The position numbers and the translations under genes were made by a program. Shown piece after piece: positions 1-59,100 of a stretch of 59,100 bases of DNA. A model generated the notes under the pieces. The model saw only the letters and a program-made list of their open reading frames with translations. It searched no databases and had not been told where the DNA came from. How positions within the stretch are numbered: the stretch's first letter is position 1; each line of letters opens with the position of its first letter. The DNA is from Acidobacteriota bacterium. Its GTDB lineage: Bacteria > Acidobacteriota > Thermoanaerobaculia > UBA5066. The stretch is taken from NCBI GenBank assembly GCA_003152095.1, contig PLZI01000007.1, positions 18,050 to 77,149 on the forward strand, given 5' to 3'.

Positions 1-299
1 TGTCGCGCAGCTTCGAGCAGCTCGCCGACGCGTTCGTGACCGCGTTCCTGCCCTTCTACGCGCTCGCGGTCGCGTCCGTGTTCCGGCTCAGGCGGGTGCC
101 CGGCTACGCGCCGTCCTTCCGCGCGCCGCTCTTCCCGCTCGTGCCGCTTCTCTTTCTCTCGTCCGTGCTCTATCTCCTCGCGAACGCCATCGTCCAGCCC
201 GAGAGCCGCGTGTCGACACTCGCCGTCCTCGGCGTCGTCGCGGCGGGAATCCCGATTTACTACCTGACGGTGGGGCGCCCGAGACAGCTCCTCCAATGA
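1..299 (+). CDS. APC-family amino-acid permease, C-terminal fragment
   Basis: The reading frame is open from the window edge (codons from base 3) to TGA at 297-299, so only about the last 98 residues are seen. They contain a family-typical loop (SFEQLADAFV, then FYALAVASVFRLRR) and two or three hydrophobic membrane segments, as at the end of APC-superfamily permeases. The Arg-rich turn followed by a Pro-rich stretch (VPGYAPSFRAPLFPLVP) is characteristic of the region before the last helices. Substrate cannot be read from this part. The upstream portion lies outside the window. A TonB-dependent receptor begins 96 bases downstream with its own leader, so the two need not be co-transcribed. Confidence 0.75.
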   Translation, partial: SRSFEQLADAFVTAFLPFYALAVASVFRLRRVPGYAPSFRAPLFPLVPLLFLSSVLYLLANAIVQPESRVSTLAVLGVVAAGIPIYYLTVGRPRQLLQ

Positions 300-324
300 A
301 TTGGATGACCATTCGACAGTCGAT

Positions 325-395
325 CAAGAGTGCTCTTTCGTGATAAGAACTGCGACAAGTTCGCACCGCATTCGATTTGAGGAGGAGGTTCAGGT
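325..395 (+). promoter_or_regulatory. Conserved leader of TonB receptor 1
   Basis: The sequence before the first receptor shares ordered blocks with the sequence before the second receptor at 5210-5266. The shared blocks are GTGATAAGAA (340-349 and 5217-5226), a GCATTC-A-TTGAGG segment, and the Shine-Dalgarno stretch (GAGGAGGAGG here, GAGGCGGAGG there). The similarity continues into the signal-peptide codons. It probably holds the promoter and ribosome-binding site, but I cannot assign a convincing -35/-10 pair. Confidence 0.55.
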
Positions 396-3173
396 ATGAG
401 GTTCATCTCTCGAATTCTTCTTTCGCTTGCGCTTCTCGTTGCGGCCACCGCGGCGTGGGGTGGTGAGACCGGATCGGTCTCGGGCGTCGTGAAAGACGGC
501 ACCGGCGCTCCGGTCCCCGGCGCCACCGTGAAAGTCACCGGCGCGCAGGCGCCCCGCGACACCGTCACCACGGCGAGCGGCGCGTTCAAGTTCGCCGTCC
601 TTCTGCCCGGCAGCTACGTCGTCACCGCGGAGCTGAAGGGGCTCGGCACGGCGAGCCAGCAGGTCAAGGTTTTCGTCGACAGCGACGCCCAGGTGACGCT
701 CGTCCTCGTTCAGACGGCGAAGACCGAGATCGTCGTGACGGGCGCGCTGACCGAAATCGACAAGAAGGCCTCCGAAGTCAACTTCAACTACACGGACAAC
801 GTCATCAAGGACCTCCCGATCGGGCGGACGTACGAGGGGGTCACGAACCTCATCCCCGGCGCCGCGGCCGACACTGCCGGCAGCGGCCAGGTCTCCATCT
901 CCGGCGGAACGCGGCAGGACAACAAGTTTCTCCTCGACGGCGTCAACATCACGAACCCGGGCTACGGCTTCCTCGGCGTCGACACGAACCAGCTCGACAT
1001 CGCGGACTTCAACGTGAAGAAAGCCGGCATCTCGGCCGAGTTCGGCCGGACGTCGGGCGCGATGATCAACGCCGTCACGAAGTCGGGGACGAACGAGATC
1101 GCCGGCAGCGTCCTCGCCAACCTCTCCCCCAGCTCCTTCCAGTCGAAAAGCAGCTTCGGGGCGACGCAGGACACGAGCACCTACAACGGCCAGGCGAACG
1201 TCGGGTTCCCGATCGTGAAGGACACCCTCTTCGGATACGTCTCCGGCGCCTACTACGACACCAAGATCTCCGGGCAGTCGGCCACGATCAACGGGGTCAC
1301 GTCGACGCAGCCCGATTCGACGGCGCACAACGGCGACTACTTCGGGAAGCTGACCGCCTTCGCCGGCCAGAACCTTCTCGTCAATGCCGGCTTCCGGGCG
1401 CTGCCGTACACGGCGAGCAACCAGTTCGCCTCGGTCTACGACGCCCCGACCGCCGCGTACGGGGCCAGCACGACGGACTACGTCGGGAACATCTTGGTCG
1501 ACTGGTTCGCATCGAAGGACTCGATCCTCGAGGCGAAGTACGTCTACTACACCGAGAACGACGTTTCGACCGGCCAGACCCTCTCCCCTCCCTTCCAGCC
1601 GATGACGATCAACCCCAATAACCTCGGGGCGTACGGCGAGTTCGACAACCCCGCCCGCAACGGCGGCAACACCGGCATCTACCAGTTCGCCGAGACCGGC
1701 GACCGGTACAAGCGAAACGAGGTCAAGGCCACGTTCAGCCAGTTCCTCGATATCGGGTCCACGCAGAACCAGTTCAAGCTGGGCGGCGGGTACGAGGACG
1801 ACTCGATGGACACCGTCCGGGCGACGAACGGCTGGGGCCTCTGGGCGACCGGCGTCAGCTGTCCGGCCTCGGTCTGCGGCAAGGCGTACTCCAACACGGA
1901 CCGCGCCCGGTACTACACCTCCCAGCCGACGCAGAACTCCCTGGCGCGCACGTACTCGGCCTTCATCCAGGACACGATCACGATGAAGAACCTCACGATC
2001 TACCTCGGCGTCCTCGCCAACAAGGATGACTTCGCGCAGGTCTGCAAGGCCGGCCAGGTCTGCGGTCCGACCGGCACCCCGGCGGAAACGTCGGATGTCC
2101 GCTACAACTTCATGACGTTCAGCTGGAGCCAGGAGATCCAGCCGCGCCTCGGGATCACCTGGAACGCGAACCTGATCGACGGCGACAAGTTCTACACGAC
2201 ATACGGCGAATACGCCGGCCTGGACCAGAAGTCCACGTCGCGCTCCTTCGCCCCCTTCCGGATCCGTCAGGATCAGGCCTATTTCGACCCGACGACCGGC
2301 GTCTACCTCGGCTCGCAGTACAGGGGCTCCTCGGGCGGGAAGGTCATCCCGGTCGACCTCAAGCCTCCGTACTACCAGGAATGGGTCCTCGGCTATTCCG
2401 CGGCAGCCACGAAGGACGTCAGCTTCGACGTCTACTACCAGTACAAGAACCTGAAGAACGCTTTCGAGGACACGCCGATCGACCCGGCCAACTACTTCGG
2501 CTCCTTCCAGGCGGCGAACTTCCCCGACGCGCGGCGCGTCTACCGCGCCCTCACGCTGGACCTCCAGAAGCGCTACGCGGACCGCTGGTACGCCGACGCG
2601 AACATCACGTTCAGCAAGCTCTACGGAAACTTCGACGAGGACTACGGCACCGGTCTGTTCAACACCTCCTCGTTCCTCGAGGACGAGCCGGGCTACTACA
2701 CCACCGATCCGAACCGGTACGGCCGCATGTCGCAGGACCGCCCGATCATCTTCAAGCTGACGGGGATGTACGACCTCCCCTTCGGCCTGACCTTCGGCGG
2801 CTTCCTCCGCGTCCAGAGCGGGACCCCCTGGGAGGCCCGCGGAGCCACGCCGAGCACGACCGACGGTCGCTACCTCCAGCCGGCCGGGACGAACCGCCTC
2901 CCGACGTGGACAAACTTCGACCTTCTCGCGGCCTATACGTTCAAGCCGTCGGGCAAACTGGGCGTCCGCCTCGAAGCGCGCGTCCAGAACGTCTTCAACA
3001 CGCAGACCGTTCTCAGCGTCAACCACACCGAGTATCTCAACGGGTACGTGGACGGCAACCCGGCCTCGACCGAGGGACCGCAGGGAACCTCTCAGCCGAA
3101 CCCGCTTTACGGGACGCCCACGAGCTGGGCTGCGCCGCGGCGGTTCGTCCTCACGGCTCGTCTGGACTTCTGA
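396..3173 (+). CDS. TonB-dependent receptor (Oar-like) with carboxypeptidase-regulatory domain, paralogue 1
   Basis: This 925-residue outer-membrane receptor imports an unidentified ligand using TonB energy. A signal peptide (MRFISRILLSLALLVAATAA) is followed by a CarboxypepD_reg-like beta-sandwich (about residues 27-115, SGVVKDGTGAPVPGATVKV). A plug domain follows (about 120-240; GGTRQDNKFLLDGVNITNPG and AEFGRTSGAMINAVTKSGTN), then a long beta-barrel ending in a terminal Phe (RLDF), the usual outer-membrane insertion signal. The ATG at 396 sits 6-8 bases after a strong GAGGAGGAGG. A close paralogue lies at 5267-8002. A bidirectional-type hairpin terminator follows at 3254. No riboswitch fits in the short leader, so the substrate is unknown. 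Confidence 0.9.
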   Translation: MRFISRILLSLALLVAATAAWGGETGSVSGVVKDGTGAPVPGATVKVTGAQAPRDTVTTASGAFKFAVLLPGSYVVTAELKGLGTASQQVKVFVDSDAQVTLVLVQTAKTEIVVTGALTEIDKKASEVNFNYTDNVIKDLPIGRTYEGVTNLIPGAAADTAGSGQVSISGGTRQDNKFLLDGVNITNPGYGFLGVDTNQLDIADFNVKKAGISAEFGRTSGAMINAVTKSGTNEIAGSVLANLSPSSFQSKSSFGATQDTSTYNGQANVGFPIVKDTLFGYVSGAYYDTKISGQSATINGVTSTQPDSTAHNGDYFGKLTAFAGQNLLVNAGFRALPYTASNQFASVYDAPTAAYGASTTDYVGNILVDWFASKDSILEAKYVYYTENDVSTGQTLSPPFQPMTINPNNLGAYGEFDNPARNGGNTGIYQFAETGDRYKRNEVKATFSQFLDIGSTQNQFKLGGGYEDDSMDTVRATNGWGLWATGVSCPASVCGKAYSNTDRARYYTSQPTQNSLARTYSAFIQDTITMKNLTIYLGVLANKDDFAQVCKAGQVCGPTGTPAETSDVRYNFMTFSWSQEIQPRLGITWNANLIDGDKFYTTYGEYAGLDQKSTSRSFAPFRIRQDQAYFDPTTGVYLGSQYRGSSGGKVIPVDLKPPYYQEWVLGYSAAATKDVSFDVYYQYKNLKNAFEDTPIDPANYFGSFQAANFPDARRVYRALTLDLQKRYADRWYADANITFSKLYGNFDEDYGTGLFNTSSFLEDEPGYYTTDPNRYGRMSQDRPIIFKLTGMYDLPFGLTFGGFLRVQSGTPWEARGATPSTTDGRYLQPAGTNRLPTWTNFDLLAAYTFKPSGKLGVRLEARVQNVFNTQTVLSVNHTEYLNGYVDGNPASTEGPQGTSQPNPLYGTPTSWAAPRRFVLTARLDF

Positions 3174-3253
3174 TTCTGATCTGACCTCGGGGGAGGCCCG
3201 CCGCTGACGCGGCCGGAAAGAGGGCTCCCCCGAACCTCCTTCCTTTCATGCTG

Positions 3254-3278
3254 GGCCCGGCGGAAACGCCGGGCCTTC
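3254..3278. terminator. Rho-independent terminator between convergent genes
   Basis: A perfect 9-bp stem GGCCCGGCG/CGCCGGGCC (3254-3262 and 3267-3275) closes a GAAA tetraloop and is followed by TTCTCATTTC. It lies between the 3' ends of receptor 1 (forward) and the glycosyltransferase (reverse), and could serve both. Confidence 0.8.
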
Positions 3279-5168
3279 TCATTTCATTCTCTCGAGCGCC
3301 TGAAGGAGGGCGCGGGCCTTTTCATAGTCGGGCTTCAGGTCCAGCGCCTGCCGAGAAAGAGAGCGCGCGCGGTTCGTCTCCCCCAGCCCGGCGAGGACCG
3401 CGGCGAGGTTCAGGCACGCCGCCGCGTTCGTGCCGTCCAGCCGGACGGCCTCCTCGAGGTCGGGACGCGCGCCGGCCGCGTCTCCAGAGAGGGCGCGCGC
3501 GAGCCCCCTCTTTTCGAGCAGGGCCGAAAGAAGCGAGGCGGCGCCGGGACGGTCCGAATCGATCTCGTGCGACCGGGAGAGCGCCGTGATCGCCTCGTCG
3601 CTCTTCCCCGCCGCCTCGAAGGACCGCCCGGCGCGCAGCCAGACGAGGGCGGGATCGGGATGTTCCCGCGCGGCCGCCTCGGCGTGCCGCATCGTCCCGG
3701 CGTCGCCCCGTTCGATCTCCCAGAGGACGAGATGCATCTCTTCGTCTTGGGCGCCGTCCCAGAGGCCCGTCGGCCAGAGCGAGATCGCCGCGAGGATCAC
3801 GGCGGCCGCGCCGGCAATCCTGAGGCGGGCGCCCTTCGCCCGCCATGCCTCGGGGAGCCTCGCGACGGCGGCTCCCCCGAGCGGAGCGAGCGCGACGACG
3901 AGCGGCAGGCGGTACCGCGTTGCGACGAAGAACACCGCAACGGCGAGGATATACGCTGGGACGAAGGCCGCCCAAACGAGGAGGGCGCGGCGCGCCGCGC
4001 CTACCGACGCGAAGAGTGCGAGGACGAAGCCCGCGCCCGCGATCGGCACGAGGAGTCCGGGCCCGACGAAGAGGAGCCGCAGCGCAAGGCTCCGGTCGCG
4101 GTACCACGGGAAGCTGAAGTTGAGCGGCGCCTCGTCGCCCGAAAGGACATAGCGGATCTTCGTCGCGAAGAGCGCGAGCGCGGCCCCGGGCTCGGAGCGG
4201 ATCCACGCCCACGCCTTCCGCGCGAAGTGCGACGAAATCTCGCGCGTGGAAAGTGGCCGCCCTTCCTCCGCCTCCGCGACGCGCTTCGTGTCCGCGGACT
4301 GCCCGCCGATGTCGGGCGTGATCCCGGGGATCGTGCGGTAGACCCCGTTCGCGCCGGGCCCGTTCCCGACGAGGAAGTTCAGGCCGCCGTGGGAGGAGAT
4401 CAGGACGGGCTCGCCGGAGACGATCAGATTGCGCGCGAGGGGCAGCGCGACGACGGCAGCGGTCCCCGCGAGGAAGGCCACCGCAGGAGCGAAAGTCCGA
4501 AGAGAGATTTTCGCCATGGCGATGGCCGCTGCGACCGCCGCGACGCACAGAAGCACATTCGGCCGGTTCAAGGCGAACAGGCCGCCGGCAGCGCCTGCGG
4601 CCACCCACACCCTCGAAGAAGAACTGCCCGACGTGAGTCCTACCGCCATCAGGTACAGGAACAGCGCGGTCAAGAAAGGATCCAGCGCCGCCTGCAGGAT
4701 CAGGACCTCGTGGAACGTCACGACGCCGGTCAGGGCGTAGAGAACGCCCGCGGCGAGCGCGGCACGGTCGTCGAAGAGCCTGCGTGTCATTCCCCAGACG
4801 AGCCCGACAGCCGCCGTCCCGAGCGCGATCTGGACGGCCTTCGCCGCGAGGAGCGAGCCCGCCGAGAGCACGTGGACTGCGGCGAGGAAGTAGATGTAGA
4901 GCGGCGAGACGAAGAACGGGATTGGGCCCTCGCTCCGGAGGAGCAGGTCTCCACCCGCCACCTTCCCCGCGAGCCGCGCGTAGACGCCGCTGTCCATCTC
5001 CCCAACGGGCTGAAGGAGTGGATGGTCGTGAAAGTGCGCGAGGACGAGCGCCTTCAGGGCAAGTGCGACGACCAAGAGACAGAAGAGCGACCGGCGGCCG
5101 GGAGCCGGAGATGCCCCGAAGCTCGCGTCGATCCAGGTGCCCTTCCACTCATCCCTTCGCCGCGCCAC
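3279..5168 (-). CDS. Membrane glycosyltransferase (GT39/PMT-like, ArnT-fold) with C-terminal TPR repeats
   Basis: This is a 629-residue integral membrane protein. Residues about 25-470 hold some ten hydrophobic segments. An acidic pair in the first periplasmic loop (EMDSGVYARLAG) matches the Asp-containing loop of dolichyl/undecaprenyl-phosphate-sugar transferases. Residues about 490-629 form soluble TPR-type helical repeats (for example AAACLNLAAVLAGLGETNRA). It would transfer a sugar from a polyprenyl-phosphate donor to protein or lipid on the periplasmic side; the acceptor is unknown. The start is GTG at 5168 with no strong Shine-Dalgarno. It is divergent from receptor 2, with 98 bases between the start codons, and convergent with receptor 1. 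Confidence 0.75.
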   Translation of the reverse strand: MARRRDEWKGTWIDASFGASPAPGRRSLFCLLVVALALKALVLAHFHDHPLLQPVGEMDSGVYARLAGKVAGGDLLLRSEGPIPFFVSPLYIYFLAAVHVLSAGSLLAAKAVQIALGTAAVGLVWGMTRRLFDDRAALAAGVLYALTGVVTFHEVLILQAALDPFLTALFLYLMAVGLTSGSSSSRVWVAAGAAGGLFALNRPNVLLCVAAVAAAIAMAKISLRTFAPAVAFLAGTAAVVALPLARNLIVSGEPVLISSHGGLNFLVGNGPGANGVYRTIPGITPDIGGQSADTKRVAEAEEGRPLSTREISSHFARKAWAWIRSEPGAALALFATKIRYVLSGDEAPLNFSFPWYRDRSLALRLLFVGPGLLVPIAGAGFVLALFASVGAARRALLVWAAFVPAYILAVAVFFVATRYRLPLVVALAPLGGAAVARLPEAWRAKGARLRIAGAAAVILAAISLWPTGLWDGAQDEEMHLVLWEIERGDAGTMRHAEAAAREHPDPALVWLRAGRSFEAAGKSDEAITALSRSHEIDSDRPGAASLLSALLEKRGLARALSGDAAGARPDLEEAVRLDGTNAAACLNLAAVLAGLGETNRARSLSRQALDLKPDYEKARALLQALERMK

Positions 5169-5209
5169 GCCGAGAGACTAGCTTGAACGGCGCCAGCCAA
5201 TCGATACAG

Positions 5210-5266
5210 CCCTCTTGTGATAAGAATAAGTACGAACTCGCATTCAATTGAGGCGGAGGTTTTGGA
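5210..5266 (+). promoter_or_regulatory. Conserved leader of TonB receptor 2
   Basis: This is the counterpart of 325-395, with GTGATAAGAA at 5217-5226, a GCATTCAATTGAGG block, and the ribosome-binding site GAGGCGGAGG about 8 bases before the ATG at 5267. It lies in the 98-base gap shared with the divergent glycosyltransferase, so it probably contains promoters in both directions. Confidence 0.55.
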
Positions 5267-8002
5267 ATGAGGTTCACCTCTCGGATTCTTCTTTCGCTCG
5301 TGCTCCTCGTCGCGGCCACGGCGGCATGGGCGCAGGAGACCGGCTCCATCTCGGGTCATGTGACTGATTCGACCGGCCTCGCCGTTCCTGGGGCAACGGT
5401 GAAAGTCTCCGGACCGCAACTCCCCGCGGGCCGGACGAGCGTCACGACGGCGAGCGGCGGCTACAACTTCCAGCGTCTTCTGCCCGGTCCGTACAAGGTC
5501 GAGGCCGCGCTGCAGGGCCTCGGCAATGCCGCGGCGACCGCCTTCGTCACCGTCGACAAGGACACGCAGGTCGGTTTGAAGCTCATTGCGCGGACAGCCA
5601 CGGAGGTCGTCGTCACGGCCGAGGCCGTCGAGATCGACAAGAAAAGCGCCGAGGTCGGCACGAGCTACACGTCGAGCGAAATCAAGGAGCTGCCTCTCGC
5701 GCGGACGTATAGCGGCCTCCTGCAGCTCGTGCCCGGCGCGCCCGACCCGACCGTGGCCGGCACGATCGTCGGCGTGAGTATCGCGGGCGGCACGCGGCAG
5801 GACAGCAAGTACCAGGTCGACGGCGTCGACATCACGAACCCAGGCTACGGCACGCTCAACATCCAGACGAACGACATCGACATCGTCGACTTCGACGTCA
5901 AGAGAGGTGGCATCTCGGCGGAGTTCGGGCGCACCTCCGGCGCGATGATCAACGCCGTCACAAAGTCGGGCACGAATGACTTCCACGGGGTCGCGCGCTT
6001 CGAGGCGCTGCCGGCCACCTTTATCGCGAATCCGACGAGCACCACGACGACGCAGAAGGTCGACAGCTATACGGGCGCCGCGGGCCTCGGCTTCCCCCTC
6101 GTCAAAGATACGCTCTTCGGCTATGTCTCCGGCCGCTACTTCTCGACGACGTCGAGCGGCCAGTCCAGCCCGTACGGGACGCAGCCCGACTCGACCACGA
6201 AGAACCAGGACTACTTCGGCAAGCTGACCGGCAACCTCGGCACGTCGCTGCTCCTCAACGCGAGCATCCGCGCCCTGCCGGTGAAGGCGGACAACCAATT
6301 CAACTCGCTCCTCGACGCCGCCACGGCCGGGTACAGCACGGACGTCACGAACTGGGTCGGGAACGCGACCGCGAGCTGGTTCGTCTCGAACAATGCGTTC
6401 GTCGAGGGCAAGTACATCCACCTCACCGAAAACGACACGTCGCAAGCCCAGACCGTCGTCACCTCCCAGCCGGCGACGATCGACCCGAAGAATCTCGGGG
6501 CTTTCGGCGCCTACGCGGACCCGGCGCGCAGCAACGGAAATGCGGGCATCGCCGAATTCGCGAACACGGGCGACTCGTACAAGCGCGACGAGATCAGGCT
6601 CTCGGCGAGCCAGTTCCTCGACCTCGGCCCGACGCAGCACCAAATCAAGGTCGGCGGCGGGTACGAGAACGACGACTACACGCTCGTCCGCCAGACGAAC
6701 GGGTGGGGAAGCTTCGTCTTCGCGACCTGTCCGGCGGGGGTGTGCGGCCCGAGCGCCGTGACCGGCACGATTCGCGGCCGGTACTACACGCTCCAGCCGA
6801 CGCAGACGGGCAAGGGCCGGACGTACTCGGCGTTCCTCCAGGACAACGTCACGTGGAATCGACTGTCGGTGAACCTCGGCGTTCTCGTGAACAAGGACGA
6901 CTTCGCCCAGATCGCGCTGGACGGCACGCGGTACAACTTCATGACCTTCAACTGGGATCAGGAGATCCAGCCGCGCCTCGGCATCGCGTACAACTCGGAC
7001 CTCATGAAGGGCGACAAGTTCTACGGCAGCTACGGCCGGTACTCGAACCTCGACCAGAAGTCCACGTCGCGTTCGTTCGCGCCGTTCCGCATCCGACAGG
7101 ACTACGCGTATTTCAGTGGCACGACGGGTAATTTTCTCGGAAATCAGGTCCGCGGCTCGTCGGCGGGCAAGTTCATCCCGCCCGACCTCAAACCTCCGTA
7201 CTACGACGAGATCATGGCCGGGTACGAGGCCCCCGTCGCGAACATCCTGAGCGCGAACGTCTCCTACCAGTACCGGAGCCTCCATCAGGCGTTCGAGGAC
7301 AGGCCGATCGACCCGAACAACTACGGGGGCGCCTTTGAAGCCGCGAACATCCCGGGCGCGAGCAAGATCTATCGGGGCTATACGCTCGAGCTGAACAAGC
7401 GCCTCGCGGACCACTGGACGGCGAGTCTCAGCTACACGTACAGCCAGCTGACGGGCAACTTCGACGAGGACTACGGCATCGAGATCTTCAACACCTCGTC
7501 GGTCCTCGAGGACGGGCCCGGCGTGAACAGCGCCGAGCCGAACCGCTACGGCACCCTCTCGAACGACCGTCCGCACATCTTCAAAGCGTTCGCATCGTAC
7601 GAGCTGCCCTTCGGCGTCACGCTCGGCGGCTATTACCGCTATCAGAGCGGGACTCCGTGGCAGGCGACGGGCGTCGACTCACAGGGAAACGTTCTCCGCT
7701 ACCTCGAGCCCGCGGGCTCGCGCCGGCTCCCGGGCTGGTCGAACTTCGACCTCCTCGCCGCGTACGACTTCCGATTCGGCGGCGGCTACAACCTGAGGCT
7801 CGAGGGCCGCATCCTGAACGTCTTCAACAGCCAAGCGCCGCTCACGGTGAACCAGGAGGAGTACCTCGACCCGTACGTGGACGGCACCCCGACGGCCACG
7901 CTCGGTCCGCAGGGGACGACGAGGCCGAACCCGCTCTTCGGCCAGTACACGAGCTACTCGCAGCCTCGGCGGTTCGTGGCGACTCTCGTTTTCGAGTTCT
8001 GA
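5267..8002 (+). CDS. TonB-dependent receptor (Oar-like) with carboxypeptidase-regulatory domain, paralogue 2
   Basis: This 911-residue protein has the same architecture as paralogue 1: signal peptide (MRFTSRILLSLVLLVAATAA), CarboxypepD_reg domain (SGHVTDSTGLAVPGATVKV), plug (GGTRQDSKYQVDGVDITNPG, AEFGRTSGAMINAVTKSGTN) and a barrel ending in Phe (VFEF). Long stretches of the barrel are nearly identical to paralogue 1 (DQKSTSRSFAPFRIRQD, LKPPYY), while the loops differ. This indicates a duplication that kept the leader and probably diverged in ligand. The glycosyltransferase between the copies runs the opposite way. The ligand is unknown. Confidence 0.9.
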   Translation: MRFTSRILLSLVLLVAATAAWAQETGSISGHVTDSTGLAVPGATVKVSGPQLPAGRTSVTTASGGYNFQRLLPGPYKVEAALQGLGNAAATAFVTVDKDTQVGLKLIARTATEVVVTAEAVEIDKKSAEVGTSYTSSEIKELPLARTYSGLLQLVPGAPDPTVAGTIVGVSIAGGTRQDSKYQVDGVDITNPGYGTLNIQTNDIDIVDFDVKRGGISAEFGRTSGAMINAVTKSGTNDFHGVARFEALPATFIANPTSTTTTQKVDSYTGAAGLGFPLVKDTLFGYVSGRYFSTTSSGQSSPYGTQPDSTTKNQDYFGKLTGNLGTSLLLNASIRALPVKADNQFNSLLDAATAGYSTDVTNWVGNATASWFVSNNAFVEGKYIHLTENDTSQAQTVVTSQPATIDPKNLGAFGAYADPARSNGNAGIAEFANTGDSYKRDEIRLSASQFLDLGPTQHQIKVGGGYENDDYTLVRQTNGWGSFVFATCPAGVCGPSAVTGTIRGRYYTLQPTQTGKGRTYSAFLQDNVTWNRLSVNLGVLVNKDDFAQIALDGTRYNFMTFNWDQEIQPRLGIAYNSDLMKGDKFYGSYGRYSNLDQKSTSRSFAPFRIRQDYAYFSGTTGNFLGNQVRGSSAGKFIPPDLKPPYYDEIMAGYEAPVANILSANVSYQYRSLHQAFEDRPIDPNNYGGAFEAANIPGASKIYRGYTLELNKRLADHWTASLSYTYSQLTGNFDEDYGIEIFNTSSVLEDGPGVNSAEPNRYGTLSNDRPHIFKAFASYELPFGVTLGGYYRYQSGTPWQATGVDSQGNVLRYLEPAGSRRLPGWSNFDLLAAYDFRFGGGYNLRLEGRILNVFNSQAPLTVNQEEYLDPYVDGTPTATLGPQGTTRPNPLFGQYTSYSQPRRFVATLVFEF

Positions 8003-8015
8003 CGCCCGAGCACCT

Positions 8016-9332
8016 TCAGCCCGGAAAGACGTATTTCCGGGCCTTCGCGGCCGCGAGCAGCTCGCCCCGGAAGTCGGGATGCGCGATGCCGATGAGAGCC
8101 ATCGTCCTCTGCCGGATGTTCTTGCCCCACAGGTCCGCCGCGCCGTACTCGGTGACGACGTAGTGGATGTCGCCGCGGCTCGTCACGACACCCGCCCCTT
8201 CCTCGAGCACGGGGACGATCCGGCTGATCTCGCCGTTCTTCGCGGTCGAGGGCAGCGCGATGATGGGTTTTCCACCCTTGCTGCGCGCGGCGCCGCGGAT
8301 GAAGTCCACCTGGCCGCCGATGCCCGAGAAGAAGCGCCCGCCGATCGAATCGGCCGCGACCTGGCCGGTCAGGTCGACGGCGAGGGCGGAGTTCACGGCC
8401 ATCATCTGGTCGTTTCGGGCGATCTGGAACGAGTCGTTCGTGAAGCTCGACGGGCGCATCTCGACGGCAGGGTTGTCGTCCACCCAGTCGTAGAGCGCGC
8501 GCGTCCCCATGATGAACGAGGTCACGATCTTGCCGGGGAGAAGCGTCTTTTTCCGGCCTGTGATCACGCCGGCCTTCGCGAGCGCCATGACGCCGTCGGA
8601 CAGCATCTCCGTGTGGATGCCGAGGTCGCTGCGCTCCTTGAGGCCGCTCATGACCGCATCCGGGATGCGCCCGATCCCCATCTGCAGCGTCGCTCCGTTG
8701 GGGATGAGCTGCGCGGTGTGGTGCCCGATCTCGCGGCAGACGTCGTCCAGCGGCTCGACCGTCAGCTCGGGCAGGGGGTCGTCCACGGGCACGAGGTGCG
8801 CGATGTGGTCCACGTGGAGGAAGGAGTCGCCGAGCGTGCGGGGCATCTGCGGGTTGATCTCGGCGAGGATGATGTCGGCCGTATCGACGGCCCCGCGGAC
8901 GATGTCCACCGAGACGCCGAGGCTCACGAAACCGTGCTGGTCCGGCGGGCTCACCTGGATGAGCGCCGCGTGGACTCCGATGCGCCCGCTCGTGATGAGC
9001 TGCGGGATCTCGGACAGGAAGACCGGCAGGAAGTCGGCGCGGCCTTCCTGGACGGCCGGCCGCACGTTCGAGCCGATGAAGAACGCCATGTGCCGGAAGC
9101 GCTCCTCGAGACCCGGCGCGACGTAGGGCGCCGCTCCGAGCGTCATGAGGTGGACGATTTCGTTGCCCCGAAGCTGCGTGCCATGTGTCACGAGGGCCTG
9201 GACGAGGCGCCCCGGCTCGGCGGCGCCGGAGCTGATGAGGATGCGGCGGCCGGGGAGGATGGCGCGTACGGCCTCTTCGGCGGTGGCTATCTTTCTGGCG
9301 TAGCGGGTTTTCCAGTCGAGATCAAATGTCAT
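8016..9332 (-). CDS. Acetyl-CoA hydrolase/transferase family protein (4-hydroxybutyrate CoA-transferase-like)
   Basis: This 438-residue class I CoA-transferase moves CoA between acyl-CoA and a free acid through a glutamyl-CoA thioester. The likely catalytic Glu is residue 242 in GIHTEMLSDG. The preceding GIGRIPDAV (about 220-228) and the C-terminal Gly-rich FFSGIGGQVDFIRGA match the CoA-binding loops of the Cat2/AbfT group. Length is that of the plain enzyme, without the GNAT extension some relatives carry. The actual acyl donor and acceptor (4-hydroxybutyrate, butyrate, acetate) cannot be told. It is convergent with receptor 2 and divergent from the sugar kinase. Confidence 0.82.
   Translation of the reverse strand: MTFDLDWKTRYARKIATAEEAVRAILPGRRILISSGAAEPGRLVQALVTHGTQLRGNEIVHLMTLGAAPYVAPGLEERFRHMAFFIGSNVRPAVQEGRADFLPVFLSEIPQLITSGRIGVHAALIQVSPPDQHGFVSLGVSVDIVRGAVDTADIILAEINPQMPRTLGDSFLHVDHIAHLVPVDDPLPELTVEPLDDVCREIGHHTAQLIPNGATLQMGIGRIPDAVMSGLKERSDLGIHTEMLSDGVMALAKAGVITGRKKTLLPGKIVTSFIMGTRALYDWVDDNPAVEMRPSSFTNDSFQIARNDQMMAVNSALAVDLTGQVAADSIGGRFFSGIGGQVDFIRGAARSKGGKPIIALPSTAKNGEISRIVPVLEEGAGVVTSRGDIHYVVTEYGAADLWGKNIRQRTMALIGIAHPDFRGELLAAAKARKYVFPG
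8019..8042. terminator. Possible hairpin terminator at the end of receptor 2
   Basis: A perfect 9-bp inverted repeat GCCCGGAAA/TTTCCGGGC with a 6-base loop lies 17 bases after the receptor stop codon. It overlaps the last codons of the convergent CoA-transferase. Only a weak CTTC follows, so termination is plausible but not certain. Confidence 0.4.
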
Positions 9333-9418
9333 GGGGAGAATCTAGCCCTCGGGCGGTCGCGTGGGAACTGATGCGGGTGAATCTGGCAGTTCGGCCGTCG
9401 CTTGCTAAGCTGAGCGTT

Positions 9419-10360
9419 ATGGGGCCGTTTTTCATCGGAATCGACGGCGGCGGCACCCGTACGCGCGCCGTCGTCGCGAGAAGCGATCTCGCACCGCTCG
9501 GCCGCGGCGTGTCCGGCCCCGCGAATGCCGCCACGCGTCCCCTTCCGGGCGTCGTGGAGTCCGTCCAGGAAGCGGCTTCCGATGCGCTCCTCGCGGCGAG
9601 CCTCAGGGACGTCCCCCCCGAAACCGTCGTCGTGGGTCTCGCCGGCGTCGACTCGATCACGGATCGCCAGCCGCTCGTCCGGGCTCTCGAAGCAGTCTTC
9701 GGAATGGGACGCGTTCTCCTCACGAGCGACGCGCAGATCGCGCTCGCGGGGGCGGCAGCCGACGGCGTCGATACTCCCGCGGTCGTCCTCATCGCCGGCA
9801 CCGGAGCGATCGCCTTCGGGCAGGGCCCCGGAGGGGTCGTGGCGCGCGCGGGCGGATTCGGCTCCCTCCTGAGCGACGAGGGTGGCGGCTACGCCATCGC
9901 GAGGCAAGGCCTCGTCGCCGTCGTCCGGGAGATCGACGGCCGCGGGCCGCCGACGGACATCCGCGAGCGTCTCTTCACCACCGGCGGCGTCTCGTCGCTG
10001 ACCGAGCTGCTCGAGAGGGTTTACCGCTCGGAAGGAGGCGCCGCCGACATCGCGGCGTACTTTCCGGTCGTCCTCGCGGCAGCGCGCGCGGGCGATGCCG
10101 AGGCGCGGCGCATCCTCGAGGAAGCAGGACGCGAGCTCGCGCTCGACGTCGTGACCGTCGTCAGGAAGCTCGGCCTCGAGGGCGCGTCCTTCACGGTCGC
10201 GACGATCGGCGGCGTATTCGCGGCCGGCGATCTTCTGCTCGCGCCGCTCGTGGCCGCGATTCATCGCGTCGCCCCCCAGGCCCGCATCGGCCCCCCGGCC
10301 TATCCCCCTGAGGTCGGCGCGATCCGCCTTGCTCTCGCGGCGGCCCGGAAATCCTCGTGA
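9419..10360 (+). CDS. BadF/BadG/BcrA/BcrD-type N-acetylglucosamine/N-acetylmuramate kinase (MurK/NagK-like)
   Basis: This 313-residue ASKHA-fold sugar kinase has the phosphate-1 loop at the N-terminus (FIGIDGGGTRTRAVVA), an adenosine motif near the middle (VVLIAGTGAIAFG) and GGFGSLLSDEGGGYAIAR. The last is typical of BadF-family GlcNAc kinases and of Clostridium MurK, which phosphorylates both MurNAc and GlcNAc at O-6. The ATG at 9419 places the GIDGGG motif at residues 7-12; upstream codons in frame add no family sequence. The stop TGA overlaps the GTG start of murQ (GTGA), so it feeds MurQ directly. MurNAc is the substrate suggested by context, but GlcNAc is equally possible. Confidence 0.78.
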   Translation: MGPFFIGIDGGGTRTRAVVARSDLAPLGRGVSGPANAATRPLPGVVESVQEAASDALLAASLRDVPPETVVVGLAGVDSITDRQPLVRALEAVFGMGRVLLTSDAQIALAGAAADGVDTPAVVLIAGTGAIAFGQGPGGVVARAGGFGSLLSDEGGGYAIARQGLVAVVREIDGRGPPTDIRERLFTTGGVSSLTELLERVYRSEGGAADIAAYFPVVLAAARAGDAEARRILEEAGRELALDVVTVVRKLGLEGASFTVATIGGVFAAGDLLLAPLVAAIHRVAPQARIGPPAYPPEVGAIRLALAAARKSS

Positions 10361-11214
10361 ACGAGTCGCTCGACCTCGTCACGCGCCTCCACGAGGCCGA
10401 TCGCGCAGTCTTCGACGCGCTCGGAGCCGCGCTCCCCGCAATCGCGCGCGCGGCCGACGCGATCGCCGAGCGCCTCGCGGCGGGCGGCCGGTGGTTCTAC
10501 ACCGGGGCCGGCTCGAGCGGCCGGCTCGGCGTGCTCGACGCCGCGGAGCTTCCGCCCACGTTCGGGACGGATCCGTCGCTCGTCGTCGCGCTCGTCGCGG
10601 GCGGGCGCGCGGCGATGTTCGAAGCGGTGGAGGGCGCGGAGGACGACGCCAGCGCGGGCGCGCGCGATCTGGCCGCGGCGGGAGTGACGCGGAAAGACGT
10701 CGTCGTGGGCATTGCCGCGAGCGGCTCGACGCCGTACGTGGCCGGGGCGCTGGAAGAAGCCAAGGAAGCGGGCGCTCTCACGGTGGCGGTCGTCTGCCGC
10801 CCGGGCGCGGCGCTCGCGAAGCGCGCGGACATTCTCATCCTCCTCGAGACGGGCACCGAAGTCCTCGCCGAGTCTAGCCGCCTGAAGGCCGGCACCGCGG
10901 AGAAAATCGCCCTCAACATGCTTTCGACCGCCGTCATGGCCAAACGCGGCCTCGTCTACCAGGGCGAGATGGTCGCGATGAAGCCGGCGAACGAGAAACT
11001 GAGAAGGCGCGCCGTCAGGATCGTCTCCGAGCTCGCAACGCAGACGCCAGAGAAAGCAGAAGATTTTCTCAGAAAGAGTAATTGGAACCTGCCACTGGCT
11101 CTCATCTCGGCGAAGTGGGGACTTTCCGCCGAGGCGGCCGCTGATTACCTTTCGAAGAATAATTCGAACGTTGCGGCTGCCTTGAGCCAGCCGCCTTCGC
11201 GAGGCGAATCGTGA
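10357..11214 (+). CDS. murQ: N-acetylmuramic acid 6-phosphate etherase
   Basis: MurQ cleaves the D-lactyl ether of MurNAc-6-phosphate to give GlcNAc-6-phosphate and D-lactate in the cytoplasm. The 285-residue protein has the SIS-domain sugar-phosphate loop (YTGAGSSGRLGVLDAAELPP, about 48-67), an acidic GAEDD at 94-98, and the diagnostic ESSRLKAGTAEKIALNM. It is a few residues shorter at the N-terminus than most family members. It starts with GTG at 10357, overlapping the kinase stop, and its own TGA overlaps the GTG of nagA, so the three genes are translationally coupled. Confidence 0.93.
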   Translation: MNESLDLVTRLHEADRAVFDALGAALPAIARAADAIAERLAAGGRWFYTGAGSSGRLGVLDAAELPPTFGTDPSLVVALVAGGRAAMFEAVEGAEDDASAGARDLAAAGVTRKDVVVGIAASGSTPYVAGALEEAKEAGALTVAVVCRPGAALAKRADILILLETGTEVLAESSRLKAGTAEKIALNMLSTAVMAKRGLVYQGEMVAMKPANEKLRRRAVRIVSELATQTPEKAEDFLRKSNWNLPLALISAKWGLSAEAAADYLSKNNSNVAAALSQPPSRGES

Positions 11215-12149
11215 GCGAGGGAGCAAGAAATCCCTCGTCGCCCCCCTCCTTCGTGGACCTCCACATCCACGGCGCGTTCGGCGTGGATGTCCTCACGGCT
11301 TCGGCGGGGGAGATGGACCGTCTCGCGCTCGGGCTTTGGTCCCGCGGCGTGAGCGGGTTCCTTCCCACACTCGTGCCGCAGCCGCTGGACGAAATGGCCG
11401 CGACCGCCGCGCGCCTGTCAGCGTGGACGCGCTCGCGCCGTGCGGGCGACGGCCGCGGGGCGATACCCCTCGGGCTTCACTTCGAAGGGCCGTTCGTGTC
11501 GGCCGTGCGGTGCGGAGCGCTCCACCGCTCTTGCTTTCTCGACGGGAGCGACCTGAAAACGCTCGACGCGTTCTTCGAGGCGCTCGGCGACCCGCCCGGG
11601 CGCCTCATGACGACGCTCGCGCCGGAGATTCCGGGCGGCCTCGCGGTCGTGCGCGCTTTCGCGAAGAAAGGCTTTCTCATCTCCATCGGCCACACCGATG
11701 CGGACGCGTCCACGCTCGACGCCGCAGTCGCAGCCGGGGCCCGGCACATGACGCACTTCGGAAACGCGATGAAACCGCTTCACCATCGCGACGTGGGGCC
11801 CATCGGCTGGGGGCTCATGACGGACGCCGTCACGGTGGACGTGATCGCCGATCTCCACCATCTCGCGCCGGAGATGCTGCGCCTCGTCCTGAAGGCGAAG
11901 GGAGAGGGTCGCGTCGCCCTCATCAGCGATGCGATGCCGGCCGCGGGCCTCGCGGACGGCGACTACGCGATCTGGGGAGAAACGCTCACCATGAAGAACG
12001 GCGCCGCCCGCAACGCGGCGGGCGCGCTCGCGGGCTCGACGTGCCTCCTCGACGCGTGCGTGACGCGCCTGTCGTCCATCGGCGTCCCACCGGAGTCGGC
12101 GTGGCGCATGGCGACGGACGTTCCGGCGCGCCTTCTCGCGGCCGGGTGA
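11211..12149 (+). CDS. nagA: N-acetylglucosamine-6-phosphate deacetylase, compact form
   Basis: NagA removes acetate from GlcNAc-6-phosphate to give glucosamine-6-phosphate, the step after MurQ. Amidohydrolase motifs are present: VDLHIHG (HxH at residues 18 and 20), HFEGPF with the metal-binding Glu, ISIGHTDAD, THFGNAM and the catalytic Asp in ALISDAMPAAG. At 312 residues it is well below the usual 370-390. The N-terminal strands that normally form half of the small beta-sandwich are absent, and the protein begins almost directly at HxH. The C-terminus is also short. The GTG start at 11211 overlaps the murQ stop. It ends one base before the convergent nagX-like gene. Confidence 0.87.
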   Translation: MSEGARNPSSPPSFVDLHIHGAFGVDVLTASAGEMDRLALGLWSRGVSGFLPTLVPQPLDEMAATAARLSAWTRSRRAGDGRGAIPLGLHFEGPFVSAVRCGALHRSCFLDGSDLKTLDAFFEALGDPPGRLMTTLAPEIPGGLAVVRAFAKKGFLISIGHTDADASTLDAAVAAGARHMTHFGNAMKPLHHRDVGPIGWGLMTDAVTVDVIADLHHLAPEMLRLVLKAKGEGRVALISDAMPAAGLADGDYAIWGETLTMKNGAARNAAGALAGSTCLLDACVTRLSSIGVPPESAWRMATDVPARLLAAG

Positions 12150-12150
12150 T

Positions 12151-13236
12151 TTACAGCTTCCAGAACCAGCCGCGCCTCTCGAAGACGCGAAGGACGGCCC
12201 ACCAGAAGACGATCGTCGCGAGCGCGAACGCGTGCGAGCGCACCGTCGGGTCCGCGATCCACGAGAAGCCGCCGCCGTAAAGCCACGCGTGAAGCGAGAC
12301 GACCTTGCCGGTCGCGTCCGTGAGCTTGACGAGGCCAAACGTCTTGGCGAGAAGACCCGAAAGGGCGAACACGAGGAGCGGGTTCGTCCCGAACGTGAAG
12401 AAGAACGCGAAGGGCCTTTTCCAGCCGAGCACGTCGACGACCCACAGGCAGATACCCAATCCGAAGAGCGCGGCGCCGGACGTGAAGACGACATACGAGC
12501 CCGTCCAGAGGTTCTTGTTGATCGGAAGCGCCCGTCCCCAGAGAAGACCAGCCGCGGTCGCGACCGCTCCCCAGGCGAGCAGGCGTCCGACCTTCTCCTT
12601 CACGGTGGCCGCGCTCCTCAGAAAGAAACCCGTGAGTGTGCCGGTGAGCATCGTCGCGATCGCGGTCAGCGTCGAGACGATCCCCTCGGGGTCCCAACCC
12701 TGCGCGTTCTTCCAAAGATGGCCCTTCAGCACGGCAAGATCGACGGCGCGTTGCACGTTCCCCTGCGGCGTGAGGTCGTAGCCCGTCCCGAGGAGGATCC
12801 ACGTGTGGAGCGCGAGCAGCCCGGCGACGGCCGCCGCGACGCCGAAGACGCGCTTCTTCCAGGCCGCGAGGACGATGCAAGTGCCGAGAGCAAATGCCAA
12901 ACCGATGCGCGGGAGGACGCCCGGGACGCGCAGGCGCGAGAGGCGCTCGAGGAACGGCACGAACGGATAGAACGCCATCGCCCAGCCGACAAGGACGATC
13001 GTCATGCCGCGCCGGAAGGCGTGACGCGCGAGGTCGAGACGACCCGCGCCTTGGGCCATCCGCTTTTCGAGCGAGAACACGCCCGCGACACCCACGATGA
13101 AGAGGAACCACGGGAAGATGAGGTCGGTCGGTGTCCAGCCGTGCCACTCCGCGTGGTCGAACGGCCAATAGAGATGCCCCCAGTCACCGGGGTTGTTGAC
13201 GAAGATCATCCCCACGACCGTCACGCCGCGGAACAT
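12151..13236 (-). CDS. NagX-like / HGSNAT-family membrane protein (COG4299, DUF5009)
   Basis: This multi-pass membrane protein (361 residues from the ATG used here, about 9-11 hydrophobic segments) opens with MFRGVTVVGMIFVNNPGDWG and contains FPWFLFIVGVA. Both are hallmarks of the family that includes human heparan-alpha-glucosaminide N-acetyltransferase and bacterial NagX. NagX proteins are linked to GlcNAc uptake or acetyl transfer in Shewanella and Xanthomonas; either role fits beside murQ-nagA. The family's opening residues (RLVALD) are encoded in frame just upstream (about 13237-13254), but no ATG, GTG or TTG precedes them before an in-frame TAA at about 13315. The true start is therefore unclear. 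Confidence 0.78.
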   Translation of the reverse strand: MFRGVTVVGMIFVNNPGDWGHLYWPFDHAEWHGWTPTDLIFPWFLFIVGVAGVFSLEKRMAQGAGRLDLARHAFRRGMTIVLVGWAMAFYPFVPFLERLSRLRVPGVLPRIGLAFALGTCIVLAAWKKRVFGVAAAVAGLLALHTWILLGTGYDLTPQGNVQRAVDLAVLKGHLWKNAQGWDPEGIVSTLTAIATMLTGTLTGFFLRSAATVKEKVGRLLAWGAVATAAGLLWGRALPINKNLWTGSYVVFTSGAALFGLGICLWVVDVLGWKRPFAFFFTFGTNPLLVFALSGLLAKTFGLVKLTDATGKVVSLHAWLYGGGFSWIADPTVRSHAFALATIVFWWAVLRVFERRGWFWKL

Positions 13237-13344
13237 GTCGAGGGCGACGAGGCGCCCGCCAGAGGCGGGCGCGGGAGAAGGGAGTTTCTGCTGGCTCGTG
13301 ATAGCGGCATGTTAGAACGGAGGACAAAGGAGTACACGGCAGGG

Positions 13345-13803
13345 ATGCATTCCTTAGAACGTGAAAGGACCGGCAAAAATCTCTTTCTCCTCTTTCTAGT
13401 TTTCCTCTCCTCCTGCACCACGATCCCGCCGTCGCTCCACGTCACGCCCACGAACCGTGACCTCCTCCAGCTCATGATCGCGATCTCCGACAACACGGCG
13501 GCCGACCGCTTCATCGACCTCTTCGGCGCCGAAGCCGTGAATGCGCGCATGGCCGCGCTCTGCCTGCCCGGCATCCGCCTCGTGAGGCGCATCCCGAACA
13601 AGGGCCAGGAGCCTTCGAAATGGCCGCCGCTCGGCGTCATGACGCCGCGCGACACGGCGGAGCTCTATCGGCGCGTCGCAGCGCGCACGCTCCTCGACCC
13701 CGCGAGCGACCGCCTCATCGCGAGGCTCCTCGCGACGCAACACACGCGCGATCGCCTGCCGCGCCTGCTTCTGGACGAGAACGGGACGTCGCGTCTTCCG
13801 TGA
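13345..13803 (+). pseudogene. Beta-lactamase/serine-hydrolase remnant behind a lipoprotein signal
   Basis: The frame encodes a lipoprotein-type leader (KNLFLLFLVFLSSC) followed at once by the class A beta-lactamase core: RDLLQLMIAISDNTAADRFID with the SDN triad. It then continues to DRLPRLLLDENGTS and a stop. The SxxK nucleophile motif, which should lie 50-60 residues before SDN, is missing, and the KTG motif is cut off at the other end. It is therefore an internally deleted remnant, 152 codons against about 270 for an intact domain. It could be expressed as a lipoprotein, but it cannot be a normal serine hydrolase. An intact relative is fused to the NlpC/P60 protein at 16302. Confidence 0.6.
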
Positions 13804-14199
13804 GACGGATCGCCGCTTCTGGGACCTCTGGCGATCGGTGGGCGGAAGCGAAGCGGACGCCTCTGGCAGTTCGTCTCTCTCGAGCACCGGGCGTGGCATG
13901 CGGGCGTCTCGCTCCTGCATGGCCGCATGGCCTTGAACCGCACGTCGGTCGGCATCGAGATCACCGGCGACGGCAACCGGTACCCCTTTGCACGCGCTCA
14001 AATCGAGACGGTCGTACGGCTCGTGGGCGTTCTGACGGCCATGTTCGACCTCGACGCGCCCTGGATCGCGGGGCATGAGCACATCGCGCCGGACCGCAAG
14101 AACGACCCCGGCGCGCTCTTCCCGTGGAACGAGGTCGTGCGGCGCGGTCTCGACCTCGCTCACGAACTGAACCATCGTCCGGGCTCATCCTCGCCTTGA
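13804..14199 (+). pseudogene. AmpD-type N-acetylmuramoyl-L-alanine amidase, C-terminal remnant
   Basis: Read in the same frame as the beta-lactamase remnant but after its TGA, codons from about 13855 give LWQFVSLEHRAWHAGVS, then NRTSVGIEITGDGN and GHEHIAPDRKNDPG. These are the middle and end of an Amidase_2 domain, with the late His, Lys and Asp of the zinc/catalytic site. The first zinc-ligand His and the N-terminal third are absent, and there is no credible start (an internal ATG at 13927 would lose still more). A deletion that joined the end of a beta-lactamase gene to the middle of an amidase gene explains both remnants. Confidence 0.6.
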
Positions 14200-14237
14200 C
14201 AGCCTGCTCAAGACTTCGGTATAGGATTCGCCCGGCC

Positions 14238-15107
14238 ATGCCCAGCCAGTTCTCCAGTCTCGACGACGTTGAGGCACTGCGGCGGTTCGTGCGCGACCTC
14301 CGTGAGGGGGTCTACGTCACCGACTCGAACGGCCGGATCATGGACGGGAATCCGGCCTTTCTCGCGATGCTGGGCATCGCGTCACTCGAGGAGGCGCGCC
14401 GAATGAAGAGGACTGACTTCATGGTGGACGAAGAGCGCCGCGACGCCGAGCTCCTCGGCCTCGAGCGCGACGGCGCCGTGCACGACTTCGAGCTCGAGAT
14501 CCGCCGGAGGGACGGTGAGGCCCGAACGGTCATCGACACCGCATATCGTTGCCTCGACCCCGAGACGGGCGAGGTCTTCTACCAGGGCATCCTCATCGAC
14601 ATCACCGATCGCAAGCGCCTCGAGGAACGCCTTCTCGACCAGAGCCTGCGCGACCCGCTCACGGGCTGCTGGAACCGCCGCTATCTCACGGAGTTCGCGG
14701 GACGCCACGCCGACGCGAGCGGCTCGTGGGGCTGCATCATGGTCGATATCGACCACTTCAAGCAGTACAACGATGAGTTTGGACACGAGGCGGGCGATGC
14801 CGTCCTGAACCGGGTCGCGCGCTTCTTCATGCGCACGACGCGTGTCGAGGAAACGACCGTGCGTATGGGCGGCGACGAGTTTCTCATCCTCCTCAACGGG
14901 GCCGACGCTCAGGCGACCGAGAACACGAGCCAGCGCCTGACGGCCATGGCCGGACGCGAGCTCCTCGTGCCCTTCTCGGCCGGCTGGGCGTCGCGCGAGA
15001 ACGGCGAGTCCCTGGAAAAGACGATCGCGCGCGCGGACCACCGCCTCCTGCACGCGCGCGGACTTACGCGCTCGGGCGCGCGCGCGAAATTCGCGATCGT
15101 GCCTTAG
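14238..15107 (+). CDS. PAS-GGDEF diguanylate cyclase
   Basis: This 289-residue soluble protein would make cyclic di-GMP from two GTP. Residues about 10-130 form a PAS sensor (VRDLREGVYVTDSNGRIMDG, ending GILIDITDRKRLEERL). A GGDEF domain follows (DPLTGCWNRRYL, MVDIDHFKQYNDEFGHEAGD, and the intact active-site loop RMGGDEF). The usual inhibitory RxxD upstream of GGDEF reads RVEE, so product inhibition may be weak. There is no transmembrane segment or receiver domain. The ATG at 14238 is chosen because the PAS homology begins just after it. It lies between wall-recycling genes, but nothing shows it controls them. Confidence 0.85.
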   Translation: MPSQFSSLDDVEALRRFVRDLREGVYVTDSNGRIMDGNPAFLAMLGIASLEEARRMKRTDFMVDEERRDAELLGLERDGAVHDFELEIRRRDGEARTVIDTAYRCLDPETGEVFYQGILIDITDRKRLEERLLDQSLRDPLTGCWNRRYLTEFAGRHADASGSWGCIMVDIDHFKQYNDEFGHEAGDAVLNRVARFFMRTTRVEETTVRMGGDEFLILLNGADAQATENTSQRLTAMAGRELLVPFSAGWASRENGESLEKTIARADHRLLHARGLTRSGARAKFAIVP

Positions 15108-15132
15108 AGCTGAGCCCGCTTCTCTTGGGTCG

Positions 15133-16272
15133 TCAAGCCGTCACGGGAACGACGCCCAGCCCGGGCCCGTCGGGCAGGGACCAGCGGCCGTTCGCGATGG
15201 AAAGTCCCTTAAAGGGATCCCCCGCGAGGAGAAGATTTCCATCGATGTCGAGCCAGTCGAAAAGGGGGCCCACGGCGACGCCTGCCGCGATGCCGAGCGA
15301 CGATTCGATCATGCAGCCGAGCATCAGTTTGAGGCCCAAAGCGCGGGCCACCGCCGTCATCTCGTAGACGCGCGTGATGCCTCCCGACTTCGCGAGCTTC
15401 AGGACGACGCCATCGAAGAGCCCCGCTTTGCCGGGCACGTCGGAGGCGTGGAGAACGCCCTCGTCGCCCAGGATCGGAAATGTCGCGAGACCCTTGAGCT
15501 TCGCCATCTCGCCGTCCATCGCCGCAGGCATAGGCTGCTCGAGGTAGAGAGGCTTGACCCCGTTCAGCCAGGCGAGCTTCCTTTTCGTCTCGTCCACGCT
15601 CGTCCAGCCCTCGTTCGCGTCCACGGTGATGGGCTTGTCGGTGACGGAGCGAATCGCCGCGATGTTCTCTTCGTCGCTCGCGAGCCCGATCTTGATCTTC
15701 AGCCTTGGAAACGCCGCCGCCTCGCGGACCTTCTGCTTCATGACTTCAGCGGTGTCGATGCCGATCGAGAACGTCGTGACGGGCATGCGCCCCGTGGGGA
15801 CCCCGAGGAGATCGTGCACAGGGCGGTTCAGCTTCTTGCCCTTCCAGTCCCAGAGCGCGAGGTCGAGTGCGGCCACGACCTCGGTGTCGACCCCCGCTTC
15901 CCTTTCGGCGCGCTCCAGCCACGTGAGGTGCTCCCACGGCGAGAGGCCCGCGACGGCCCCTTTCACGCGCGCGAACGCCGCCTCCGACGTCTCGAAGCTC
16001 TGATTCCAGCGCTTGTTCGCTGCGGCCTCCCCGAAGCCGGTCACGCCCTCGGCCGTCAACGTCAGGAGGCCGTTCTTCTTTTCGTCGGAGGAGCCTCGCG
16101 CGATCGTCCACGTGTGCGCGAGCTTGAGGACGAGGGGACGGTACGAGAGAGAGACTTCGGACGCGGAGGGGCGCGAGGGTGCCTCGGCGAAGAGCGCTTC
16201 CGGCAGCGCGGACGAAGCGGCGGCGGCGACGGAGGAGACGAGGAGGCCACGGCGAGAAATGGGCTGCGTCAT
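15133..16272 (-). CDS. Exported dipeptide epimerase (enolase superfamily, YkfB/YcjG-like)
   Basis: This 379-residue member of the muconate-lactonizing-enzyme subgroup probably converts L-Ala-D-Glu from peptidoglycan into L-Ala-L-Glu. The KxK base motif (LKIKIG), the metal ligands in TVDANEGW, LEQPM and LGDEG, and the second base lysine in VVLKLAKSGG are present. A DxD (LDIDGN) near the C-terminus is typical of dipeptide epimerases. The N-terminus from ATG 16272 reads SRRGLLVSSVAAAASSA, a twin-arginine-type signal, so the enzyme should act in the periplasm, unlike cytoplasmic YkfB. It is divergent from the NlpC/P60 gene with 29 bases between start codons. Confidence 0.8.
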   Translation of the reverse strand: MTQPISRRGLLVSSVAAAASSALPEALFAEAPSRPSASEVSLSYRPLVLKLAHTWTIARGSSDEKKNGLLTLTAEGVTGFGEAAANKRWNQSFETSEAAFARVKGAVAGLSPWEHLTWLERAEREAGVDTEVVAALDLALWDWKGKKLNRPVHDLLGVPTGRMPVTTFSIGIDTAEVMKQKVREAAAFPRLKIKIGLASDEENIAAIRSVTDKPITVDANEGWTSVDETKRKLAWLNGVKPLYLEQPMPAAMDGEMAKLKGLATFPILGDEGVLHASDVPGKAGLFDGVVLKLAKSGGITRVYEMTAVARALGLKLMLGCMIESSLGIAAGVAVGPLFDWLDIDGNLLLAGDPFKGLSIANGRWSLPDGPGLGVVPVTA

Positions 16273-16301
16273 GGCCGGAATTATGGTGTGAGAATGACCG
16301 A

Positions 16302-18086
16302 ATGCGCCACCGGATGACGACCACGGTCGGGAGAGCCAGCCTGCGCGCCCTCGCCGCGGCTTTTCTTCTCTTCTCATTCGAAGAAATCTCCTTCGCAGCC
16401 GTCGTCACGGCCGCTGTCCAGGACCTCTTCACGAGGCCCGACGAGACGTCGTCCGTCGACGATCAGGTCATCCTCGGCGAGCGCGTGGAGATCCTCGAGG
16501 ACGCCGCCGGATTCGCGAAGGTGAGGACGGCCGCCGGCGAGGTCGCGTGGATTCCCGAACGCTCGCTGCGCCGGGGCGACGCTCCGGCAGCCGCGAAGGT
16601 CGCGCGCGTGACGTCGAACTTCGCGCACGTCTACGCGACGCCCTCGTTCACGCAGCAGAAGCCGCTCCTCACGGCCCCGGTAGGGGCACAGATGATTTTT
16701 TCGGATTTCTTGGAAGGGAAAGAGGGCGAGCCGTATTCGTGGGTCCGAGTCTCTCTGCCGGATGGGCGTATCGGTTTCGTCGCGCGCCCGGACGTCGCCC
16801 TCGTCCCCTTCGGAGAAAACTCCCCTCTTCGTTCCCCGTCCGAATGGCTTGCGTTCGGGAAGCGCTTTCTCGGCGCGCCGTACACGTGGGGCGGCGTGAC
16901 GCCGCTCGGATTCGATTGCTCGGGGCTCGTCCAGACGATCCTCAAGAACTTCGGCGTGGTCCTGAAACGCAACGGCTATGAACAGGCGTTTCAGGATCCG
17001 CACCTCGTCCCCGTGTCTCTGGACGCTCTTCGCCCCGGCGACCTCCTCTTCTTCGGCAACGAGGACAAGATCGACCACGAGGCGATATGGCTCGGGGACG
17101 GGACGGTTCTCCAAGCGACGCGCCACAACGTGCCGGGCGTGCAGGTCACGCCGTTCGACAGCCCGTTCCTCAAGCCGTTCTTCCGGTACGCCCGGAGGTT
17201 GAAGATTTCTTCGAATGAGAAGAGCGGCCCGGAGTTCACGGAGACGAAGGTACACGACCTGCAGCGCGCCCTCGACGCGATCGCCGACAGCAGCGGGGCG
17301 CGCTTCGGCATCTTTTTCAAGGATCTCGCGAGCGGCAAAACCCTTTCCAAGAATTCTTCGGTCTCCATGCACGCCGCATCCACGATGAAGACGCCCGTCC
17401 TCCTCGAGGTCCTGCGCCGCGCCGACGCGGGCATCCTGAGTCTTTCGGATGAGGTGCTTGTGAAGAACGAGTTCAGGAGCGTCGTCGACGGATCGCCGTT
17501 CTCGATCGGCCTCGAAGAGACCGACGCGCCGACGGTGGAAAAGCTTGGCGGTAAGGCCACGCTCGAGTTCCTCGTCACGGAGATGATCGTCCGCTCCTCC
17601 AACCTCGCGACGAACCTCGTCCTCTCGCTCGTTGGCCCCGAGAACGTGCAGGCATTCACGGACGCGCTGGGCGCCCCCACGGTCAAGGTGAGGCGCTGCG
17701 TCGAGGATTCGAAGGCGTTCGAAAGGGGCGTCAACAACGAGACGGACGCCGCGGGAATGGCCGCCGTGATGGAGGCCGCCGTGAGGTCAGAGAGACTCTC
17801 GGCCGCCGCGAAGTCGAAGGCATGGGAGATCCTCGCGGGCCAGACGTTCAACGAGGAGATCCCGGCCGGCCTGCATCCGCAGTCGGGCGCCATCGTCGCG
17901 CACAAGACGGGCTCGATCTCGTCCGTGGAGCACGACGCCGCGATCGTCCGCCTGCCGGACGGGCGCGAGTACGTGCTCGTCCTCCTCGCGAACGACTTCG
18001 GCGCGACCGAAGAGGGGCGCAAGAAGGTTTACGCCGCGGCGCGGAAGATGTCGCGCGCCGCGTGGGAGGCGATGGTCGCGCCGTGA
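16302..18086 (+). CDS. YkfC-like NlpC/P60 endopeptidase fused to a class A beta-lactamase-fold serine hydrolase
   Basis: This 594-residue secreted protein has a signal peptide (about 1-33) and two SH3b-like domains (about 35-170). The NlpC/P60 domain (about 178-300) has catalytic Cys206 (FDCSGLV), His259 (DHEAIW) and His275. The C-terminal domain (about 315-594) has a complete serine-hydrolase set: S360-T-M-K363, S432-S-N434 and H534-K-T-G537. The N-terminal half resembles YkfC, which cuts between gamma-D-Glu and the diamino acid in free stem peptides. The C-terminal half could be a DD- or LD-carboxypeptidase/endopeptidase or a beta-lactamase. The start ATG 16302 gives the best signal peptide; 16314 is an alternative. 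Its stop overlaps the GTG of the EamA gene. Confidence 0.82.
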   Translation: MRHRMTTTVGRASLRALAAAFLLFSFEEISFAAVVTAAVQDLFTRPDETSSVDDQVILGERVEILEDAAGFAKVRTAAGEVAWIPERSLRRGDAPAAAKVARVTSNFAHVYATPSFTQQKPLLTAPVGAQMIFSDFLEGKEGEPYSWVRVSLPDGRIGFVARPDVALVPFGENSPLRSPSEWLAFGKRFLGAPYTWGGVTPLGFDCSGLVQTILKNFGVVLKRNGYEQAFQDPHLVPVSLDALRPGDLLFFGNEDKIDHEAIWLGDGTVLQATRHNVPGVQVTPFDSPFLKPFFRYARRLKISSNEKSGPEFTETKVHDLQRALDAIADSSGARFGIFFKDLASGKTLSKNSSVSMHAASTMKTPVLLEVLRRADAGILSLSDEVLVKNEFRSVVDGSPFSIGLEETDAPTVEKLGGKATLEFLVTEMIVRSSNLATNLVLSLVGPENVQAFTDALGAPTVKVRRCVEDSKAFERGVNNETDAAGMAAVMEAAVRSERLSAAAKSKAWEILAGQTFNEEIPAGLHPQSGAIVAHKTGSISSVEHDAAIVRLPDGREYVLVLLANDFGATEEGRKKVYAAARKMSRAAWEAMVAP

Positions 18087-18973
18087 AGCGCGGCGTCGTC
18101 CTCGGCCTTCTCGTCCTCTACGTCGTCTGGGGCTCCACGTACCTCGCAATCCGATTCGGACTCGAGTCGATCCCGCCGTTCCTCATGTCGGGCCTCCGCT
18201 ATTTCGTCGCCGGCGCCATCCTCTTCGCCGCCGCGAAGAGGATGGGGGCCCCCCGCATCGAAGCCCGCGACCTCGTGCCGGCCTTCACGTGCGGCGCCTT
18301 GCTGCTCCTCTGCGGGAACGGTGGCGTGGTCTGGGCCGAGCAGCGCATCTCGTCCGGCCTCGCGGCGCTTCTCATCGCGACCGAACCCCTTTTCATCGTC
18401 CTTTTGCAGGCGCTGCCCCCCGAGCGGCACGTGCCCCGGGGCCGCGCTCTTTTCGGAGTCGCCCTTGGCCTCCTGGGCGTCGCGCTCCTTCTCAGCCCCG
18501 CGCGGTTGGGCGGGGAACGCGTCGACCTCCTCGGAGCCGCCGTGGTCCTCTTTGCCGCGTTCACCTGGGCACTGGGGTCTCTTTTCGCGCGCCGCTTCAC
18601 ACCGGCCAGGTCGCCGCTTCAAGCAACCGCGCTCCAGATGCTCGCCGGCGGAGCCCTTCTCCTTGCGCTCTCCACGGCGGTCGGCGAATGGGCCCGCTTC
18701 TCGCCCGCGCATGTCTCGGCGCGCTCGTGGGCGGCGCTCCTCTATCTCATGGTGTTCGGCTCACTCCTCGGCTTCACGGTTTACGTCTGGCTCCTCAGGA
18801 CGGCGTCCCCCAACCTCGTCTCGACGTACGCGTTCGTGAATCCGGTCGTCGCCATGTTCCTCGGCTGGCTTCTGGCGGCCGAACCGGTCTCGCTCCGCAC
18901 GCTTCTGGCCGCGGCCGTGATCGTGGGCGCCGTGGTCCTGATGACGCAAGCGGAGGCGAGCGGCCGGACGTGA
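18083..18973 (+). CDS. EamA/DMT-family transporter
   Basis: This 296-residue membrane protein has ten predicted helices arranged as two EamA repeats. The first begins LLVLYVVWGSTYLAIRFGLE and the second AAVVLFAAFTWALGSLFARR. VSTYAFVNPVVAMFLGWLLA near the end is the standard signature of the family's last helices. Members export amino acids and other metabolites. It starts at GTG 18083, overlapping the stop of the NlpC/P60-serine hydrolase gene (GTGA), so it is co-translated with it and may handle a peptide or amino-acid product of that enzyme. That link is inference from position. Confidence 0.85.
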   Translation: MKRGVVLGLLVLYVVWGSTYLAIRFGLESIPPFLMSGLRYFVAGAILFAAAKRMGAPRIEARDLVPAFTCGALLLLCGNGGVVWAEQRISSGLAALLIATEPLFIVLLQALPPERHVPRGRALFGVALGLLGVALLLSPARLGGERVDLLGAAVVLFAAFTWALGSLFARRFTPARSPLQATALQMLAGGALLLALSTAVGEWARFSPAHVSARSWAALLYLMVFGSLLGFTVYVWLLRTASPNLVSTYAFVNPVVAMFLGWLLAAEPVSLRTLLAAAVIVGAVVLMTQAEASGRT

Positions 18974-18979
18974 TCCGGC

Positions 18980-19006
18980 GAGCGCCACCGGACCATCCGG
19001 TCGCTC
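18980..19006. terminator. Hairpin between convergent genes
   Basis: The stem GAGCG-CC-ACCGGA / TCCGGT-CGCTC (11 paired bases, a CC bulge, CCA loop) lies between the stop of the EamA gene and the stop of the reverse-strand thioredoxin-fold gene. No T-run follows, so strength is uncertain. Confidence 0.5.
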
Positions 19007-19014
19007 TTCGATCG

Positions 19015-19587
19015 TTACTCGATCATTTCTCCGCCCCGCGCGCGCGCCAGGTGGCTCATGGCCGCGTCCGGCCATTCGAGCGAGCCGCGCGCCTGCGATG
19101 AGAGCTTGCCCTCGGCGTTGAAGAACATCGTCTCTAAGGGGCGCTTGGAATTGAGCTTCTTCGTGGTGTCGCCGTCCGGGTCGAGAACGAGCGTGTTCGG
19201 CTGCGGGGCCGTCAGCCCTTTCTGCTTCAGCCAGGCGTCGAGCGTCTCAAAGTCGCGGTCCTGGGCGATGAGGACGAACTCCACGCCGGGATCCGCCTTC
19301 AGCTCTTCCTGCATGCGGAAGATGCCGCCCAGCTCCGAAGCCGCTCCGTCGGCCGACGTCGAGAAAAAATGCAGAACGAGCGCTTTCCCCGGGCGCCCGA
19401 CGAGGTTGCGCGTCTTGCCGTCGCGCGTCTTTACGTTGAGGTGGCCCCCCGCGTCCATGTTCAGAATGCCGTGGTCGTGGTCCGGATGCGTCGCCGGAAC
19501 GAGCGAGAGCCAATAGGCCCATGCGAATCCGACGGCGAACAGGCCAAGGGCGCCGAAGAGAAAGACGCGGCGGCGGGATGGTGTCAT
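19015..19587 (-). CDS. Membrane-anchored thioredoxin-fold protein lacking cysteines
   Basis: This 190-residue protein has an N-terminal membrane segment (RRRVFLFGALGLFAVGFAWA), a His-rich stretch (HPDHDHG) and a TlpA/Sco-like thioredoxin fold. The strand before the active site reads LVLHFFSTSADGAASELGG. Where TlpA proteins have WCxxC followed by xE, both cysteines are alanine, and the whole protein contains no Cys. It cannot act as a thiol-disulfide reductase, so a structural, binding or metal-related role is more likely. The start codon overlaps the stop of the upstream gene at 19584 by ATGA, forming a two-gene unit. Confidence 0.65.
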   Translation of the reverse strand: MTPSRRRVFLFGALGLFAVGFAWAYWLSLVPATHPDHDHGILNMDAGGHLNVKTRDGKTRNLVGRPGKALVLHFFSTSADGAASELGGIFRMQEELKADPGVEFVLIAQDRDFETLDAWLKQKGLTAPQPNTLVLDPDGDTTKKLNSKRPLETMFFNAEGKLSSQARGSLEWPDAAMSHLARARGGEMIE

Positions 19588-20486
19588 GGAGCGCTCCCGA
19601 GGTTCTCGACGGGGCGGACGTCGCTTTCCGTGTCCACGCGGAACCGTTTGAGATTTGCGAACTCGAAGCGGAACGAGGTGTCGAGGCGGAAGAAGAGCGC
19701 CGTCTTTCCGGTCAGCCGGAGCTCGACGACGCAGGGAAACCACAGGTCTTTCCCGAGCGGCTGGCCCGTGTAGACGATCTCGGCTTGCTTCACGTTCGCG
19801 ACGATCCCGCCGGCCACTTTCACCGGCTTCGTGAGGTGCGCCACGACGGATCGGACCTGAAAGTCCACGGCGTCGATGAGCGCGCGGCCCGCAAGCGAAT
19901 TCAGCGCGCGGTCCCCGAGGCTCTTCGCGGGGGGCGCCGCGGGATCCGGCTCGAAATCGAGGATGTACGCGGGGCGACCCTCCACGGTCTCCACTCCCAC
20001 GACCTGGATCACGAACCGTCCGATGAGCTCCGAGAGCCGCCTCCGCCCGACGAGCGGATCGTCCTCGTCGCCGGATACCCTTTCGGCCTGACGGGCCTCC
20101 GCGGCGGCCTTCTGCTCGATGCGCTTTTTCCTGCCCTTCTCGTCTTCCTCGCCGGCCTTGCGCTTCTCGACCTCGGTCGCGGGGCGACCGTCCACCTCGA
20201 CGAGCTCGCGCGATCCTTCCGCGTCGCCTTCCCTCGACAGCACGTAGAACAGGCGCGACGCGATCTCCTTCGCCCGGCCGTCGGCGCCCCAGTCGATCTT
20301 CACCTCGCGCTGGTCGAACGTGGTACCGGCGAACGCGGCCTCGACCCGGCGCTGGCTTCTCACGACACGCCGGACGAGATCGCCGGCATCGACATCGGGC
20401 ACACCGAACGGGGTCGTCCCGGCCCGGGCGGCTCCCGAGGTGAAGGCGAGAACGAGGGCGGCGCAAGATGCGAGACGCGCGTCCAT
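19584..20486 (-). CDS. Secreted protein of unknown function
   Basis: This 300-residue protein has a clear signal peptide (from ATG 20486: MDARLASCAALVLAFTSGAA, cleaved near ARAG). A charged Lys/Glu-rich segment (about 95-125, EVEKRKAGEEDEKGRKKRIE) is followed by a strand-rich C-terminal half (GRFVIQVVGVETVEGRPAYIL, TALFFRLDTSFRFEF). The C-terminal part vaguely resembles LolA/LolB-like or outer-membrane lipoprotein-sorting folds, but I do not recognise the family. It is coupled (ATGA) to the downstream thioredoxin-fold gene and divergent from the TIGR01777 epimerase. Confidence 0.55.
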   Translation of the reverse strand: MDARLASCAALVLAFTSGAARAGTTPFGVPDVDAGDLVRRVVRSQRRVEAAFAGTTFDQREVKIDWGADGRAKEIASRLFYVLSREGDAEGSRELVEVDGRPATEVEKRKAGEEDEKGRKKRIEQKAAAEARQAERVSGDEDDPLVGRRRLSELIGRFVIQVVGVETVEGRPAYILDFEPDPAAPPAKSLGDRALNSLAGRALIDAVDFQVRSVVAHLTKPVKVAGGIVANVKQAEIVYTGQPLGKDLWFPCVVELRLTGKTALFFRLDTSFRFEFANLKRFRVDTESDVRPVENLGSAP

Positions 20487-20544
20487 GACCCCTGGACTAT
20501 ACGGCGACGCATTTTCGGTACGATCCGAGGACAAGGAGAGCGGG

Positions 20545-21450
20545 ATGCGCGTCATCGTCACGGGCGGGACCGGGTTCGTCGGTTCGAAGCTCTGCGAGAG
20601 CCTCGTCGCCAAAGGCCATGAGGTCATCCTGTTCACACGCGACGCGTCCCGTTCACGGGACCACATTCACCCGAGAGTCCGCGTCGTGTCGTGGGCGCCG
20701 GGCGCGGCATGGGAATCGTGGATCGATGGCGCGGGCGGAATCGTGAATCTCGCCGGCGAGAACATCGCCCAGCGCTGGACGGCGGCCGCGAAGAGCCGGA
20801 TCGTGAACAGCCGCGTCGAGGCCGCCGCGCGCCTATGCGCCGCGATCGAAAAGGCCGCCGTGAGGCCGTCCGTCCTCGTGAACGCGGCGGCCGTCGGCTA
20901 CTACGGACCGCACGGCGACGACGTCCTGGCCGAGGACGCCCCGCCCGGAACCGACTTCCTCGCGACGACGTGCGTGGCGTGGGAAGAGGCCGCGAGGAAA
21001 GCGGAGCCCCTCGGCGTGCGCGTGGCGCTGATCCGGACCGGAATCGTCCTCGGCGGGGACGGCGGCGCCCTCGCAAAGATGCTTCCGCCCTTCAAAGCCT
21101 TCGCCGGCGGACCCGTGGGGAGCGGAGAGCAATGGATGTCGTGGATCCACCGGGACGACCTCGTGGCCCTCTTCGCTTTCGCGCTCGGGAACCCGGCCGC
21201 GAAGGGCGCGATCAACGGCACCGCTCCGAATCCCGTCACGATGAAGGAGTTCGCCACGGCGCTCGGCCACGTCCTCCACCGGCCGAGCTTCCTGCCCGCG
21301 CCCGCGGCCGCCGTGCGGCTCCTGCTCGGCGAGATGGCCACCGTGGTGCTCGACGGGCAGCGCGTCGTTCCGAAGAAGGCCGAGGCGCTCGGCTTCCCGT
21401 TCCGCTTCATGGAAATCGAGGCGGCGCTCCGCGACGTCACGGGAGCCTGA
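20545..21450 (+). CDS. TIGR01777-family NAD(P)-dependent epimerase (YfcH-like)
   Basis: This 301-residue Rossmann-fold protein begins MRVIVTGGTGFVGSKLCESL with the GxxGxxG nucleotide-binding loop. NLAGENIAQRWTAAAKSRI is diagnostic of the TIGR01777/YfcH family, and the C-terminal DUF1731-type region follows (FLPAPAAAVRLLLGEMA). The ATG at 20545 follows GGAGAGCGGG. The substrate is unknown for the family. It lies two bases upstream of the molybdenum hydroxylase large subunit, so the four genes to 25079 probably form one operon. Confidence 0.85.
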   Translation: MRVIVTGGTGFVGSKLCESLVAKGHEVILFTRDASRSRDHIHPRVRVVSWAPGAAWESWIDGAGGIVNLAGENIAQRWTAAAKSRIVNSRVEAAARLCAAIEKAAVRPSVLVNAAAVGYYGPHGDDVLAEDAPPGTDFLATTCVAWEEAARKAEPLGVRVALIRTGIVLGGDGGALAKMLPPFKAFAGGPVGSGEQWMSWIHRDDLVALFAFALGNPAAKGAINGTAPNPVTMKEFATALGHVLHRPSFLPAPAAAVRLLLGEMATVVLDGQRVVPKKAEALGFPFRFMEIEAALRDVTGA

Positions 21451-21452
21451 GC

Positions 21453-23720
21453 ATGGCGCTCGTCGGCCGCAGCGTGCCCCGTGCGGACGGACCGGCCAAG
21501 GTATCCGGTACGGCCCACTACGTCGACGATCTCACGCGGCCCGGCGTCCTCCTCGGCGCGACCCTCCGCAGCCCCGTCGCGCGGGGACGGCTGCGCGGAA
21601 TCCGAAGGGATCCCGCGTTCGACTGGGCGGGCGTGACGGTCGTCACCGCCGAAGACGTTCCCGTGAACGTCGTCGCGCTGATCGAGGAGGATCAGCCCGT
21701 CCTCGCTGCGGACGAGATCCGCCACGCGTACGAGCCGCTCGCGCTCGTGGCGGCCGAGGATCCCGTCCGCCTCGCCGGTGCTCTCCGCGCCCTCACGCCC
21801 GAGATCGAGCCCTTGCCGCCCGTGCTCACGGTCGCCGACGCGCTCGCGCGAAAGGCGCAGATTCACGGCTCCGACAACATCTTCGCGACCTACCGCATTT
21901 CGAAGGGCGACGCGGCCCGGGCGATCGCGAGGAGCCCCGTCCGCCTGAACGGGACATACCGGACGCCACATCAGGAGCAGCTCTACATCGAGCCACAGGG
22001 CATGCTCGCCTTCTGGGACGCGTGCGGGGCTCACCTCCAGGGATCGCTGCAATGCCCGTTCTACGTCCAAAAGGGCGTGAAGCGCACGTTCAGCCTCGAT
22101 GACGCTCACGTGGACGTGACGCAGGCCGTCACGGGCGGCGGATTTGGCGGAAAAGAGGAGTACCCCACGCTTCTCGCGCTCCATGCCCTCCTGCTCGCGA
22201 AGAAGAGCGGCCAGCCCGTGAAGATGATCTACGACCGGCAGGAGGACATCGAAGCGACGACGAAGCGCCATCCCTGTGAGGTGACGATCGAATCCGGCTG
22301 CGACCGCGAGGGTAACCTGTCGGCTGTCTCGATCAACGTCCTCATGGACGGCGGCGCCTACGTCACGCTCACCCCGGTCGTCCTCTCGCGCGGCGCTCTC
22401 CACGCGGCGGGCGCCTACCGCTGGGACCACGTCGCGATCGAGGCCGTCGCGGTCGCCACGAACACGCCCCCGAACGGCGCCTTCCGGGGCTTCGGGGCGC
22501 CGCAGACGATCTGGGCCATCGAACGGCACATGGATCGCATCGCGCGCGAGCTGTCCCTGGACCCGCTCCTCCTGCGCGAGAAGAACCTTCTCCGGGTCGG
22601 CGACACGACGCCGACGGGCCAGCTCCTGAAGGAGTCCGTCGGCATCCAGCGCTGCGTCGAGGAGGCGAAGAAAGCGAGCGGCTGGGACACGAAGCGCGCG
22701 ACGCTCGGACGCGCCGCGCCCGTGCGGCCGGTCGCCGCGATGCAGCGCCAGACCGCACCGGGCGGTTCCGCCTCCCGCAAGGCCCGCGGCATCGGCGCGA
22801 GTGTTTTCCTCCATGGGGCGGGGTTCACCGGTTCGGGTGAGCGCAAGCTGAAAGGCCGCGTCGCGATCGACATGTTCCGGGCCCCCTCGGAGAAGAAGCC
22901 GCGTTTCCGGATCCGCACGGCGTCGACGGACATCGGCCAAGGCACCGAGACGGTCTTCCTGCAGATCGCGGCCGACGTCCTCCGGGTCCCGATGGACCGC
23001 GTGGAGTTCGCCACGCCGTCGACCGCCGTCGTCCCCGACTCGGGACCCACCGTGGCGTCTCGGACCGTGATGATCGTCGGCTCGATCGTCGAAAGCGCCG
23101 CGCGCGAGCTGTTCGCGCGCATCGAGTACGAGCGCCAGAAACGCGGCGGCTCGTTCGACGACGCGGCGCTCCGCCTGCTCGCGGACCAGGACCCGGTCGT
23201 CTCCGAAAAGACCTACGAACCGCCGGCGGAGCTCGCCTGGGACGACGCGACGTACCGCGGCGACGCCTATCCCGTTTTCGCGTGGGGCTGCGACATCGCC
23301 GAGGTCGAGGTGGACCTCGACACGTTCGAAACGGCCGTGCTCGGTTTCTGGGCCGCGCACGACGTCGGAAAGGCCATCCATCCCCTCATGTGCAAGGGAC
23401 AGATCGAGGGCGGGACGCTTCAGGCGATCGGCTGGGCGCTCAACGAGAGGCTCGTCGTCAAGGACGGGAAGATCCTGAACGCCCGCATGTCGACCTACAT
23501 CGTCCCGACCAGCCTCGACGCCCCCCGGTTCACGACGATCCTCGTGGAGGATCCCTACTCGAAGGGGCCGGGCGGCGGCGCCAAAGGCATCGGTGAGCTG
23601 CCCATGGACGGCGGCGCGCCCGCGATCGCCGCCGCGATCGAGCATGCGACGGGAATCATTCGCGACGACCTGCCGCTCCTGCCCGAGGACCTTTTCGCGG
23701 CGCGACAGACGGGGACATGA
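21453..23720 (+). CDS. Molybdopterin-binding large subunit of a xanthine dehydrogenase-type hydroxylase
   Basis: This 755-residue catalytic subunit binds the molybdenum cofactor and hydroxylates an aldehyde or heterocycle. Visible family motifs are GGGFGGKEEYP (Mo-site loop), GAFRGFGAPQ (xanthine dehydrogenase-type active-site loop), QGTETVFLQIAADVL, and GGGAKGIGELP near the end, which carries the catalytic Glu. The CODH form I loop (AYxCSFR) is absent, so it is not a canonical CO dehydrogenase. The ATG at 21453 starts right at the family N-terminus (VGRSVPRADGPAKVSGTAHY). It is followed by coupled genes for the iron-sulfur and FAD subunits. Confidence 0.9.
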   Translation: MALVGRSVPRADGPAKVSGTAHYVDDLTRPGVLLGATLRSPVARGRLRGIRRDPAFDWAGVTVVTAEDVPVNVVALIEEDQPVLAADEIRHAYEPLALVAAEDPVRLAGALRALTPEIEPLPPVLTVADALARKAQIHGSDNIFATYRISKGDAARAIARSPVRLNGTYRTPHQEQLYIEPQGMLAFWDACGAHLQGSLQCPFYVQKGVKRTFSLDDAHVDVTQAVTGGGFGGKEEYPTLLALHALLLAKKSGQPVKMIYDRQEDIEATTKRHPCEVTIESGCDREGNLSAVSINVLMDGGAYVTLTPVVLSRGALHAAGAYRWDHVAIEAVAVATNTPPNGAFRGFGAPQTIWAIERHMDRIARELSLDPLLLREKNLLRVGDTTPTGQLLKESVGIQRCVEEAKKASGWDTKRATLGRAAPVRPVAAMQRQTAPGGSASRKARGIGASVFLHGAGFTGSGERKLKGRVAIDMFRAPSEKKPRFRIRTASTDIGQGTETVFLQIAADVLRVPMDRVEFATPSTAVVPDSGPTVASRTVMIVGSIVESAARELFARIEYERQKRGGSFDDAALRLLADQDPVVSEKTYEPPAELAWDDATYRGDAYPVFAWGCDIAEVEVDLDTFETAVLGFWAAHDVGKAIHPLMCKGQIEGGTLQAIGWALNERLVVKDGKILNARMSTYIVPTSLDAPRFTTILVEDPYSKGPGGGAKGIGELPMDGGAPAIAAAIEHATGIIRDDLPLLPEDLFAARQTGT

Positions 23721-24193
23721 AGATCACGTTCGTCCTGAACGGCCGCTCGCGCACGATCGATGCGCCCCCTCTCGCGCGCCTTCTCGACGTCCTGCGTGGG
23801 ACCCTCGGGCTCACCGGAACGAAAGAGGGCTGCGGCGAGGGCGAGTGCGGCTCGTGCACGGTGCTGCTGGACGGCGTCCCCGTGAACGCTTGCCTCGTCG
23901 CGGCCGGCCAGTGCGACGGGCGGACGGTGCTGACGGTCGAGGGGCTCGAGAACAAGGACGGGCTCTCGGACCTGCAGGACGCCTTCGTGACGGAGGGCGG
24001 CGCGCAATGCGGCATCTGCACGCCCGGCTTCCTCATGGCGGCACGCGCGCTTCTCGCGGGGAACCCGCAACCCGGGGAGGGCGAGATCCGCGAGGGCATC
24101 GCGGGCAACGTCTGCCGCTGCACCGGCTACCAGCGCATCGTGGAGTCGATCCGGCACGCCGGAAAGGAGCGGGCCTCACGTGAACCCGGCTGA
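23717..24193 (+). CDS. [2Fe-2S] small subunit of the molybdenum hydroxylase
   Basis: This 158-residue electron-transfer subunit carries both expected clusters. The plant-ferredoxin-type site is CGEGECGSCTVLLDG plus a later Cys (VNAC). The second, all-helical site is QCGICTPGF followed by CRCTGY. It passes electrons from the Mo site to the FAD subunit. The ATG overlaps the large-subunit stop (ATGA), and its C-terminal codons overlap the start of the FAD-subunit gene by 14 bases. Length and motif spacing are normal. Confidence 0.92.
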   Translation: MKITFVLNGRSRTIDAPPLARLLDVLRGTLGLTGTKEGCGEGECGSCTVLLDGVPVNACLVAAGQCDGRTVLTVEGLENKDGLSDLQDAFVTEGGAQCGICTPGFLMAARALLAGNPQPGEGEIREGIAGNVCRCTGYQRIVESIRHAGKERASREPG

Positions 24194-25079
24194 GATCGCG
24201 CTCCACCCGTTCGAGCGCCCGGCCTCGCTCGCCGAGCTCTGCCGGACGCTTTCGACCCGCGCGGTGCGCAAGGAGAAGACCGTGCTCCTCGCGGGGGGCA
24301 CGGACTGGATCGTGGAGCGCCGCCTCGCGCCGCTGGAGAGCCCGGACGACCTGCCGCTCGTCCTCGACGTCTCGCGCCTGCCCGAGATGCGAGCCATTCA
24401 TGTCGCGAAGGAGCACGCCGCGATCGGCGCCGCCGCGACGTTCCTCGAGATCAAGAGCCATCCCGTGCTCTCGCGGCGCGTGCCGGTTCTCACGGCCATG
24501 GCGCGCGAGGTGGGCGCTGTCCAGATCCAGGCGCGCGGAACGCTGGGCGGCAACCTCGCGACCGCCTCTCCCGCGGCCGACGGGGCGGCCGCGCTCATGG
24601 CCCTCGACGCCGACGTCGTCCTCGCGAGCGTGACCGGTGAGCGGCGGGTCCCGTTGACCCAGTTCTTCACGGGCTATCGCGCGACGCGGCGGGCCGAGAA
24701 CGAGGCGATCGTCCGGGTCGAGTTCGCCCTCCCAAGGACCGGCGCCCACCAGATGTGGAGGAAGGTCGGCACGCGCGCGGCGCAGGCAATCTCGAAAGTC
24801 GCTTTTGCGGCGGTCGTCGAGCTCGAGCACGGCCGCGGCGTCCGCGCCGGGTTCGGCATGGCGTCGGTGGCGCCGGTGACGGCCTCCCTCCCGACGGTGC
24901 GGGCGCTCGCCCTCGCGCCGAACCTCGCCTCGGTCTCGGAGCAGGAGCTCGAGGCAGCGACGCGGCGTGACATCACCCCGATCGACGACCTCCGCTCGAC
25001 CGCGGCCTACCGGGCGCATGTTGCGGTCGCGCTCGTGAAGTGCTTTTTTCGCTCTCTGAGGACGGCGATCGGCTCCTGA
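24180..25079 (+). CDS. FAD-binding medium subunit of the molybdenum hydroxylase
   Basis: This 299-residue CO dehydrogenase flavoprotein-type subunit has the first FAD-pyrophosphate motif LLAGGTDWIVERR and the second GTLGGNLATASPAADGAAAL. The C-terminal CODH_FAD_C domain follows (WRKVGTRAAQAISKVAFAA). It starts with GTG at 24180, inside the end of the [2Fe-2S] gene. The subunit order large, small, medium is complete here, but no XdhC/CoxI-type cofactor-insertion gene follows, so maturation factors must be encoded elsewhere. The substrate of the holoenzyme is unknown. Confidence 0.88.
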   Translation: MNPAEIALHPFERPASLAELCRTLSTRAVRKEKTVLLAGGTDWIVERRLAPLESPDDLPLVLDVSRLPEMRAIHVAKEHAAIGAAATFLEIKSHPVLSRRVPVLTAMAREVGAVQIQARGTLGGNLATASPAADGAAALMALDADVVLASVTGERRVPLTQFFTGYRATRRAENEAIVRVEFALPRTGAHQMWRKVGTRAAQAISKVAFAAVVELEHGRGVRAGFGMASVAPVTASLPTVRALALAPNLASVSEQELEAATRRDITPIDDLRSTAAYRAHVAVALVKCFFRSLRTAIGS

Positions 25080-25134
25080 GCTCCCAGGGGCGCCCCGCGT
25101 GCCCGTATGATCCGGCATACCCCGGAGGTGACCG

Positions 25135-25917
25135 ATGCGCGAGATCGTCCGGCACGAGCCGGGCACGTTCTGCTGGCCGGAGCTCGCCACGACCGACGCC
25201 GAGGCCGCGAAGAAGCTGTACGGCACCCTCTTCGGCTGGACTTTCGAGGATCAGCCCGCGGCGGCGGGCATGACGTACACGTTCGCGCGCCTCGCCGGCA
25301 AGGACGTCGCCGCTCTTTACGTGCTCGAGGCCGCGCAACATGAGCGCGGCGTGCCGCCCCACTGGAATTCCTACGCCGCCGTCGACAGCGCCGACGAGAG
25401 CGCGATGCGCGCGCTGATTCTGGGCGGCACGATCGTCGTGAAACCGTTCGATGTCGGCGCGAGCGGGCGCATGGCCATCGTGAGAGATCCGCAGGGCGCG
25501 ACGCTCTGCCTGTGGGAGGCGCGCGCCCACCCGGGCGCGCAGATCATCGGGGAGATCGGGTCGCTCTGCTGGACCGAGCTCGCGACGACGGACCCGGACG
25601 CCGCGGGCCATTTTTACGCCAGCCTCTTCGGCTGGGCGCTGAAGAAGCAGGAGACGGGCGCGCACGCCTATACCGAGCTCTGGAAGGGGCCGCGCCCCGC
25701 GGGCGGGATGATGGCGATCGAGAAGGAGTGGGGGCCCATGCCACCAGCATGGGGCGTCTATTTTCGCGTGGCCGACTGCGACGCGACCGTGGCCAAGGCG
25801 AAGACGCTCGGAGCGCGCGTTCTCGCGGGGCCCGACGACATTCCGAGGGTCGGGCGCTACGCCTTTCTCGCCGACTGCGAGGGCGCGACCTTCGCCGTGA
25901 TGGCGCTCGCGCCCTAA
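25135..25917 (+). CDS. VOC-family protein with two glyoxalase-like domains
   Basis: This 260-residue protein is an internal duplication of the vicinal-oxygen-chelate fold. Repeat 1 opens with TFCWPELATTDAEAAKKLYG and repeat 2 with SLCWTELATTDPDAAGHFYA, each followed by LFGW. Each half ends with a D-x-x-GA-x-x-x-L/F strand (RDPQGATLCLWEA, ADCEGATFAVMAL). This tandem type occurs in many actinobacterial and acidobacterial proteins annotated as glyoxalase/bleomycin-resistance-like, mostly of unknown function. An ATG at 25135 follows CGGAGGTGACC. It lies just downstream of the hydroxylase genes in the same direction. Confidence 0.85.
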   Translation: MREIVRHEPGTFCWPELATTDAEAAKKLYGTLFGWTFEDQPAAAGMTYTFARLAGKDVAALYVLEAAQHERGVPPHWNSYAAVDSADESAMRALILGGTIVVKPFDVGASGRMAIVRDPQGATLCLWEARAHPGAQIIGEIGSLCWTELATTDPDAAGHFYASLFGWALKKQETGAHAYTELWKGPRPAGGMMAIEKEWGPMPPAWGVYFRVADCDATVAKAKTLGARVLAGPDDIPRVGRYAFLADCEGATFAVMALAP

Positions 25918-25972
25918 CGGATCAGAGGGAGCCTTTTCAGCCCGCGCCGGAGATCGAGCAGGATGCGACGTG

Positions 25973-26278
25973 TCAGTCCTTGGCCTTGCGCGTCCGGCGC
26001 AGCTCGGTGACCCACTTCTTGCCGTCCTTCTCAACGAAGAGGAAGTGCACCGAATCGCCCTCGCGCAGTTCGCCGAACGTCAGTTTCTTCTTCAGCTTGG
26101 TCGTCTCCGTCAAGTAGACGTCCCACGAGTCTCCCTTTTCGCCCTGGACGGTCAGCATCATGGCCGGCTGGTCGATCCGCGTGATCTTGCCCTCATGAGG
26201 GCGGTTTTCCGCGTACGCCGAGGCGGCGATCAGGAACACGAAGAGAGCGGCGAAGGCTGTGGCCAATACCTTTTTCAT
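25973..26278 (-). CDS. Small secreted protein, unknown function
   Basis: This 101-residue protein has a signal peptide from ATG 26278 (MKKVLATAFAALFVFLIAAS, cleaved after AYA) and a Lys-rich mature domain. The mature part (EGKITRIDQPAMMLTVQGEK, then KLTFGELREGDSVHFLF) suggests a small OB-like or DUF5666-type beta-barrel. A purine-rich ribosome-binding site (AGGAGAA) precedes the ATG. An in-frame upstream start would add 25 residues without signal character, so I use 26278. No functional assignment is possible. Confidence 0.6.
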   Translation of the reverse strand: MKKVLATAFAALFVFLIAASAYAENRPHEGKITRIDQPAMMLTVQGEKGDSWDVYLTETTKLKKKLTFGELREGDSVHFLFVEKDGKKWVTELRRTRKAKD

Positions 26279-26351
26279 GAGTGTTCTCCTATTCAGACCA
26301 GGAGCAAGAACTGCGCCAGGGCGCGTGGACGTGCGAAACTTCTCCCGGCTC

Positions 26352-26478
26352 ATGGCGAACGAAGCGGATACCTGCCGAAAGTATGTTGTCCCGCGTCTTC
26401 AAGCGGCGGGCTGGGAGGAGACTCAAGGTTTACCTCGCTCAGCGAATCCGCGAGGAGATCGCCGCGGCGTCGAAATAG
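26352..26478 (+). pseudogene. Remnant of type I restriction enzyme R subunit (hsdR) N-terminus
   Basis: The peptide from ATG 26352, MANEADTCRKYVVPRLQAAG followed by WEE, closely resembles the conserved first residues of one group of HsdR proteins. Homology stops at about 26418. A different frame then reads KVYLAQRIREEIAAASK to a stop at 26478. No helicase or methylase sequence follows; ettA begins immediately after. This is best explained as a deleted and frameshifted trace of a restriction-modification locus. It occupies the 212-base gap between the small secreted protein and ettA. Confidence 0.5.
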
Positions 26479-26490
26479 AAGCCGTGCCGT

Positions 26491-28170
26491 TTACCCCTCC
26501 AGTTTCCGGTACTTGATCCGGTGCGGGCGGTCGGCCTCGGCGCCGAGCCTCTTGTGCCGGTCGGCTTCGTAGTCCTGGTAGTTGCCTTCGTACCAGACGA
26601 CCTTGCTGTCGCTTTCGAATGCGAGCATGTGCGTCGCGACGCGGTCGAGGAACCAGCGGTCGTGGCTGATGACGACGGCGCAGCCGCCGAAGGAGAGGAG
26701 CGCCTCCTCGAGCGCGCGTAGCGTGTCGACGTCGAGGTCGTTCGTGGGCTCGTCGAGAAGAAGGAGGTTGCCGCCCTTCTTGAGCGTCCTTGCGAGGTGC
26801 AACCGGTTCATCTCGCCGCCGGAGAGGTTCGCGACGAGCTTCTGCTGGTCAGCGCCCTTGAAGTTGTACATCGCGCAGAAAGCGCGACTCGGCATCTCGC
26901 GCTTGCCGAGCAGGACGAGATCCTGCCCCTCCGACAGCTCGTCGTACACGGTCTTCTTCGCGTCGGGCCTTTCGCGGTTCTGGTCCACGTAGCTCGGGAC
27001 GACGGTCTCGCCGACCTGAAGCTTGCCGCCATCAGCCTTCTCGAGGCCCATGATCATCTTGAAAAGCGTCGTCTTGCCCGCGCCGTTCGGACCGATGATC
27101 CCCACGATGCCGCCCTTCGGGAGGTCGAAGTTGAGATCCTCGAAGAGAAGCTTGTCGCCGAAAGACTTCTTCACGCCTTCGGCCCTGACCACGACGTCGC
27201 CGAGGCGCGTCCCCGGGGGGATGTAGATCTCGTTCGTCTCGCCGCGGGCCTCGATGCCGCTCTCGGACACGAGCTGTTCGTAAGCTTGCAGGCGCGCCTT
27301 GCTCTTCGCCTGCCGCGCGCGCGGAGCCATGCGTACCCACTCGAGCTCGCGTTTGAGGGACCTCTGGCGCGCGCTCTCGGTCTTCTCCTCGATTTCGAGA
27401 CGCGCTTCCTTCTGCTCGAGCCACGACGAGTAGTTGCCCTTCCACGGGATGCCCGCGCCGCGGTCGAGCTCCAGGATCCAGCCCGCCACGTTGTCGAGAA
27501 AGTAGCGGTCGTGCGTCACGGCGACGACGGTGCCCGGGAATTCCTTCAGGAACTGCTCGAGCCAGGCGACGGACTCGGCGTCGAGATGGTTCGTAGGCTC
27601 GTCGAGGAGAAGCATGTCGGGCTTTTCGAGGAGGAGGCGGCACAGCGCCACCCGCCGCCTCTCGCCGCCCGAGATCTTCGTGACGTTCGCGTCGGGCGGC
27701 GGGCAGCGGAGCGCGTCCATCGCGCTCTCGAGCGTGCGGTCGAGCTCCCAGCCGTTCGCGGCCTCGATGGCATCCTGCACCTTGCCGTACTCGGCCATGA
27801 CCTTGTCCATCTCGGCATCGGGCAGGCTCTCGCCCATCTTTTCGCCCAGCTCGTCGAAGCGGGCGAGGAGCTTCTTCACCGGAGCGACGCCGTCCTCCAC
27901 GTTTTCAAGAACGGTCCTTTTCGGATCCAGCTGTGGGTCCTGCGAGAGATACCCGATGCGCGTCCCCTCGGCCGGGTACGCCTCGCCGGTGAACTCCTTG
28001 TCGATGCCGGCCATGATGCGCAGCACGGTCGACTTGCCCGCGCCGTTGAGCCCGAGGATGCCGATCTTGGCGCCCGGGAAAAAGGAGAGATAGATGCCCC
28101 TGAGGATCTCCCGCTGGGGCGGGACGACCTTCCGGAGATTCTGCATCGTGAAGATGTACTGCTCGGCCAT
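26491..28170 (-). CDS. ettA: Energy-dependent translational throttle protein EttA (ABC-F)
   Basis: This 559-residue ABC-F protein binds the ribosomal E site and gates early elongation according to ADP/ATP state. It has two ATPase cassettes: Walker [10 protein letters not shown] (first) and GPNGAGKTT (second), signature motifs [14 protein letters not shown] and [14 protein letters not shown], and Walker [12 protein letters not shown] and [11 protein letters not shown]. There are no membrane segments. A charged linker with the EttA-type arm lies between the cassettes ([20 protein letters not shown]). Length matches E. coli EttA (555). It is divergent from the GlsB-type gene. Confidence 0.93.
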
Positions 28171-28227
28171 GGGGCCGGGAATGTAACAGGAACCAGGGAT
28201 AGGATTCCGCCACAGGAGGACCGCGCC

Positions 28228-28467
28228 ATGTGGCTAATCGTGGAACTCGCGCTCTGCGCGCTTGCGGGCTGGGCGACCGGACAGATCATGAAGGGCAGTG
28301 GCTATGGCCTTCTCGGAGATGTCCTACTGGGAATCGTAGGAGGCTGGCTCGGAGGCTTCCTCCTCGGTCGCTTCATCATGGGAGGCGGCCTCCTGGGCGA
28401 CTTCCTCGTCCGTCTCGTTGGAGCCGTCGTCCTCGTCGCACTGGTGCGTCTGCTGAAGAAGGCATGA
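28228..28467 (+). CDS. GlsB/YeaQ/YmgE-family stress-response membrane protein
   Basis: This 79-residue protein consists almost entirely of three hydrophobic helices with the Gly-rich family pattern ([20 protein letters not shown], then [13 protein letters not shown]). Members are small inner-membrane proteins induced by stress; their biochemical role is unknown. A good ribosome-binding site (CAGGAGGA) precedes ATG 28228. It lies directly upstream of dps, but dps has its own promoter. Confidence 0.8.
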
Positions 28468-28470
28468 GCC

Positions 28471-28512
28471 TTGACCTTTGGTTAGACTTAATCTAATCTA
28501 TTGTTCTGGAGG
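28471..28512 (+). promoter_or_regulatory. dps promoter with a PerR/Fur-type palindrome
   Basis: A -35-like TTGACC (28471-28476) and a weak -10 TAATCT (28494-28499) are 17 bases apart. The 15-base palindrome TTAGACTTAATCTAA (28482-28496) fills the spacer and enters the -10. It follows the 7-1-7 layout and TTA-A-T-A-T-TAA skeleton of PerR boxes. A repressor bound there would block polymerase. The ribosome-binding site TGGAGG is at 28507-28512. The regulator's identity is inference. Confidence 0.5.
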
Positions 28513-28521
28513 TTTTTCCAT

Positions 28522-29013
28522 ATGGCTAAGAAGGACAAAAAGGACAAGAAGAAAGGCGCCGCGGCTGTCGTCGCCACTCTTCAGCGGCAGCAGGCGAACG
28601 CGCTTGTCGCGTATCTGAACTACAAGAAATACCACTGGCTCTCGTACGGTCCGCTCTTCCGTGACATCCACCTCATGCTCGACGAGCAGGCGACGCAGGT
28701 CTACGTCACGATCGACGAGTTCGCCGAGCGCGCGATCATGATCGGCGGCGCTCCGCTGGGCGACCCGGCGGACTATCTGCCGAACGCGAGCGTGAAGCCT
28801 TCGCAGGGCTCCCTCTCCCTCGACGAGATGATCGCGGAGGCGCGCAAGACCCTCGACGTCATCATCGAGGAGATGCACGCCGACGCCGACGTCGCGACGG
28901 AAGCAGGCGACATCGGCACGGCCGACCTGTACACGCGCCTCGTCCAGACCCACCAGAAGAATCGTTGGTTCCTGAACGAGATCCTCAAGAAGAAGGATGG
29001 CCTGACGAGCTGA
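28522..29013 (+). CDS. dps: Dps-type DNA-binding ferritin-like protein
   Basis: This 163-residue Dps mini-ferritin oxidises and stores iron, detoxifies peroxide and binds DNA. The inter-subunit ferroxidase ligands are complete and correctly spaced: His38 (KYHW), His50 (RDIHLML), Asp65 and Glu69 (TIDEFAER), the same 12-15-4 spacing as in Listeria Dps. A Lys-rich tail (AKKDKKDKKKG, residues 2-12) resembles the DNA-binding tail of E. coli Dps. The start ATG 28522 is 9 bases after TGGAGG. The palindrome over its promoter suggests oxidative-stress or iron control. Confidence 0.9.
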   Translation: MAKKDKKDKKKGAAAVVATLQRQQANALVAYLNYKKYHWLSYGPLFRDIHLMLDEQATQVYVTIDEFAERAIMIGGAPLGDPADYLPNASVKPSQGSLSLDEMIAEARKTLDVIIEEMHADADVATEAGDIGTADLYTRLVQTHQKNRWFLNEILKKKDGLTS

Positions 29014-29050
29014 GGCGGCCCCGAGGGGCGCGGGCCGATAGACTCGGCAC

Positions 29051-31156
29051 ATGCCGAAACGGTCCGCCTCCCTCGCCCTCCTTCTGCTCCTCGCGTCTCC
29101 CGCCGCGGCGGCCGAGACCGGTCGCGCCTTCACGCTCGAGGACCTCTACCGCGTGAAGTCCGTCGGCGAGCCCGCGGTCTCGCCGGACGGGAAGACGATC
29201 GTCTATTCCGTCGCCACGAACGACTGGGCGACGAAGAAGAAGACCGCCGCGCTTTGGCGTGTGGACGCGGACGGAAGGAACGCCCGGCAGATCACGTCGG
29301 GCGACGCGCGCGACGAGCACCCGTTCTTCTCGCCGGACGGAAAGACGCTCGCCTTCGTCTCGACACGGACAGGCGAGCCGCAGCTCTTCTTCCTGCCGCT
29401 CGCGGGCGGCGAAGCCGAGCAGAAGACGCGCTTTCCCGGCGGCATCGACGGGCCGGCGTTCTCGAAGGACGGCCGCTTCGTCGTCTTCGCGTCCGACGTG
29501 ACGCCCGCCTGCGGCGCCGACGCCGCCTGCAACAGGAAGGCCTTCGACGCCCGCGAGGCGAACAAGCTCAAGGCCCACCTCGCGGACTTCCTCCTCTATC
29601 GCCACTGGACCAAGTGGAAGGACGGCAAGCGCACGCACGTCTTCCTCCTCGACCTCGCCGAGGCCGATGCCGCGAAGGCCGTCCGCGACCTGACGCCCGG
29701 CGACTTCGACTCCCCGGTCTTCTCCGTCGGCGGCGGCCGCGACTTCGACCTCTCGCCCGACGGGACGGAGCTCGCCTTCTCCTCGAACCGCGACACGGAC
29801 GCCGCGTTCTCGACGAACGCGGACGTCTTCACGGCGCCGGTGAAGGACGACGCCGCGGCGCTCCTGTCTCCGCGAAACCTCACGGCCGCGAACAAGGGCT
29901 TCGACGGCTCGCCACGCTATTCGCCGGACGGCCGCTTCCTCGCGTTCAAGCGGCAGGTCACGCCGCGCTACGAGGCCGACCGATTCCGGATCATGCTTCT
30001 CGAACGGGCGACCGGCGCCGTCCGCGACCTCACGGCCGGATTCGACGACACGGTCCGCGACTTCGAGTTCTCGAAGGACGGGACGCGGATCTTCTTCACG
30101 GCCGATGTGAAGGGCCGGACGCCGCTTTACGAGATCGTCCTCGCGACGGGCGCGATCCGAGCCGTCTCGTCCGTCGGGACGCTCGACGGGTGGGCGCTCG
30201 CACCGGACGGCACGTTCGCGGTCGCGGCGCGGCGGCGCATCGGGAGCACCCTCGAGCTGTGGCGCCTCCCCGTCGCGCCCACCGGAGATGGCACGGCGAC
30301 CCGCCTCACGACACACAACGCGGCCTTCGAGAAGGAGGTCGACGTCCGGCCCGCCGAGGAGATCGTCGTGCCCGGGGCGGACGGCAAGCCCGTGCAGGTG
30401 TGGATCGTCAAGCCGCACGGCTTCGACCCCGCGAATAAGTACCCGCTCATCCTGAACGTCCATGGGGGACCGCAGCAACAGTGGGCCGACGCCTTCCGCG
30501 GCGACTGGCAGGTCTACCCCGGCGCGGGCTACGTCGTCGCGTTCCCGAATCCCCACGGCTCGACCGGCTTCGGCCAGACCTACACGTCGGCGATCTCGGG
30601 CGACTGGAACGGGAAGGTCCTGACGGACGTCGAAAAGGTCACGGACGCCCTCGCGAAGCTGCCGTATGTGGACGCGGACCGCATGGGCGCGATGGGCTGG
30701 TCGTGGGGCGGCTACGCGACGATGTGGCTCGAGGGCCACTCGACACGCTTCAAGGCGCTCGCCGCGATGATGGGCGTCTACGACCTGCGCGCGATGTACT
30801 CCTCGACGGAGGAGGTCTGGTTCCCGCAATGGGACCTCAAGGGCGCGCCGTGGGAGAACGCCTCTCTCTACCGTGAGCAGAGTCCTTCTGAGTTCGTGAA
30901 GGCCTTCAAGACGCCCTGCCTCGTCATCACGGGCGAGAAGGACTACCGCGTCCCGTACACGCAGTCGCTCGAGTTCTTCACGGACCTAAAGGCGCGCGGC
31001 GTGCCGTCGCGCCTCATCGTCTTCGAGAAGGCGGGCCACTGGCCGAGCGCGTTCGAGATGGCGCTCTACTACGCGGCGCATCTCGACTGGTTCCACCGGT
31101 GGCTGGGCGGCCCGCCGTCGCCCTGGAATCCGGAGGACCTCGTCGCGGGGCGCTGA
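29051..31156 (+). CDS. Secreted S9-family peptidase (prolyl oligopeptidase/DPP-like)
   Basis: This 701-residue protein has a signal peptide (SLALLLLLASPAAAA), a beta-propeller of WD40/TolB-like repeats (PAVSPDGKTIVY, PFFSPDGKTLAF, RYSPDGRFLAF; about residues 35-420) and a C-terminal alpha/beta-hydrolase domain. The catalytic Ser is in GWSWGGYAT, the Asp in GEKDYRVP, and the His in KAGHWPS. Such enzymes (DPP4/DPP5/acylaminoacyl peptidases) trim short peptides in the periplasm. The cysteines in TPACGADAACNRK probably form a disulfide. The exact specificity is unknown. An aminotransferase gene follows 16 bases later. Confidence 0.9.
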   Translation: MPKRSASLALLLLLASPAAAAETGRAFTLEDLYRVKSVGEPAVSPDGKTIVYSVATNDWATKKKTAALWRVDADGRNARQITSGDARDEHPFFSPDGKTLAFVSTRTGEPQLFFLPLAGGEAEQKTRFPGGIDGPAFSKDGRFVVFASDVTPACGADAACNRKAFDAREANKLKAHLADFLLYRHWTKWKDGKRTHVFLLDLAEADAAKAVRDLTPGDFDSPVFSVGGGRDFDLSPDGTELAFSSNRDTDAAFSTNADVFTAPVKDDAAALLSPRNLTAANKGFDGSPRYSPDGRFLAFKRQVTPRYEADRFRIMLLERATGAVRDLTAGFDDTVRDFEFSKDGTRIFFTADVKGRTPLYEIVLATGAIRAVSSVGTLDGWALAPDGTFAVAARRRIGSTLELWRLPVAPTGDGTATRLTTHNAAFEKEVDVRPAEEIVVPGADGKPVQVWIVKPHGFDPANKYPLILNVHGGPQQQWADAFRGDWQVYPGAGYVVAFPNPHGSTGFGQTYTSAISGDWNGKVLTDVEKVTDALAKLPYVDADRMGAMGWSWGGYATMWLEGHSTRFKALAAMMGVYDLRAMYSSTEEVWFPQWDLKGAPWENASLYREQSPSEFVKAFKTPCLVITGEKDYRVPYTQSLEFFTDLKARGVPSRLIVFEKAGHWPSAFEMALYYAAHLDWFHRWLGGPPSPWNPEDLVAGR

Positions 31157-31172
31157 GAAGAAGGGCCCGGCC

Positions 31173-32399
31173 GTGTTCTCCCACCGGATGCCCGCACCGC
31201 ACGACGTGAACCGCCTGACGCGGGCGCTCGCCGCGCGCACGCGACCACACCTCGACCTCACGGTCACGAATCCGACGACCGTGGGGCTCAAGGCCGGCGG
31301 GAGGGACCTCTTCTCCGACGGACCGGGCGACGCGGCGCTCCTCGCCCCGCTCGCCGACCCACGGGGCCTCGTCTACGCGCCCGACCCGAGAGGCCTCGCC
31401 TCCGCCCGCCTCGCCGTGAGCAACTACTACGCCGCCGTGCACGGCGTCCTCGCGCCCCCCGGCCAGATCGTGCTTTCGGCCTCTTCGAGCGAGGCCTACG
31501 GCTGGCTCTTCAAGATCACGGGCGATCCGGGCGACGTCGTGCTCGTGCCGGCGCCTTCCTACCCTCTCCTCGACGCCCTCGCCGAGCTGGAATGCCTCAC
31601 GCTGCACCGCTACGCGCTCGCGAGCGACGACGGCTTCGCGTTCCACGCGGCGGCCGTCGAGGCGGAGGTGCAGCGTGTCGAGGCCGACGGCCGGCGGGTC
31701 GCCGCCGTCGTCCTCGTGAATCCGAACAACCCCACGGGCTCGTCGCTCGCGGGCGAGGAGCTTTCGGCGCTCTTCGCGCTCGCGAAAGAGCGCGGCTTCG
31801 CCGTCATCTCCGATGAGGTGTTCGTCGACTACCGTTACTCGGACCGGCCCGGCGACGTGCGCATCGCCGCCGACTCCGCCGACACGGCGGGCGCCCTCGT
31901 CTTCTCGCTCGGCGGGCTCTCCAAGTCGGCCGGCCTCCCGCAACTCAAGCTCGGCTGGATCCTCGTGAACGGACCCGCCGGCCTCCTCGACGGCGCGCGC
32001 GAGCGCCTCGAGTGGGTCGCGGACTCGTATCTCTCCGTCTCGACGCCGGTGCAGCTTGCCCTGCCAAGGCTCCTCGAGTACGGACGCGGTATGGCCGACG
32101 CGATCTGGGCGCGTGTGCTCCGCAACGAGCAGATACTCCGTGCGGCGTTCCCCGCCGGCAGCCCCGTCACCGTCCTCCCGGTCCCGGCAGGATGGGCCGC
32201 GTGCATGCGCGTGCCCGCGATCCGGCCCGAGGAGGATCTCGTCCTCGACCTTCTCGAGTCGCACGACGTCCTCGTGCAGCCCGGATACTTCTTCGAGTTC
32301 CCCTTCGAGGCCTTCCTCGTCGTCAGCCTTCTGCCGCCACCGGAGGACTTCCGGGAGGGCGTGGAACGCCTCGCGCGAGGGTTGACGACTCGCGCGTGA
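31173..32399 (+). CDS. Class I/II PLP-dependent aminotransferase
   Basis: This 408-residue fold-type I aminotransferase has the PLP-anchoring motifs NPNNPTG (with the conserved Asn), VISDEVFVDY (Asp to the pyridine nitrogen), and the Schiff-base lysine in LGGLSKSAGLPQLKLGW. The C-terminal substrate-binding Arg region is less clear, so the substrate is unknown. The start could be GTG 31173 or ATG 31188. It probably shares a transcript with the upstream peptidase, consistent with amino-acid catabolism. A strong hairpin spans its stop codon. Confidence 0.85.
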   Translation: MFSHRMPAPHDVNRLTRALAARTRPHLDLTVTNPTTVGLKAGGRDLFSDGPGDAALLAPLADPRGLVYAPDPRGLASARLAVSNYYAAVHGVLAPPGQIVLSASSSEAYGWLFKITGDPGDVVLVPAPSYPLLDALAELECLTLHRYALASDDGFAFHAAAVEAEVQRVEADGRRVAAVVLVNPNNPTGSSLAGEELSALFALAKERGFAVISDEVFVDYRYSDRPGDVRIAADSADTAGALVFSLGGLSKSAGLPQLKLGWILVNGPAGLLDGARERLEWVADSYLSVSTPVQLALPRLLEYGRGMADAIWARVLRNEQILRAAFPAGSPVTVLPVPAGWAACMRVPAIRPEEDLVLDLLESHDVLVQPGYFFEFPFEAFLVVSLLPPPEDFREGVERLARGLTTRA

Positions 32400-32412
32400 G
32401 TCGTCGGCCCTC
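32377..32412. terminator. Bidirectional terminator hairpin between convergent genes
   Basis: The inverted repeat GAGGG-TTG-ACGACTC / GAGTCGT-CGG-CCCTC with a 6-base loop spans the stop codon of the aminotransferase and the short gap to the reverse-strand gene ending at 32418. It has twelve paired bases with a 3x3 internal loop and no long T-run. Confidence 0.5.
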
Positions 32413-32417
32413 CAGCC

Positions 32418-32663
32418 CTACTTTCGCCTTTCGGGGACGTGCGTGGCGGTCGACCGGCTCGTCCGGCGCTCGCGCCGGAGATAGCGCCGCGGGATCGGCT
32501 CGAAGACCTCCCCCTTCCTCACCATGTCGCTGACGAGATCCTGGACGGTGTCCCGGTCGGCCCCGAGCGCCGCGGCGATCATGCCGACGCTCCGGAGGAG
32601 GTCTCCTTCGACACTCGTTTCGAGGTAGCGGACGATCTTCACGCGCAGATCGGACTCTCCCAT
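32418..32663 (-). CDS. Small winged-helix-like protein
   Basis: This 81-residue protein has a helix-turn-helix-like pattern (KIVRYLETSVEGDLLRSVGM, ALGADRDTVQDLVSDMVRKG) followed by a basic tail (RRYLRRERRTSR). It looks like a small DNA- or RNA-binding winged helix; the family is not recognised. The ATG at 32663 follows GGAAGGAGG at good spacing; an upstream in-frame start would overlap the hydrolase end. It lies 14 bases after the alpha/beta hydrolase gene on the same strand. Confidence 0.55.
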   Translation of the reverse strand: MGESDLRVKIVRYLETSVEGDLLRSVGMIAAALGADRDTVQDLVSDMVRKGEVFEPIPRRYLRRERRTSRSTATHVPERRK

Positions 32664-32677
32664 CGATCCTCCTTCCT

Positions 32678-33751
32678 TCACTTCTTCGACCTGAGGAGCA
32701 GCTCGGTGAGATACGTCTTCCACAGATCGGCCCAGGTGTGCGTCTGGTGGCCGCGCGTTTTCTCCGAGAGCGGGAAAACCACGACCTGGCCGTTCTTCAC
32801 GCGGGCAACTCCTTTTTCCAGGAGGCCGAGCTCGGGCGGGTTGATCGCGTCGTCCGCGAAGTTGAGCGCGAGGAGCGGCGCCTGGATCTTCTCGAGGCGC
32901 AGCGAGGGGTCGTAGTCGCGCGAGGCGTCGAGGGCGAAAAGGAGGTCATTCGCGTCGGTCCTCGCGAAGCGCTCTTTCATGTAAGTCTCGACGGCCGCGT
33001 CGGCGGTCGCCGGGTCGGGGGCCTGCCGCATCCACTGGAGCGGACTTCCCGAAATGACGAGCATGAGCGCGAGCGCGCCCTTGAGACCGCGCGGCTGCGT
33101 CGCGTAGTCGCCGCCCTTCCAGTCGGGGTCGTCGCGGATGAGGTCCATCGCCATCTTGCGCCACATGCGGTTCCGACCCGCGATCGCCACCGGCAGGCTC
33201 GCGAGCGGCATGAGCGCGTCCATGAAGTCGGGATACGTCTCGCCCCACACCCAGGTGTGCATGCCACCCATCGAGGTCCCGATCACGAGGCGCAGATGGC
33301 TCACGCCGAGGCTTTCGGTGAGGAGCCGGTATTGGGCCTTCACCATGTCGTCGTACGTGTAACGCGGGAATCTCGCTTTCAGGCCGTCACTCGGCTTCGA
33401 CGAGGCGCCGTGCCCCACTCCATCCGGGATCACGATGAAGTAACGCGAGGCGTCGAGCGGCTGGCCCGGCCCGAACAGGACGCCAGCGAAGCTCGGCCCG
33501 AGGAACTGCGCCGAGGAGCCGCCTGTCCCATGAAGGACGAGGACGGCGTTCGTCGTACGGCCTTTGCCGTCGTCGAGCTTCCGGCCGAGCGTGACGTAGT
33601 GGAGCTTCAGCTCTGGAAGCATCTCCCCGCTCGCGAACCGGAAGTCGTGTACGACGGCGTCGCCCGCCACCGGCGCGGGCGGGACGATCTGGGCGCCGGC
33701 GGAGAGGGCCACGCCCAGCGCGAGAACGCAGGCGGGCGAAAGCGTCTTCAT
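32678..33751 (-). CDS. Secreted alpha/beta hydrolase (homoserine O-acetyltransferase-like fold)
   Basis: This 357-residue protein begins with a signal peptide (from ATG 33751, KTLSPACVLALGVALSAGAQ). The hydrolase has an oxyanion loop (VLVLHGTGGSS), the nucleophile elbow GTSMGGMH, an Asp in NFADDAINP, and a His in RGHQTHTWA. The order and spacing, including the DVFRF-like opening (HDFRFASGEMLPELKLHYVT), resemble MetX-type acyltransferases. Relatives with signal peptides are probably esterases rather than methionine-pathway enzymes. The substrate is unknown. Confidence 0.8.
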   Translation of the reverse strand: MKTLSPACVLALGVALSAGAQIVPPAPVAGDAVVHDFRFASGEMLPELKLHYVTLGRKLDDGKGRTTNAVLVLHGTGGSSAQFLGPSFAGVLFGPGQPLDASRYFIVIPDGVGHGASSKPSDGLKARFPRYTYDDMVKAQYRLLTESLGVSHLRLVIGTSMGGMHTWVWGETYPDFMDALMPLASLPVAIAGRNRMWRKMAMDLIRDDPDWKGGDYATQPRGLKGALALMLVISGSPLQWMRQAPDPATADAAVETYMKERFARTDANDLLFALDASRDYDPSLRLEKIQAPLLALNFADDAINPPELGLLEKGVARVKNGQVVVFPLSEKTRGHQTHTWADLWKTYLTELLLRSKK

Positions 33752-33856
33752 GGGCTGATTAGACCGCAACTCGGGCCCTCTGACACAATCGCCGTGCTCC
33801 CCGAACCATGCACGCCACCATGCACGGCGTGGACTGGGAGAAGGTAGGCCGCTTTC

Positions 33857-34474
33857 TCAGCGGACGGTCCCGACGAGACCGGCGTCGTAGAGGCGCCGGT
33901 CCATCGGGGTGAGAGCGCGCGCCTGACTTCGCGCCAGGAGCGTCGTGAAGCGCCGCGTCCCGAGGTACGTGCTCACGTCCCAGAGGCTCTCCTCGGCCGT
34001 CTCCCAGCCGCGCGCGTCAAATCGCGAAAGGTCGACGGGGCGCGAGAAGGACCTCAGGCTCTTCTCGCCCTCGAGGTTGTAATAGACGTCGAAGTAGCTC
34101 ATGACGAGCTCGCGGAGCGAGCGGTAGACGGGCGAGCGAAAGCGCAGGCCCGAGTAATTCGACTTCGCGACCGCTCCCCAGCAGCCGGCGCCGGGGCGCT
34201 CTCGGAAGAGAGCGAGGACGTGGTCGTCGTCCCGCACGGTTGAGCGCAGCTGGACGACGAGGGGCGGGTGCCCGATGCGCCGCAGGGCCGCGGCGGCGAG
34301 GAGAGCACCCTCGAAGCAGTGCGCCTCGCGTGTCTCGAGGACGCCGCGCGGCGAATGCGCCGTCTCGCCGCCCTTTTCCTTGTTGTAGAGGAGATCGTCC
34401 AGAAAGCCCTGGATCGCGTCAGGTGCGCGCAGCCCGCGCGGGAGGCGCAACGAGGTCGTCGTCGTCTTGTTCAA
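33857..34474 (-). CDS. Hypothetical protein with transglutaminase-like Cys/His pattern
   Basis: This 205-residue soluble protein belongs to no family I recognise. It has TREAHCFEGALLAAAALRRIG followed by VRDDDHVLALF. A Cys at the start of a helix and a His on the next strand are arranged as in transglutaminase-like or papain-fold proteins. A third residue (possibly Asp or Asn in SNYSGLRF) is less clear. An alternative is a non-catalytic relative. It is divergent from pgeF, with a perfect 9-bp inverted repeat in the gap. Confidence 0.55.
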   Translation of the reverse strand: MNKTTTTSLRLPRGLRAPDAIQGFLDDLLYNKEKGGETAHSPRGVLETREAHCFEGALLAAAALRRIGHPPLVVQLRSTVRDDDHVLALFRERPGAGCWGAVAKSNYSGLRFRSPVYRSLRELVMSYFDVYYNLEGEKSLRSFSRPVDLSRFDARGWETAEESLWDVSTYLGTRRFTTLLARSQARALTPMDRRLYDAGLVGTVR

Positions 34475-34483
34475 GCCGCGAGG

Positions 34484-34524
34484 ATTCTAAGAGGGGAAGC
34501 AGAAGAAGAAGAGTTTCTTAGAAT
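34484..34524. repeat. Inverted repeat in the divergent gap before pgeF
   Basis: ATTCTAAGA (34484-34492) and TCTTAGAAT (34516-34524) form a perfect 9-bp stem around a 23-base purine-rich loop. The right arm ends 6 bases before the GTG used as the pgeF start, so as RNA it could affect translation, and as DNA it could be an operator for both genes. Confidence 0.45.
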
Positions 34525-34530
34525 GGGAAT

Positions 34531-35292
34531 GTGGATGGGCAGCCGGCGACGCGCGCGACCTCGGCCGGTGCCGTCCAGCCGCTCTCGCTCGGCGGCATTC
34601 CCGCCTTCGCGGCGGGATTCACGCGAGGGGCATTGATGGCGCGCTCCTTCTCCCCCGACGCCGCTGGCCGCGCTCTTGCGGCTGGCCTGGTCGCGCCGGA
34701 CGCCGAGGTCGTCCGCCTCACACAGGTTCACGGCCGAATCGCACTCACCTTCGAAGAACCGGCGCGCAAGCGCCGGAGTAGCGTCCTCGGAACAGCGGAC
34801 GCCATGATTACCAACCAGCAGAACGTTCTCCTCGCGGTCGCCTCCGCCGACTGCGTGCCGATCGTTCTCGCGGATCCGGAAACGGGGTGGATCGCCGCCG
34901 TTCACGCCGGCTGGCGGGGCACAGCGGCGCGCGTCCTCGACGCCGCGCTCGACGCACTCGCCGCCCGCGGCGTCAGGCCGGAGAACCTTTGCGCCGCGCT
35001 CGGCCCGTCGATCTCGCGCGATCGGTACGAAGTCGGGCCCGAGGTCGTGGCGGCGCTCCGCAACGCGTACCGCGAAGTGGGTGTTCCTGCCGATGCGGTG
35101 CGCAAAGGACGGGCGGACCGTCATTTCGTCGATATCGCCGCGTTCAACGAGGCCGCGCTCCGCGCGCGCGGCGTTGGTGCCGAGCGCATCGCGACGAGCG
35201 GGCTCTGCACAGCCAGCACGCCTGACCTCCCCTCCTGGCGACGCGACGGCGCGGGCGCAGGCAGGATCCTCACGGGGATCGTCCGGCTCTGA
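34531..35292 (+). CDS. pgeF: Peptidoglycan editing factor PgeF (DUF152/YfiH family)
   Basis: This 253-residue multicopper-oxidase-like ('laccase domain') protein in E. coli hydrolyses UDP-MurNAc-L-Ser and so keeps L-Ala in the first stem position. The zinc/copper ligands are visible: His68 (TQVHGR), Cys108 (SADCVPI) and His125 (VHAGWRG). The GTG at 34531 is chosen because homology begins at FAAGFTRG (about 26-33). A later ATG at 34636 would cut this off. No strong Shine-Dalgarno is present. It adds to the wall-maintenance genes of this window. Confidence 0.88.
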   Translation: MDGQPATRATSAGAVQPLSLGGIPAFAAGFTRGALMARSFSPDAAGRALAAGLVAPDAEVVRLTQVHGRIALTFEEPARKRRSSVLGTADAMITNQQNVLLAVASADCVPIVLADPETGWIAAVHAGWRGTAARVLDAALDALAARGVRPENLCAALGPSISRDRYEVGPEVVAALRNAYREVGVPADAVRKGRADRHFVDIAAFNEAALRARGVGAERIATSGLCTASTPDLPSWRRDGAGAGRILTGIVRL

Positions 35293-35332
35293 GAATCTGC
35301 CGCGTAGGTACCTCTTCGCGAAGAACCGGGCG

Positions 35333-36424
35333 TCAGGGCGCCCGCGGCCCCTTCGGGCGCGCGGGCTCTTCGCGGCCTTTCAGTTGGCCGCAGGCCGCGT
35401 CGGCCTGCAAACCCTTCGACCGGCGAACCGTGACCGGTACGCCGTCGTCCGCGACCGCCTTCGCGAACGCGTTCACGACCGCGTCGGAGGGTCGCTTCAG
35501 GCCGGGCAGCCATTCCTTCGATTCGTTGAGCGGGATGAGATTGACCTTGGACGGCAGCGGACGCACGAGCGCCGCGAGCTTTGCGGCAGCCGCCAGCGTG
35601 TCGTTGACGCCCGCAATGAGGACGTACTCGAACGTGATCCTGCGGCCCCGCTCGAGCGGCCACCGCTTGAGCGCGGCGAAAAGCTCCGCGAGGGGATACG
35701 TCCGGTTGATCGGCATGAGCTTCGTCCGGGTCGCGTCGTCCGCCCCGGAAAGCGAAACGGCGAGGTTCGGGCGGCGCGGCCGGCCTGCGAGCGCCTCGAT
35801 CCCGGGCACGACGCCCGCGGTCGAGACGGTCACGCGCTTCGGCGAGACCTCCTCGTCGAGGAGGTCGAGCGCGCGTACCACGTTCGCGACGTTCAGGAGC
35901 GGCTCTCCCATTCCCATGAAGACGACGTTCGCCTCGTGCGGGCCGAAGCTCTTCGCGCGCGCGATCGCGAGGTACTGCCCGACGATCTCTCCGGCCGTGA
36001 GATTACGTCCGGCTCCCATCCGGCCGGTCACGCAGAACACACAGTCGACCGCGCAGCCCGCCTGCGAGGACAGGCAGATCGTGACGCGCGAGGCTCCCGG
36101 TGTCTCCGGATCGGTCCACGAGGGCGCCTTCTTCGACTCCACGATGTACACGGCTTCGACGCGCGCGCCGTCGGAAAGCTCGAAAAGGAACTTCTCGGTG
36201 CCGTCCGACGTGGGCGTACGTGAGACGACGTTCGGGAGGCCGATGACGAAATCCTTCGCGAGCGCCTCGCGCATCGCCTTCGGCAGGTTCGTCATCTCCG
36301 CGAAGTCCGCGGCCCGCCGCTCGTAGATCCACTTGAGGACCTGCGCGGCCCGAAACGGCTCCGGCGCGACATCGCGCACCGCGCGCGCCACGTCGAGCGG
36401 CGAAAGGCCCAGGAGATCCCGCAC
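35333..36424 (-). CDS. rlmN: Dual-specificity RNA methyltransferase RlmN
   Basis: RlmN methylates C2 of A2503 in 23S rRNA and A37 in some tRNAs by a radical SAM ping-pong mechanism. This 363-residue protein has the cluster motif C124xxxC128xxC131 (GCAVDCVFC), the GMGEPLLN motif, and the methyl-carrying Cys345 near the C-terminus (DAACGQL). Length is standard, except for a Pro/Arg-rich tail (REEPARPKGPRAP). It is convergent with pgeF. Confidence 0.94.
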   Translation of the reverse strand: MRDLLGLSPLDVARAVRDVAPEPFRAAQVLKWIYERRAADFAEMTNLPKAMREALAKDFVIGLPNVVSRTPTSDGTEKFLFELSDGARVEAVYIVESKKAPSWTDPETPGASRVTICLSSQAGCAVDCVFCVTGRMGAGRNLTAGEIVGQYLAIARAKSFGPHEANVVFMGMGEPLLNVANVVRALDLLDEEVSPKRVTVSTAGVVPGIEALAGRPRRPNLAVSLSGADDATRTKLMPINRTYPLAELFAALKRWPLERGRRITFEYVLIAGVNDTLAAAAKLAALVRPLPSKVNLIPLNESKEWLPGLKRPSDAVVNAFAKAVADDGVPVTVRRSKGLQADAACGQLKGREEPARPKGPRAP

Positions 36425-36472
36425 GGCGCCAGCGTACCTCCTGGCCCGACCGTCAGCCTCTTCTCGCCCCCT

Positions 36473-36868
36473 TCAGCCCCTCTTGGCCACAGTCGATCGG
36501 ATCGTGACCGTGGCCTGCGGGTGGCGGCGCGCGCGGATGGGGCGCGTCGGGTCGATGCCGACCGAGCGCAGGAAGCTCAGGTCCTTGACGTTGATCTGGA
36601 AGACGGCCGTTTCGACGGTGCGCCCCTCGCCGTCCTCGGCGGCGCGCCCCGTCTGCAGCGCGCCCCGGCGAATGGACGGAAGGGCGGCCGACGAGCGCCG
36701 CCCGCGCTTCTCGAGCGCGACGGTGGCGTCGAGGACGAGATAGACGCCGTAACCCTCGGCCTTCACCTTCGCGAGGATCTCGTGCACCTTCTCCGAAGAC
36801 GAGACCGCCTCGTTGAGCGCGGCACCGAGCTCCCGGAGATACGCGCGTACCTTGTCGTCCAAAGCCAT
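36473..36868 (-). CDS. Hypothetical protein
   Basis: This 131-residue soluble protein begins with a helical segment (VRAYLRELGAALNEAVSSSE, then KVHEILAKVKAEGYGVYLVL). The rest is strand-rich and basic and ends in RRHPQATVTIRSTVAKRG. I recognise no domain. Codon usage looks native and it lies 48 bases upstream of rlmN on the same strand, so it may share that transcript. Confidence 0.5.
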   Translation of the reverse strand: MALDDKVRAYLRELGAALNEAVSSSEKVHEILAKVKAEGYGVYLVLDATVALEKRGRRSSAALPSIRRGALQTGRAAEDGEGRTVETAVFQINVKDLSFLRSVGIDPTRPIRARRHPQATVTIRSTVAKRG

Positions 36869-36983
36869 CCTGGCGGCAATCTAGGCCGCTGCTGGCGGGG
36901 AGTCAATCGCGCAGGATGACCGTTCGATTTCGTTCGACGAACCGCTTCTCTTCTTCGCGAACGAGGAGCAAAATCCGCAGCCC

Positions 36984-37622
36984 GTGCCCAGGACGCACTT
37001 CGTCAACGGCCATCCGCTCGAGCCGCCCTTTGCCACGGGCATGGAGCGCGCTCTCTTCGGAATGGGCTGCTTCTGGGGGGCCGAGAGGAAGTTCTGGCAG
37101 ACGAGCGGCGTCTTCTCGACAGCCGTCGGGTACGCTGCGGGCCTCACGCCGAACCCAACGTACCGTGAGGTCTGCACGGGGCGCACGGGGCACAGCGAGG
37201 TCGTCCTCGTCGTCTTCGACCCCGCGAAGGTCTCGTACGAACAGCTGCTGAAGGTCTTCTGGGAAAGCCACGACCCGACGCAGGGGATGCGGCAGGGAAA
37301 CGACAGCGGCACGCAGTACCGCTCCGGGATCTACACGTTCGACGAGACGCAGCGCGCGGCGGCCGAAGCCTCGAAGAGCATGTTCCAGAAGGAGCTCGCG
37401 GCGGCGGGCCATGCAGCCATCACGACCGAGATCCTGCCGGCTCCGAAGTTCACTTACGCCGAGGACTACCACCAGCAGTACCTCGCGAAGAACCCGGACG
37501 GCTACTGCGGCCTCGGGGGAACTGGCGTGTCGTGCCCCGTGGGCGTGCCCCGCAGGGGGCGTAGGACCGCGGCCGGCATCGAGACGGCGTCTCACCGAGA
37601 CGCTAAACTCCACGGTTCGTGA
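36984..37622 (+). CDS. msrA: Peptide-methionine (S)-S-oxide reductase
   Basis: MsrA repairs S-methionine sulfoxide in proteins. The 212-residue enzyme has the catalytic Cys29 (GMGCFWGAE), TGHSEVV, the [19 protein letters not shown] block and the C-terminal resolving Cys region ([12 protein letters not shown]). The protein is close to the long E. coli type, including VNGHPLEPP before the core. The start is GTG 36984; no other in-frame start extends it. The extra C-terminal tail ([19 protein letters not shown]) overlaps the next gene's start by GTGA. Confidence 0.92.
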
Positions 37623-40261
37623 GATCCGCCGTTCGGTACACCTCCGTCCGCCAGCGCTTCGAGCCTTTCCTCCTCGCCGTGGAGCGCCCCGGACGCTACC
37701 TCGGTCTGGAGCGAAACGTCACGCGCAAGGATCTCGGCGCGATGTCGGTGACCGTGTGCCTCGCATTCCCGGACGCCTACGAGATCGGGATGAGCCACAC
37801 GGGCACGAAGATCCTCTACGAAATCGTGAACCGGCGGCAGGACTGGTCCTGCGAGCGCACGTACGCTCCGTGGGTCGACTTCGAAGCCGTGCTCCGCCGG
37901 GAGAACGTCCCGCTCTTCTCGGTGGAGTCGTTCGCGCCCGTTTCGGATTTCGACGTCGTCGGTTTCTCCCTCCAGAGCGAGCTCAATTACACGAACGTCC
38001 CGAACATGCTCGACCTTTCAGGCATTCCCGTGCTCGCGGCGGAGCGCGGCGACGCCGACCCGATCGTCATCGGCGGCGGGCCGTGCACCGCGAATCCCGA
38101 ACCGCTCGCGGACTTCTTCGACGTGTTTCTGATCGGCGACGCGGAAGAAGCGCTTCCCGTCTTTCTCGAAAAGGTCGCGGCCACGAAATGGCTTTCACGC
38201 CGCGAGCGCCTCATCGCGCTCGCCACGTGCCCGGGCATCTACACCCCGTCCCTCTACGACGTCGTCTATGACGGGGACCGCGTCGTGTCGACGACGCCGA
38301 ACGCCCCGGGGGTTCCCCAGAAGGTGAGCCGCGTTTGGGTCGAGAAGCTCTCTGCCGACGTCTATCCCGCCAAACCCATGGTCCCTTCGGTCGACATCAT
38401 CCAGGACCGCCTCGGCCTCGAGATCATGCGCGGCTGCACGCAGGGCTGCCGCTTCTGCCAGGCCGGTTACTGGTACCGGCCCGTACGCGAACTGGACCCC
38501 GCCGACATCGCGAGGGCCACGAAAGCGTTCATCGACGAGGCCGGCTGGAGCGAGGTGGGACTGCTCTCGCTGTCCTCCGCCGACTACTCACAGATCGAGC
38601 CGCTCGTCGCGTGCCTCGCGCCGGAGCTCGCGAAGACGCGGGTGTCGATCTCGCTCCCGTCGCTTCGGGCAGAGGCCTTCTCCGTCGCCCTCGCGGACGC
38701 CGTCTCCGAGGTCCGAAAGTCGGGTTTCACGTTCGCGCCGGAAACGGGTTCCGACCGTTTGCGCCGCGTCATCAACAAGACGTTCACGAGTGCCGACATG
38801 GTGAAGGCGGCGGACGTCGCCTTTTCGCGCGGCTGGGACATGATCAAGGTCTATACGATGATCGGCCTCCCGACGGAGACCGAGCCCGATCTCGATGAGC
38901 TCGTCACGCTCGTGAAAGACATCCTCGCGCAGGGCAAGAAGCACGGCGTCCGTCCCACGGTGAATGTGTCGGTGGGGTCGTTCGTCCCGAAGAGCTTCAC
39001 GCCGTTCCAGTGGTTCGCCTTCGACGGCGTCGAGAGCCTGAGCCGCAAGCTGGCCTACCTGAAGGAGAAGTTCCGCACGGTGAAGGGCGCGAAGATGACG
39101 TGGCATGAGCCGAAGGAGGCCGAGATCGAGGCGATGCTCTCGCTCGGCGACCGGCGCATGGGTCGCGCGATTCTCGAGGTCTGGAAGCGCGGCGGCCGCT
39201 TCGACGCGTGGAGCGAACACTTCTCGTGGGCGCGCTGGAACGAGGCGCTCGAGGCCGCGGAGGTCGCGAAGGATCGCCACCTGCGCGAGAAGGACCTCAA
39301 GGAGACGCTCCCCTGGGACGTCGTCGACGCTTTCATCCGCAAGCCCTTTCTCATCGTCGAGTGGAAGAAAGCCGTGAAGGAGATGCGAACCGACGACTGC
39401 AAGTGGGGACGCTGCTACGCATGCGGCGTCCCGGGCGACGGCGAGGACACCGTGCTGGCGAATTCCCTGCCGAAGGATTTCGGATTCTTAGAAGGTAATT
39501 GGGGCACCAGCGGCGGTGTCACGTTGCCTGTCGCACCGGCGCCGACTGCGGGCGCATCAGCCCCATTACCCTTCGAGGAAAAAGCACCGCTGCCGTTTGC
39601 TCCGCCATCCCCGGACGCACGAGACGCAGGCCGAGGGTCCGCTTACACCGAGAAAGCCAAGGGTGCCGCGTACCGCATGAAGGCGACGCCCGACCTGCTG
39701 CCGCTGCGCGAGCGGCGGGCTCCCGGCGGTGCGCTCGGGGTGCCCCTCGCCGAGACGGCGCGGTCGTACCGATTCACATTCGAGAAGCTCGGCGACGCGC
39801 GCTACCTCTCGCATCGCAACACGATGGACGTCCTCGAACGCGCGCTCCGCGCCTCCGGCGCGCCCGTGCGCTACACGGAGGGATACAACCCGCACCTTCG
39901 GATGTCCATGGGGCCGGCGCTGCCGCTCGGCCATGAGTCGAAGCACGAGCTGTTCGACGTGGACGTCCTCGACGCCCTGACGGACGCGCACGTCACGGCC
40001 GTGAACGCGAGGCTTCCCGAAGGCCTCAGGATCACCGCGTGCGCGGAGCTGCCAAAGGGCGCGAAGTCTCTCGGGCGCGCGGCGACGATGGCCGTCTACC
40101 GCTTCACGCTCCCGAACGGGGAGACGCGCACCGAGCGCCTCGCGCTCTCGGGCGCGGAAGCCACCACGCCGAAGAAATTCCTCGAAAAGGAATATGGAGT
40201 ACCCCCCGAGGGCCAGCACGGCATTCGGGTGAGGCGGGAGGAGACGGTCCTCGCGTCGTAA
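37619..40261 (+). CDS. B12-binding-type radical SAM protein (TIGR03960) fused to a DUF2344 domain
   Basis: This 880-residue protein has an N-terminal B12-binding-like Rossmann region (about 40-190; [32 protein letters not shown]). A radical SAM domain follows with CTQGCRFC (about 270-277). A long Pro/Ala linker (about 625-690) leads to a C-terminal DUF2344/TIGR03936 domain ([20 protein letters not shown]). In many bacteria these two parts are adjacent genes or a fusion, often near ribosomal or RNase G genes; the reaction is unknown. It starts with GTG overlapping the msrA stop. The linker codons contain a large imperfect palindrome (39494-39570). Confidence 0.85.
39494..39570. repeat. Imperfect palindrome inside the linker of the radical SAM gene
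   Basis: The outer arms GGTAATTGGGGC (39494-39505) and GCCCCATTACC (39560-39570) pair with one bulged base. An inner pair CGGTG/CACCG (39514-39518 and 39534-39538) is nested within. The AT-containing arms stand out from the surrounding codons. It may be a domesticated palindromic element or simply a structured linker sequence. Confidence 0.4.
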
Positions 40262-40271
40262 ACTCGTGGGG

Positions 40272-40649
40272 ATGGCCTTCACCGTCCGCTGCCACGCGAC
40301 CTTCGAAGCGGCACACCACCTCGTGGATTACGTGGGCGGGCCGGAGCCTGTGCACGGGCACTCGTGGAAGATCGAGGTGGCGCTCGGGACGTCCGCGCTC
40401 GGCGCGTACGACCTCTCCGTGGACTTCGTGCCGACCGAGGCGCTCGTGAGGTCGCTCGCGGAGCGCCTCCACAACCGCGACCTGAATACGGTGCCGCCCT
40501 TCGACCGGAGGAACACGAGCGCCGAGAACGTCGCGCTCTGGGTCGCGGAAGAGATCCGCAAGGCTGGCGTCCTCGCTGGAGGCGTGCGCCTCGAGGAAGT
40601 CACGGTATGGGAAGGCACGCGCAACTCCGTCACATTCCGCCCGGATTGA
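40272..40649 (+). CDS. 6-carboxytetrahydropterin synthase-like protein (QueD homologue) lacking catalytic residues
   Basis: This 125-residue PTPS/QueD-fold protein keeps the zinc-binding histidines: His15 or His16 in FEAAHH, His28 and His30 in VHGHSW. It also keeps the pterin-binding Glu114 (TVWEGTRNS). The catalytic Cys that precedes HGH in QueD (KCGRLHGH) is replaced in GGPEPVHGH. The Asp-His pair (LDHHYLN) reads LHNRDLN at 66-72. It is therefore unlikely to have normal QueD activity, although queE and queC are only 17 kb away. The start could be ATG 40272 or GTG 40266. Confidence 0.75.
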   Translation: MAFTVRCHATFEAAHHLVDYVGGPEPVHGHSWKIEVALGTSALGAYDLSVDFVPTEALVRSLAERLHNRDLNTVPPFDRRNTSAENVALWVAEEIRKAGVLAGGVRLEEVTVWEGTRNSVTFRPD

Positions 40650-40656
40650 GGGGACC

Positions 40657-41448
40657 ATGCATCTCGTCGCCTTCCACGGTTATCCGCTCGACCGCCGAAT
40701 CTGGGGTCCTCTCGCCACGCGCGCCGCGGCGGGCGCGCTCGGCCCTATTGCGTCCGTCTTCGCTCCCGACTTCCGCGGCCGCGGGACTTCGCGTCGTCCC
40801 GCCGCGCCCACCCACGCGATGACGCTTCTCGCCGACGACATGGCCGAAGAGATCTCCCGCGCGCTGCCCGAAGGCGAGCCGTTCCTTCTCGCGGGCCTCT
40901 CGATGGGCGGCTACGTGGCATTCGAGTTCCTGAAACGGCACGGGGCGCGCTACGGCGCCCGCCTGAAAGGCCTCGCGCTTTTCGACACGAAGGCCTCCGC
41001 GGACGACGACGCGGCTCGCGTGAAACGCAGGGAGGCCATCGAGGCCCTGCGCAAGGACGGGATCGAAGCGGCGCTCTCCGCCATGCTGCCAAAGCTCCTC
41101 GCCCGGAGTTCGAAAAACACGCCCGTCGAGGAGACCGCGCGCGCGATGATCCTCGCGACGCCGCCCGGGACCGCGATGGCCGACCTCGCGGGCCTCGCCC
41201 TGCGCGACGAAGGCTTCGACGTGCTGTCCGGCTGGGAGAAGCCGCTCCTCGTCGTCGTGGGCGACGAGGACGCCATCGCGCCGCCGTCCGACGCCGAGGC
41301 GATGACGGCTGTCGCGGGCCGCGCGTCTTGGGTGAGCCTCGTGACGGTCCCGCGGGCCGGGCACCTCGTGCCGCTCGAGAACCCGGACGAGGCCGCGGAC
41401 GCCGTCGTGGCGTTCGCGGAACGCGCTATTTCCCCGACGCGGCGCTGA
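40657..41448 (+). CDS. Alpha/beta-fold hydrolase
   Basis: This 263-residue cytoplasmic hydrolase has an HGYPLD oxyanion region, the Ser nucleophile in AGLSMGGYVAFEF, an acid in VVGDEDAIAPP, and the His in PRAGHLVPLENPD. It resembles small esterases or hydrolases of the 3-oxoadipate enol-lactonase type (MhpC/PcaD-like); the substrate is not predictable. It starts 7 bases after the QueD-like gene. Its last 23 bases overlap the 3' end of the convergent radical SAM gene. Confidence 0.85.
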   Translation: MHLVAFHGYPLDRRIWGPLATRAAAGALGPIASVFAPDFRGRGTSRRPAAPTHAMTLLADDMAEEISRALPEGEPFLLAGLSMGGYVAFEFLKRHGARYGARLKGLALFDTKASADDDAARVKRREAIEALRKDGIEAALSAMLPKLLARSSKNTPVEETARAMILATPPGTAMADLAGLALRDEGFDVLSGWEKPLLVVVGDEDAIAPPSDAEAMTAVAGRASWVSLVTVPRAGHLVPLENPDEAADAVVAFAERAISPTRR

Positions 41449-43333
41449 ACGACGGCAGGACCGTGAGCGCCGGCGTCGCGGAGCGCGCGGCGGCCGGAAG
41501 CTCGACGGGCTGCGGAGAGGGCTCGAACACGGGCAGAGTGGACGGCCGCGGCGCGGGCGTAAATGCGGGAAGCGGAACCCGTTTTCCGTGGGCGTACACC
41601 GGGTGGCGCCCCTTGTCCTTGTACCACTCGGAGAGCGTGGCGCTCTGGTACATCTCCTCGACGATCTTCCGCCAACCGGCGCCCGTGTTGTAGGCGCAGA
41701 AGGAGATCTCGCCGAGCTGCGTGCCGTACGGAATGATGCACATTTCCGTGCGCCGGAAATCGTAGTTGAAGAGGTCCTGGAACCACATGCCGGCCACGAG
41801 GAGGACGCGCCAGGGATAACGTCCCTGCTTCGCGATGCCCATGCCCTTGCCGGTGTGTCCGTCCATGACCTTGAGCGTCTCGAAGAGACCGAGGTTCTTC
41901 GGCACGCCGCTCGGCCGAATGTTGCGCGCGAGCGCCATCGCGGTCTGGACGATCGTCAGAAAGCGGCCGCGCGCTGCGTCGGTGACGACCGTGAGATCGC
42001 GCAGGAGGCGGTCGGCGTCGAGGATCTGCGTGAGGGGCACGGCCTGTCCGGTCTCGGGGCGCACGAGCATCATCGTGGCGATGCCGCAGTTCGGGTGGCA
42101 GCCGCACTTCAGCGAGCCCCATTGCGCTTCGAGGCCCCCGAGCAGGTCCTTGAGGTCCGAGAACGGTCCCGAGGCCGAAAGCGGGAACCAGTCGCGCATC
42201 GGCTCGCCGATGCCCGCCTGGTCTTTGACGTCGTGCGCGAGATGCGAGAGCGTATACCGCTGCTTTTTCCGCGTCTCGTCGTCGATTTCCTCGTCTCTCC
42301 CCGTGAAGGAGACGGGTTGAAACGAAACCGCGTTGATCTTCTCGACGTTCTTGACGGCGAAGCGCAGGATGGCGCCGACCTGATCGCTGTTCACACCGTT
42401 CACGATCGTCGTCACGAGCGTGACGTCGATCCCCGCGGCGTGGAGGTTGTCGAGCGCGCGCAGCTTGACGTCGTACAGGTTGCCGACGCCCCGGTGCATG
42501 TTGTGCTCGTTGCCGACCCCGTCGAACTGCAGGTACGCGAGCCGGAGCCCCGCCTCGTATGCGGCTTTCGCGAACTCGGGCTCCTGAGCGAAACGGATTC
42601 CGTTCGTCGCGCACTGGACGGAGAAGTAGCCGATCTCCTTCGCGTAGCGCGTCGCCTCGAGGAAGAAGGGTGAGATCGTGGGCTCGCCACCCGAGAACTG
42701 CACGGAGAGCTGGCGCCGCGGCTTGATCGAGACCGCGTTGTCGAGGATCTCCTTGACGTCGTCCCACCCGAGCTCGTGGACGTATCCGACCTGGTTCGCG
42801 TCCATGAAGCACGGGTTGCACATCATGTTGCAGCGGTTCGTGAGGTCGACCGTGAGAACGGCGCCGCGGCCATAGCGCATCGAAGCCGAGCCGTGGTCAT
42901 GGAGCGCATCCTTGGCGATCTTCACGTCGCGCCCGAAGAAGTTCTGTTCAAGCCGGCCGAAGAACAGCGCGTCGTTCGACATCAGGTCCTCGAACGTGCC
43001 GTGTTTCGGGCAGGTCTTGATCATCCAGATCTCGTTGCCGCGCAGGACGATGTCGGCGGGGATCTCTCCCGGGCGCCCGTCCACGAGCTCGCGCAGCTCA
43101 CGCGTGCCGCCGACGATGGCGTCGCGGACTTCCCGGGTGCACGTCGGACAGAGCGAGTCCGTGCGGCGTGGATAGCCGAGCGGCGGCTTCGTGCGCTCGT
43201 GACTCTTCGGGAGCGGCTCGGGCGACCATGCCGGGTGGAACGCGCGCGCGGGAATGCGGCGGTTCACGGCCTGAAAAGCGTTCCAGGCGACGTTCGCCGT
43301 CGTCCGCACCGCCTCGTAGAACAGCTCGCGCAT
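41426..43333 (-). CDS. Radical SAM enzyme resembling tetraether/membrane-spanning lipid synthase (Tes/Mss-like)
   Basis: This 635-residue protein has an N-terminal metal-ribbon-like region with C62xxC65 (LCPTCTRE) and C108PKHG. The radical SAM motif is C168NMMC172NPC175, with FSGGEPT following. Later cysteine sites are LKCGCHPNCG and ISFCAYNTG, which would hold auxiliary clusters. The order of a Cys-ribbon, CX3CX2C and extra cysteines matches the archaeal Tes family (MJ0619), whose bacterial relatives are proposed to join fatty-acyl tails into membrane-spanning lipids such as iso-diabolic acid. The C-terminus is a Pro-rich tail. The ATG 43333 follows GGAGGAG. Other functions are possible. Confidence 0.65.
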   Translation of the reverse strand: MRELFYEAVRTTANVAWNAFQAVNRRIPARAFHPAWSPEPLPKSHERTKPPLGYPRRTDSLCPTCTREVRDAIVGGTRELRELVDGRPGEIPADIVLRGNEIWMIKTCPKHGTFEDLMSNDALFFGRLEQNFFGRDVKIAKDALHDHGSASMRYGRGAVLTVDLTNRCNMMCNPCFMDANQVGYVHELGWDDVKEILDNAVSIKPRRQLSVQFSGGEPTISPFFLEATRYAKEIGYFSVQCATNGIRFAQEPEFAKAAYEAGLRLAYLQFDGVGNEHNMHRGVGNLYDVKLRALDNLHAAGIDVTLVTTIVNGVNSDQVGAILRFAVKNVEKINAVSFQPVSFTGRDEEIDDETRKKQRYTLSHLAHDVKDQAGIGEPMRDWFPLSASGPFSDLKDLLGGLEAQWGSLKCGCHPNCGIATMMLVRPETGQAVPLTQILDADRLLRDLTVVTDAARGRFLTIVQTAMALARNIRPSGVPKNLGLFETLKVMDGHTGKGMGIAKQGRYPWRVLLVAGMWFQDLFNYDFRRTEMCIIPYGTQLGEISFCAYNTGAGWRKIVEEMYQSATLSEWYKDKGRHPVYAHGKRVPLPAFTPAPRPSTLPVFEPSPQPVELPAAARSATPALTVLPSFSAASGK

Positions 43334-43427
43334 CGGTCTCCTCCGGATAACGTCGTCTTTCCGCAGCCCCGGGGGACGGCTCACGCGACGACGCCTGTAT
43401 GTAAGGCTTGACTCTACCACGCGTCCG

Positions 43428-44039
43428 TCAAGACACCCGTCCCTTGGCGTCGAGAATGAGTCCCGTTCCAGGCAATTCAGGGGGCCCGTAAAGGCGTTCG
43501 ACCCGCCGGAGCGCGGCCCGGCCGACGGCGCGCACGGCCCCGTAGTTCAGCGCGGCTCCCGCGGCCGCGCCGAGCAGGGGCACGAGATGGGAGACCTCGC
43601 GGCCCACGAAGCGCGCCAGGAGGCGCGCCGCGATCTCTTCGGCGGCGCGGGTCGTGAGGCGGCGCCCCACGCTGATGCCCGCGCCGGCGGCCAAGCCCGC
43701 GAGCACCTCGAGCGCGCGCTCCTCCGGCTCCATCGGGGCGCCGTACAGGATATGGAGGGACACGATGAGCCGGCTCTGAAGGACGAGGAGCGCGGTCAGC
43801 TCGGGCGCTGCCGTCGCGAGCGCCGCCCAGCCGGGAGGCAGCCCCGCAACGCCCCCGAGCACGGCGGCGCGGCGGGCCGCCCTCCTGACGAGGCGCTCGC
43901 CCTTTTCGCGCGTCGTGGCGTACGCGTATTTCGCCGCGAATTCACGGACGTCGTTCCGGAGCCGGTCCACGTCGAGATCCGTCGTCGCTTTTTCGAGGAG
44001 CTTCAGAAAGGTTTCGGCCAGCATCCTGAGGTTTATCAT
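43428..44039 (-). CDS. EcsC-family-like protein
   Basis: This 203-residue protein has a helical N-terminus and a hydrophobic core (GGVAGLPPGWAALATAAPEL, then LLVLQSRLIVSLHILYG) typical of EcsC/DUF697-like proteins. A second glycine-rich hydrophobic segment follows (HLVPLLGAAAGAALNYGAVR). It is probably a peripheral or weakly embedded membrane protein of unknown function. The start ATG 44039 is preferred; 44024 is possible. It precedes the Tes-like gene on the same strand (94-base gap) and is divergent from the cyclophilin. Confidence 0.6.
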   Translation of the reverse strand: MINLRMLAETFLKLLEKATTDLDVDRLRNDVREFAAKYAYATTREKGERLVRRAARRAAVLGGVAGLPPGWAALATAAPELTALLVLQSRLIVSLHILYGAPMEPEERALEVLAGLAAGAGISVGRRLTTRAAEEIAARLLARFVGREVSHLVPLLGAAAGAALNYGAVRAVGRAALRRVERLYGPPELPGTGLILDAKGRVS

Positions 44040-44097
44040 CGGCGGGGTGGGCTCCGCTGACAAGGACCGTCCGGGCACTTTAAGGAGGACACACGGA

Positions 44098-44799
44098 ATG
44101 TCAATCCGAACGGCCGCTTTCCAGGCGGTCCGCGCGGCCCTCGCCGCTCTTCTCGTCCTTTCCTCGGCGGGAGGCCTCGCGGCGCCCCTGAAGGCGAAAG
44201 CGAAGAAGGCCGTGCCCAAGACGGCGCCGCGCGACTACGCGCACGCGGTGGCGGTTCTCCACACCGAGCGCGGCGACGTCACGATTCGTTTCTTCGCCGA
44301 CCGAGCCCCGAATCATGTGAAGAATTTCGTCGACCTCGCGGCGTCCGGCTTCTACGACGGCACGCTCTTCCACCGCGTGATTCCCGGCTTCGTCTTGCAG
44401 GGAGGCGATCCGCTGACGAAGGATCCGAAGAACGCGTTCGTCTGGGGAAACGCAGGGCGCACCGACGCGAAGGGCCAGCCCGTCACGTTGAAGCCCGAGT
44501 TCAATGACACGCCGCACAAGCGCGGCGTCGTGTCGATGGCGCGCTCGTCGGCGCCCGATTCGGCCTCTTCCCAGTTCTTCGTCGTCTTGAAGGACTACCC
44601 CTCCCTCGACCACCAATACACCGCGTTCGGCGAAGTCGTCAAAGGAATGGACATCGTGGACCGCATCGTGGCGGAGTCGAATCCGGATCCGGCGAACTTC
44701 AATCTCGGCAAGCCCCGCACCTACCAGAAGCTGTTGAAGGTCGACATTCTCGAGGAGGGCGCTGCTCCGGCCACGCCCGCACCCGCAACGAAAGGGTGA
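44098..44799 (+). CDS. Exported cyclophilin-type peptidyl-prolyl isomerase
   Basis: This 233-residue protein has a signal peptide (AALAALLVLSSAGGLAAP) followed by a bacterial cyclophilin domain: VTIRFFADRAPNHVKNFVDL, LFHRVIPGFVLQGGDP (with the catalytic Arg), SSQFFVVLKD and YTAFGEVVKGMDIVD. It would catalyse proline isomerisation of exported proteins in the periplasm. A strong TAAGGAGGA lies 8 bases before ATG 44098. The TGA overlaps the GTG start of the kinase gene that follows. Confidence 0.92.
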   Translation: MSIRTAAFQAVRAALAALLVLSSAGGLAAPLKAKAKKAVPKTAPRDYAHAVAVLHTERGDVTIRFFADRAPNHVKNFVDLAASGFYDGTLFHRVIPGFVLQGGDPLTKDPKNAFVWGNAGRTDAKGQPVTLKPEFNDTPHKRGVVSMARSSAPDSASSQFFVVLKDYPSLDHQYTAFGEVVKGMDIVDRIVAESNPDPANFNLGKPRTYQKLLKVDILEEGAAPATPAPATKG

Positions 44800-45722
44800 C
44801 CACCCTCGAGGAGCCGGACGCGGCTGGGCATCTTGGACGCGTCCGGGCGCGCTTCGGCCTCGCCGGAGCACCCGCGCCCTCTCCTCTCGCCGGGGATATC
44901 GGCGCGCGGCGCTACTTCCGGCAGCCGACAGGCGGCGGCGCATCGGCCCTCCTCGTCCTCTATCCGCAACCCGCCTCGGCTGCGCAGGCCAACTGGGCCG
45001 CGATCGGCGCAGCCCTCGGCGCCGCGGGCGTGCGCGTGCCCGCGCTCCACGCGGACGCTCCGGACCTCGGCGCGGCGCTCATCGAGGATCTCGGGAACCG
45101 GGATCTCGCGATGGACCTGGCCGAGGCGCCGGCCGAGGACCGCCCGCGCCTCCTCGACGAGGCCGAGGACCTCCTTCTCTCGATCCGCTCGGTCTCGCGA
45201 GTGGCGGCGACGCGCAATCTGGCCTTCGACGCCTCGTTCTTCGCCGCCGAGCTCGATCACACCCGGCACTGGGCCCTCGAGAAGGGAGGCCGCGAACCGC
45301 TCGACGCGTCGCGAGCCGCCAGCTGGACGGACCTCGCGGTCCGTCTCGCTCGCGCGGCAGCCGATCCCCACGCCACGGGAGACCCCGTTCCGACGCATCG
45401 CGACTACCACGCGAACAATCTCATGCGCGCCCCCGGCGGCCGGCTCGCCGCAATCGACTTTCAGGACCTGCGCTTCGGGCCGCCGGACTACGATCCGGTC
45501 TCGCTGCGCTTCGAAAGGGCGGCCGAAGCCGTGGCGTGCGCCGCCGCCGCGTACTCCGAGGCCGTCCTTCTCCAGAGGGCCTGGAAGGTCCTCGGAACTT
45601 TCGAGAAAATGATGCTCCTGGGAAGGCCTTTCTATCGCCCGCACCGCGAGGCGGCGCGGCGCGTCATCCGCCGCCACACGGCGCCCGAAGGCCCCTTCGC
45701 TCCCCTCCTCGCCTTTCTCTAA
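44796..45722 (+). CDS. Aminoglycoside-phosphotransferase-fold sugar kinase, AmgK-like
   Basis: This 308-residue APH/ChoK-fold kinase is most like the cell-wall amino-sugar kinase AmgK. The N-terminal PLAGDIGARRYFRQP resembles AmgK's GDxSxRRYxR opening. The catalytic loop THRDYHANNLM and metal loop AIDFQDLRFGPPDYDPVSL are intact. AmgK phosphorylates MurNAc and GlcNAc at C1 for direct return to UDP-sugars through MurU. No MurU-type nucleotidyltransferase is adjacent here, which weakens the assignment. It is coupled by GTGA to the cyclophilin gene. Confidence 0.6.
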   Translation: MTTLEEPDAAGHLGRVRARFGLAGAPAPSPLAGDIGARRYFRQPTGGGASALLVLYPQPASAAQANWAAIGAALGAAGVRVPALHADAPDLGAALIEDLGNRDLAMDLAEAPAEDRPRLLDEAEDLLLSIRSVSRVAATRNLAFDASFFAAELDHTRHWALEKGGREPLDASRAASWTDLAVRLARAAADPHATGDPVPTHRDYHANNLMRAPGGRLAAIDFQDLRFGPPDYDPVSLRFERAAEAVACAAAAYSEAVLLQRAWKVLGTFEKMMLLGRPFYRPHREAARRVIRRHTAPEGPFAPLLAFL

Positions 45723-45766
45723 CCAGGGAAGCGCGGGGAGTATGATCTCGCCGTCAGGAGGCTCCC

Positions 45767-45961
45767 GTGCCGAATCTTGGTCTCCCCGAACTTCTCGTCA
45801 TCCTTGTGATCGTCGTCCTCATCTTTGGGGCCGGCAAAATCCCGCAGCTCGGCAAGGGCCTCGGCGAAGGCATCAAGAACTTCAAGGACGCGATGCGCAA
45901 CGGCCAGTCCGGCGATTCGAAGGACGACTCGAAGAGCGACGGGACCAACAAGCCCAAGTAG
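45767..45961 (+). CDS. tatA: Sec-independent translocase subunit TatA
   Basis: This 64-residue protein has the standard TatA layout: an N-terminal membrane helix ([20 protein letters not shown]), the FGxxKxP hinge, an amphipathic helix ([20 protein letters not shown]) and a charged tail. Many copies form the pore for folded proteins with twin-arginine signals, such as the epimerase at 15133. A GTG start at 45767 follows CAGGAGG. No tatC lies beside it. Confidence 0.9.
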
Positions 45962-46010
45962 AGGACCCACGTCCCCGCGGGTTCCGTCTCCTGACCGAAC
46001 AGGCCACGAT

Positions 46011-46244
46011 CTAGCTGTTGTCCCGCCCCTTGAGCGGCGGCTTCACCTTCAGGAGCGAGATTTTTGCGCGCAGCGTATTGCGGTGGATCCCGAGGGACTT
46101 CGCCGCGCGTCCCATGTTGCCGAAGGCGCGCGACACGGCCGCGGCCACGTATTTCTTCTCGAATTCCTTCTTCGCGGCCTCGAGCGGAATGCCCTTTGAA
46201 ACCAGTTCGTCGATGATCCGCTGCAGCTGCCCGTCGATCGTCAC
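46011..46244 (-). CDS. Stand-alone Fis-type helix-turn-helix protein
   Basis: This protein of about 77 residues has a C-terminal Fis-family HTH (AAVSRAFGNMGRAAKSLGIH followed by RNTLRAKI), as found at the end of NtrC-type regulators, but no receiver or AAA+ domain. It may act as a nucleoid or local regulator. The reading frame extends to a GTG at 46262, but that GTG overlaps the Shine-Dalgarno (GGGAGGAG). The GTG at 46244 is a better start, with TTG 46250 as an alternative. It is convergent with tatA. Confidence 0.65.
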   Translation of the reverse strand: MTIDGQLQRIIDELVSKGIPLEAAKKEFEKKYVAAAVSRAFGNMGRAAKSLGIHRNTLRAKISLLKVKPPLKGRDNS

Positions 46245-46353
46245 AGACAAGTCTCCTCCCACTACGCCCGCACGCCGTACGAAAGCCTACCGTATAAGGA
46301 AGAGAAAACTATCACGGGAATTTCATCCCGCAAGAGTTTTTTGAAGCGCGCCT

Positions 46354-47211
46354 CTACTTGAGCTCGACGGAGTCGCCGACGCCCATCGTATCGGTCATCC
46401 GGGTGATGATCGCGACCGAGGTGCGGCTTCTCGTCGTGAGGATCGACGCCTCGCCGAGAATCGTCCGGACCCCTTCTGCGCGGCCCGACGGGTGGTAAAC
46501 AGTGAGGAAGTCGCCCGGGTTCAGGCCGTCGGCCTCGCCGAGATCCAGGAAGACGACCGAGTTGGTCCCGACCGGAGTCACACGGTCCCGCGTCTCTACG
46601 ATATGGCCCGTCACCTTCCCGTTCGGTACGTCACACATCGTCACGAGCTGGGTGCGGCGCACGAGCGGCACCGGAACCGGCTCGAAGGACGTGACGGAAT
46701 CACCGACCTGGGTGTCCATGCATGAGTAGGAGATCTCCGCGATCGCCGCCCTTTCCTGCGCACAGATCACGCGCACGCGGCTGGGCGTCTGGTAGAGACG
46801 GCCGACGACCTCGCTGACCGAGCCCCACTTGTTCACGGGCTGCTGCGGCCGAACGACGGTGAATTCCATGCCCGCCTGGACGCCGTCCTGCGTTCCGATG
46901 TCGAGATACACGATGTCGCCCAGCATGAAGAACGTCTGGTTCTTCTCCTTCTCGGCGCTCACGATCGTTCCGGGAAAGACCTCGCTCATCTCCCCGAGGT
47001 AACCCGAGCAGTACACGTCCGCCTCGACGCCGATCGGGATCGACCCCGAAACCGTCAGAGGCGCTCTTACGATCCTCTCGATCTGGGACTGGGGCGGAGT
47101 GGTGGCGGCCGGGTCTCGCGTGAGAGCGGCGCGCGGCTCTTCGGCCGCCCGAAGAAGAGGAGTGGCAGCGAGGAGGATGCCCGCCGTGAGCGCAGCCAGA
47201 GGATGACGCAT
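46354..47211 (-). CDS. Secreted protein of unknown function
   Basis: This 285-residue protein has a signal peptide from ATG 47211 (MRHPLAALTAGILLAATPLL). The mature protein is beta-rich with two similar strand-turn units (DIVYLDIGTQDGVQAGMEFT and SVVFLDLGEADGLNPGDFLT). This repeat, a 'G-x-x-DG-x-x-x-G-x-x-x-x-V' barrel-like motif, occurs in several periplasmic proteins, including LysM/FlgT-type ones. Three or more cysteines may form disulfides. CAGGAGG precedes the start, and a sigma70-like promoter lies at 47284-47313. The function is unknown. Confidence 0.6.
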   Translation of the reverse strand: MRHPLAALTAGILLAATPLLRAAEEPRAALTRDPAATTPPQSQIERIVRAPLTVSGSIPIGVEADVYCSGYLGEMSEVFPGTIVSAEKEKNQTFFMLGDIVYLDIGTQDGVQAGMEFTVVRPQQPVNKWGSVSEVVGRLYQTPSRVRVICAQERAAIAEISYSCMDTQVGDSVTSFEPVPVPLVRRTQLVTMCDVPNGKVTGHIVETRDRVTPVGTNSVVFLDLGEADGLNPGDFLTVYHPSGRAEGVRTILGEASILTTRSRTSVAIITRMTDTMGVGDSVELK

Positions 47212-47283
47212 GACGACCTCCTGCTCCAAAACGGTGCCCAAGGAACGAGAATGCCGAGTGAAAACGCGCCGAAGAAGCAACCT

Positions 47284-47313
47284 AAGTTACCGCATCGAAA
47301 GCGGTTGCGTCAA
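47284..47313 (-). promoter_or_regulatory. Sigma70-like promoter with a spacer palindrome
   Basis: On the reverse strand, TTGACG and TAACTT are separated by 18 bases, about 70 bases before the ATG at 47211. The spacer contains a 5-bp inverted repeat (ACCGC/GCGGT on the forward strand, 47289-47305) that could be an operator. Confidence 0.4.
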
Positions 47314-47338
47314 CTCCGGGGTGTTTCTGGCAGGAGCG

Positions 47339-48154
47339 TCAGCCGCCCGCGGCGCGAGCGGTAGGGAGCGCGGCGGCCGCGGGCGCGGGCACTTTCTTCA
47401 CGAGGGGGCTCGCTGGATAGTCGTGCGTGAGACGCTCCCAGAGAGACCGCGCCTCGCCCCCGTGGCCCATTTTCGTCTCGAGAAGGCCCGCTTCGTAAAG
47501 GACCTTGTCGAGGCCGCCGTACTCGGGATACGCCGCGAGAATCGTCTCCATCCTGCCCTTCGCCGCCCGCCACGCCTTTCGCCTGAGGTAGAAGTGGCCG
47601 ACGAGGTACTCGTGCTCGGCGAGCAGGTTCCGCATGACGCCGAGGCGCGCGCGCGCCTCCGTCCCGTACGGGGAGTCGGGAAAATTGATGATGAGCTCCC
47701 GGTAGGACGTCGCCGCGAGGCGCGTATTCGTCTGCTCGCGATCCGGGCGCTCGGCCTGCCGATCCGAGCATTGCGCGACGCGGAAGAGGGCGTAGTCGGA
47801 CTTCGGGTGCGATGGGTAGCGATTCCGGAAGTCCTTGTACCGCACGCCCGCCTCGAGATAGCCGAGCTGCGACTTCTCGTCGAAGAACGAGTCGGCGAGG
47901 CGGAGCGCGGCCTGCCGCCCGATCGGGTCGTTCGCGTAGTTCTCCGCGACGAAGCGCAGGTACTGGCGACCCGTCTCGTACTTCTTCTGCTTGACGAGCG
48001 CCTCGCCCCGCGCGTAGGCATCTTCCTTCGGCATCGTCAGAAGCTCACGAGTGAGCTTCGTGGCGTCCTTCGACGTACTGCAGCCGGACAGCACGGCGAG
48101 GACCGCGCCAAGCGCGGCGGCAGCAATTGGGCAGGGAGCGGTGACGCGCGACAT
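47339..48154 (-). CDS. bamD: Outer-membrane assembly lipoprotein BamD
   Basis: This 271-residue lipoprotein (lipobox LAVLSGCS) has five TPR-like repeats (GRQYLRFVAENYANDPIGRQ, YKDFRNRYPSHPKSDYALFR, YRELIINFPDSPYGTEARAR), the YfiO/BamD pattern. It is an essential partner of BamA in barrel insertion, including the TonB receptors above. The ATG 48154 gives the signal peptide; an upstream in-frame start would add unlikely sequence. It is the last gene of a reverse-strand run with rpe and the PASTA gene. Confidence 0.85.
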   Translation of the reverse strand: MSRVTAPCPIAAAALGAVLAVLSGCSTSKDATKLTRELLTMPKEDAYARGEALVKQKKYETGRQYLRFVAENYANDPIGRQAALRLADSFFDEKSQLGYLEAGVRYKDFRNRYPSHPKSDYALFRVAQCSDRQAERPDREQTNTRLAATSYRELIINFPDSPYGTEARARLGVMRNLLAEHEYLVGHFYLRRKAWRAAKGRMETILAAYPEYGGLDKVLYEAGLLETKMGHGGEARSLWERLTHDYPASPLVKKVPAPAAAALPTARAAGG

Positions 48155-48188
48155 GGAATGCGGAGGATGCACCGGCTTTCGCTGGCTT

Positions 48189-48866
48189 TCAAGCACGCAA
48201 CGTGCCGGCCGATCCGGCCGCTTCCCGGAGGCGCCGGATCGACCCTGGCACGTCACCGTCTGAGAAGACGGACGCGCCCGCGACGAAATGGCGTGCTCCG
48301 GCGCGGACGAGGGGGGCGATGTTGTCGGGACCCACGCCCCCGTCCACGGCGATCGTCGCCCGCGAACCCGCTCTCCGGATCATTTCCGAAAGCCTTCCGA
48401 CGCGGTCCAGGGAACCCTCGATGAAGGCCTGACCGCCCCAGCCGGGATCGACCGTCATCACGAGCACGAAGTCGACGAAGAGAAGCGCCTCGTCGAGCGA
48501 CGCCAGCGCGGTACCGGGATTGATCGCGACACCGGGATTCACGCCGCGCCCGCGCACGTGTTGAGCGAAGCGATGCAGGTGGGGTTCCGCCTCGACATGG
48601 ATGGCCACGCGCGCCGCGCCCGCGTCGAGGTACTGGTCGAGCGTCGAGAGCGGCTCCTCGATCATGAGATGGACGTCGAAGGGCACGCGCGTCGCTTTCC
48701 GAAGCGCCCTCAGGACGATCGGACCAACGGTGAGATTCGGGACGAAGTGCCCGTCCATGACGTCGAAGTGAATCCAGTCCGCGCCCCCGTCTTCGCACGC
48801 TCGCGCGGCGTCTCCAAGCCGGGAGAAATCCGCCGAGAGAAGCGAGGGCGCGAGGGCGACGCTCAT
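48189..48866 (-). CDS. rpe: Ribulose-phosphate 3-epimerase
   Basis: This 225-residue TIM-barrel enzyme interconverts D-ribulose-5-P and D-xylulose-5-P. The metal and catalytic motifs are in order: LSADFSRL, HFDVMDGHFVPNLTVGP, DVHLMIEEP, MTVDPGWGGQAF and IAVDGGVGPDNI. The start overlaps the stop of the PASTA-protein gene by ATGA. There are no anomalies. Confidence 0.95.
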   Translation of the reverse strand: MSVALAPSLLSADFSRLGDAARACEDGGADWIHFDVMDGHFVPNLTVGPIVLRALRKATRVPFDVHLMIEEPLSTLDQYLDAGAARVAIHVEAEPHLHRFAQHVRGRGVNPGVAINPGTALASLDEALLFVDFVLVMTVDPGWGGQAFIEGSLDRVGRLSEMIRRAGSRATIAVDGGVGPDNIAPLVRAGARHFVAGASVFSDGDVPGSIRRLREAAGSAGTLRA

Positions 48867-49588
48867 GAGCCCCCTTCCGGCGCCGCGATCACGAAAGAGA
48901 GCGCGTCACGCCGGGTGACTGGCGAGCCCGTGAGCGGGAACTGTTTGAGGATCGTGCCGTTGGAGGCGCCCTCGTACGCCTGCCTCTTGACGCCCCCAAT
49001 GCGAAAGCCGCGCTCCTCGAAGGCCGTCCGCACACGCTCGAAGTCGCGGCCGATGAGGTCGGGCATCACCCACGCGACGTCCGGCATGCCGCGGTTCACG
49101 AGCAGGTCGACCGGTGAATCGGGTGGCGCGATCGAGCCGGGCGCGATTCCCTGCGCGACCACTCCGGGCGGACCCGGCAGCCGGGCGAAGGCGATCGCGG
49201 CATCCTTGAGGCCGGCCTTCGCCACGGCGACGGCCGCGGCGCGGGGCGAGAGGCCCGTCAGATCGGGCATCCGCACCGCGCGAGGTCCGAGCGAGAGGGC
49301 GACGCGAATCGTCTGACCGCCCTTGACCGCGGTGTTCGCGGCGGGGGATTGCGCGCGGACGCGATGCGCGGGCACGGCGTCGTCGAAGCCCTCCTGCGCG
49401 GAGTCCACCTTCACATCGAGGCCACGCTCGGCCGCGACGGTCGCCGCTTCTTCGGCGGTGAGGTTCGTGAGATTCGGCACCTTGAGCGACTTCCCCGCCA
49501 CGAAGCGCGTGAAGGACACCCAGGTCGCCGTGGCGAGCACACCGGCCAGCAACATCGCGTAGATCACTCTTCCGAGCACTCCTCCCAC
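48863..49588 (-). CDS. Membrane-anchored PASTA-domain protein
   Basis: This 241-residue protein has one N-terminal membrane helix (VIYAMLLAGVLATATWVSFT) and three PASTA repeats. Their starts are VPNLTNLTAEEAATVAAERG, MPDLTGLSPRAAAVAVAKAG and MPDLIGRDFERVRTAFEERG. PASTA domains bind peptidoglycan stem peptides or muropeptides. There is no kinase or transpeptidase domain, so it is probably a wall-sensing or anchoring protein. It heads the reverse-strand unit with rpe and bamD and is divergent from the PHP gene. Confidence 0.85.
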   Translation of the reverse strand: MGGVLGRVIYAMLLAGVLATATWVSFTRFVAGKSLKVPNLTNLTAEEAATVAAERGLDVKVDSAQEGFDDAVPAHRVRAQSPAANTAVKGGQTIRVALSLGPRAVRMPDLTGLSPRAAAVAVAKAGLKDAAIAFARLPGPPGVVAQGIAPGSIAPPDSPVDLLVNRGMPDVAWVMPDLIGRDFERVRTAFEERGFRIGGVKRQAYEGASNGTILKQFPLTGSPVTRRDALSFVIAAPEGGS

Positions 49589-49662
49589 GGCAAATCCACT
49601 TTAGCAGGCCTGCGGCCGCCGTCCTTGACTCGCCCCGCGCGGACCGGGAGACTGCCTTCCCC

Positions 49663-50649
49663 ATGGCGGATACCCGCTCTCCGGCCCCCGGCCCCCCGGC
49701 ACCCGACTCCGGCCCAAGCCTGCCGTTCTCGCGGGCGGATCTTCACTTGCACACGAACGCGTCCATGTTCAAGTACTTCAAGGCCGGGAACACGCGCGAC
49801 TCGTACAACGATCCCGACGAGACTTATCGGCTCGCGAAGGGCCGCGGCATGGATTTCGTGACGTTCACCGACCACGATACCGTGGACGGCTGCCTGAAGT
49901 TCCAGGACCGGCATCCGGACTACACCGATTTTTTCGTCTCGGCCGAAATCGAGACGTTTTTCCCGCGCACCGGTCACCGCATCCACGTGAACGTGTTCGA
50001 TCTTTCCCTCGCCCAGTGGAAGGTACTCGACCGGAAACGGCGGAGCATTTTCGACCTCGTCGAGTACTTGAGAGGCGAAGGGCTGCTTTATTCCGCGAAC
50101 CACCTCTTCCAGTCATACCGCATGAGGCAGGCCCCGGAGGACTTCTTCACGACGATGCTCGAGCTCTTCGACGTCTTCGAGGTGAAGAACGGCTCGATGG
50201 CCTACCAGCACAACGCACTCGTCGAAGACCTCCTCACGGCGGCCAAGGAGAAGCGTGGCTCGCTCGCGCTCATCGGCGGGTCCGACGCGCACACGTATCC
50301 GCCCGTGGCGTCCGTTTTCACGATGGCGCCGGGGACGTCGTGGCGGGAGTTCCTCTCCTCGGTGCGCGCGGGCGAGTGCCTCTCGTGGGGCGTCGAGATG
50401 GGTTTCACGAAGGTCCTCGGCGACGTCTACGAGCTGCTCGGCAAGTACTACCGCACGGTCGTCGACTTCCGGAACCCCGAGTTCACCACCGCCGAGAAGG
50501 CGCGGCATTTCCTCATCGCGCTCGCCTCCGTGCCGTTCAACGCGGCGGGGGTGCCGGCGGCGGTCTACTCCCTGAACTACGCCAAGCAGGTCGCGCTCTC
50601 GAGACGCCTCAAGGCGCGCTTCGACAAGAAGGGGCTGTCGGGAAGCTGA
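49663..50649 (+). CDS. PHP-domain metal-dependent phosphoesterase
   Basis: This 328-residue protein has the PHP metal-site motifs ADLHLHTNAS (HxH), VTFTDHDTVDG and IGGSDAHTYPP. The fold is that of histidinol-phosphatase and polymerase PHP domains. A C-terminal extension with a hydrophobic patch (FLIALASVPFNAAGVPAAVY) may lie on the membrane. Related proteins occur near glycosyltransferases, but no such neighbour is present. The substrate is unknown. It is convergent with ispG with 10 bases between stop codons. Confidence 0.8.
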   Translation: MADTRSPAPGPPAPDSGPSLPFSRADLHLHTNASMFKYFKAGNTRDSYNDPDETYRLAKGRGMDFVTFTDHDTVDGCLKFQDRHPDYTDFFVSAEIETFFPRTGHRIHVNVFDLSLAQWKVLDRKRRSIFDLVEYLRGEGLLYSANHLFQSYRMRQAPEDFFTTMLELFDVFEVKNGSMAYQHNALVEDLLTAAKEKRGSLALIGGSDAHTYPPVASVFTMAPGTSWREFLSSVRAGECLSWGVEMGFTKVLGDVYELLGKYYRTVVDFRNPEFTTAEKARHFLIALASVPFNAAGVPAAVYSLNYAKQVALSRRLKARFDKKGLSGS

Positions 50650-50659
50650 GCGCGACGGT

Positions 50660-51915
<1,256 letters not shown>

Positions 51916-51916
<1 letters not shown>

Positions 51917-53253
51917 CAGAAGCTGACGTTCTTCAGGACGTCGAAGTACAGGACGGTCACCATGACGAGGACGAGGAAGACGAAGCCCGCTTGCAGGAGG
52001 CGCTCTTTCAACTTGAGCGAAAAGTCGCGCCGCGCCACGGCCTCGATGAGCGTGACGAAAATCTGTCCACCGTCGAGGAGGGGGATCGGGAGGAGGTTCA
52101 AGATCCCGAGCTGCAGCGAGAGGACGCCCATGAGCAGGATGAGCGCCGACGGCCCCGAGCGGGCCGCTTCGCCCGAGAACTTCGCGATGTCGATGGGGCC
52201 CGAGAGCTGCCGCATGGACCCGGTGCCGCGGAACAGGCGCCCGACGATCTGACCCGTCACCTGCACCTGCCGGACGTTCTCGCGCCAGGACGCCGCGAAT
52301 GCCTCGGCGAGCGAGAAGCGGCGGAGGACCGTCTCCTCCTTTGGCGCGAAGCCGATGCGCCAGTTCTCGCCTTCCTTCACGGGCACGACGTTCAACGTCT
52401 TCGTCTCGCCGTTTCGCGAAACGACCATCTCGATGGGCTTGGGTCCGTTCTTGTCGAACGACGACGCCGCTTCGCGAATGAAGCGCACGACCTCGAAATA
52501 GAGGAGGACGGGCTTACCGTCGACGGAGACGATCCGGTCGCCCACCTGGAGGCCGGCCTTCGCGCCGGGGTAGCCGGGGACGATCCGGGCGACCACGGCC
52601 GGGATGTACGGATTCAAGCCCGTGTAGCCGATGTCGTACTTGGAGCGCGGCTCGGGCGTGAGGCGGAGCGTGATCGGCATTCCGTCGCGCTCGATGCCGA
52701 CCGTGAGCTCTTCGCGCGGGGCGAGCCCCGTCTCGAGCTCGACCTCTTCCCACGTCCTCACGGGTTTGCCCGAGATCGACGCAATGCGGTCGCCCGCCTT
52801 GATCCCCGCCTTCTCGGCCGGGCTCTCGCGGTCGACGACCTTCACGACGGGAGCCTCGCCCTTGTACTTCGCCACCTCGACCCCGATGAGAAAGGCGGAC
52901 GCCGTGAGCAGGAACGCGAGGACGAGGTTCACTCCCGGCCCGGCGAACAGGATGAGGAGGCGCTGGAAGCGCGTGCCGGGTTGCGTCACCGACGTCTCGG
53001 CCGTGCCCTGCACGACGTCGCTCTCGTCCGGCCCGAGGCCGACGACCTTCACGTAGCCGCCGAGCGGAATGAGCGAGACCCGGTAATCGGTCTCGTTCCG
53101 CTTCCAGCCGAAGAGCCGCTTTCCGAAGCCCAGCGAGAAGATCTCGACCGGAAACTTGAAGAGCTTCGCGATGAGGAAATGTCCCCCCTCGTGAAACACG
53201 ATGAGGAACGAGAGGACGAAGATCAGGGCGAGGATATTGGTCGGGATCGTCAT
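51916..53253 (-). CDS. rseP: RseP-type site-2 intramembrane metalloprotease
   Basis: This 445-residue membrane protease has the zinc motif H21EGGH25 in the first helix ([16 protein letters not shown]) and the second metal motif [13 protein letters not shown] near the C-terminus. Two PDZ domains lie between them ([15 protein letters not shown] and [15 protein letters not shown]). RseP cleaves membrane anti-sigma factors and leftover signal peptides. Co-location with uppS, cdsA and dxr is conserved in many bacteria. It is 15 bases downstream of dxr. Confidence 0.94.
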
Positions 53254-53268
53254 GAGGCCTCGGGGGTT

Positions 53269-54462
53269 TTACGCTGGAAGAGCGCGGGCGGTTGCCGCGC
53301 GCGGGCTGGTTTCGAGCAGGGGAACGAGGGCGGCGGCCTCGCGCCGGGCCCACGCGTCCGCCTCGAGCGCATCCGCGACGGACACCACACGCACGACACT
53401 GTGTCTGCCGAGGACGCGCGCGACGAGCTCGACGATCGCGGGATACGGGATGCGCCGGTCCAGGAAGGCCTCCACCGCGACCTCGTTCGCGGCGTTCAGC
53501 ACCGCCGGAGCTGAACCGGCGGTCTCGAGGGCGGCGTAGGCGAGCGGCACGGCCGGATAGCGCGTCTCGTCGAGCGGGAAGAACTCGAGCTTCCCGAGCG
53601 CCGTGAGATCGAGGCCCGGGAGTGGCGTCGGCACGCGATCGGGATACGTGAGCGCATAGAGGATCGGGAAGCGCATGTCGTTCGGCGACATCTGCGCAAG
53701 AACCGAGCCGTCCACATACTCGACCATCGAGTGGACAATGGACTGCGGGTGAAGGACGACGTCGATCTTCGCGCCGGGCACGTCGAAGAGCCAGCGGGCC
53801 TCGATGATCTCGAGCCCCTTGTTCATCATCGTGGCCGAGTCGATCGTGATCTTCGGGCCCATTCTCCACGTCGGGTGCTGCAGCGCGTCGTCGACGGTGA
53901 TCGCCGGAAACGTGCCGAAGTCACGGGTACGAAAAGGCCCGCCGGAGGCCGTGAGGACGAGACGCTTCACCTCCTGCGGGGTTCCCGCGCGCAACGCTTG
54001 GTGGAGCGCGCAGTGCTCGGAGTCCACGGGCAGGACCGCGGCGCCGGAGGCGTGGGCGGCCGCCATGAGCGGCTCGCCGGCCACGACGAGCGTCTCCTTG
54101 TTCGCGAGCGCGAGCGTCTTGCCGAGCTTCACGGCCTCGTACGCGGGCGCGAGGCCGATGGACCCGACGATGCCTCCGAGGACGACGTCCGCCTCCGGAA
54201 TCGTCGCCACGTCCACGAGGCCCTGCGGCCCGAAGCCGACGGAAAGGCCGGGGAACTCCTGCCGGAGGCGCGCCGCGTCTTCCCGCGTCTTCACCGAGAC
54301 GACCTTCGGCCGGTGCGCGGCGACCGCCGGCAGGAGCTTCTCGAGGTTCGAGCCTGCGGACATCGAGACGATCTCGAAGCGCTCCGGGAAATGCGCGACG
54401 ACCGACAGGGCCGAGTCTCCGATGGAGCCCGTCACGCCAAGGAGGGCGATGCGCTTTTTCAT
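53269..54462 (-). CDS. dxr: 1-deoxy-D-xylulose 5-phosphate reductoisomerase
   Basis: Dxr is the second enzyme of the MEP pathway, converting DXP to MEP with NADPH. This 397-residue protein begins MKKRIALLGVTGSIGDSAL with the Rossmann loop. LALANKETLVVAGEP, LPVDSEHCALHQAL, LTASGGPFR and SATMMNKGLEIIEARWLF carry the metal and substrate residues. The ATG 54462 overlaps the stop of cdsA. A much longer open frame exists upstream, but it runs antisense-like through cdsA and is not part of this protein. Confidence 0.95.
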   Translation of the reverse strand: MKKRIALLGVTGSIGDSALSVVAHFPERFEIVSMSAGSNLEKLLPAVAAHRPKVVSVKTREDAARLRQEFPGLSVGFGPQGLVDVATIPEADVVLGGIVGSIGLAPAYEAVKLGKTLALANKETLVVAGEPLMAAAHASGAAVLPVDSEHCALHQALRAGTPQEVKRLVLTASGGPFRTRDFGTFPAITVDDALQHPTWRMGPKITIDSATMMNKGLEIIEARWLFDVPGAKIDVVLHPQSIVHSMVEYVDGSVLAQMSPNDMRFPILYALTYPDRVPTPLPGLDLTALGKLEFFPLDETRYPAVPLAYAALETAGSAPAVLNAANEVAVEAFLDRRIPYPAIVELVARVLGRHSVVRVVSVADALEADAWARREAAALVPLLETSPRAATARALPA

Positions 54463-55280
54463 CTCGGCAGAGCCTCCGGCGCGAACGTGAGCGCACAAAA
54501 CAGGATGGGCGAGGCGTAGAGCAGAGAGTCGAGGCGGTCCAGAAGACCACCATGGCCGGGCAGGAGGCCGCCCGAGTCTTTCACCGCGCAGCTCCGCTTG
54601 AACGTGGACTCGAGGAGGTCTCCGACGACGGCCACGACGGAGACGACGAGGCCGAGGGCCGCTCCGATGACGAGCGTTCGCGGCGCGCCCGGCGCCGTCT
54701 TCGAAAGGAGGACAGCCCCCGCGGCTCCGAATACGAGGCCGGCCGCGAGCTGACCCCAGAGACCTTCCCACGTCTTCTTGGGACTGACGACCGGCGCGAG
54801 CCTGCGCTTTCCCCACCGGCGCCCCACGTAGTAGGCGGCCGAGTCCCCCGCCCACACGATCGCGAGGAGGAACACGACGGGCCTCCAGCCGATCGCGCGC
54901 AGGCCAACCATCGCGCCCGCGCCAAGCGCAACGTAGAGCGTCGCAAAGACGGACGACGCGGACGAGGCGAGGAGCACCGCCTCGCGCGGCGACGTGAACA
55001 TCACGAGCGTGGGGAGCGCGAGCAGCGTGACGCCTGCGAGGACGGCGAGCGCGACGAGAGAGGCGAGATAGGCCGCCGCGACGAACGCGAGAAAGAGGCC
55101 GACCCCAGCGGGTCTCGGCACGATCCAACCCGCCGCCTCGATGAGCCGGTAGAACTCGAGGAGCGCCACGGTCGCCGCCGCGGCGACGAGGAGCGCCCAG
55201 GCCCAGGGCGGGGCCGCCACGAGCACCGCGAGGATCGCGGGGATGAGGACGGCGGCCGTGATCTCCCTCTGGAGCCTCAT
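54459..55280 (-). CDS. cdsA: Phosphatidate cytidylyltransferase
   Basis: CdsA makes CDP-diacylglycerol for phospholipid synthesis. This 273-residue protein has about seven membrane helices and the C-terminal CTP-transferase signature: VVSPKKTWEGLWGQ, GDLLESTFKR, DSGGLLPGHGGLLDRLDSLL. Its start overlaps the uppS stop, and its stop overlaps the dxr start, so the three are translationally coupled. Confidence 0.94.
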   Translation of the reverse strand: MRLQREITAAVLIPAILAVLVAAPPWAWALLVAAAATVALLEFYRLIEAAGWIVPRPAGVGLFLAFVAAAYLASLVALAVLAGVTLLALPTLVMFTSPREAVLLASSASSVFATLYVALGAGAMVGLRAIGWRPVVFLLAIVWAGDSAAYYVGRRWGKRRLAPVVSPKKTWEGLWGQLAAGLVFGAAGAVLLSKTAPGAPRTLVIGAALGLVVSVVAVVGDLLESTFKRSCAVKDSGGLLPGHGGLLDRLDSLLYASPILFCALTFAPEALPR

Positions 55281-56110
55281 CGCGACGCGGCCGCCGGACG
55301 CGCCGCCGGCGCCGCGACCTCGTCCCGTCTTCCTTCCGCCTCCGAAACGCCGCCGTAGCGGCGCTCGCGCTTCTGGAACTCCGCAAGCGCCTCGAGGAAG
55401 TGTCCGGCCCGGAAGTCCGGCCAGAGCACGGGCGTCACGTAAATCTCCGCGTACGCGATCTGCCAGAGCAGGTAATTCGAGATACGCATCTCGCCGCTCG
55501 TGCGGATGAGAAGGTCCGGGTCGGGCAGCCCGGCCGTGTAGAGCTGCGATTCGATCGCGGCCTCGTCGATGTCTTCGGGGCGCAGCATGCCGGCCTTCAC
55601 GTTCCTCGCGAGCGCCCGCATCGCGTCGGCCAGCTCGGCGCGGCCCGAATAGTTGAGCGCGATGTTGAAGACCATGCCCTTGCCGTGCGCGGTTGCGGCG
55701 AGCGCGTGCTCGAGCTCGCGCTGGACAGAGGAGTCGAGACCGTCCATCCGGCCGACGACGCGGAAGACGATGTTGTTGTCGAGCAGCGTCTTCAGCTCGC
55801 GCCGGAGGTATTCCTTCAGGAGCGCCATGAGCGTCGCGACCTCGAGGTGCGGGCGCTTCCAGTTCTCCGTGGAGAATGCATAGAGGGTCAGTGCCGTGAG
55901 CTCAAGGCGCGCAGCCGTCTCGACGGTCGCGCGCACGGAGGCAATGCCCGCGCGATGGCCTTCCACGCGCGGCAAGCGCCGCTGGCACGCCCACCGGCCG
56001 TTGCCGTCCATGATGACGGCCACGTGCCGCGGCAGGCGGCCGAGATCGAGCGCGTCGAGGCGTTCCCGGTCGGGCGTGCCGGGGGCAGCGATGGAGTCCT
56101 TGTTGATCAT
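55277..56110 (-). CDS. uppS: Isoprenyl/undecaprenyl diphosphate synthase
   Basis: This cis-prenyltransferase makes the undecaprenyl diphosphate carrier for wall and surface glycans. The 277-residue protein has the catalytic HVAVIMDGNGRWA (Asp35), the substrate motifs LTLYAFSTENWKRP, and the C-terminal DLLIRTSGEMRISNYLLWQ. A non-conserved Ala/Arg-rich tail ends the protein. It starts 37 bases downstream of truA. Confidence 0.95.
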   Translation of the reverse strand: MINKDSIAAPGTPDRERLDALDLGRLPRHVAVIMDGNGRWACQRRLPRVEGHRAGIASVRATVETAARLELTALTLYAFSTENWKRPHLEVATLMALLKEYLRRELKTLLDNNIVFRVVGRMDGLDSSVQRELEHALAATAHGKGMVFNIALNYSGRAELADAMRALARNVKAGMLRPEDIDEAAIESQLYTAGLPDPDLLIRTSGEMRISNYLLWQIAYAEIYVTPVLWPDFRAGHFLEALAEFQKRERRYGGVSEAEGRRDEVAAPAARPAAASR

Positions 56111-56147
56111 CGGCGTCGGGGGCGAAACACGCTCCCAGTTTGGGATT

Positions 56148-56942
56148 CTATCCCGACGAAACAGGAGCGCCCGCGGCGGCCGGGAAGTCCCCGGGAAACG
56201 TCTCCGGAGGATACAGAACTCTTTCCAGCGTGAGGCCGCGCGCCTCCGCGGTGGGCCCGGGCTTTATCGGAGCGTCCTCCGGGCGGATGCGGCCCCGGCC
56301 CACGTCGCGGAGCGTCCCCACGAGGCGGCGCACCATGCCGCGGAGAAAGCCGTCCCCGACCGCGGTGATCACGAGAAGCGTGCCCTGTTCCTCCACGTCG
56401 AGTCGCGCCAGCGTGCGCACCGTCGTCCCCGGGTCGGAGCCCGTGAGGGAGAAGGGCGCAAAGTCGCGCCGCCCGACGAGAGCCGCCGCAGCGGCCCCCA
56501 TCGCCGCCACGTCGAGCGGCTCGGACGCGAGGGCCTCGACGAGGCCGCGATGGGGATGGAGAAGCTCTCCGCGGCGCAGGCGGTAGACGTAGACCTTGCC
56601 GATCGCCGAGTGGCGGGCGTGGAAGTCGGGGGCGGCTTCGGACACGCTCAGGACCCTCACATCCTCCGATAACTTCGTGTTCAGGCCACGCCGGATTCCT
56701 TCGAATGGAATAGAGGGCGCGCCTGGGGGAAGGTCGACGTGCGCGACCTGGCCATCGGCATGGACGCCGGAATCCGTGCGCCCCGCGCCGTGGGCCCGGA
56801 TCTCCGAGCCGAAGAGATCCCGCAGCGCCTTCTCCAGCTCCCCCTGCACGGTGCGCGCCGCCGTGCCGCCGGCTCGGGGCGCCTGAACCTGCCACCCTTC
56901 GAAGAATCTCCCCAGATACGCCAGCTCGAGCCGGAGCCTCAC
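56148..56942 (-). CDS. truA: tRNA pseudouridine synthase A
   Basis: TruA converts uridines 38-40 of tRNA anticodon arms to pseudouridine. This 264-residue enzyme has the catalytic Asp57 in GAGRTDSGVHA, the FHARHSAIGKVYVYR substrate motif, and FLRGMVRRLVGTL near the end. A Pro/Ala tail follows the conserved core. It is first in the uppS-ispG run on the reverse strand and divergent from queE. Confidence 0.93.
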   Translation of the reverse strand: MRLRLELAYLGRFFEGWQVQAPRAGGTAARTVQGELEKALRDLFGSEIRAHGAGRTDSGVHADGQVAHVDLPPGAPSIPFEGIRRGLNTKLSEDVRVLSVSEAAPDFHARHSAIGKVYVYRLRRGELLHPHRGLVEALASEPLDVAAMGAAAAALVGRRDFAPFSLTGSDPGTTVRTLARLDVEEQGTLLVITAVGDGFLRGMVRRLVGTLRDVGRGRIRPEDAPIKPGPTAEARGLTLERVLYPPETFPGDFPAAAGAPVSSG

Positions 56943-57014
56943 GAGAAGGAGATATCACGACCCGGGGATGTTCGCGCCTTTCCCCCTTGCCCTGCCCGGA
57001 CTATCGTCGGCGCG

Positions 57015-57683
57015 ATGTCTTCCACTTTCGCCACCCCGACGCTCGTCGTCACCGAAATCTTCCGCAGCCTCCAGGGTGAGTCCTCGTTCGCCGGGCTGCC
57101 GTGCACGTTCGTGCGCCTCGCGGGGTGCGCGCTCCGGTGCGTCTGGTGCGACAGCGCCTACGCCTTTAACGGGGGAACCACGCGGACTCTCGAGGAGATC
57201 CTCGGAGAAGTTGAGCGCCTCGGAGCCCCGCTCGTCGAGCTGACCGGAGGGGAACCGCTCGAACAGGAGGGCGTTTATCCGCTCGCCGCCGCGCTTTGCG
57301 ACCGCGGATACACCGTTCTCATGGAGACCGGCGGCCATGTCCTCATCGACCGCGTCGACCCGCGCGTCCTCAAGATCGTCGACGTGAAATGCCCGGGCTC
57401 CGGCATGCAGGCCCGCAACGATCTCGGCAACCTGAAGCGTCTCGGCCCGCGCGACGAGATCAAGTTCGTCGTCAAAGACCGCCGCGACTTCGACTGGGCT
57501 CTCGACCTTGTCGCGCGGCACGACCTCGACCGGAAACACACCATCCTGATTTCGCCGGTCTTCGAGGGCGACGTCTCGCCGGTCGCGTCGGAGGTCGCTG
57601 AATGGGTACGGGATTCGAATAGAAAACTGCGCCTGAATCTTCAAGTCCACAAGCTGCTCTGGGGGGATGTCCCCGGACGATGA
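57015..57683 (+). CDS. queE: 7-carboxy-7-deazaguanine synthase
   Basis: QueE is the radical SAM enzyme that ring-contracts 6-carboxytetrahydropterin to CDG on the route to queuosine and archaeosine-type bases. This 222-residue protein has SLQGESSFAGLPCTFVRLAG and the cluster motif C38ALRC42VWC45, followed by ELTGGEPL. Start ATG 57015. Its stop overlaps the queC start (ATGA), so the two enzymes are made together. No preQ1 riboswitch is apparent in the 72-base gap before it. Confidence 0.93.
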   Translation: MSSTFATPTLVVTEIFRSLQGESSFAGLPCTFVRLAGCALRCVWCDSAYAFNGGTTRTLEEILGEVERLGAPLVELTGGEPLEQEGVYPLAAALCDRGYTVLMETGGHVLIDRVDPRVLKIVDVKCPGSGMQARNDLGNLKRLGPRDEIKFVVKDRRDFDWALDLVARHDLDRKHTILISPVFEGDVSPVASEVAEWVRDSNRKLRLNLQVHKLLWGDVPGR

Positions 57684-58408
57684 GAAAATCTTCCTCTTCC
57701 GCGGCGATTCCCGAAGCACCGGCGAGGGGTCGGAGGACCGCAGTGGTCCTCCTTTCCGGCGGCCTCGATTCCGCGACGTGTCTCGCGCTCGTCTCCCGCT
57801 GGGGCTGGACGGTGCACGCACTTTCTTTCGATTACGGACAGCGGCATCGCGTCGAGCTTTCGGCGGCGCGCGTCCTCGCGCGGCGGTATCGCGTCGCCTC
57901 GCACCGCGTGATCCCGATCCCGGCGTTCGGTGCGCTCGGAGGCTCCGCGCTCACGGACCGCGGGATCCGCGTCCCGAAATCAGCGCTCGGCGCTGAAAAG
58001 ATCCCCGTCACGTACGTTCCCGCACGCAACACGCTTTTTCTCGCGTTCGCGCTCGGCGTCGCCGAAACGAGCGGCGCGACGGAGATCGTCATCGGCACGA
58101 ACGCGCTCGATTACTCCGGCTACCCCGACTGCCGCCCCGCATTCCTCCGAGCTTTTGCGCGCGTCGCGAAGCTCGGGACGAAGGCCGGCGCCGAGGGCCG
58201 GAGTCTCGTGATCCGCGCCCCGCTCCTCCGTTTCTCGAAGGGGGACATCGTCCGTCTTGCCCGCGTTCTCGGGCTCGATACGAGCCTCACGACATCCTGC
58301 TACGACCCCGGCCGGAGAGGCGTGCCTTGTGGGTTGTGCGACTCCTGCCTGCTCCGGGCCAAGGGATTTGCGGAAGCTGGAGAAGTCGATGCTAAATCAG
58401 GTGCTTAG
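57680..58408 (+). CDS. queC: 7-cyano-7-deazaguanine synthase
   Basis: QueC converts CDG to preQ0 using ATP and ammonia. This 242-residue protein has the PP-loop LLSGGLDSATCLAL, the family block FDYGQRHRVEL, and TYVPARNTLFLAFAL. The C-terminal zinc site is CYDPGRRGVPCGLCDSC. A short Ser/Ala-rich N-terminal extension precedes the core. It is coupled to queE and followed by an AT-rich promoter region for clpB. Confidence 0.94.
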   Translation: MRKSSSSAAIPEAPARGRRTAVVLLSGGLDSATCLALVSRWGWTVHALSFDYGQRHRVELSAARVLARRYRVASHRVIPIPAFGALGGSALTDRGIRVPKSALGAEKIPVTYVPARNTLFLAFALGVAETSGATEIVIGTNALDYSGYPDCRPAFLRAFARVAKLGTKAGAEGRSLVIRAPLLRFSKGDIVRLARVLGLDTSLTTSCYDPGRRGVPCGLCDSCLLRAKGFAEAGEVDAKSGA

Positions 58409-58467
58409 ATTATCTACTAACGATACGTTAGATATTACTTGACAATGATGTAGGCAGATCCTATTCT
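58405..58467 (+). promoter_or_regulatory. clpB promoter with two adjacent palindromes
   Basis: A consensus -35 TTGACA (58439-58444) and a near-consensus -10 TATTCT (58462-58467) are separated by 17 bases. Just upstream lie the 11-base palindrome TAGATTATCTA (58406-58416) and, touching it, the 15-base palindrome CTAACGATACGTTAG (58417-58431). The AT-rich stretch is sharply different from its GC-rich surroundings. The predicted transcription start is only 0-3 bases before the ATG. Confidence 0.6.
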
Positions 58468-58475
58468 TAGGTTTG

Positions 58476-59100
58476 ATGAACGTTGAGCGGTTCACTCACA
58501 AGGCCCAGGAAGCCCTCCAGAAGACGGCCCAGGCCGCCCGGGCCGAGGGACATCCCGAGGTCACGCCAGAGCACCTCGCAGAAGCGCTCCTGACGCAGGA
58601 AGAGGGCGTCGTGCCCGCGCTCCTCGAGCGTGTCGGCGTCGCGCCCGGCCTTGCGCGGGAGGACGTCACAAAGGAGCTCGCGAAGCTCTCGAAGGTGCAG
58701 GGAGAGGGCACCGAACCGCGCTTTTCCCCCGCGCTCGTGAAACTGATCGACCTCGCCGAGAAAATCGCCGGCGAGTTCAAGGACGACTACATCGCGAGCG
58801 AGCATCTCTTTCTCGCGCTGCTGCGCGACGGCAGGTCGAAGGCCGCGAAGGCCCTCCTCGCTCGAGGTCTCTCGGAGTCCTCCCTTCTCGCGGCCCTCAA
58901 AGACGTGCGCGGCTCGAGCCGCGTCGCCGACCCCGACGCCGAGGACAAGTACCAGGCGCTCAAGCGCTACGCGAAGGACCTCACCGAGCTCGCGAAGAAG
59001 GGCAAGCTCGACACGGTCATCGGCCGCGACGAGGAGATCCTGCGCGTCATGCAGGTGCTGACGCGCCGCACGAAGAACAACCCGGTCCTCATCGGCGATC
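58476..59100 (+). CDS. clpB: Disaggregase ClpB, N-terminal part (cut by the window edge)
   Basis: The first 208 codons of ClpB are present. They include the Clp_N peptide-binding repeats ([55 protein letters not shown]) and the start of the first AAA+ module ([20 protein letters not shown], then [12 protein letters not shown], just before Walker A). ClpB with DnaK rescues aggregated protein after heat stress. ATG 58476 matches the family N-terminus. There is no Shine-Dalgarno at normal spacing, and the promoter suggests a leaderless or near-leaderless mRNA. Confidence 0.95.

Follow-up and report, generated by a model that had tools for sequence, protein, structure and literature searches.

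In many Acidobacteria, iso-diabolic acid makes up a major part of the membrane; it is also presumed to be the unit from which brGDGTs are built, lipids that serve to reconstruct past temperature and pH. To our knowledge, no enzyme of Acidobacteria has so far been established as the source of this acid. A radical SAM gene in the window analysed here, a stretch of 59,100 nucleotides from a not yet cultured bacterium related to soil Acidobacteria, raises the question of whether it encodes such an enzyme. In the initial annotation it was read as a Tes/Mss-like protein and possible membrane-spanning-lipid synthase, the organism perhaps making membrane-spanning lipids or brGDGT precursors.

The open reading frame extends on the minus strand from the ATG at 43333 to the stop at 41426 and encodes 635 aa (Table 1); its coordinates had been given correctly, with the strand left unstated. 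The gene is single-copy in the window genome, was found in each of the 18 further genomes of the order that were examined, and has a dN/dS of approximately 0.09 against genus-mates (rough NG86 estimate). Among relatives with names, those at 91% identity come from Acidobacteria, and one carries the label Thermoanaerobaculia. The assembly of the window genome has no 16S gene that could be used for typing. Long open frames are also found on the antisense (plus) strand within the gene, e.g., 41588-42673; they recur in relatives and resemble GC-rich shadow frames.

Family, fold and metal sites

Pfam domains Radical_SAM (E = 5.7e-21) and Zn_ribbon_HMPTM (3.9e-15) are recognised in the protein. Among NCBIfam models the top match is Tes, the tetraether synthase (NF045702; 8e-97, 324.8 bits); in the PDB, the sequence strongly matches just 7TOL/7TOM (2e-67), structures of MJ0619, the tetraether synthase of M. 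jannaschii. Given these E values, the motifs listed in the initial annotation, every one of which was found (C62-x2-C65, C108PKHG, C168NMMC172NPC175, K409CGCHPNC416, and F545CAYN549), are far beyond chance. The AlphaFold2 model, for which 48 sequences of the window protein and its relatives were the input (pLDDT 81, pTM 0.85), retrieved 7TOM in Foldseek at a target-normalised TM of 0.85 (E 2e-37), the next structure being MoaA (5e-11). Assignment to the Tes superfamily is thus upheld by sequence, profile, and fold, as well as by the phylogeny below.

In MJ0619, the rubredoxin iron is held by C9, C12, C33, and H36, and the surface cluster [Fe4S4]N by C73, C77, C80, and a His; the enzyme further contains the radical SAM cluster as well as [Fe4S4]C, a cluster that has labile Met439 and binds the first activated carbon via a C-S bond (Lloyd et al., PMC9433317). 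Comparison of the cluster-ligating cysteines with MJ0619, the check proposed at the outset, showed that the rubredoxin, radical SAM, and [Fe4S4]C ligands are kept and the [Fe4S4]N ligands are missing. The second CxxxCxxC of Tes (CPYDCGLC), which provides the [Fe4S4]N ligands, is gone, a feature that the initial annotation missed. The residues aligned in its place, A143, H147, and A150, belong to a conserved loop of the LHxHG[ST] type. SAM-loop residues Q339, S342, and R346 are kept. Two more cysteines, C410 and C412, are also invariant; they were considered as a simple swap for the lost [Fe4S4]N and rejected, some canonical Tes-like proteins carrying both sets.

The helical moment of the N-terminal segment is above that of shuffles in 35 of 44 branch members, the window protein (P0001) being borderline (p = 0.06). 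On the basis of the model, this helix is proposed to contact the membrane surface.

Table 1. Features of the radical SAM gene and its surroundings in window coordinates.
Feature	Position	Strand	Basis
Radical SAM gene, [Fe4S4]N-less branch of Tes superfamily	41426..43333	-	ORF, profiles, PDB match, tree, ligand alignment
Shine-Dalgarno-like GGAGG, 6 bases 5' of ATG	43340..43344	-	Sequence
N-terminal extension, residues 2-26, predicted amphipathic helix	43256..43330	-	Helix in AF2 model
Rubredoxin-type metal site C62, C65, C108, H111 (= MJ0619 C9, C12, C33, H36)	43001..43150	-	Pfam PF23545; CCCH in 151/151 branch rows; ligand roles PMC9433317
Place of lost [Fe4S4]N, residues 142-154 (DALHDHGSASMRY)	42872..42910	-	MJ0619 C73, C77, C80 -> A143, H147, A150
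Radical SAM cluster motif C168-x3-C172-x2-C175 (CNMMCNPC)	42809..42832	-	Pfam, alignment to MJ0619, branch rows
K409CGCHPNC416; C416 = [Fe4S4]C ligand position	42086..42109	-	Alignment to MJ0619
C-terminal [Fe4S4]C site: M516 (labile Met439 of MJ0619), C532, Y536 (Tyr459), C546 (FCAYN)	41687..41788	-	Alignment; branch rows; PMC9433317
Pro-rich C-terminal tail, residues 595-635, predicted disordered	41429..41551	-	pLDDT below 50
EcsC-family neighbour (marginal match), upstream, 94 bp away	43428..44219	-	Not a conserved partner outside the order

The branch lacking the [Fe4S4]N ligands

The window protein cannot simply be called a Tes: its score lies below the curated NF045702 cut-off (450 bits), and the [Fe4S4]N ligands are gone throughout its branch. 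Among the matches listed, no window-branch protein exceeds that cut-off, branch scores being approximately 310-350 bits, and automatic annotation therefore calls the branch just radical SAM protein. On a profile of the order's own proteins, full-length branch members score 800-1305 bits, canonical Tes-like proteins about 314-466 bits, and the rest lower. The branch spans Acidobacteriota, Myxococcota, and Latescibacterota.

Ligands were counted over all sequences collected, the rows including some duplicate genomes. None of the 151 branch rows has the three [Fe4S4]N cysteines, and all 151 keep the rubredoxin, radical SAM, and C-terminal ligands, including the labile Met. The N-terminal cysteines are kept in every full-length canonical bacterial Tes-like row (57/57). 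TrsS-like rows have the reverse pattern, with N-terminal cysteines in most and the full C-terminal set in none.

In a 59-taxon maximum-likelihood tree, the branch (UFBoot 100) sits on a stem 0.99 substitutions per site long and falls within the bacterial Tes-like proteins, L003 being its weakly supported sister (70). The grouping with canonical bacterial Tes-like proteins has UFBoot 100 and that with MJ0619 has 82. The window protein thus clusters with MJ0619 and the Tes homologues of bacteria, separately from TrsS-like proteins, and not in a different radical SAM subfamily, the placement named at the outset as one that would speak against the assignment. Plasmid-borne haloarchaeal and mycobacterial matches were distant and of no help in placing the branch. 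Two window-branch paralogues each occur in G140, G165, G244, G237, and G230, with a deep split in the tree (e.g., L190, L194, L195).

Judging from this tree, the simplest history would be a single loss of [Fe4S4]N on the branch stem. Loss of a surface cluster might, speculatively, be an adaptation to oxygen. The long stem (about 1 substitution per site) and the lost cluster would together allow a changed reaction.

Lipid phenotypes and linkage to canonical tes

The window branch is present in genomes that we take to be those of Acidobacterium capsulatum (G422), Terriglobus saanensis (G391), Koribacter versatilis (G397), and Luteitalea pratensis (G175), and also in G421 (taken as Granulicella mallensis, PMC3910553). 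For several strains it can be set beside published lipids. Iso-diabolic acid makes up 25.0% of the fatty acids in Edaphobacter paludis JP48 (genome in PMC11354219); the sole Tes-superfamily gene of the genome taken as this strain (G255) belongs to the window branch, the next radical SAM protein scoring 56 bits. Pyrinomonas methylaliphatogenes K22 also makes iso-diabolic acid (PMC4644332), and G140, taken as this strain, has two window-branch copies and otherwise nothing above 72 bits. Occallatibacter bavaricus JP12 contains 49.2% iso-diabolic acid (PMC12935467), and Chloracidobacterium validum has it among its main fatty acids (PMC12816986); the genomes taken as theirs (G461 and G149, respectively) each carry a window-branch gene together with TrsS-like gene(s). 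Zeng et al. list one Tes homologue for E. aggregans with 32% (4e-61) as well as two others, whose values are 40-42% and 1e-139 to 1e-149. The former fits window-branch values (30-32%, 1e-57 to 1e-68), and the 40-42% homologues fit the canonical type.

The genome search found no window-branch gene in G036, taken as Thermoanaerobaculum aquaticum of the window's class (PMC4056298). Iso-diabolic acid has been found in Acidobacteria subdivisions 1, 3, 4, and 6, and subdivision 23 of T. aquaticum is outside this list (PMC13274423). Co-occurrence alone is a weak argument, because the gene is common in Acidobacteriota and the phenotype links come from a few strains; an unrelated enzyme may perform the tail coupling.

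Gene order also links the branch to the membrane-spanning-lipid pathway, and this evidence does not depend on phenotype. Of the 28 genomes that contain a canonical tes as well as a window-branch gene, 10 have the two genes 0.6-11.3 kb apart; these 10 represent three families and seven genera, and in 9 of them both genes are on the same strand. By our estimate for genomes of 3-7 Mb, about 0.1 linked pairs would be expected by chance, relatedness lowering the effective number of genomes. Recent tandem duplication is not the cause of the pairing, since branch and canonical proteins are just ~35% identical. The two genes directly adjoin in G299, G498, and G569 (0.6-0.8 kb), and in G397 (L309, 2523-4697 and 15567-17252) they lie on one strand 11 kb apart.

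Across the linked genomes no common third partner was found between the paired genes, the intervening genes being varied. In G501, where the canonical tes lies 1 kb from a divergent window-branch gene, it is adjoined by a 547-aa radical SAM/SPASM protein (L322, 1012-2655 minus), possibly another tail-modifying enzyme. A gene neighbourhood shared across named relatives was sought, but outside the order just the gene and its shadow ORFs recur. The flanks in the window revealed no lipid theme (cyclophilin, alpha/beta hydrolase, QueD-like PTPS, rSAM-DUF2344, MsrA). The 6-pyruvoyl-tetrahydropterin-synthase-like gene at 40266-40649 (plus) is located directly 3' of a radical SAM_N2/B12/DUF2344 fusion gene (37619-40261 plus).

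Candidate reaction and comparison with known systems

From these lines of evidence we infer that the window protein is probably a tail-to-tail coupling enzyme of the iso-diabolic-acid type that works without [Fe4S4]N. It would act in association with the membrane on phospholipids with saturated (iso-)branched acyl tails, joining two such tails at their terminal carbons and giving ester-bound membrane-spanning lipids of the iso-diabolic-acid type. If the steps carry over from MJ0619, SAM on the C168/C172/C175 cluster would yield a 5'-deoxyadenosyl radical that abstracts H from one tail end, and a C-S bond would keep the activated carbon on the cluster of C416/C532/C546 and labile M516. The other tail would be radicalised by a second SAM, and its attack would form the C-C bond. 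Specific to the branch would be that coupling proceeds without the surface [Fe4S4]N cluster. Of this scheme, the ligands, the fold, the branch membership, and the distribution are shown by the present analysis.

The role in membrane-spanning lipids proposed in the initial annotation has good support by association: some strains rich in iso-diabolic acid have no other member of the superfamily, and there is linkage to canonical tes. Its brGDGT-precursor part is weaker. A search for the PlsA/Ger ester reductase (PF09989) found none in the window genome and none in 12 of 15 other genomes of the order searched, the control search finding PlsA/Ger in Thermotoga. In light of the known pathway (PMC13274423), ester-bound iso-diabolic acid would therefore be a likelier product here than ether-bound brGDGTs.

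In an unlikely alternative, the branch would carry out another radical step on lipid tails in the same pathway, e.g., methylation, desaturation, or cross-bridging of iso-diabolic lipids, and canonical Tes or another enzyme would form the C-C bond. Adjacency to canonical tes in 10/28 genomes could mean two successive steps, the long stem and changed cofactor set would fit a different reaction, and K. versatilis (G397), which has both types, is a reported maker of C6-methylated iso-diabolic tetraesters (PMC13274423). However, iso-diabolic acid is abundant in both E. paludis and P. methylaliphatogenes, although neither has a canonical tes or a TrsS-like gene; the site for the C-S intermediate is complete, and Pfam finds no B12 domain in the window protein.

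It is less probable still that the protein couples tails on another scale or substrate, macrocyclising the two tails of one lipid or joining straight or other tails in place of iso-C15. One MJ0619 active site also yields macrocyclic archaeol (PMC9433317), and the branch occurs in Polyangia including Sorangium and Minicystis (L054-L056, L066), for which a literature search, covering Sorangium, gave no report of diabolic acids; the gene-bearing strains examined, however, contain iso-diabolic acid of the intermolecular type. It is very improbable that the protein has no part in lipid coupling and is instead of the TrsS type or the pterin methyltransferase (HMPTM) of older annotation: the Pfam N-terminal domain is named for HMPTM and TrsS (NF045646) is the second-best NCBIfam match, but this match of 210 bits spans the core alone, far below the curated 490-bit cut-off, TrsS-like proteins are devoid of the [Fe4S4]C ligand set that the window branch keeps, and the MJ0619 authors could not confirm a pterin role (PMC9433317).

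With tail coupling as the preferred reading, the branch may be the long-sought lipid-coupling enzyme of iso-diabolic-acid-rich bacteria. Chances appear about even for a broader proposal, in which the [Fe4S4]N-less branch would be the main iso-diabolic acid synthase of Acidobacteriota and the N-terminal cluster would be dispensable for sp3-sp3 tail coupling and shed in bacteria often living with oxygen; alongside a canonical Tes, the pathway would be split between the two enzymes, e.g., into ester-lipid and diether coupling. The branch provides one definite candidate gene, which is the sole superfamily candidate in a cultured strain. We know of no role assigned to the N-terminal cluster of the archaeal enzyme, and a large natural group without [Fe4S4]N poses a sharp question for enzymologists.

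Archaeal Tes/GDGT-MAS (MJ0619; 7TOL, 7TOM; NF045702) shares with the window protein the full-length fold, the rubredoxin site, the radical SAM cluster, and the [Fe4S4]C ligands, including the labile Met, together with the conserved Tyr. The two are 31% identical, and the window protein differs in having no [Fe4S4]N ligands, an N-terminal extension of ~53 residues with the predicted amphipathic helix, and a Pro-rich C-terminal tail, whereas MJ0619 has just 8 residues ahead of the first rubredoxin Cys. Mss is reportedly the bacterial membrane-spanning lipid synthase of Thermotoga and Clostridia, described by Sahonero-Canavesi in 2022. Compared by published description, its proposed reaction is on the same kind of acyl tails, and published Mss models have Tes-like catalytic architecture (PMC13274423). 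TrsS has the rubredoxin site and the radical SAM core in common with the branch, but keeps the [Fe4S4]N cysteines and is without the [Fe4S4]C ligand set, thus forming its mirror image. Canonical bacterial Tes homologues, e.g., that of K. versatilis and the one also named for S. usitatus (Zeng 2022; Chen 2022), belong to the same superfamily and have the same C-terminal cluster as the branch; they are nearest to it in the tree and often encoded by neighbouring genes, but retain the complete [Fe4S4]N ligand set and for the most part score above the Tes cut-off.
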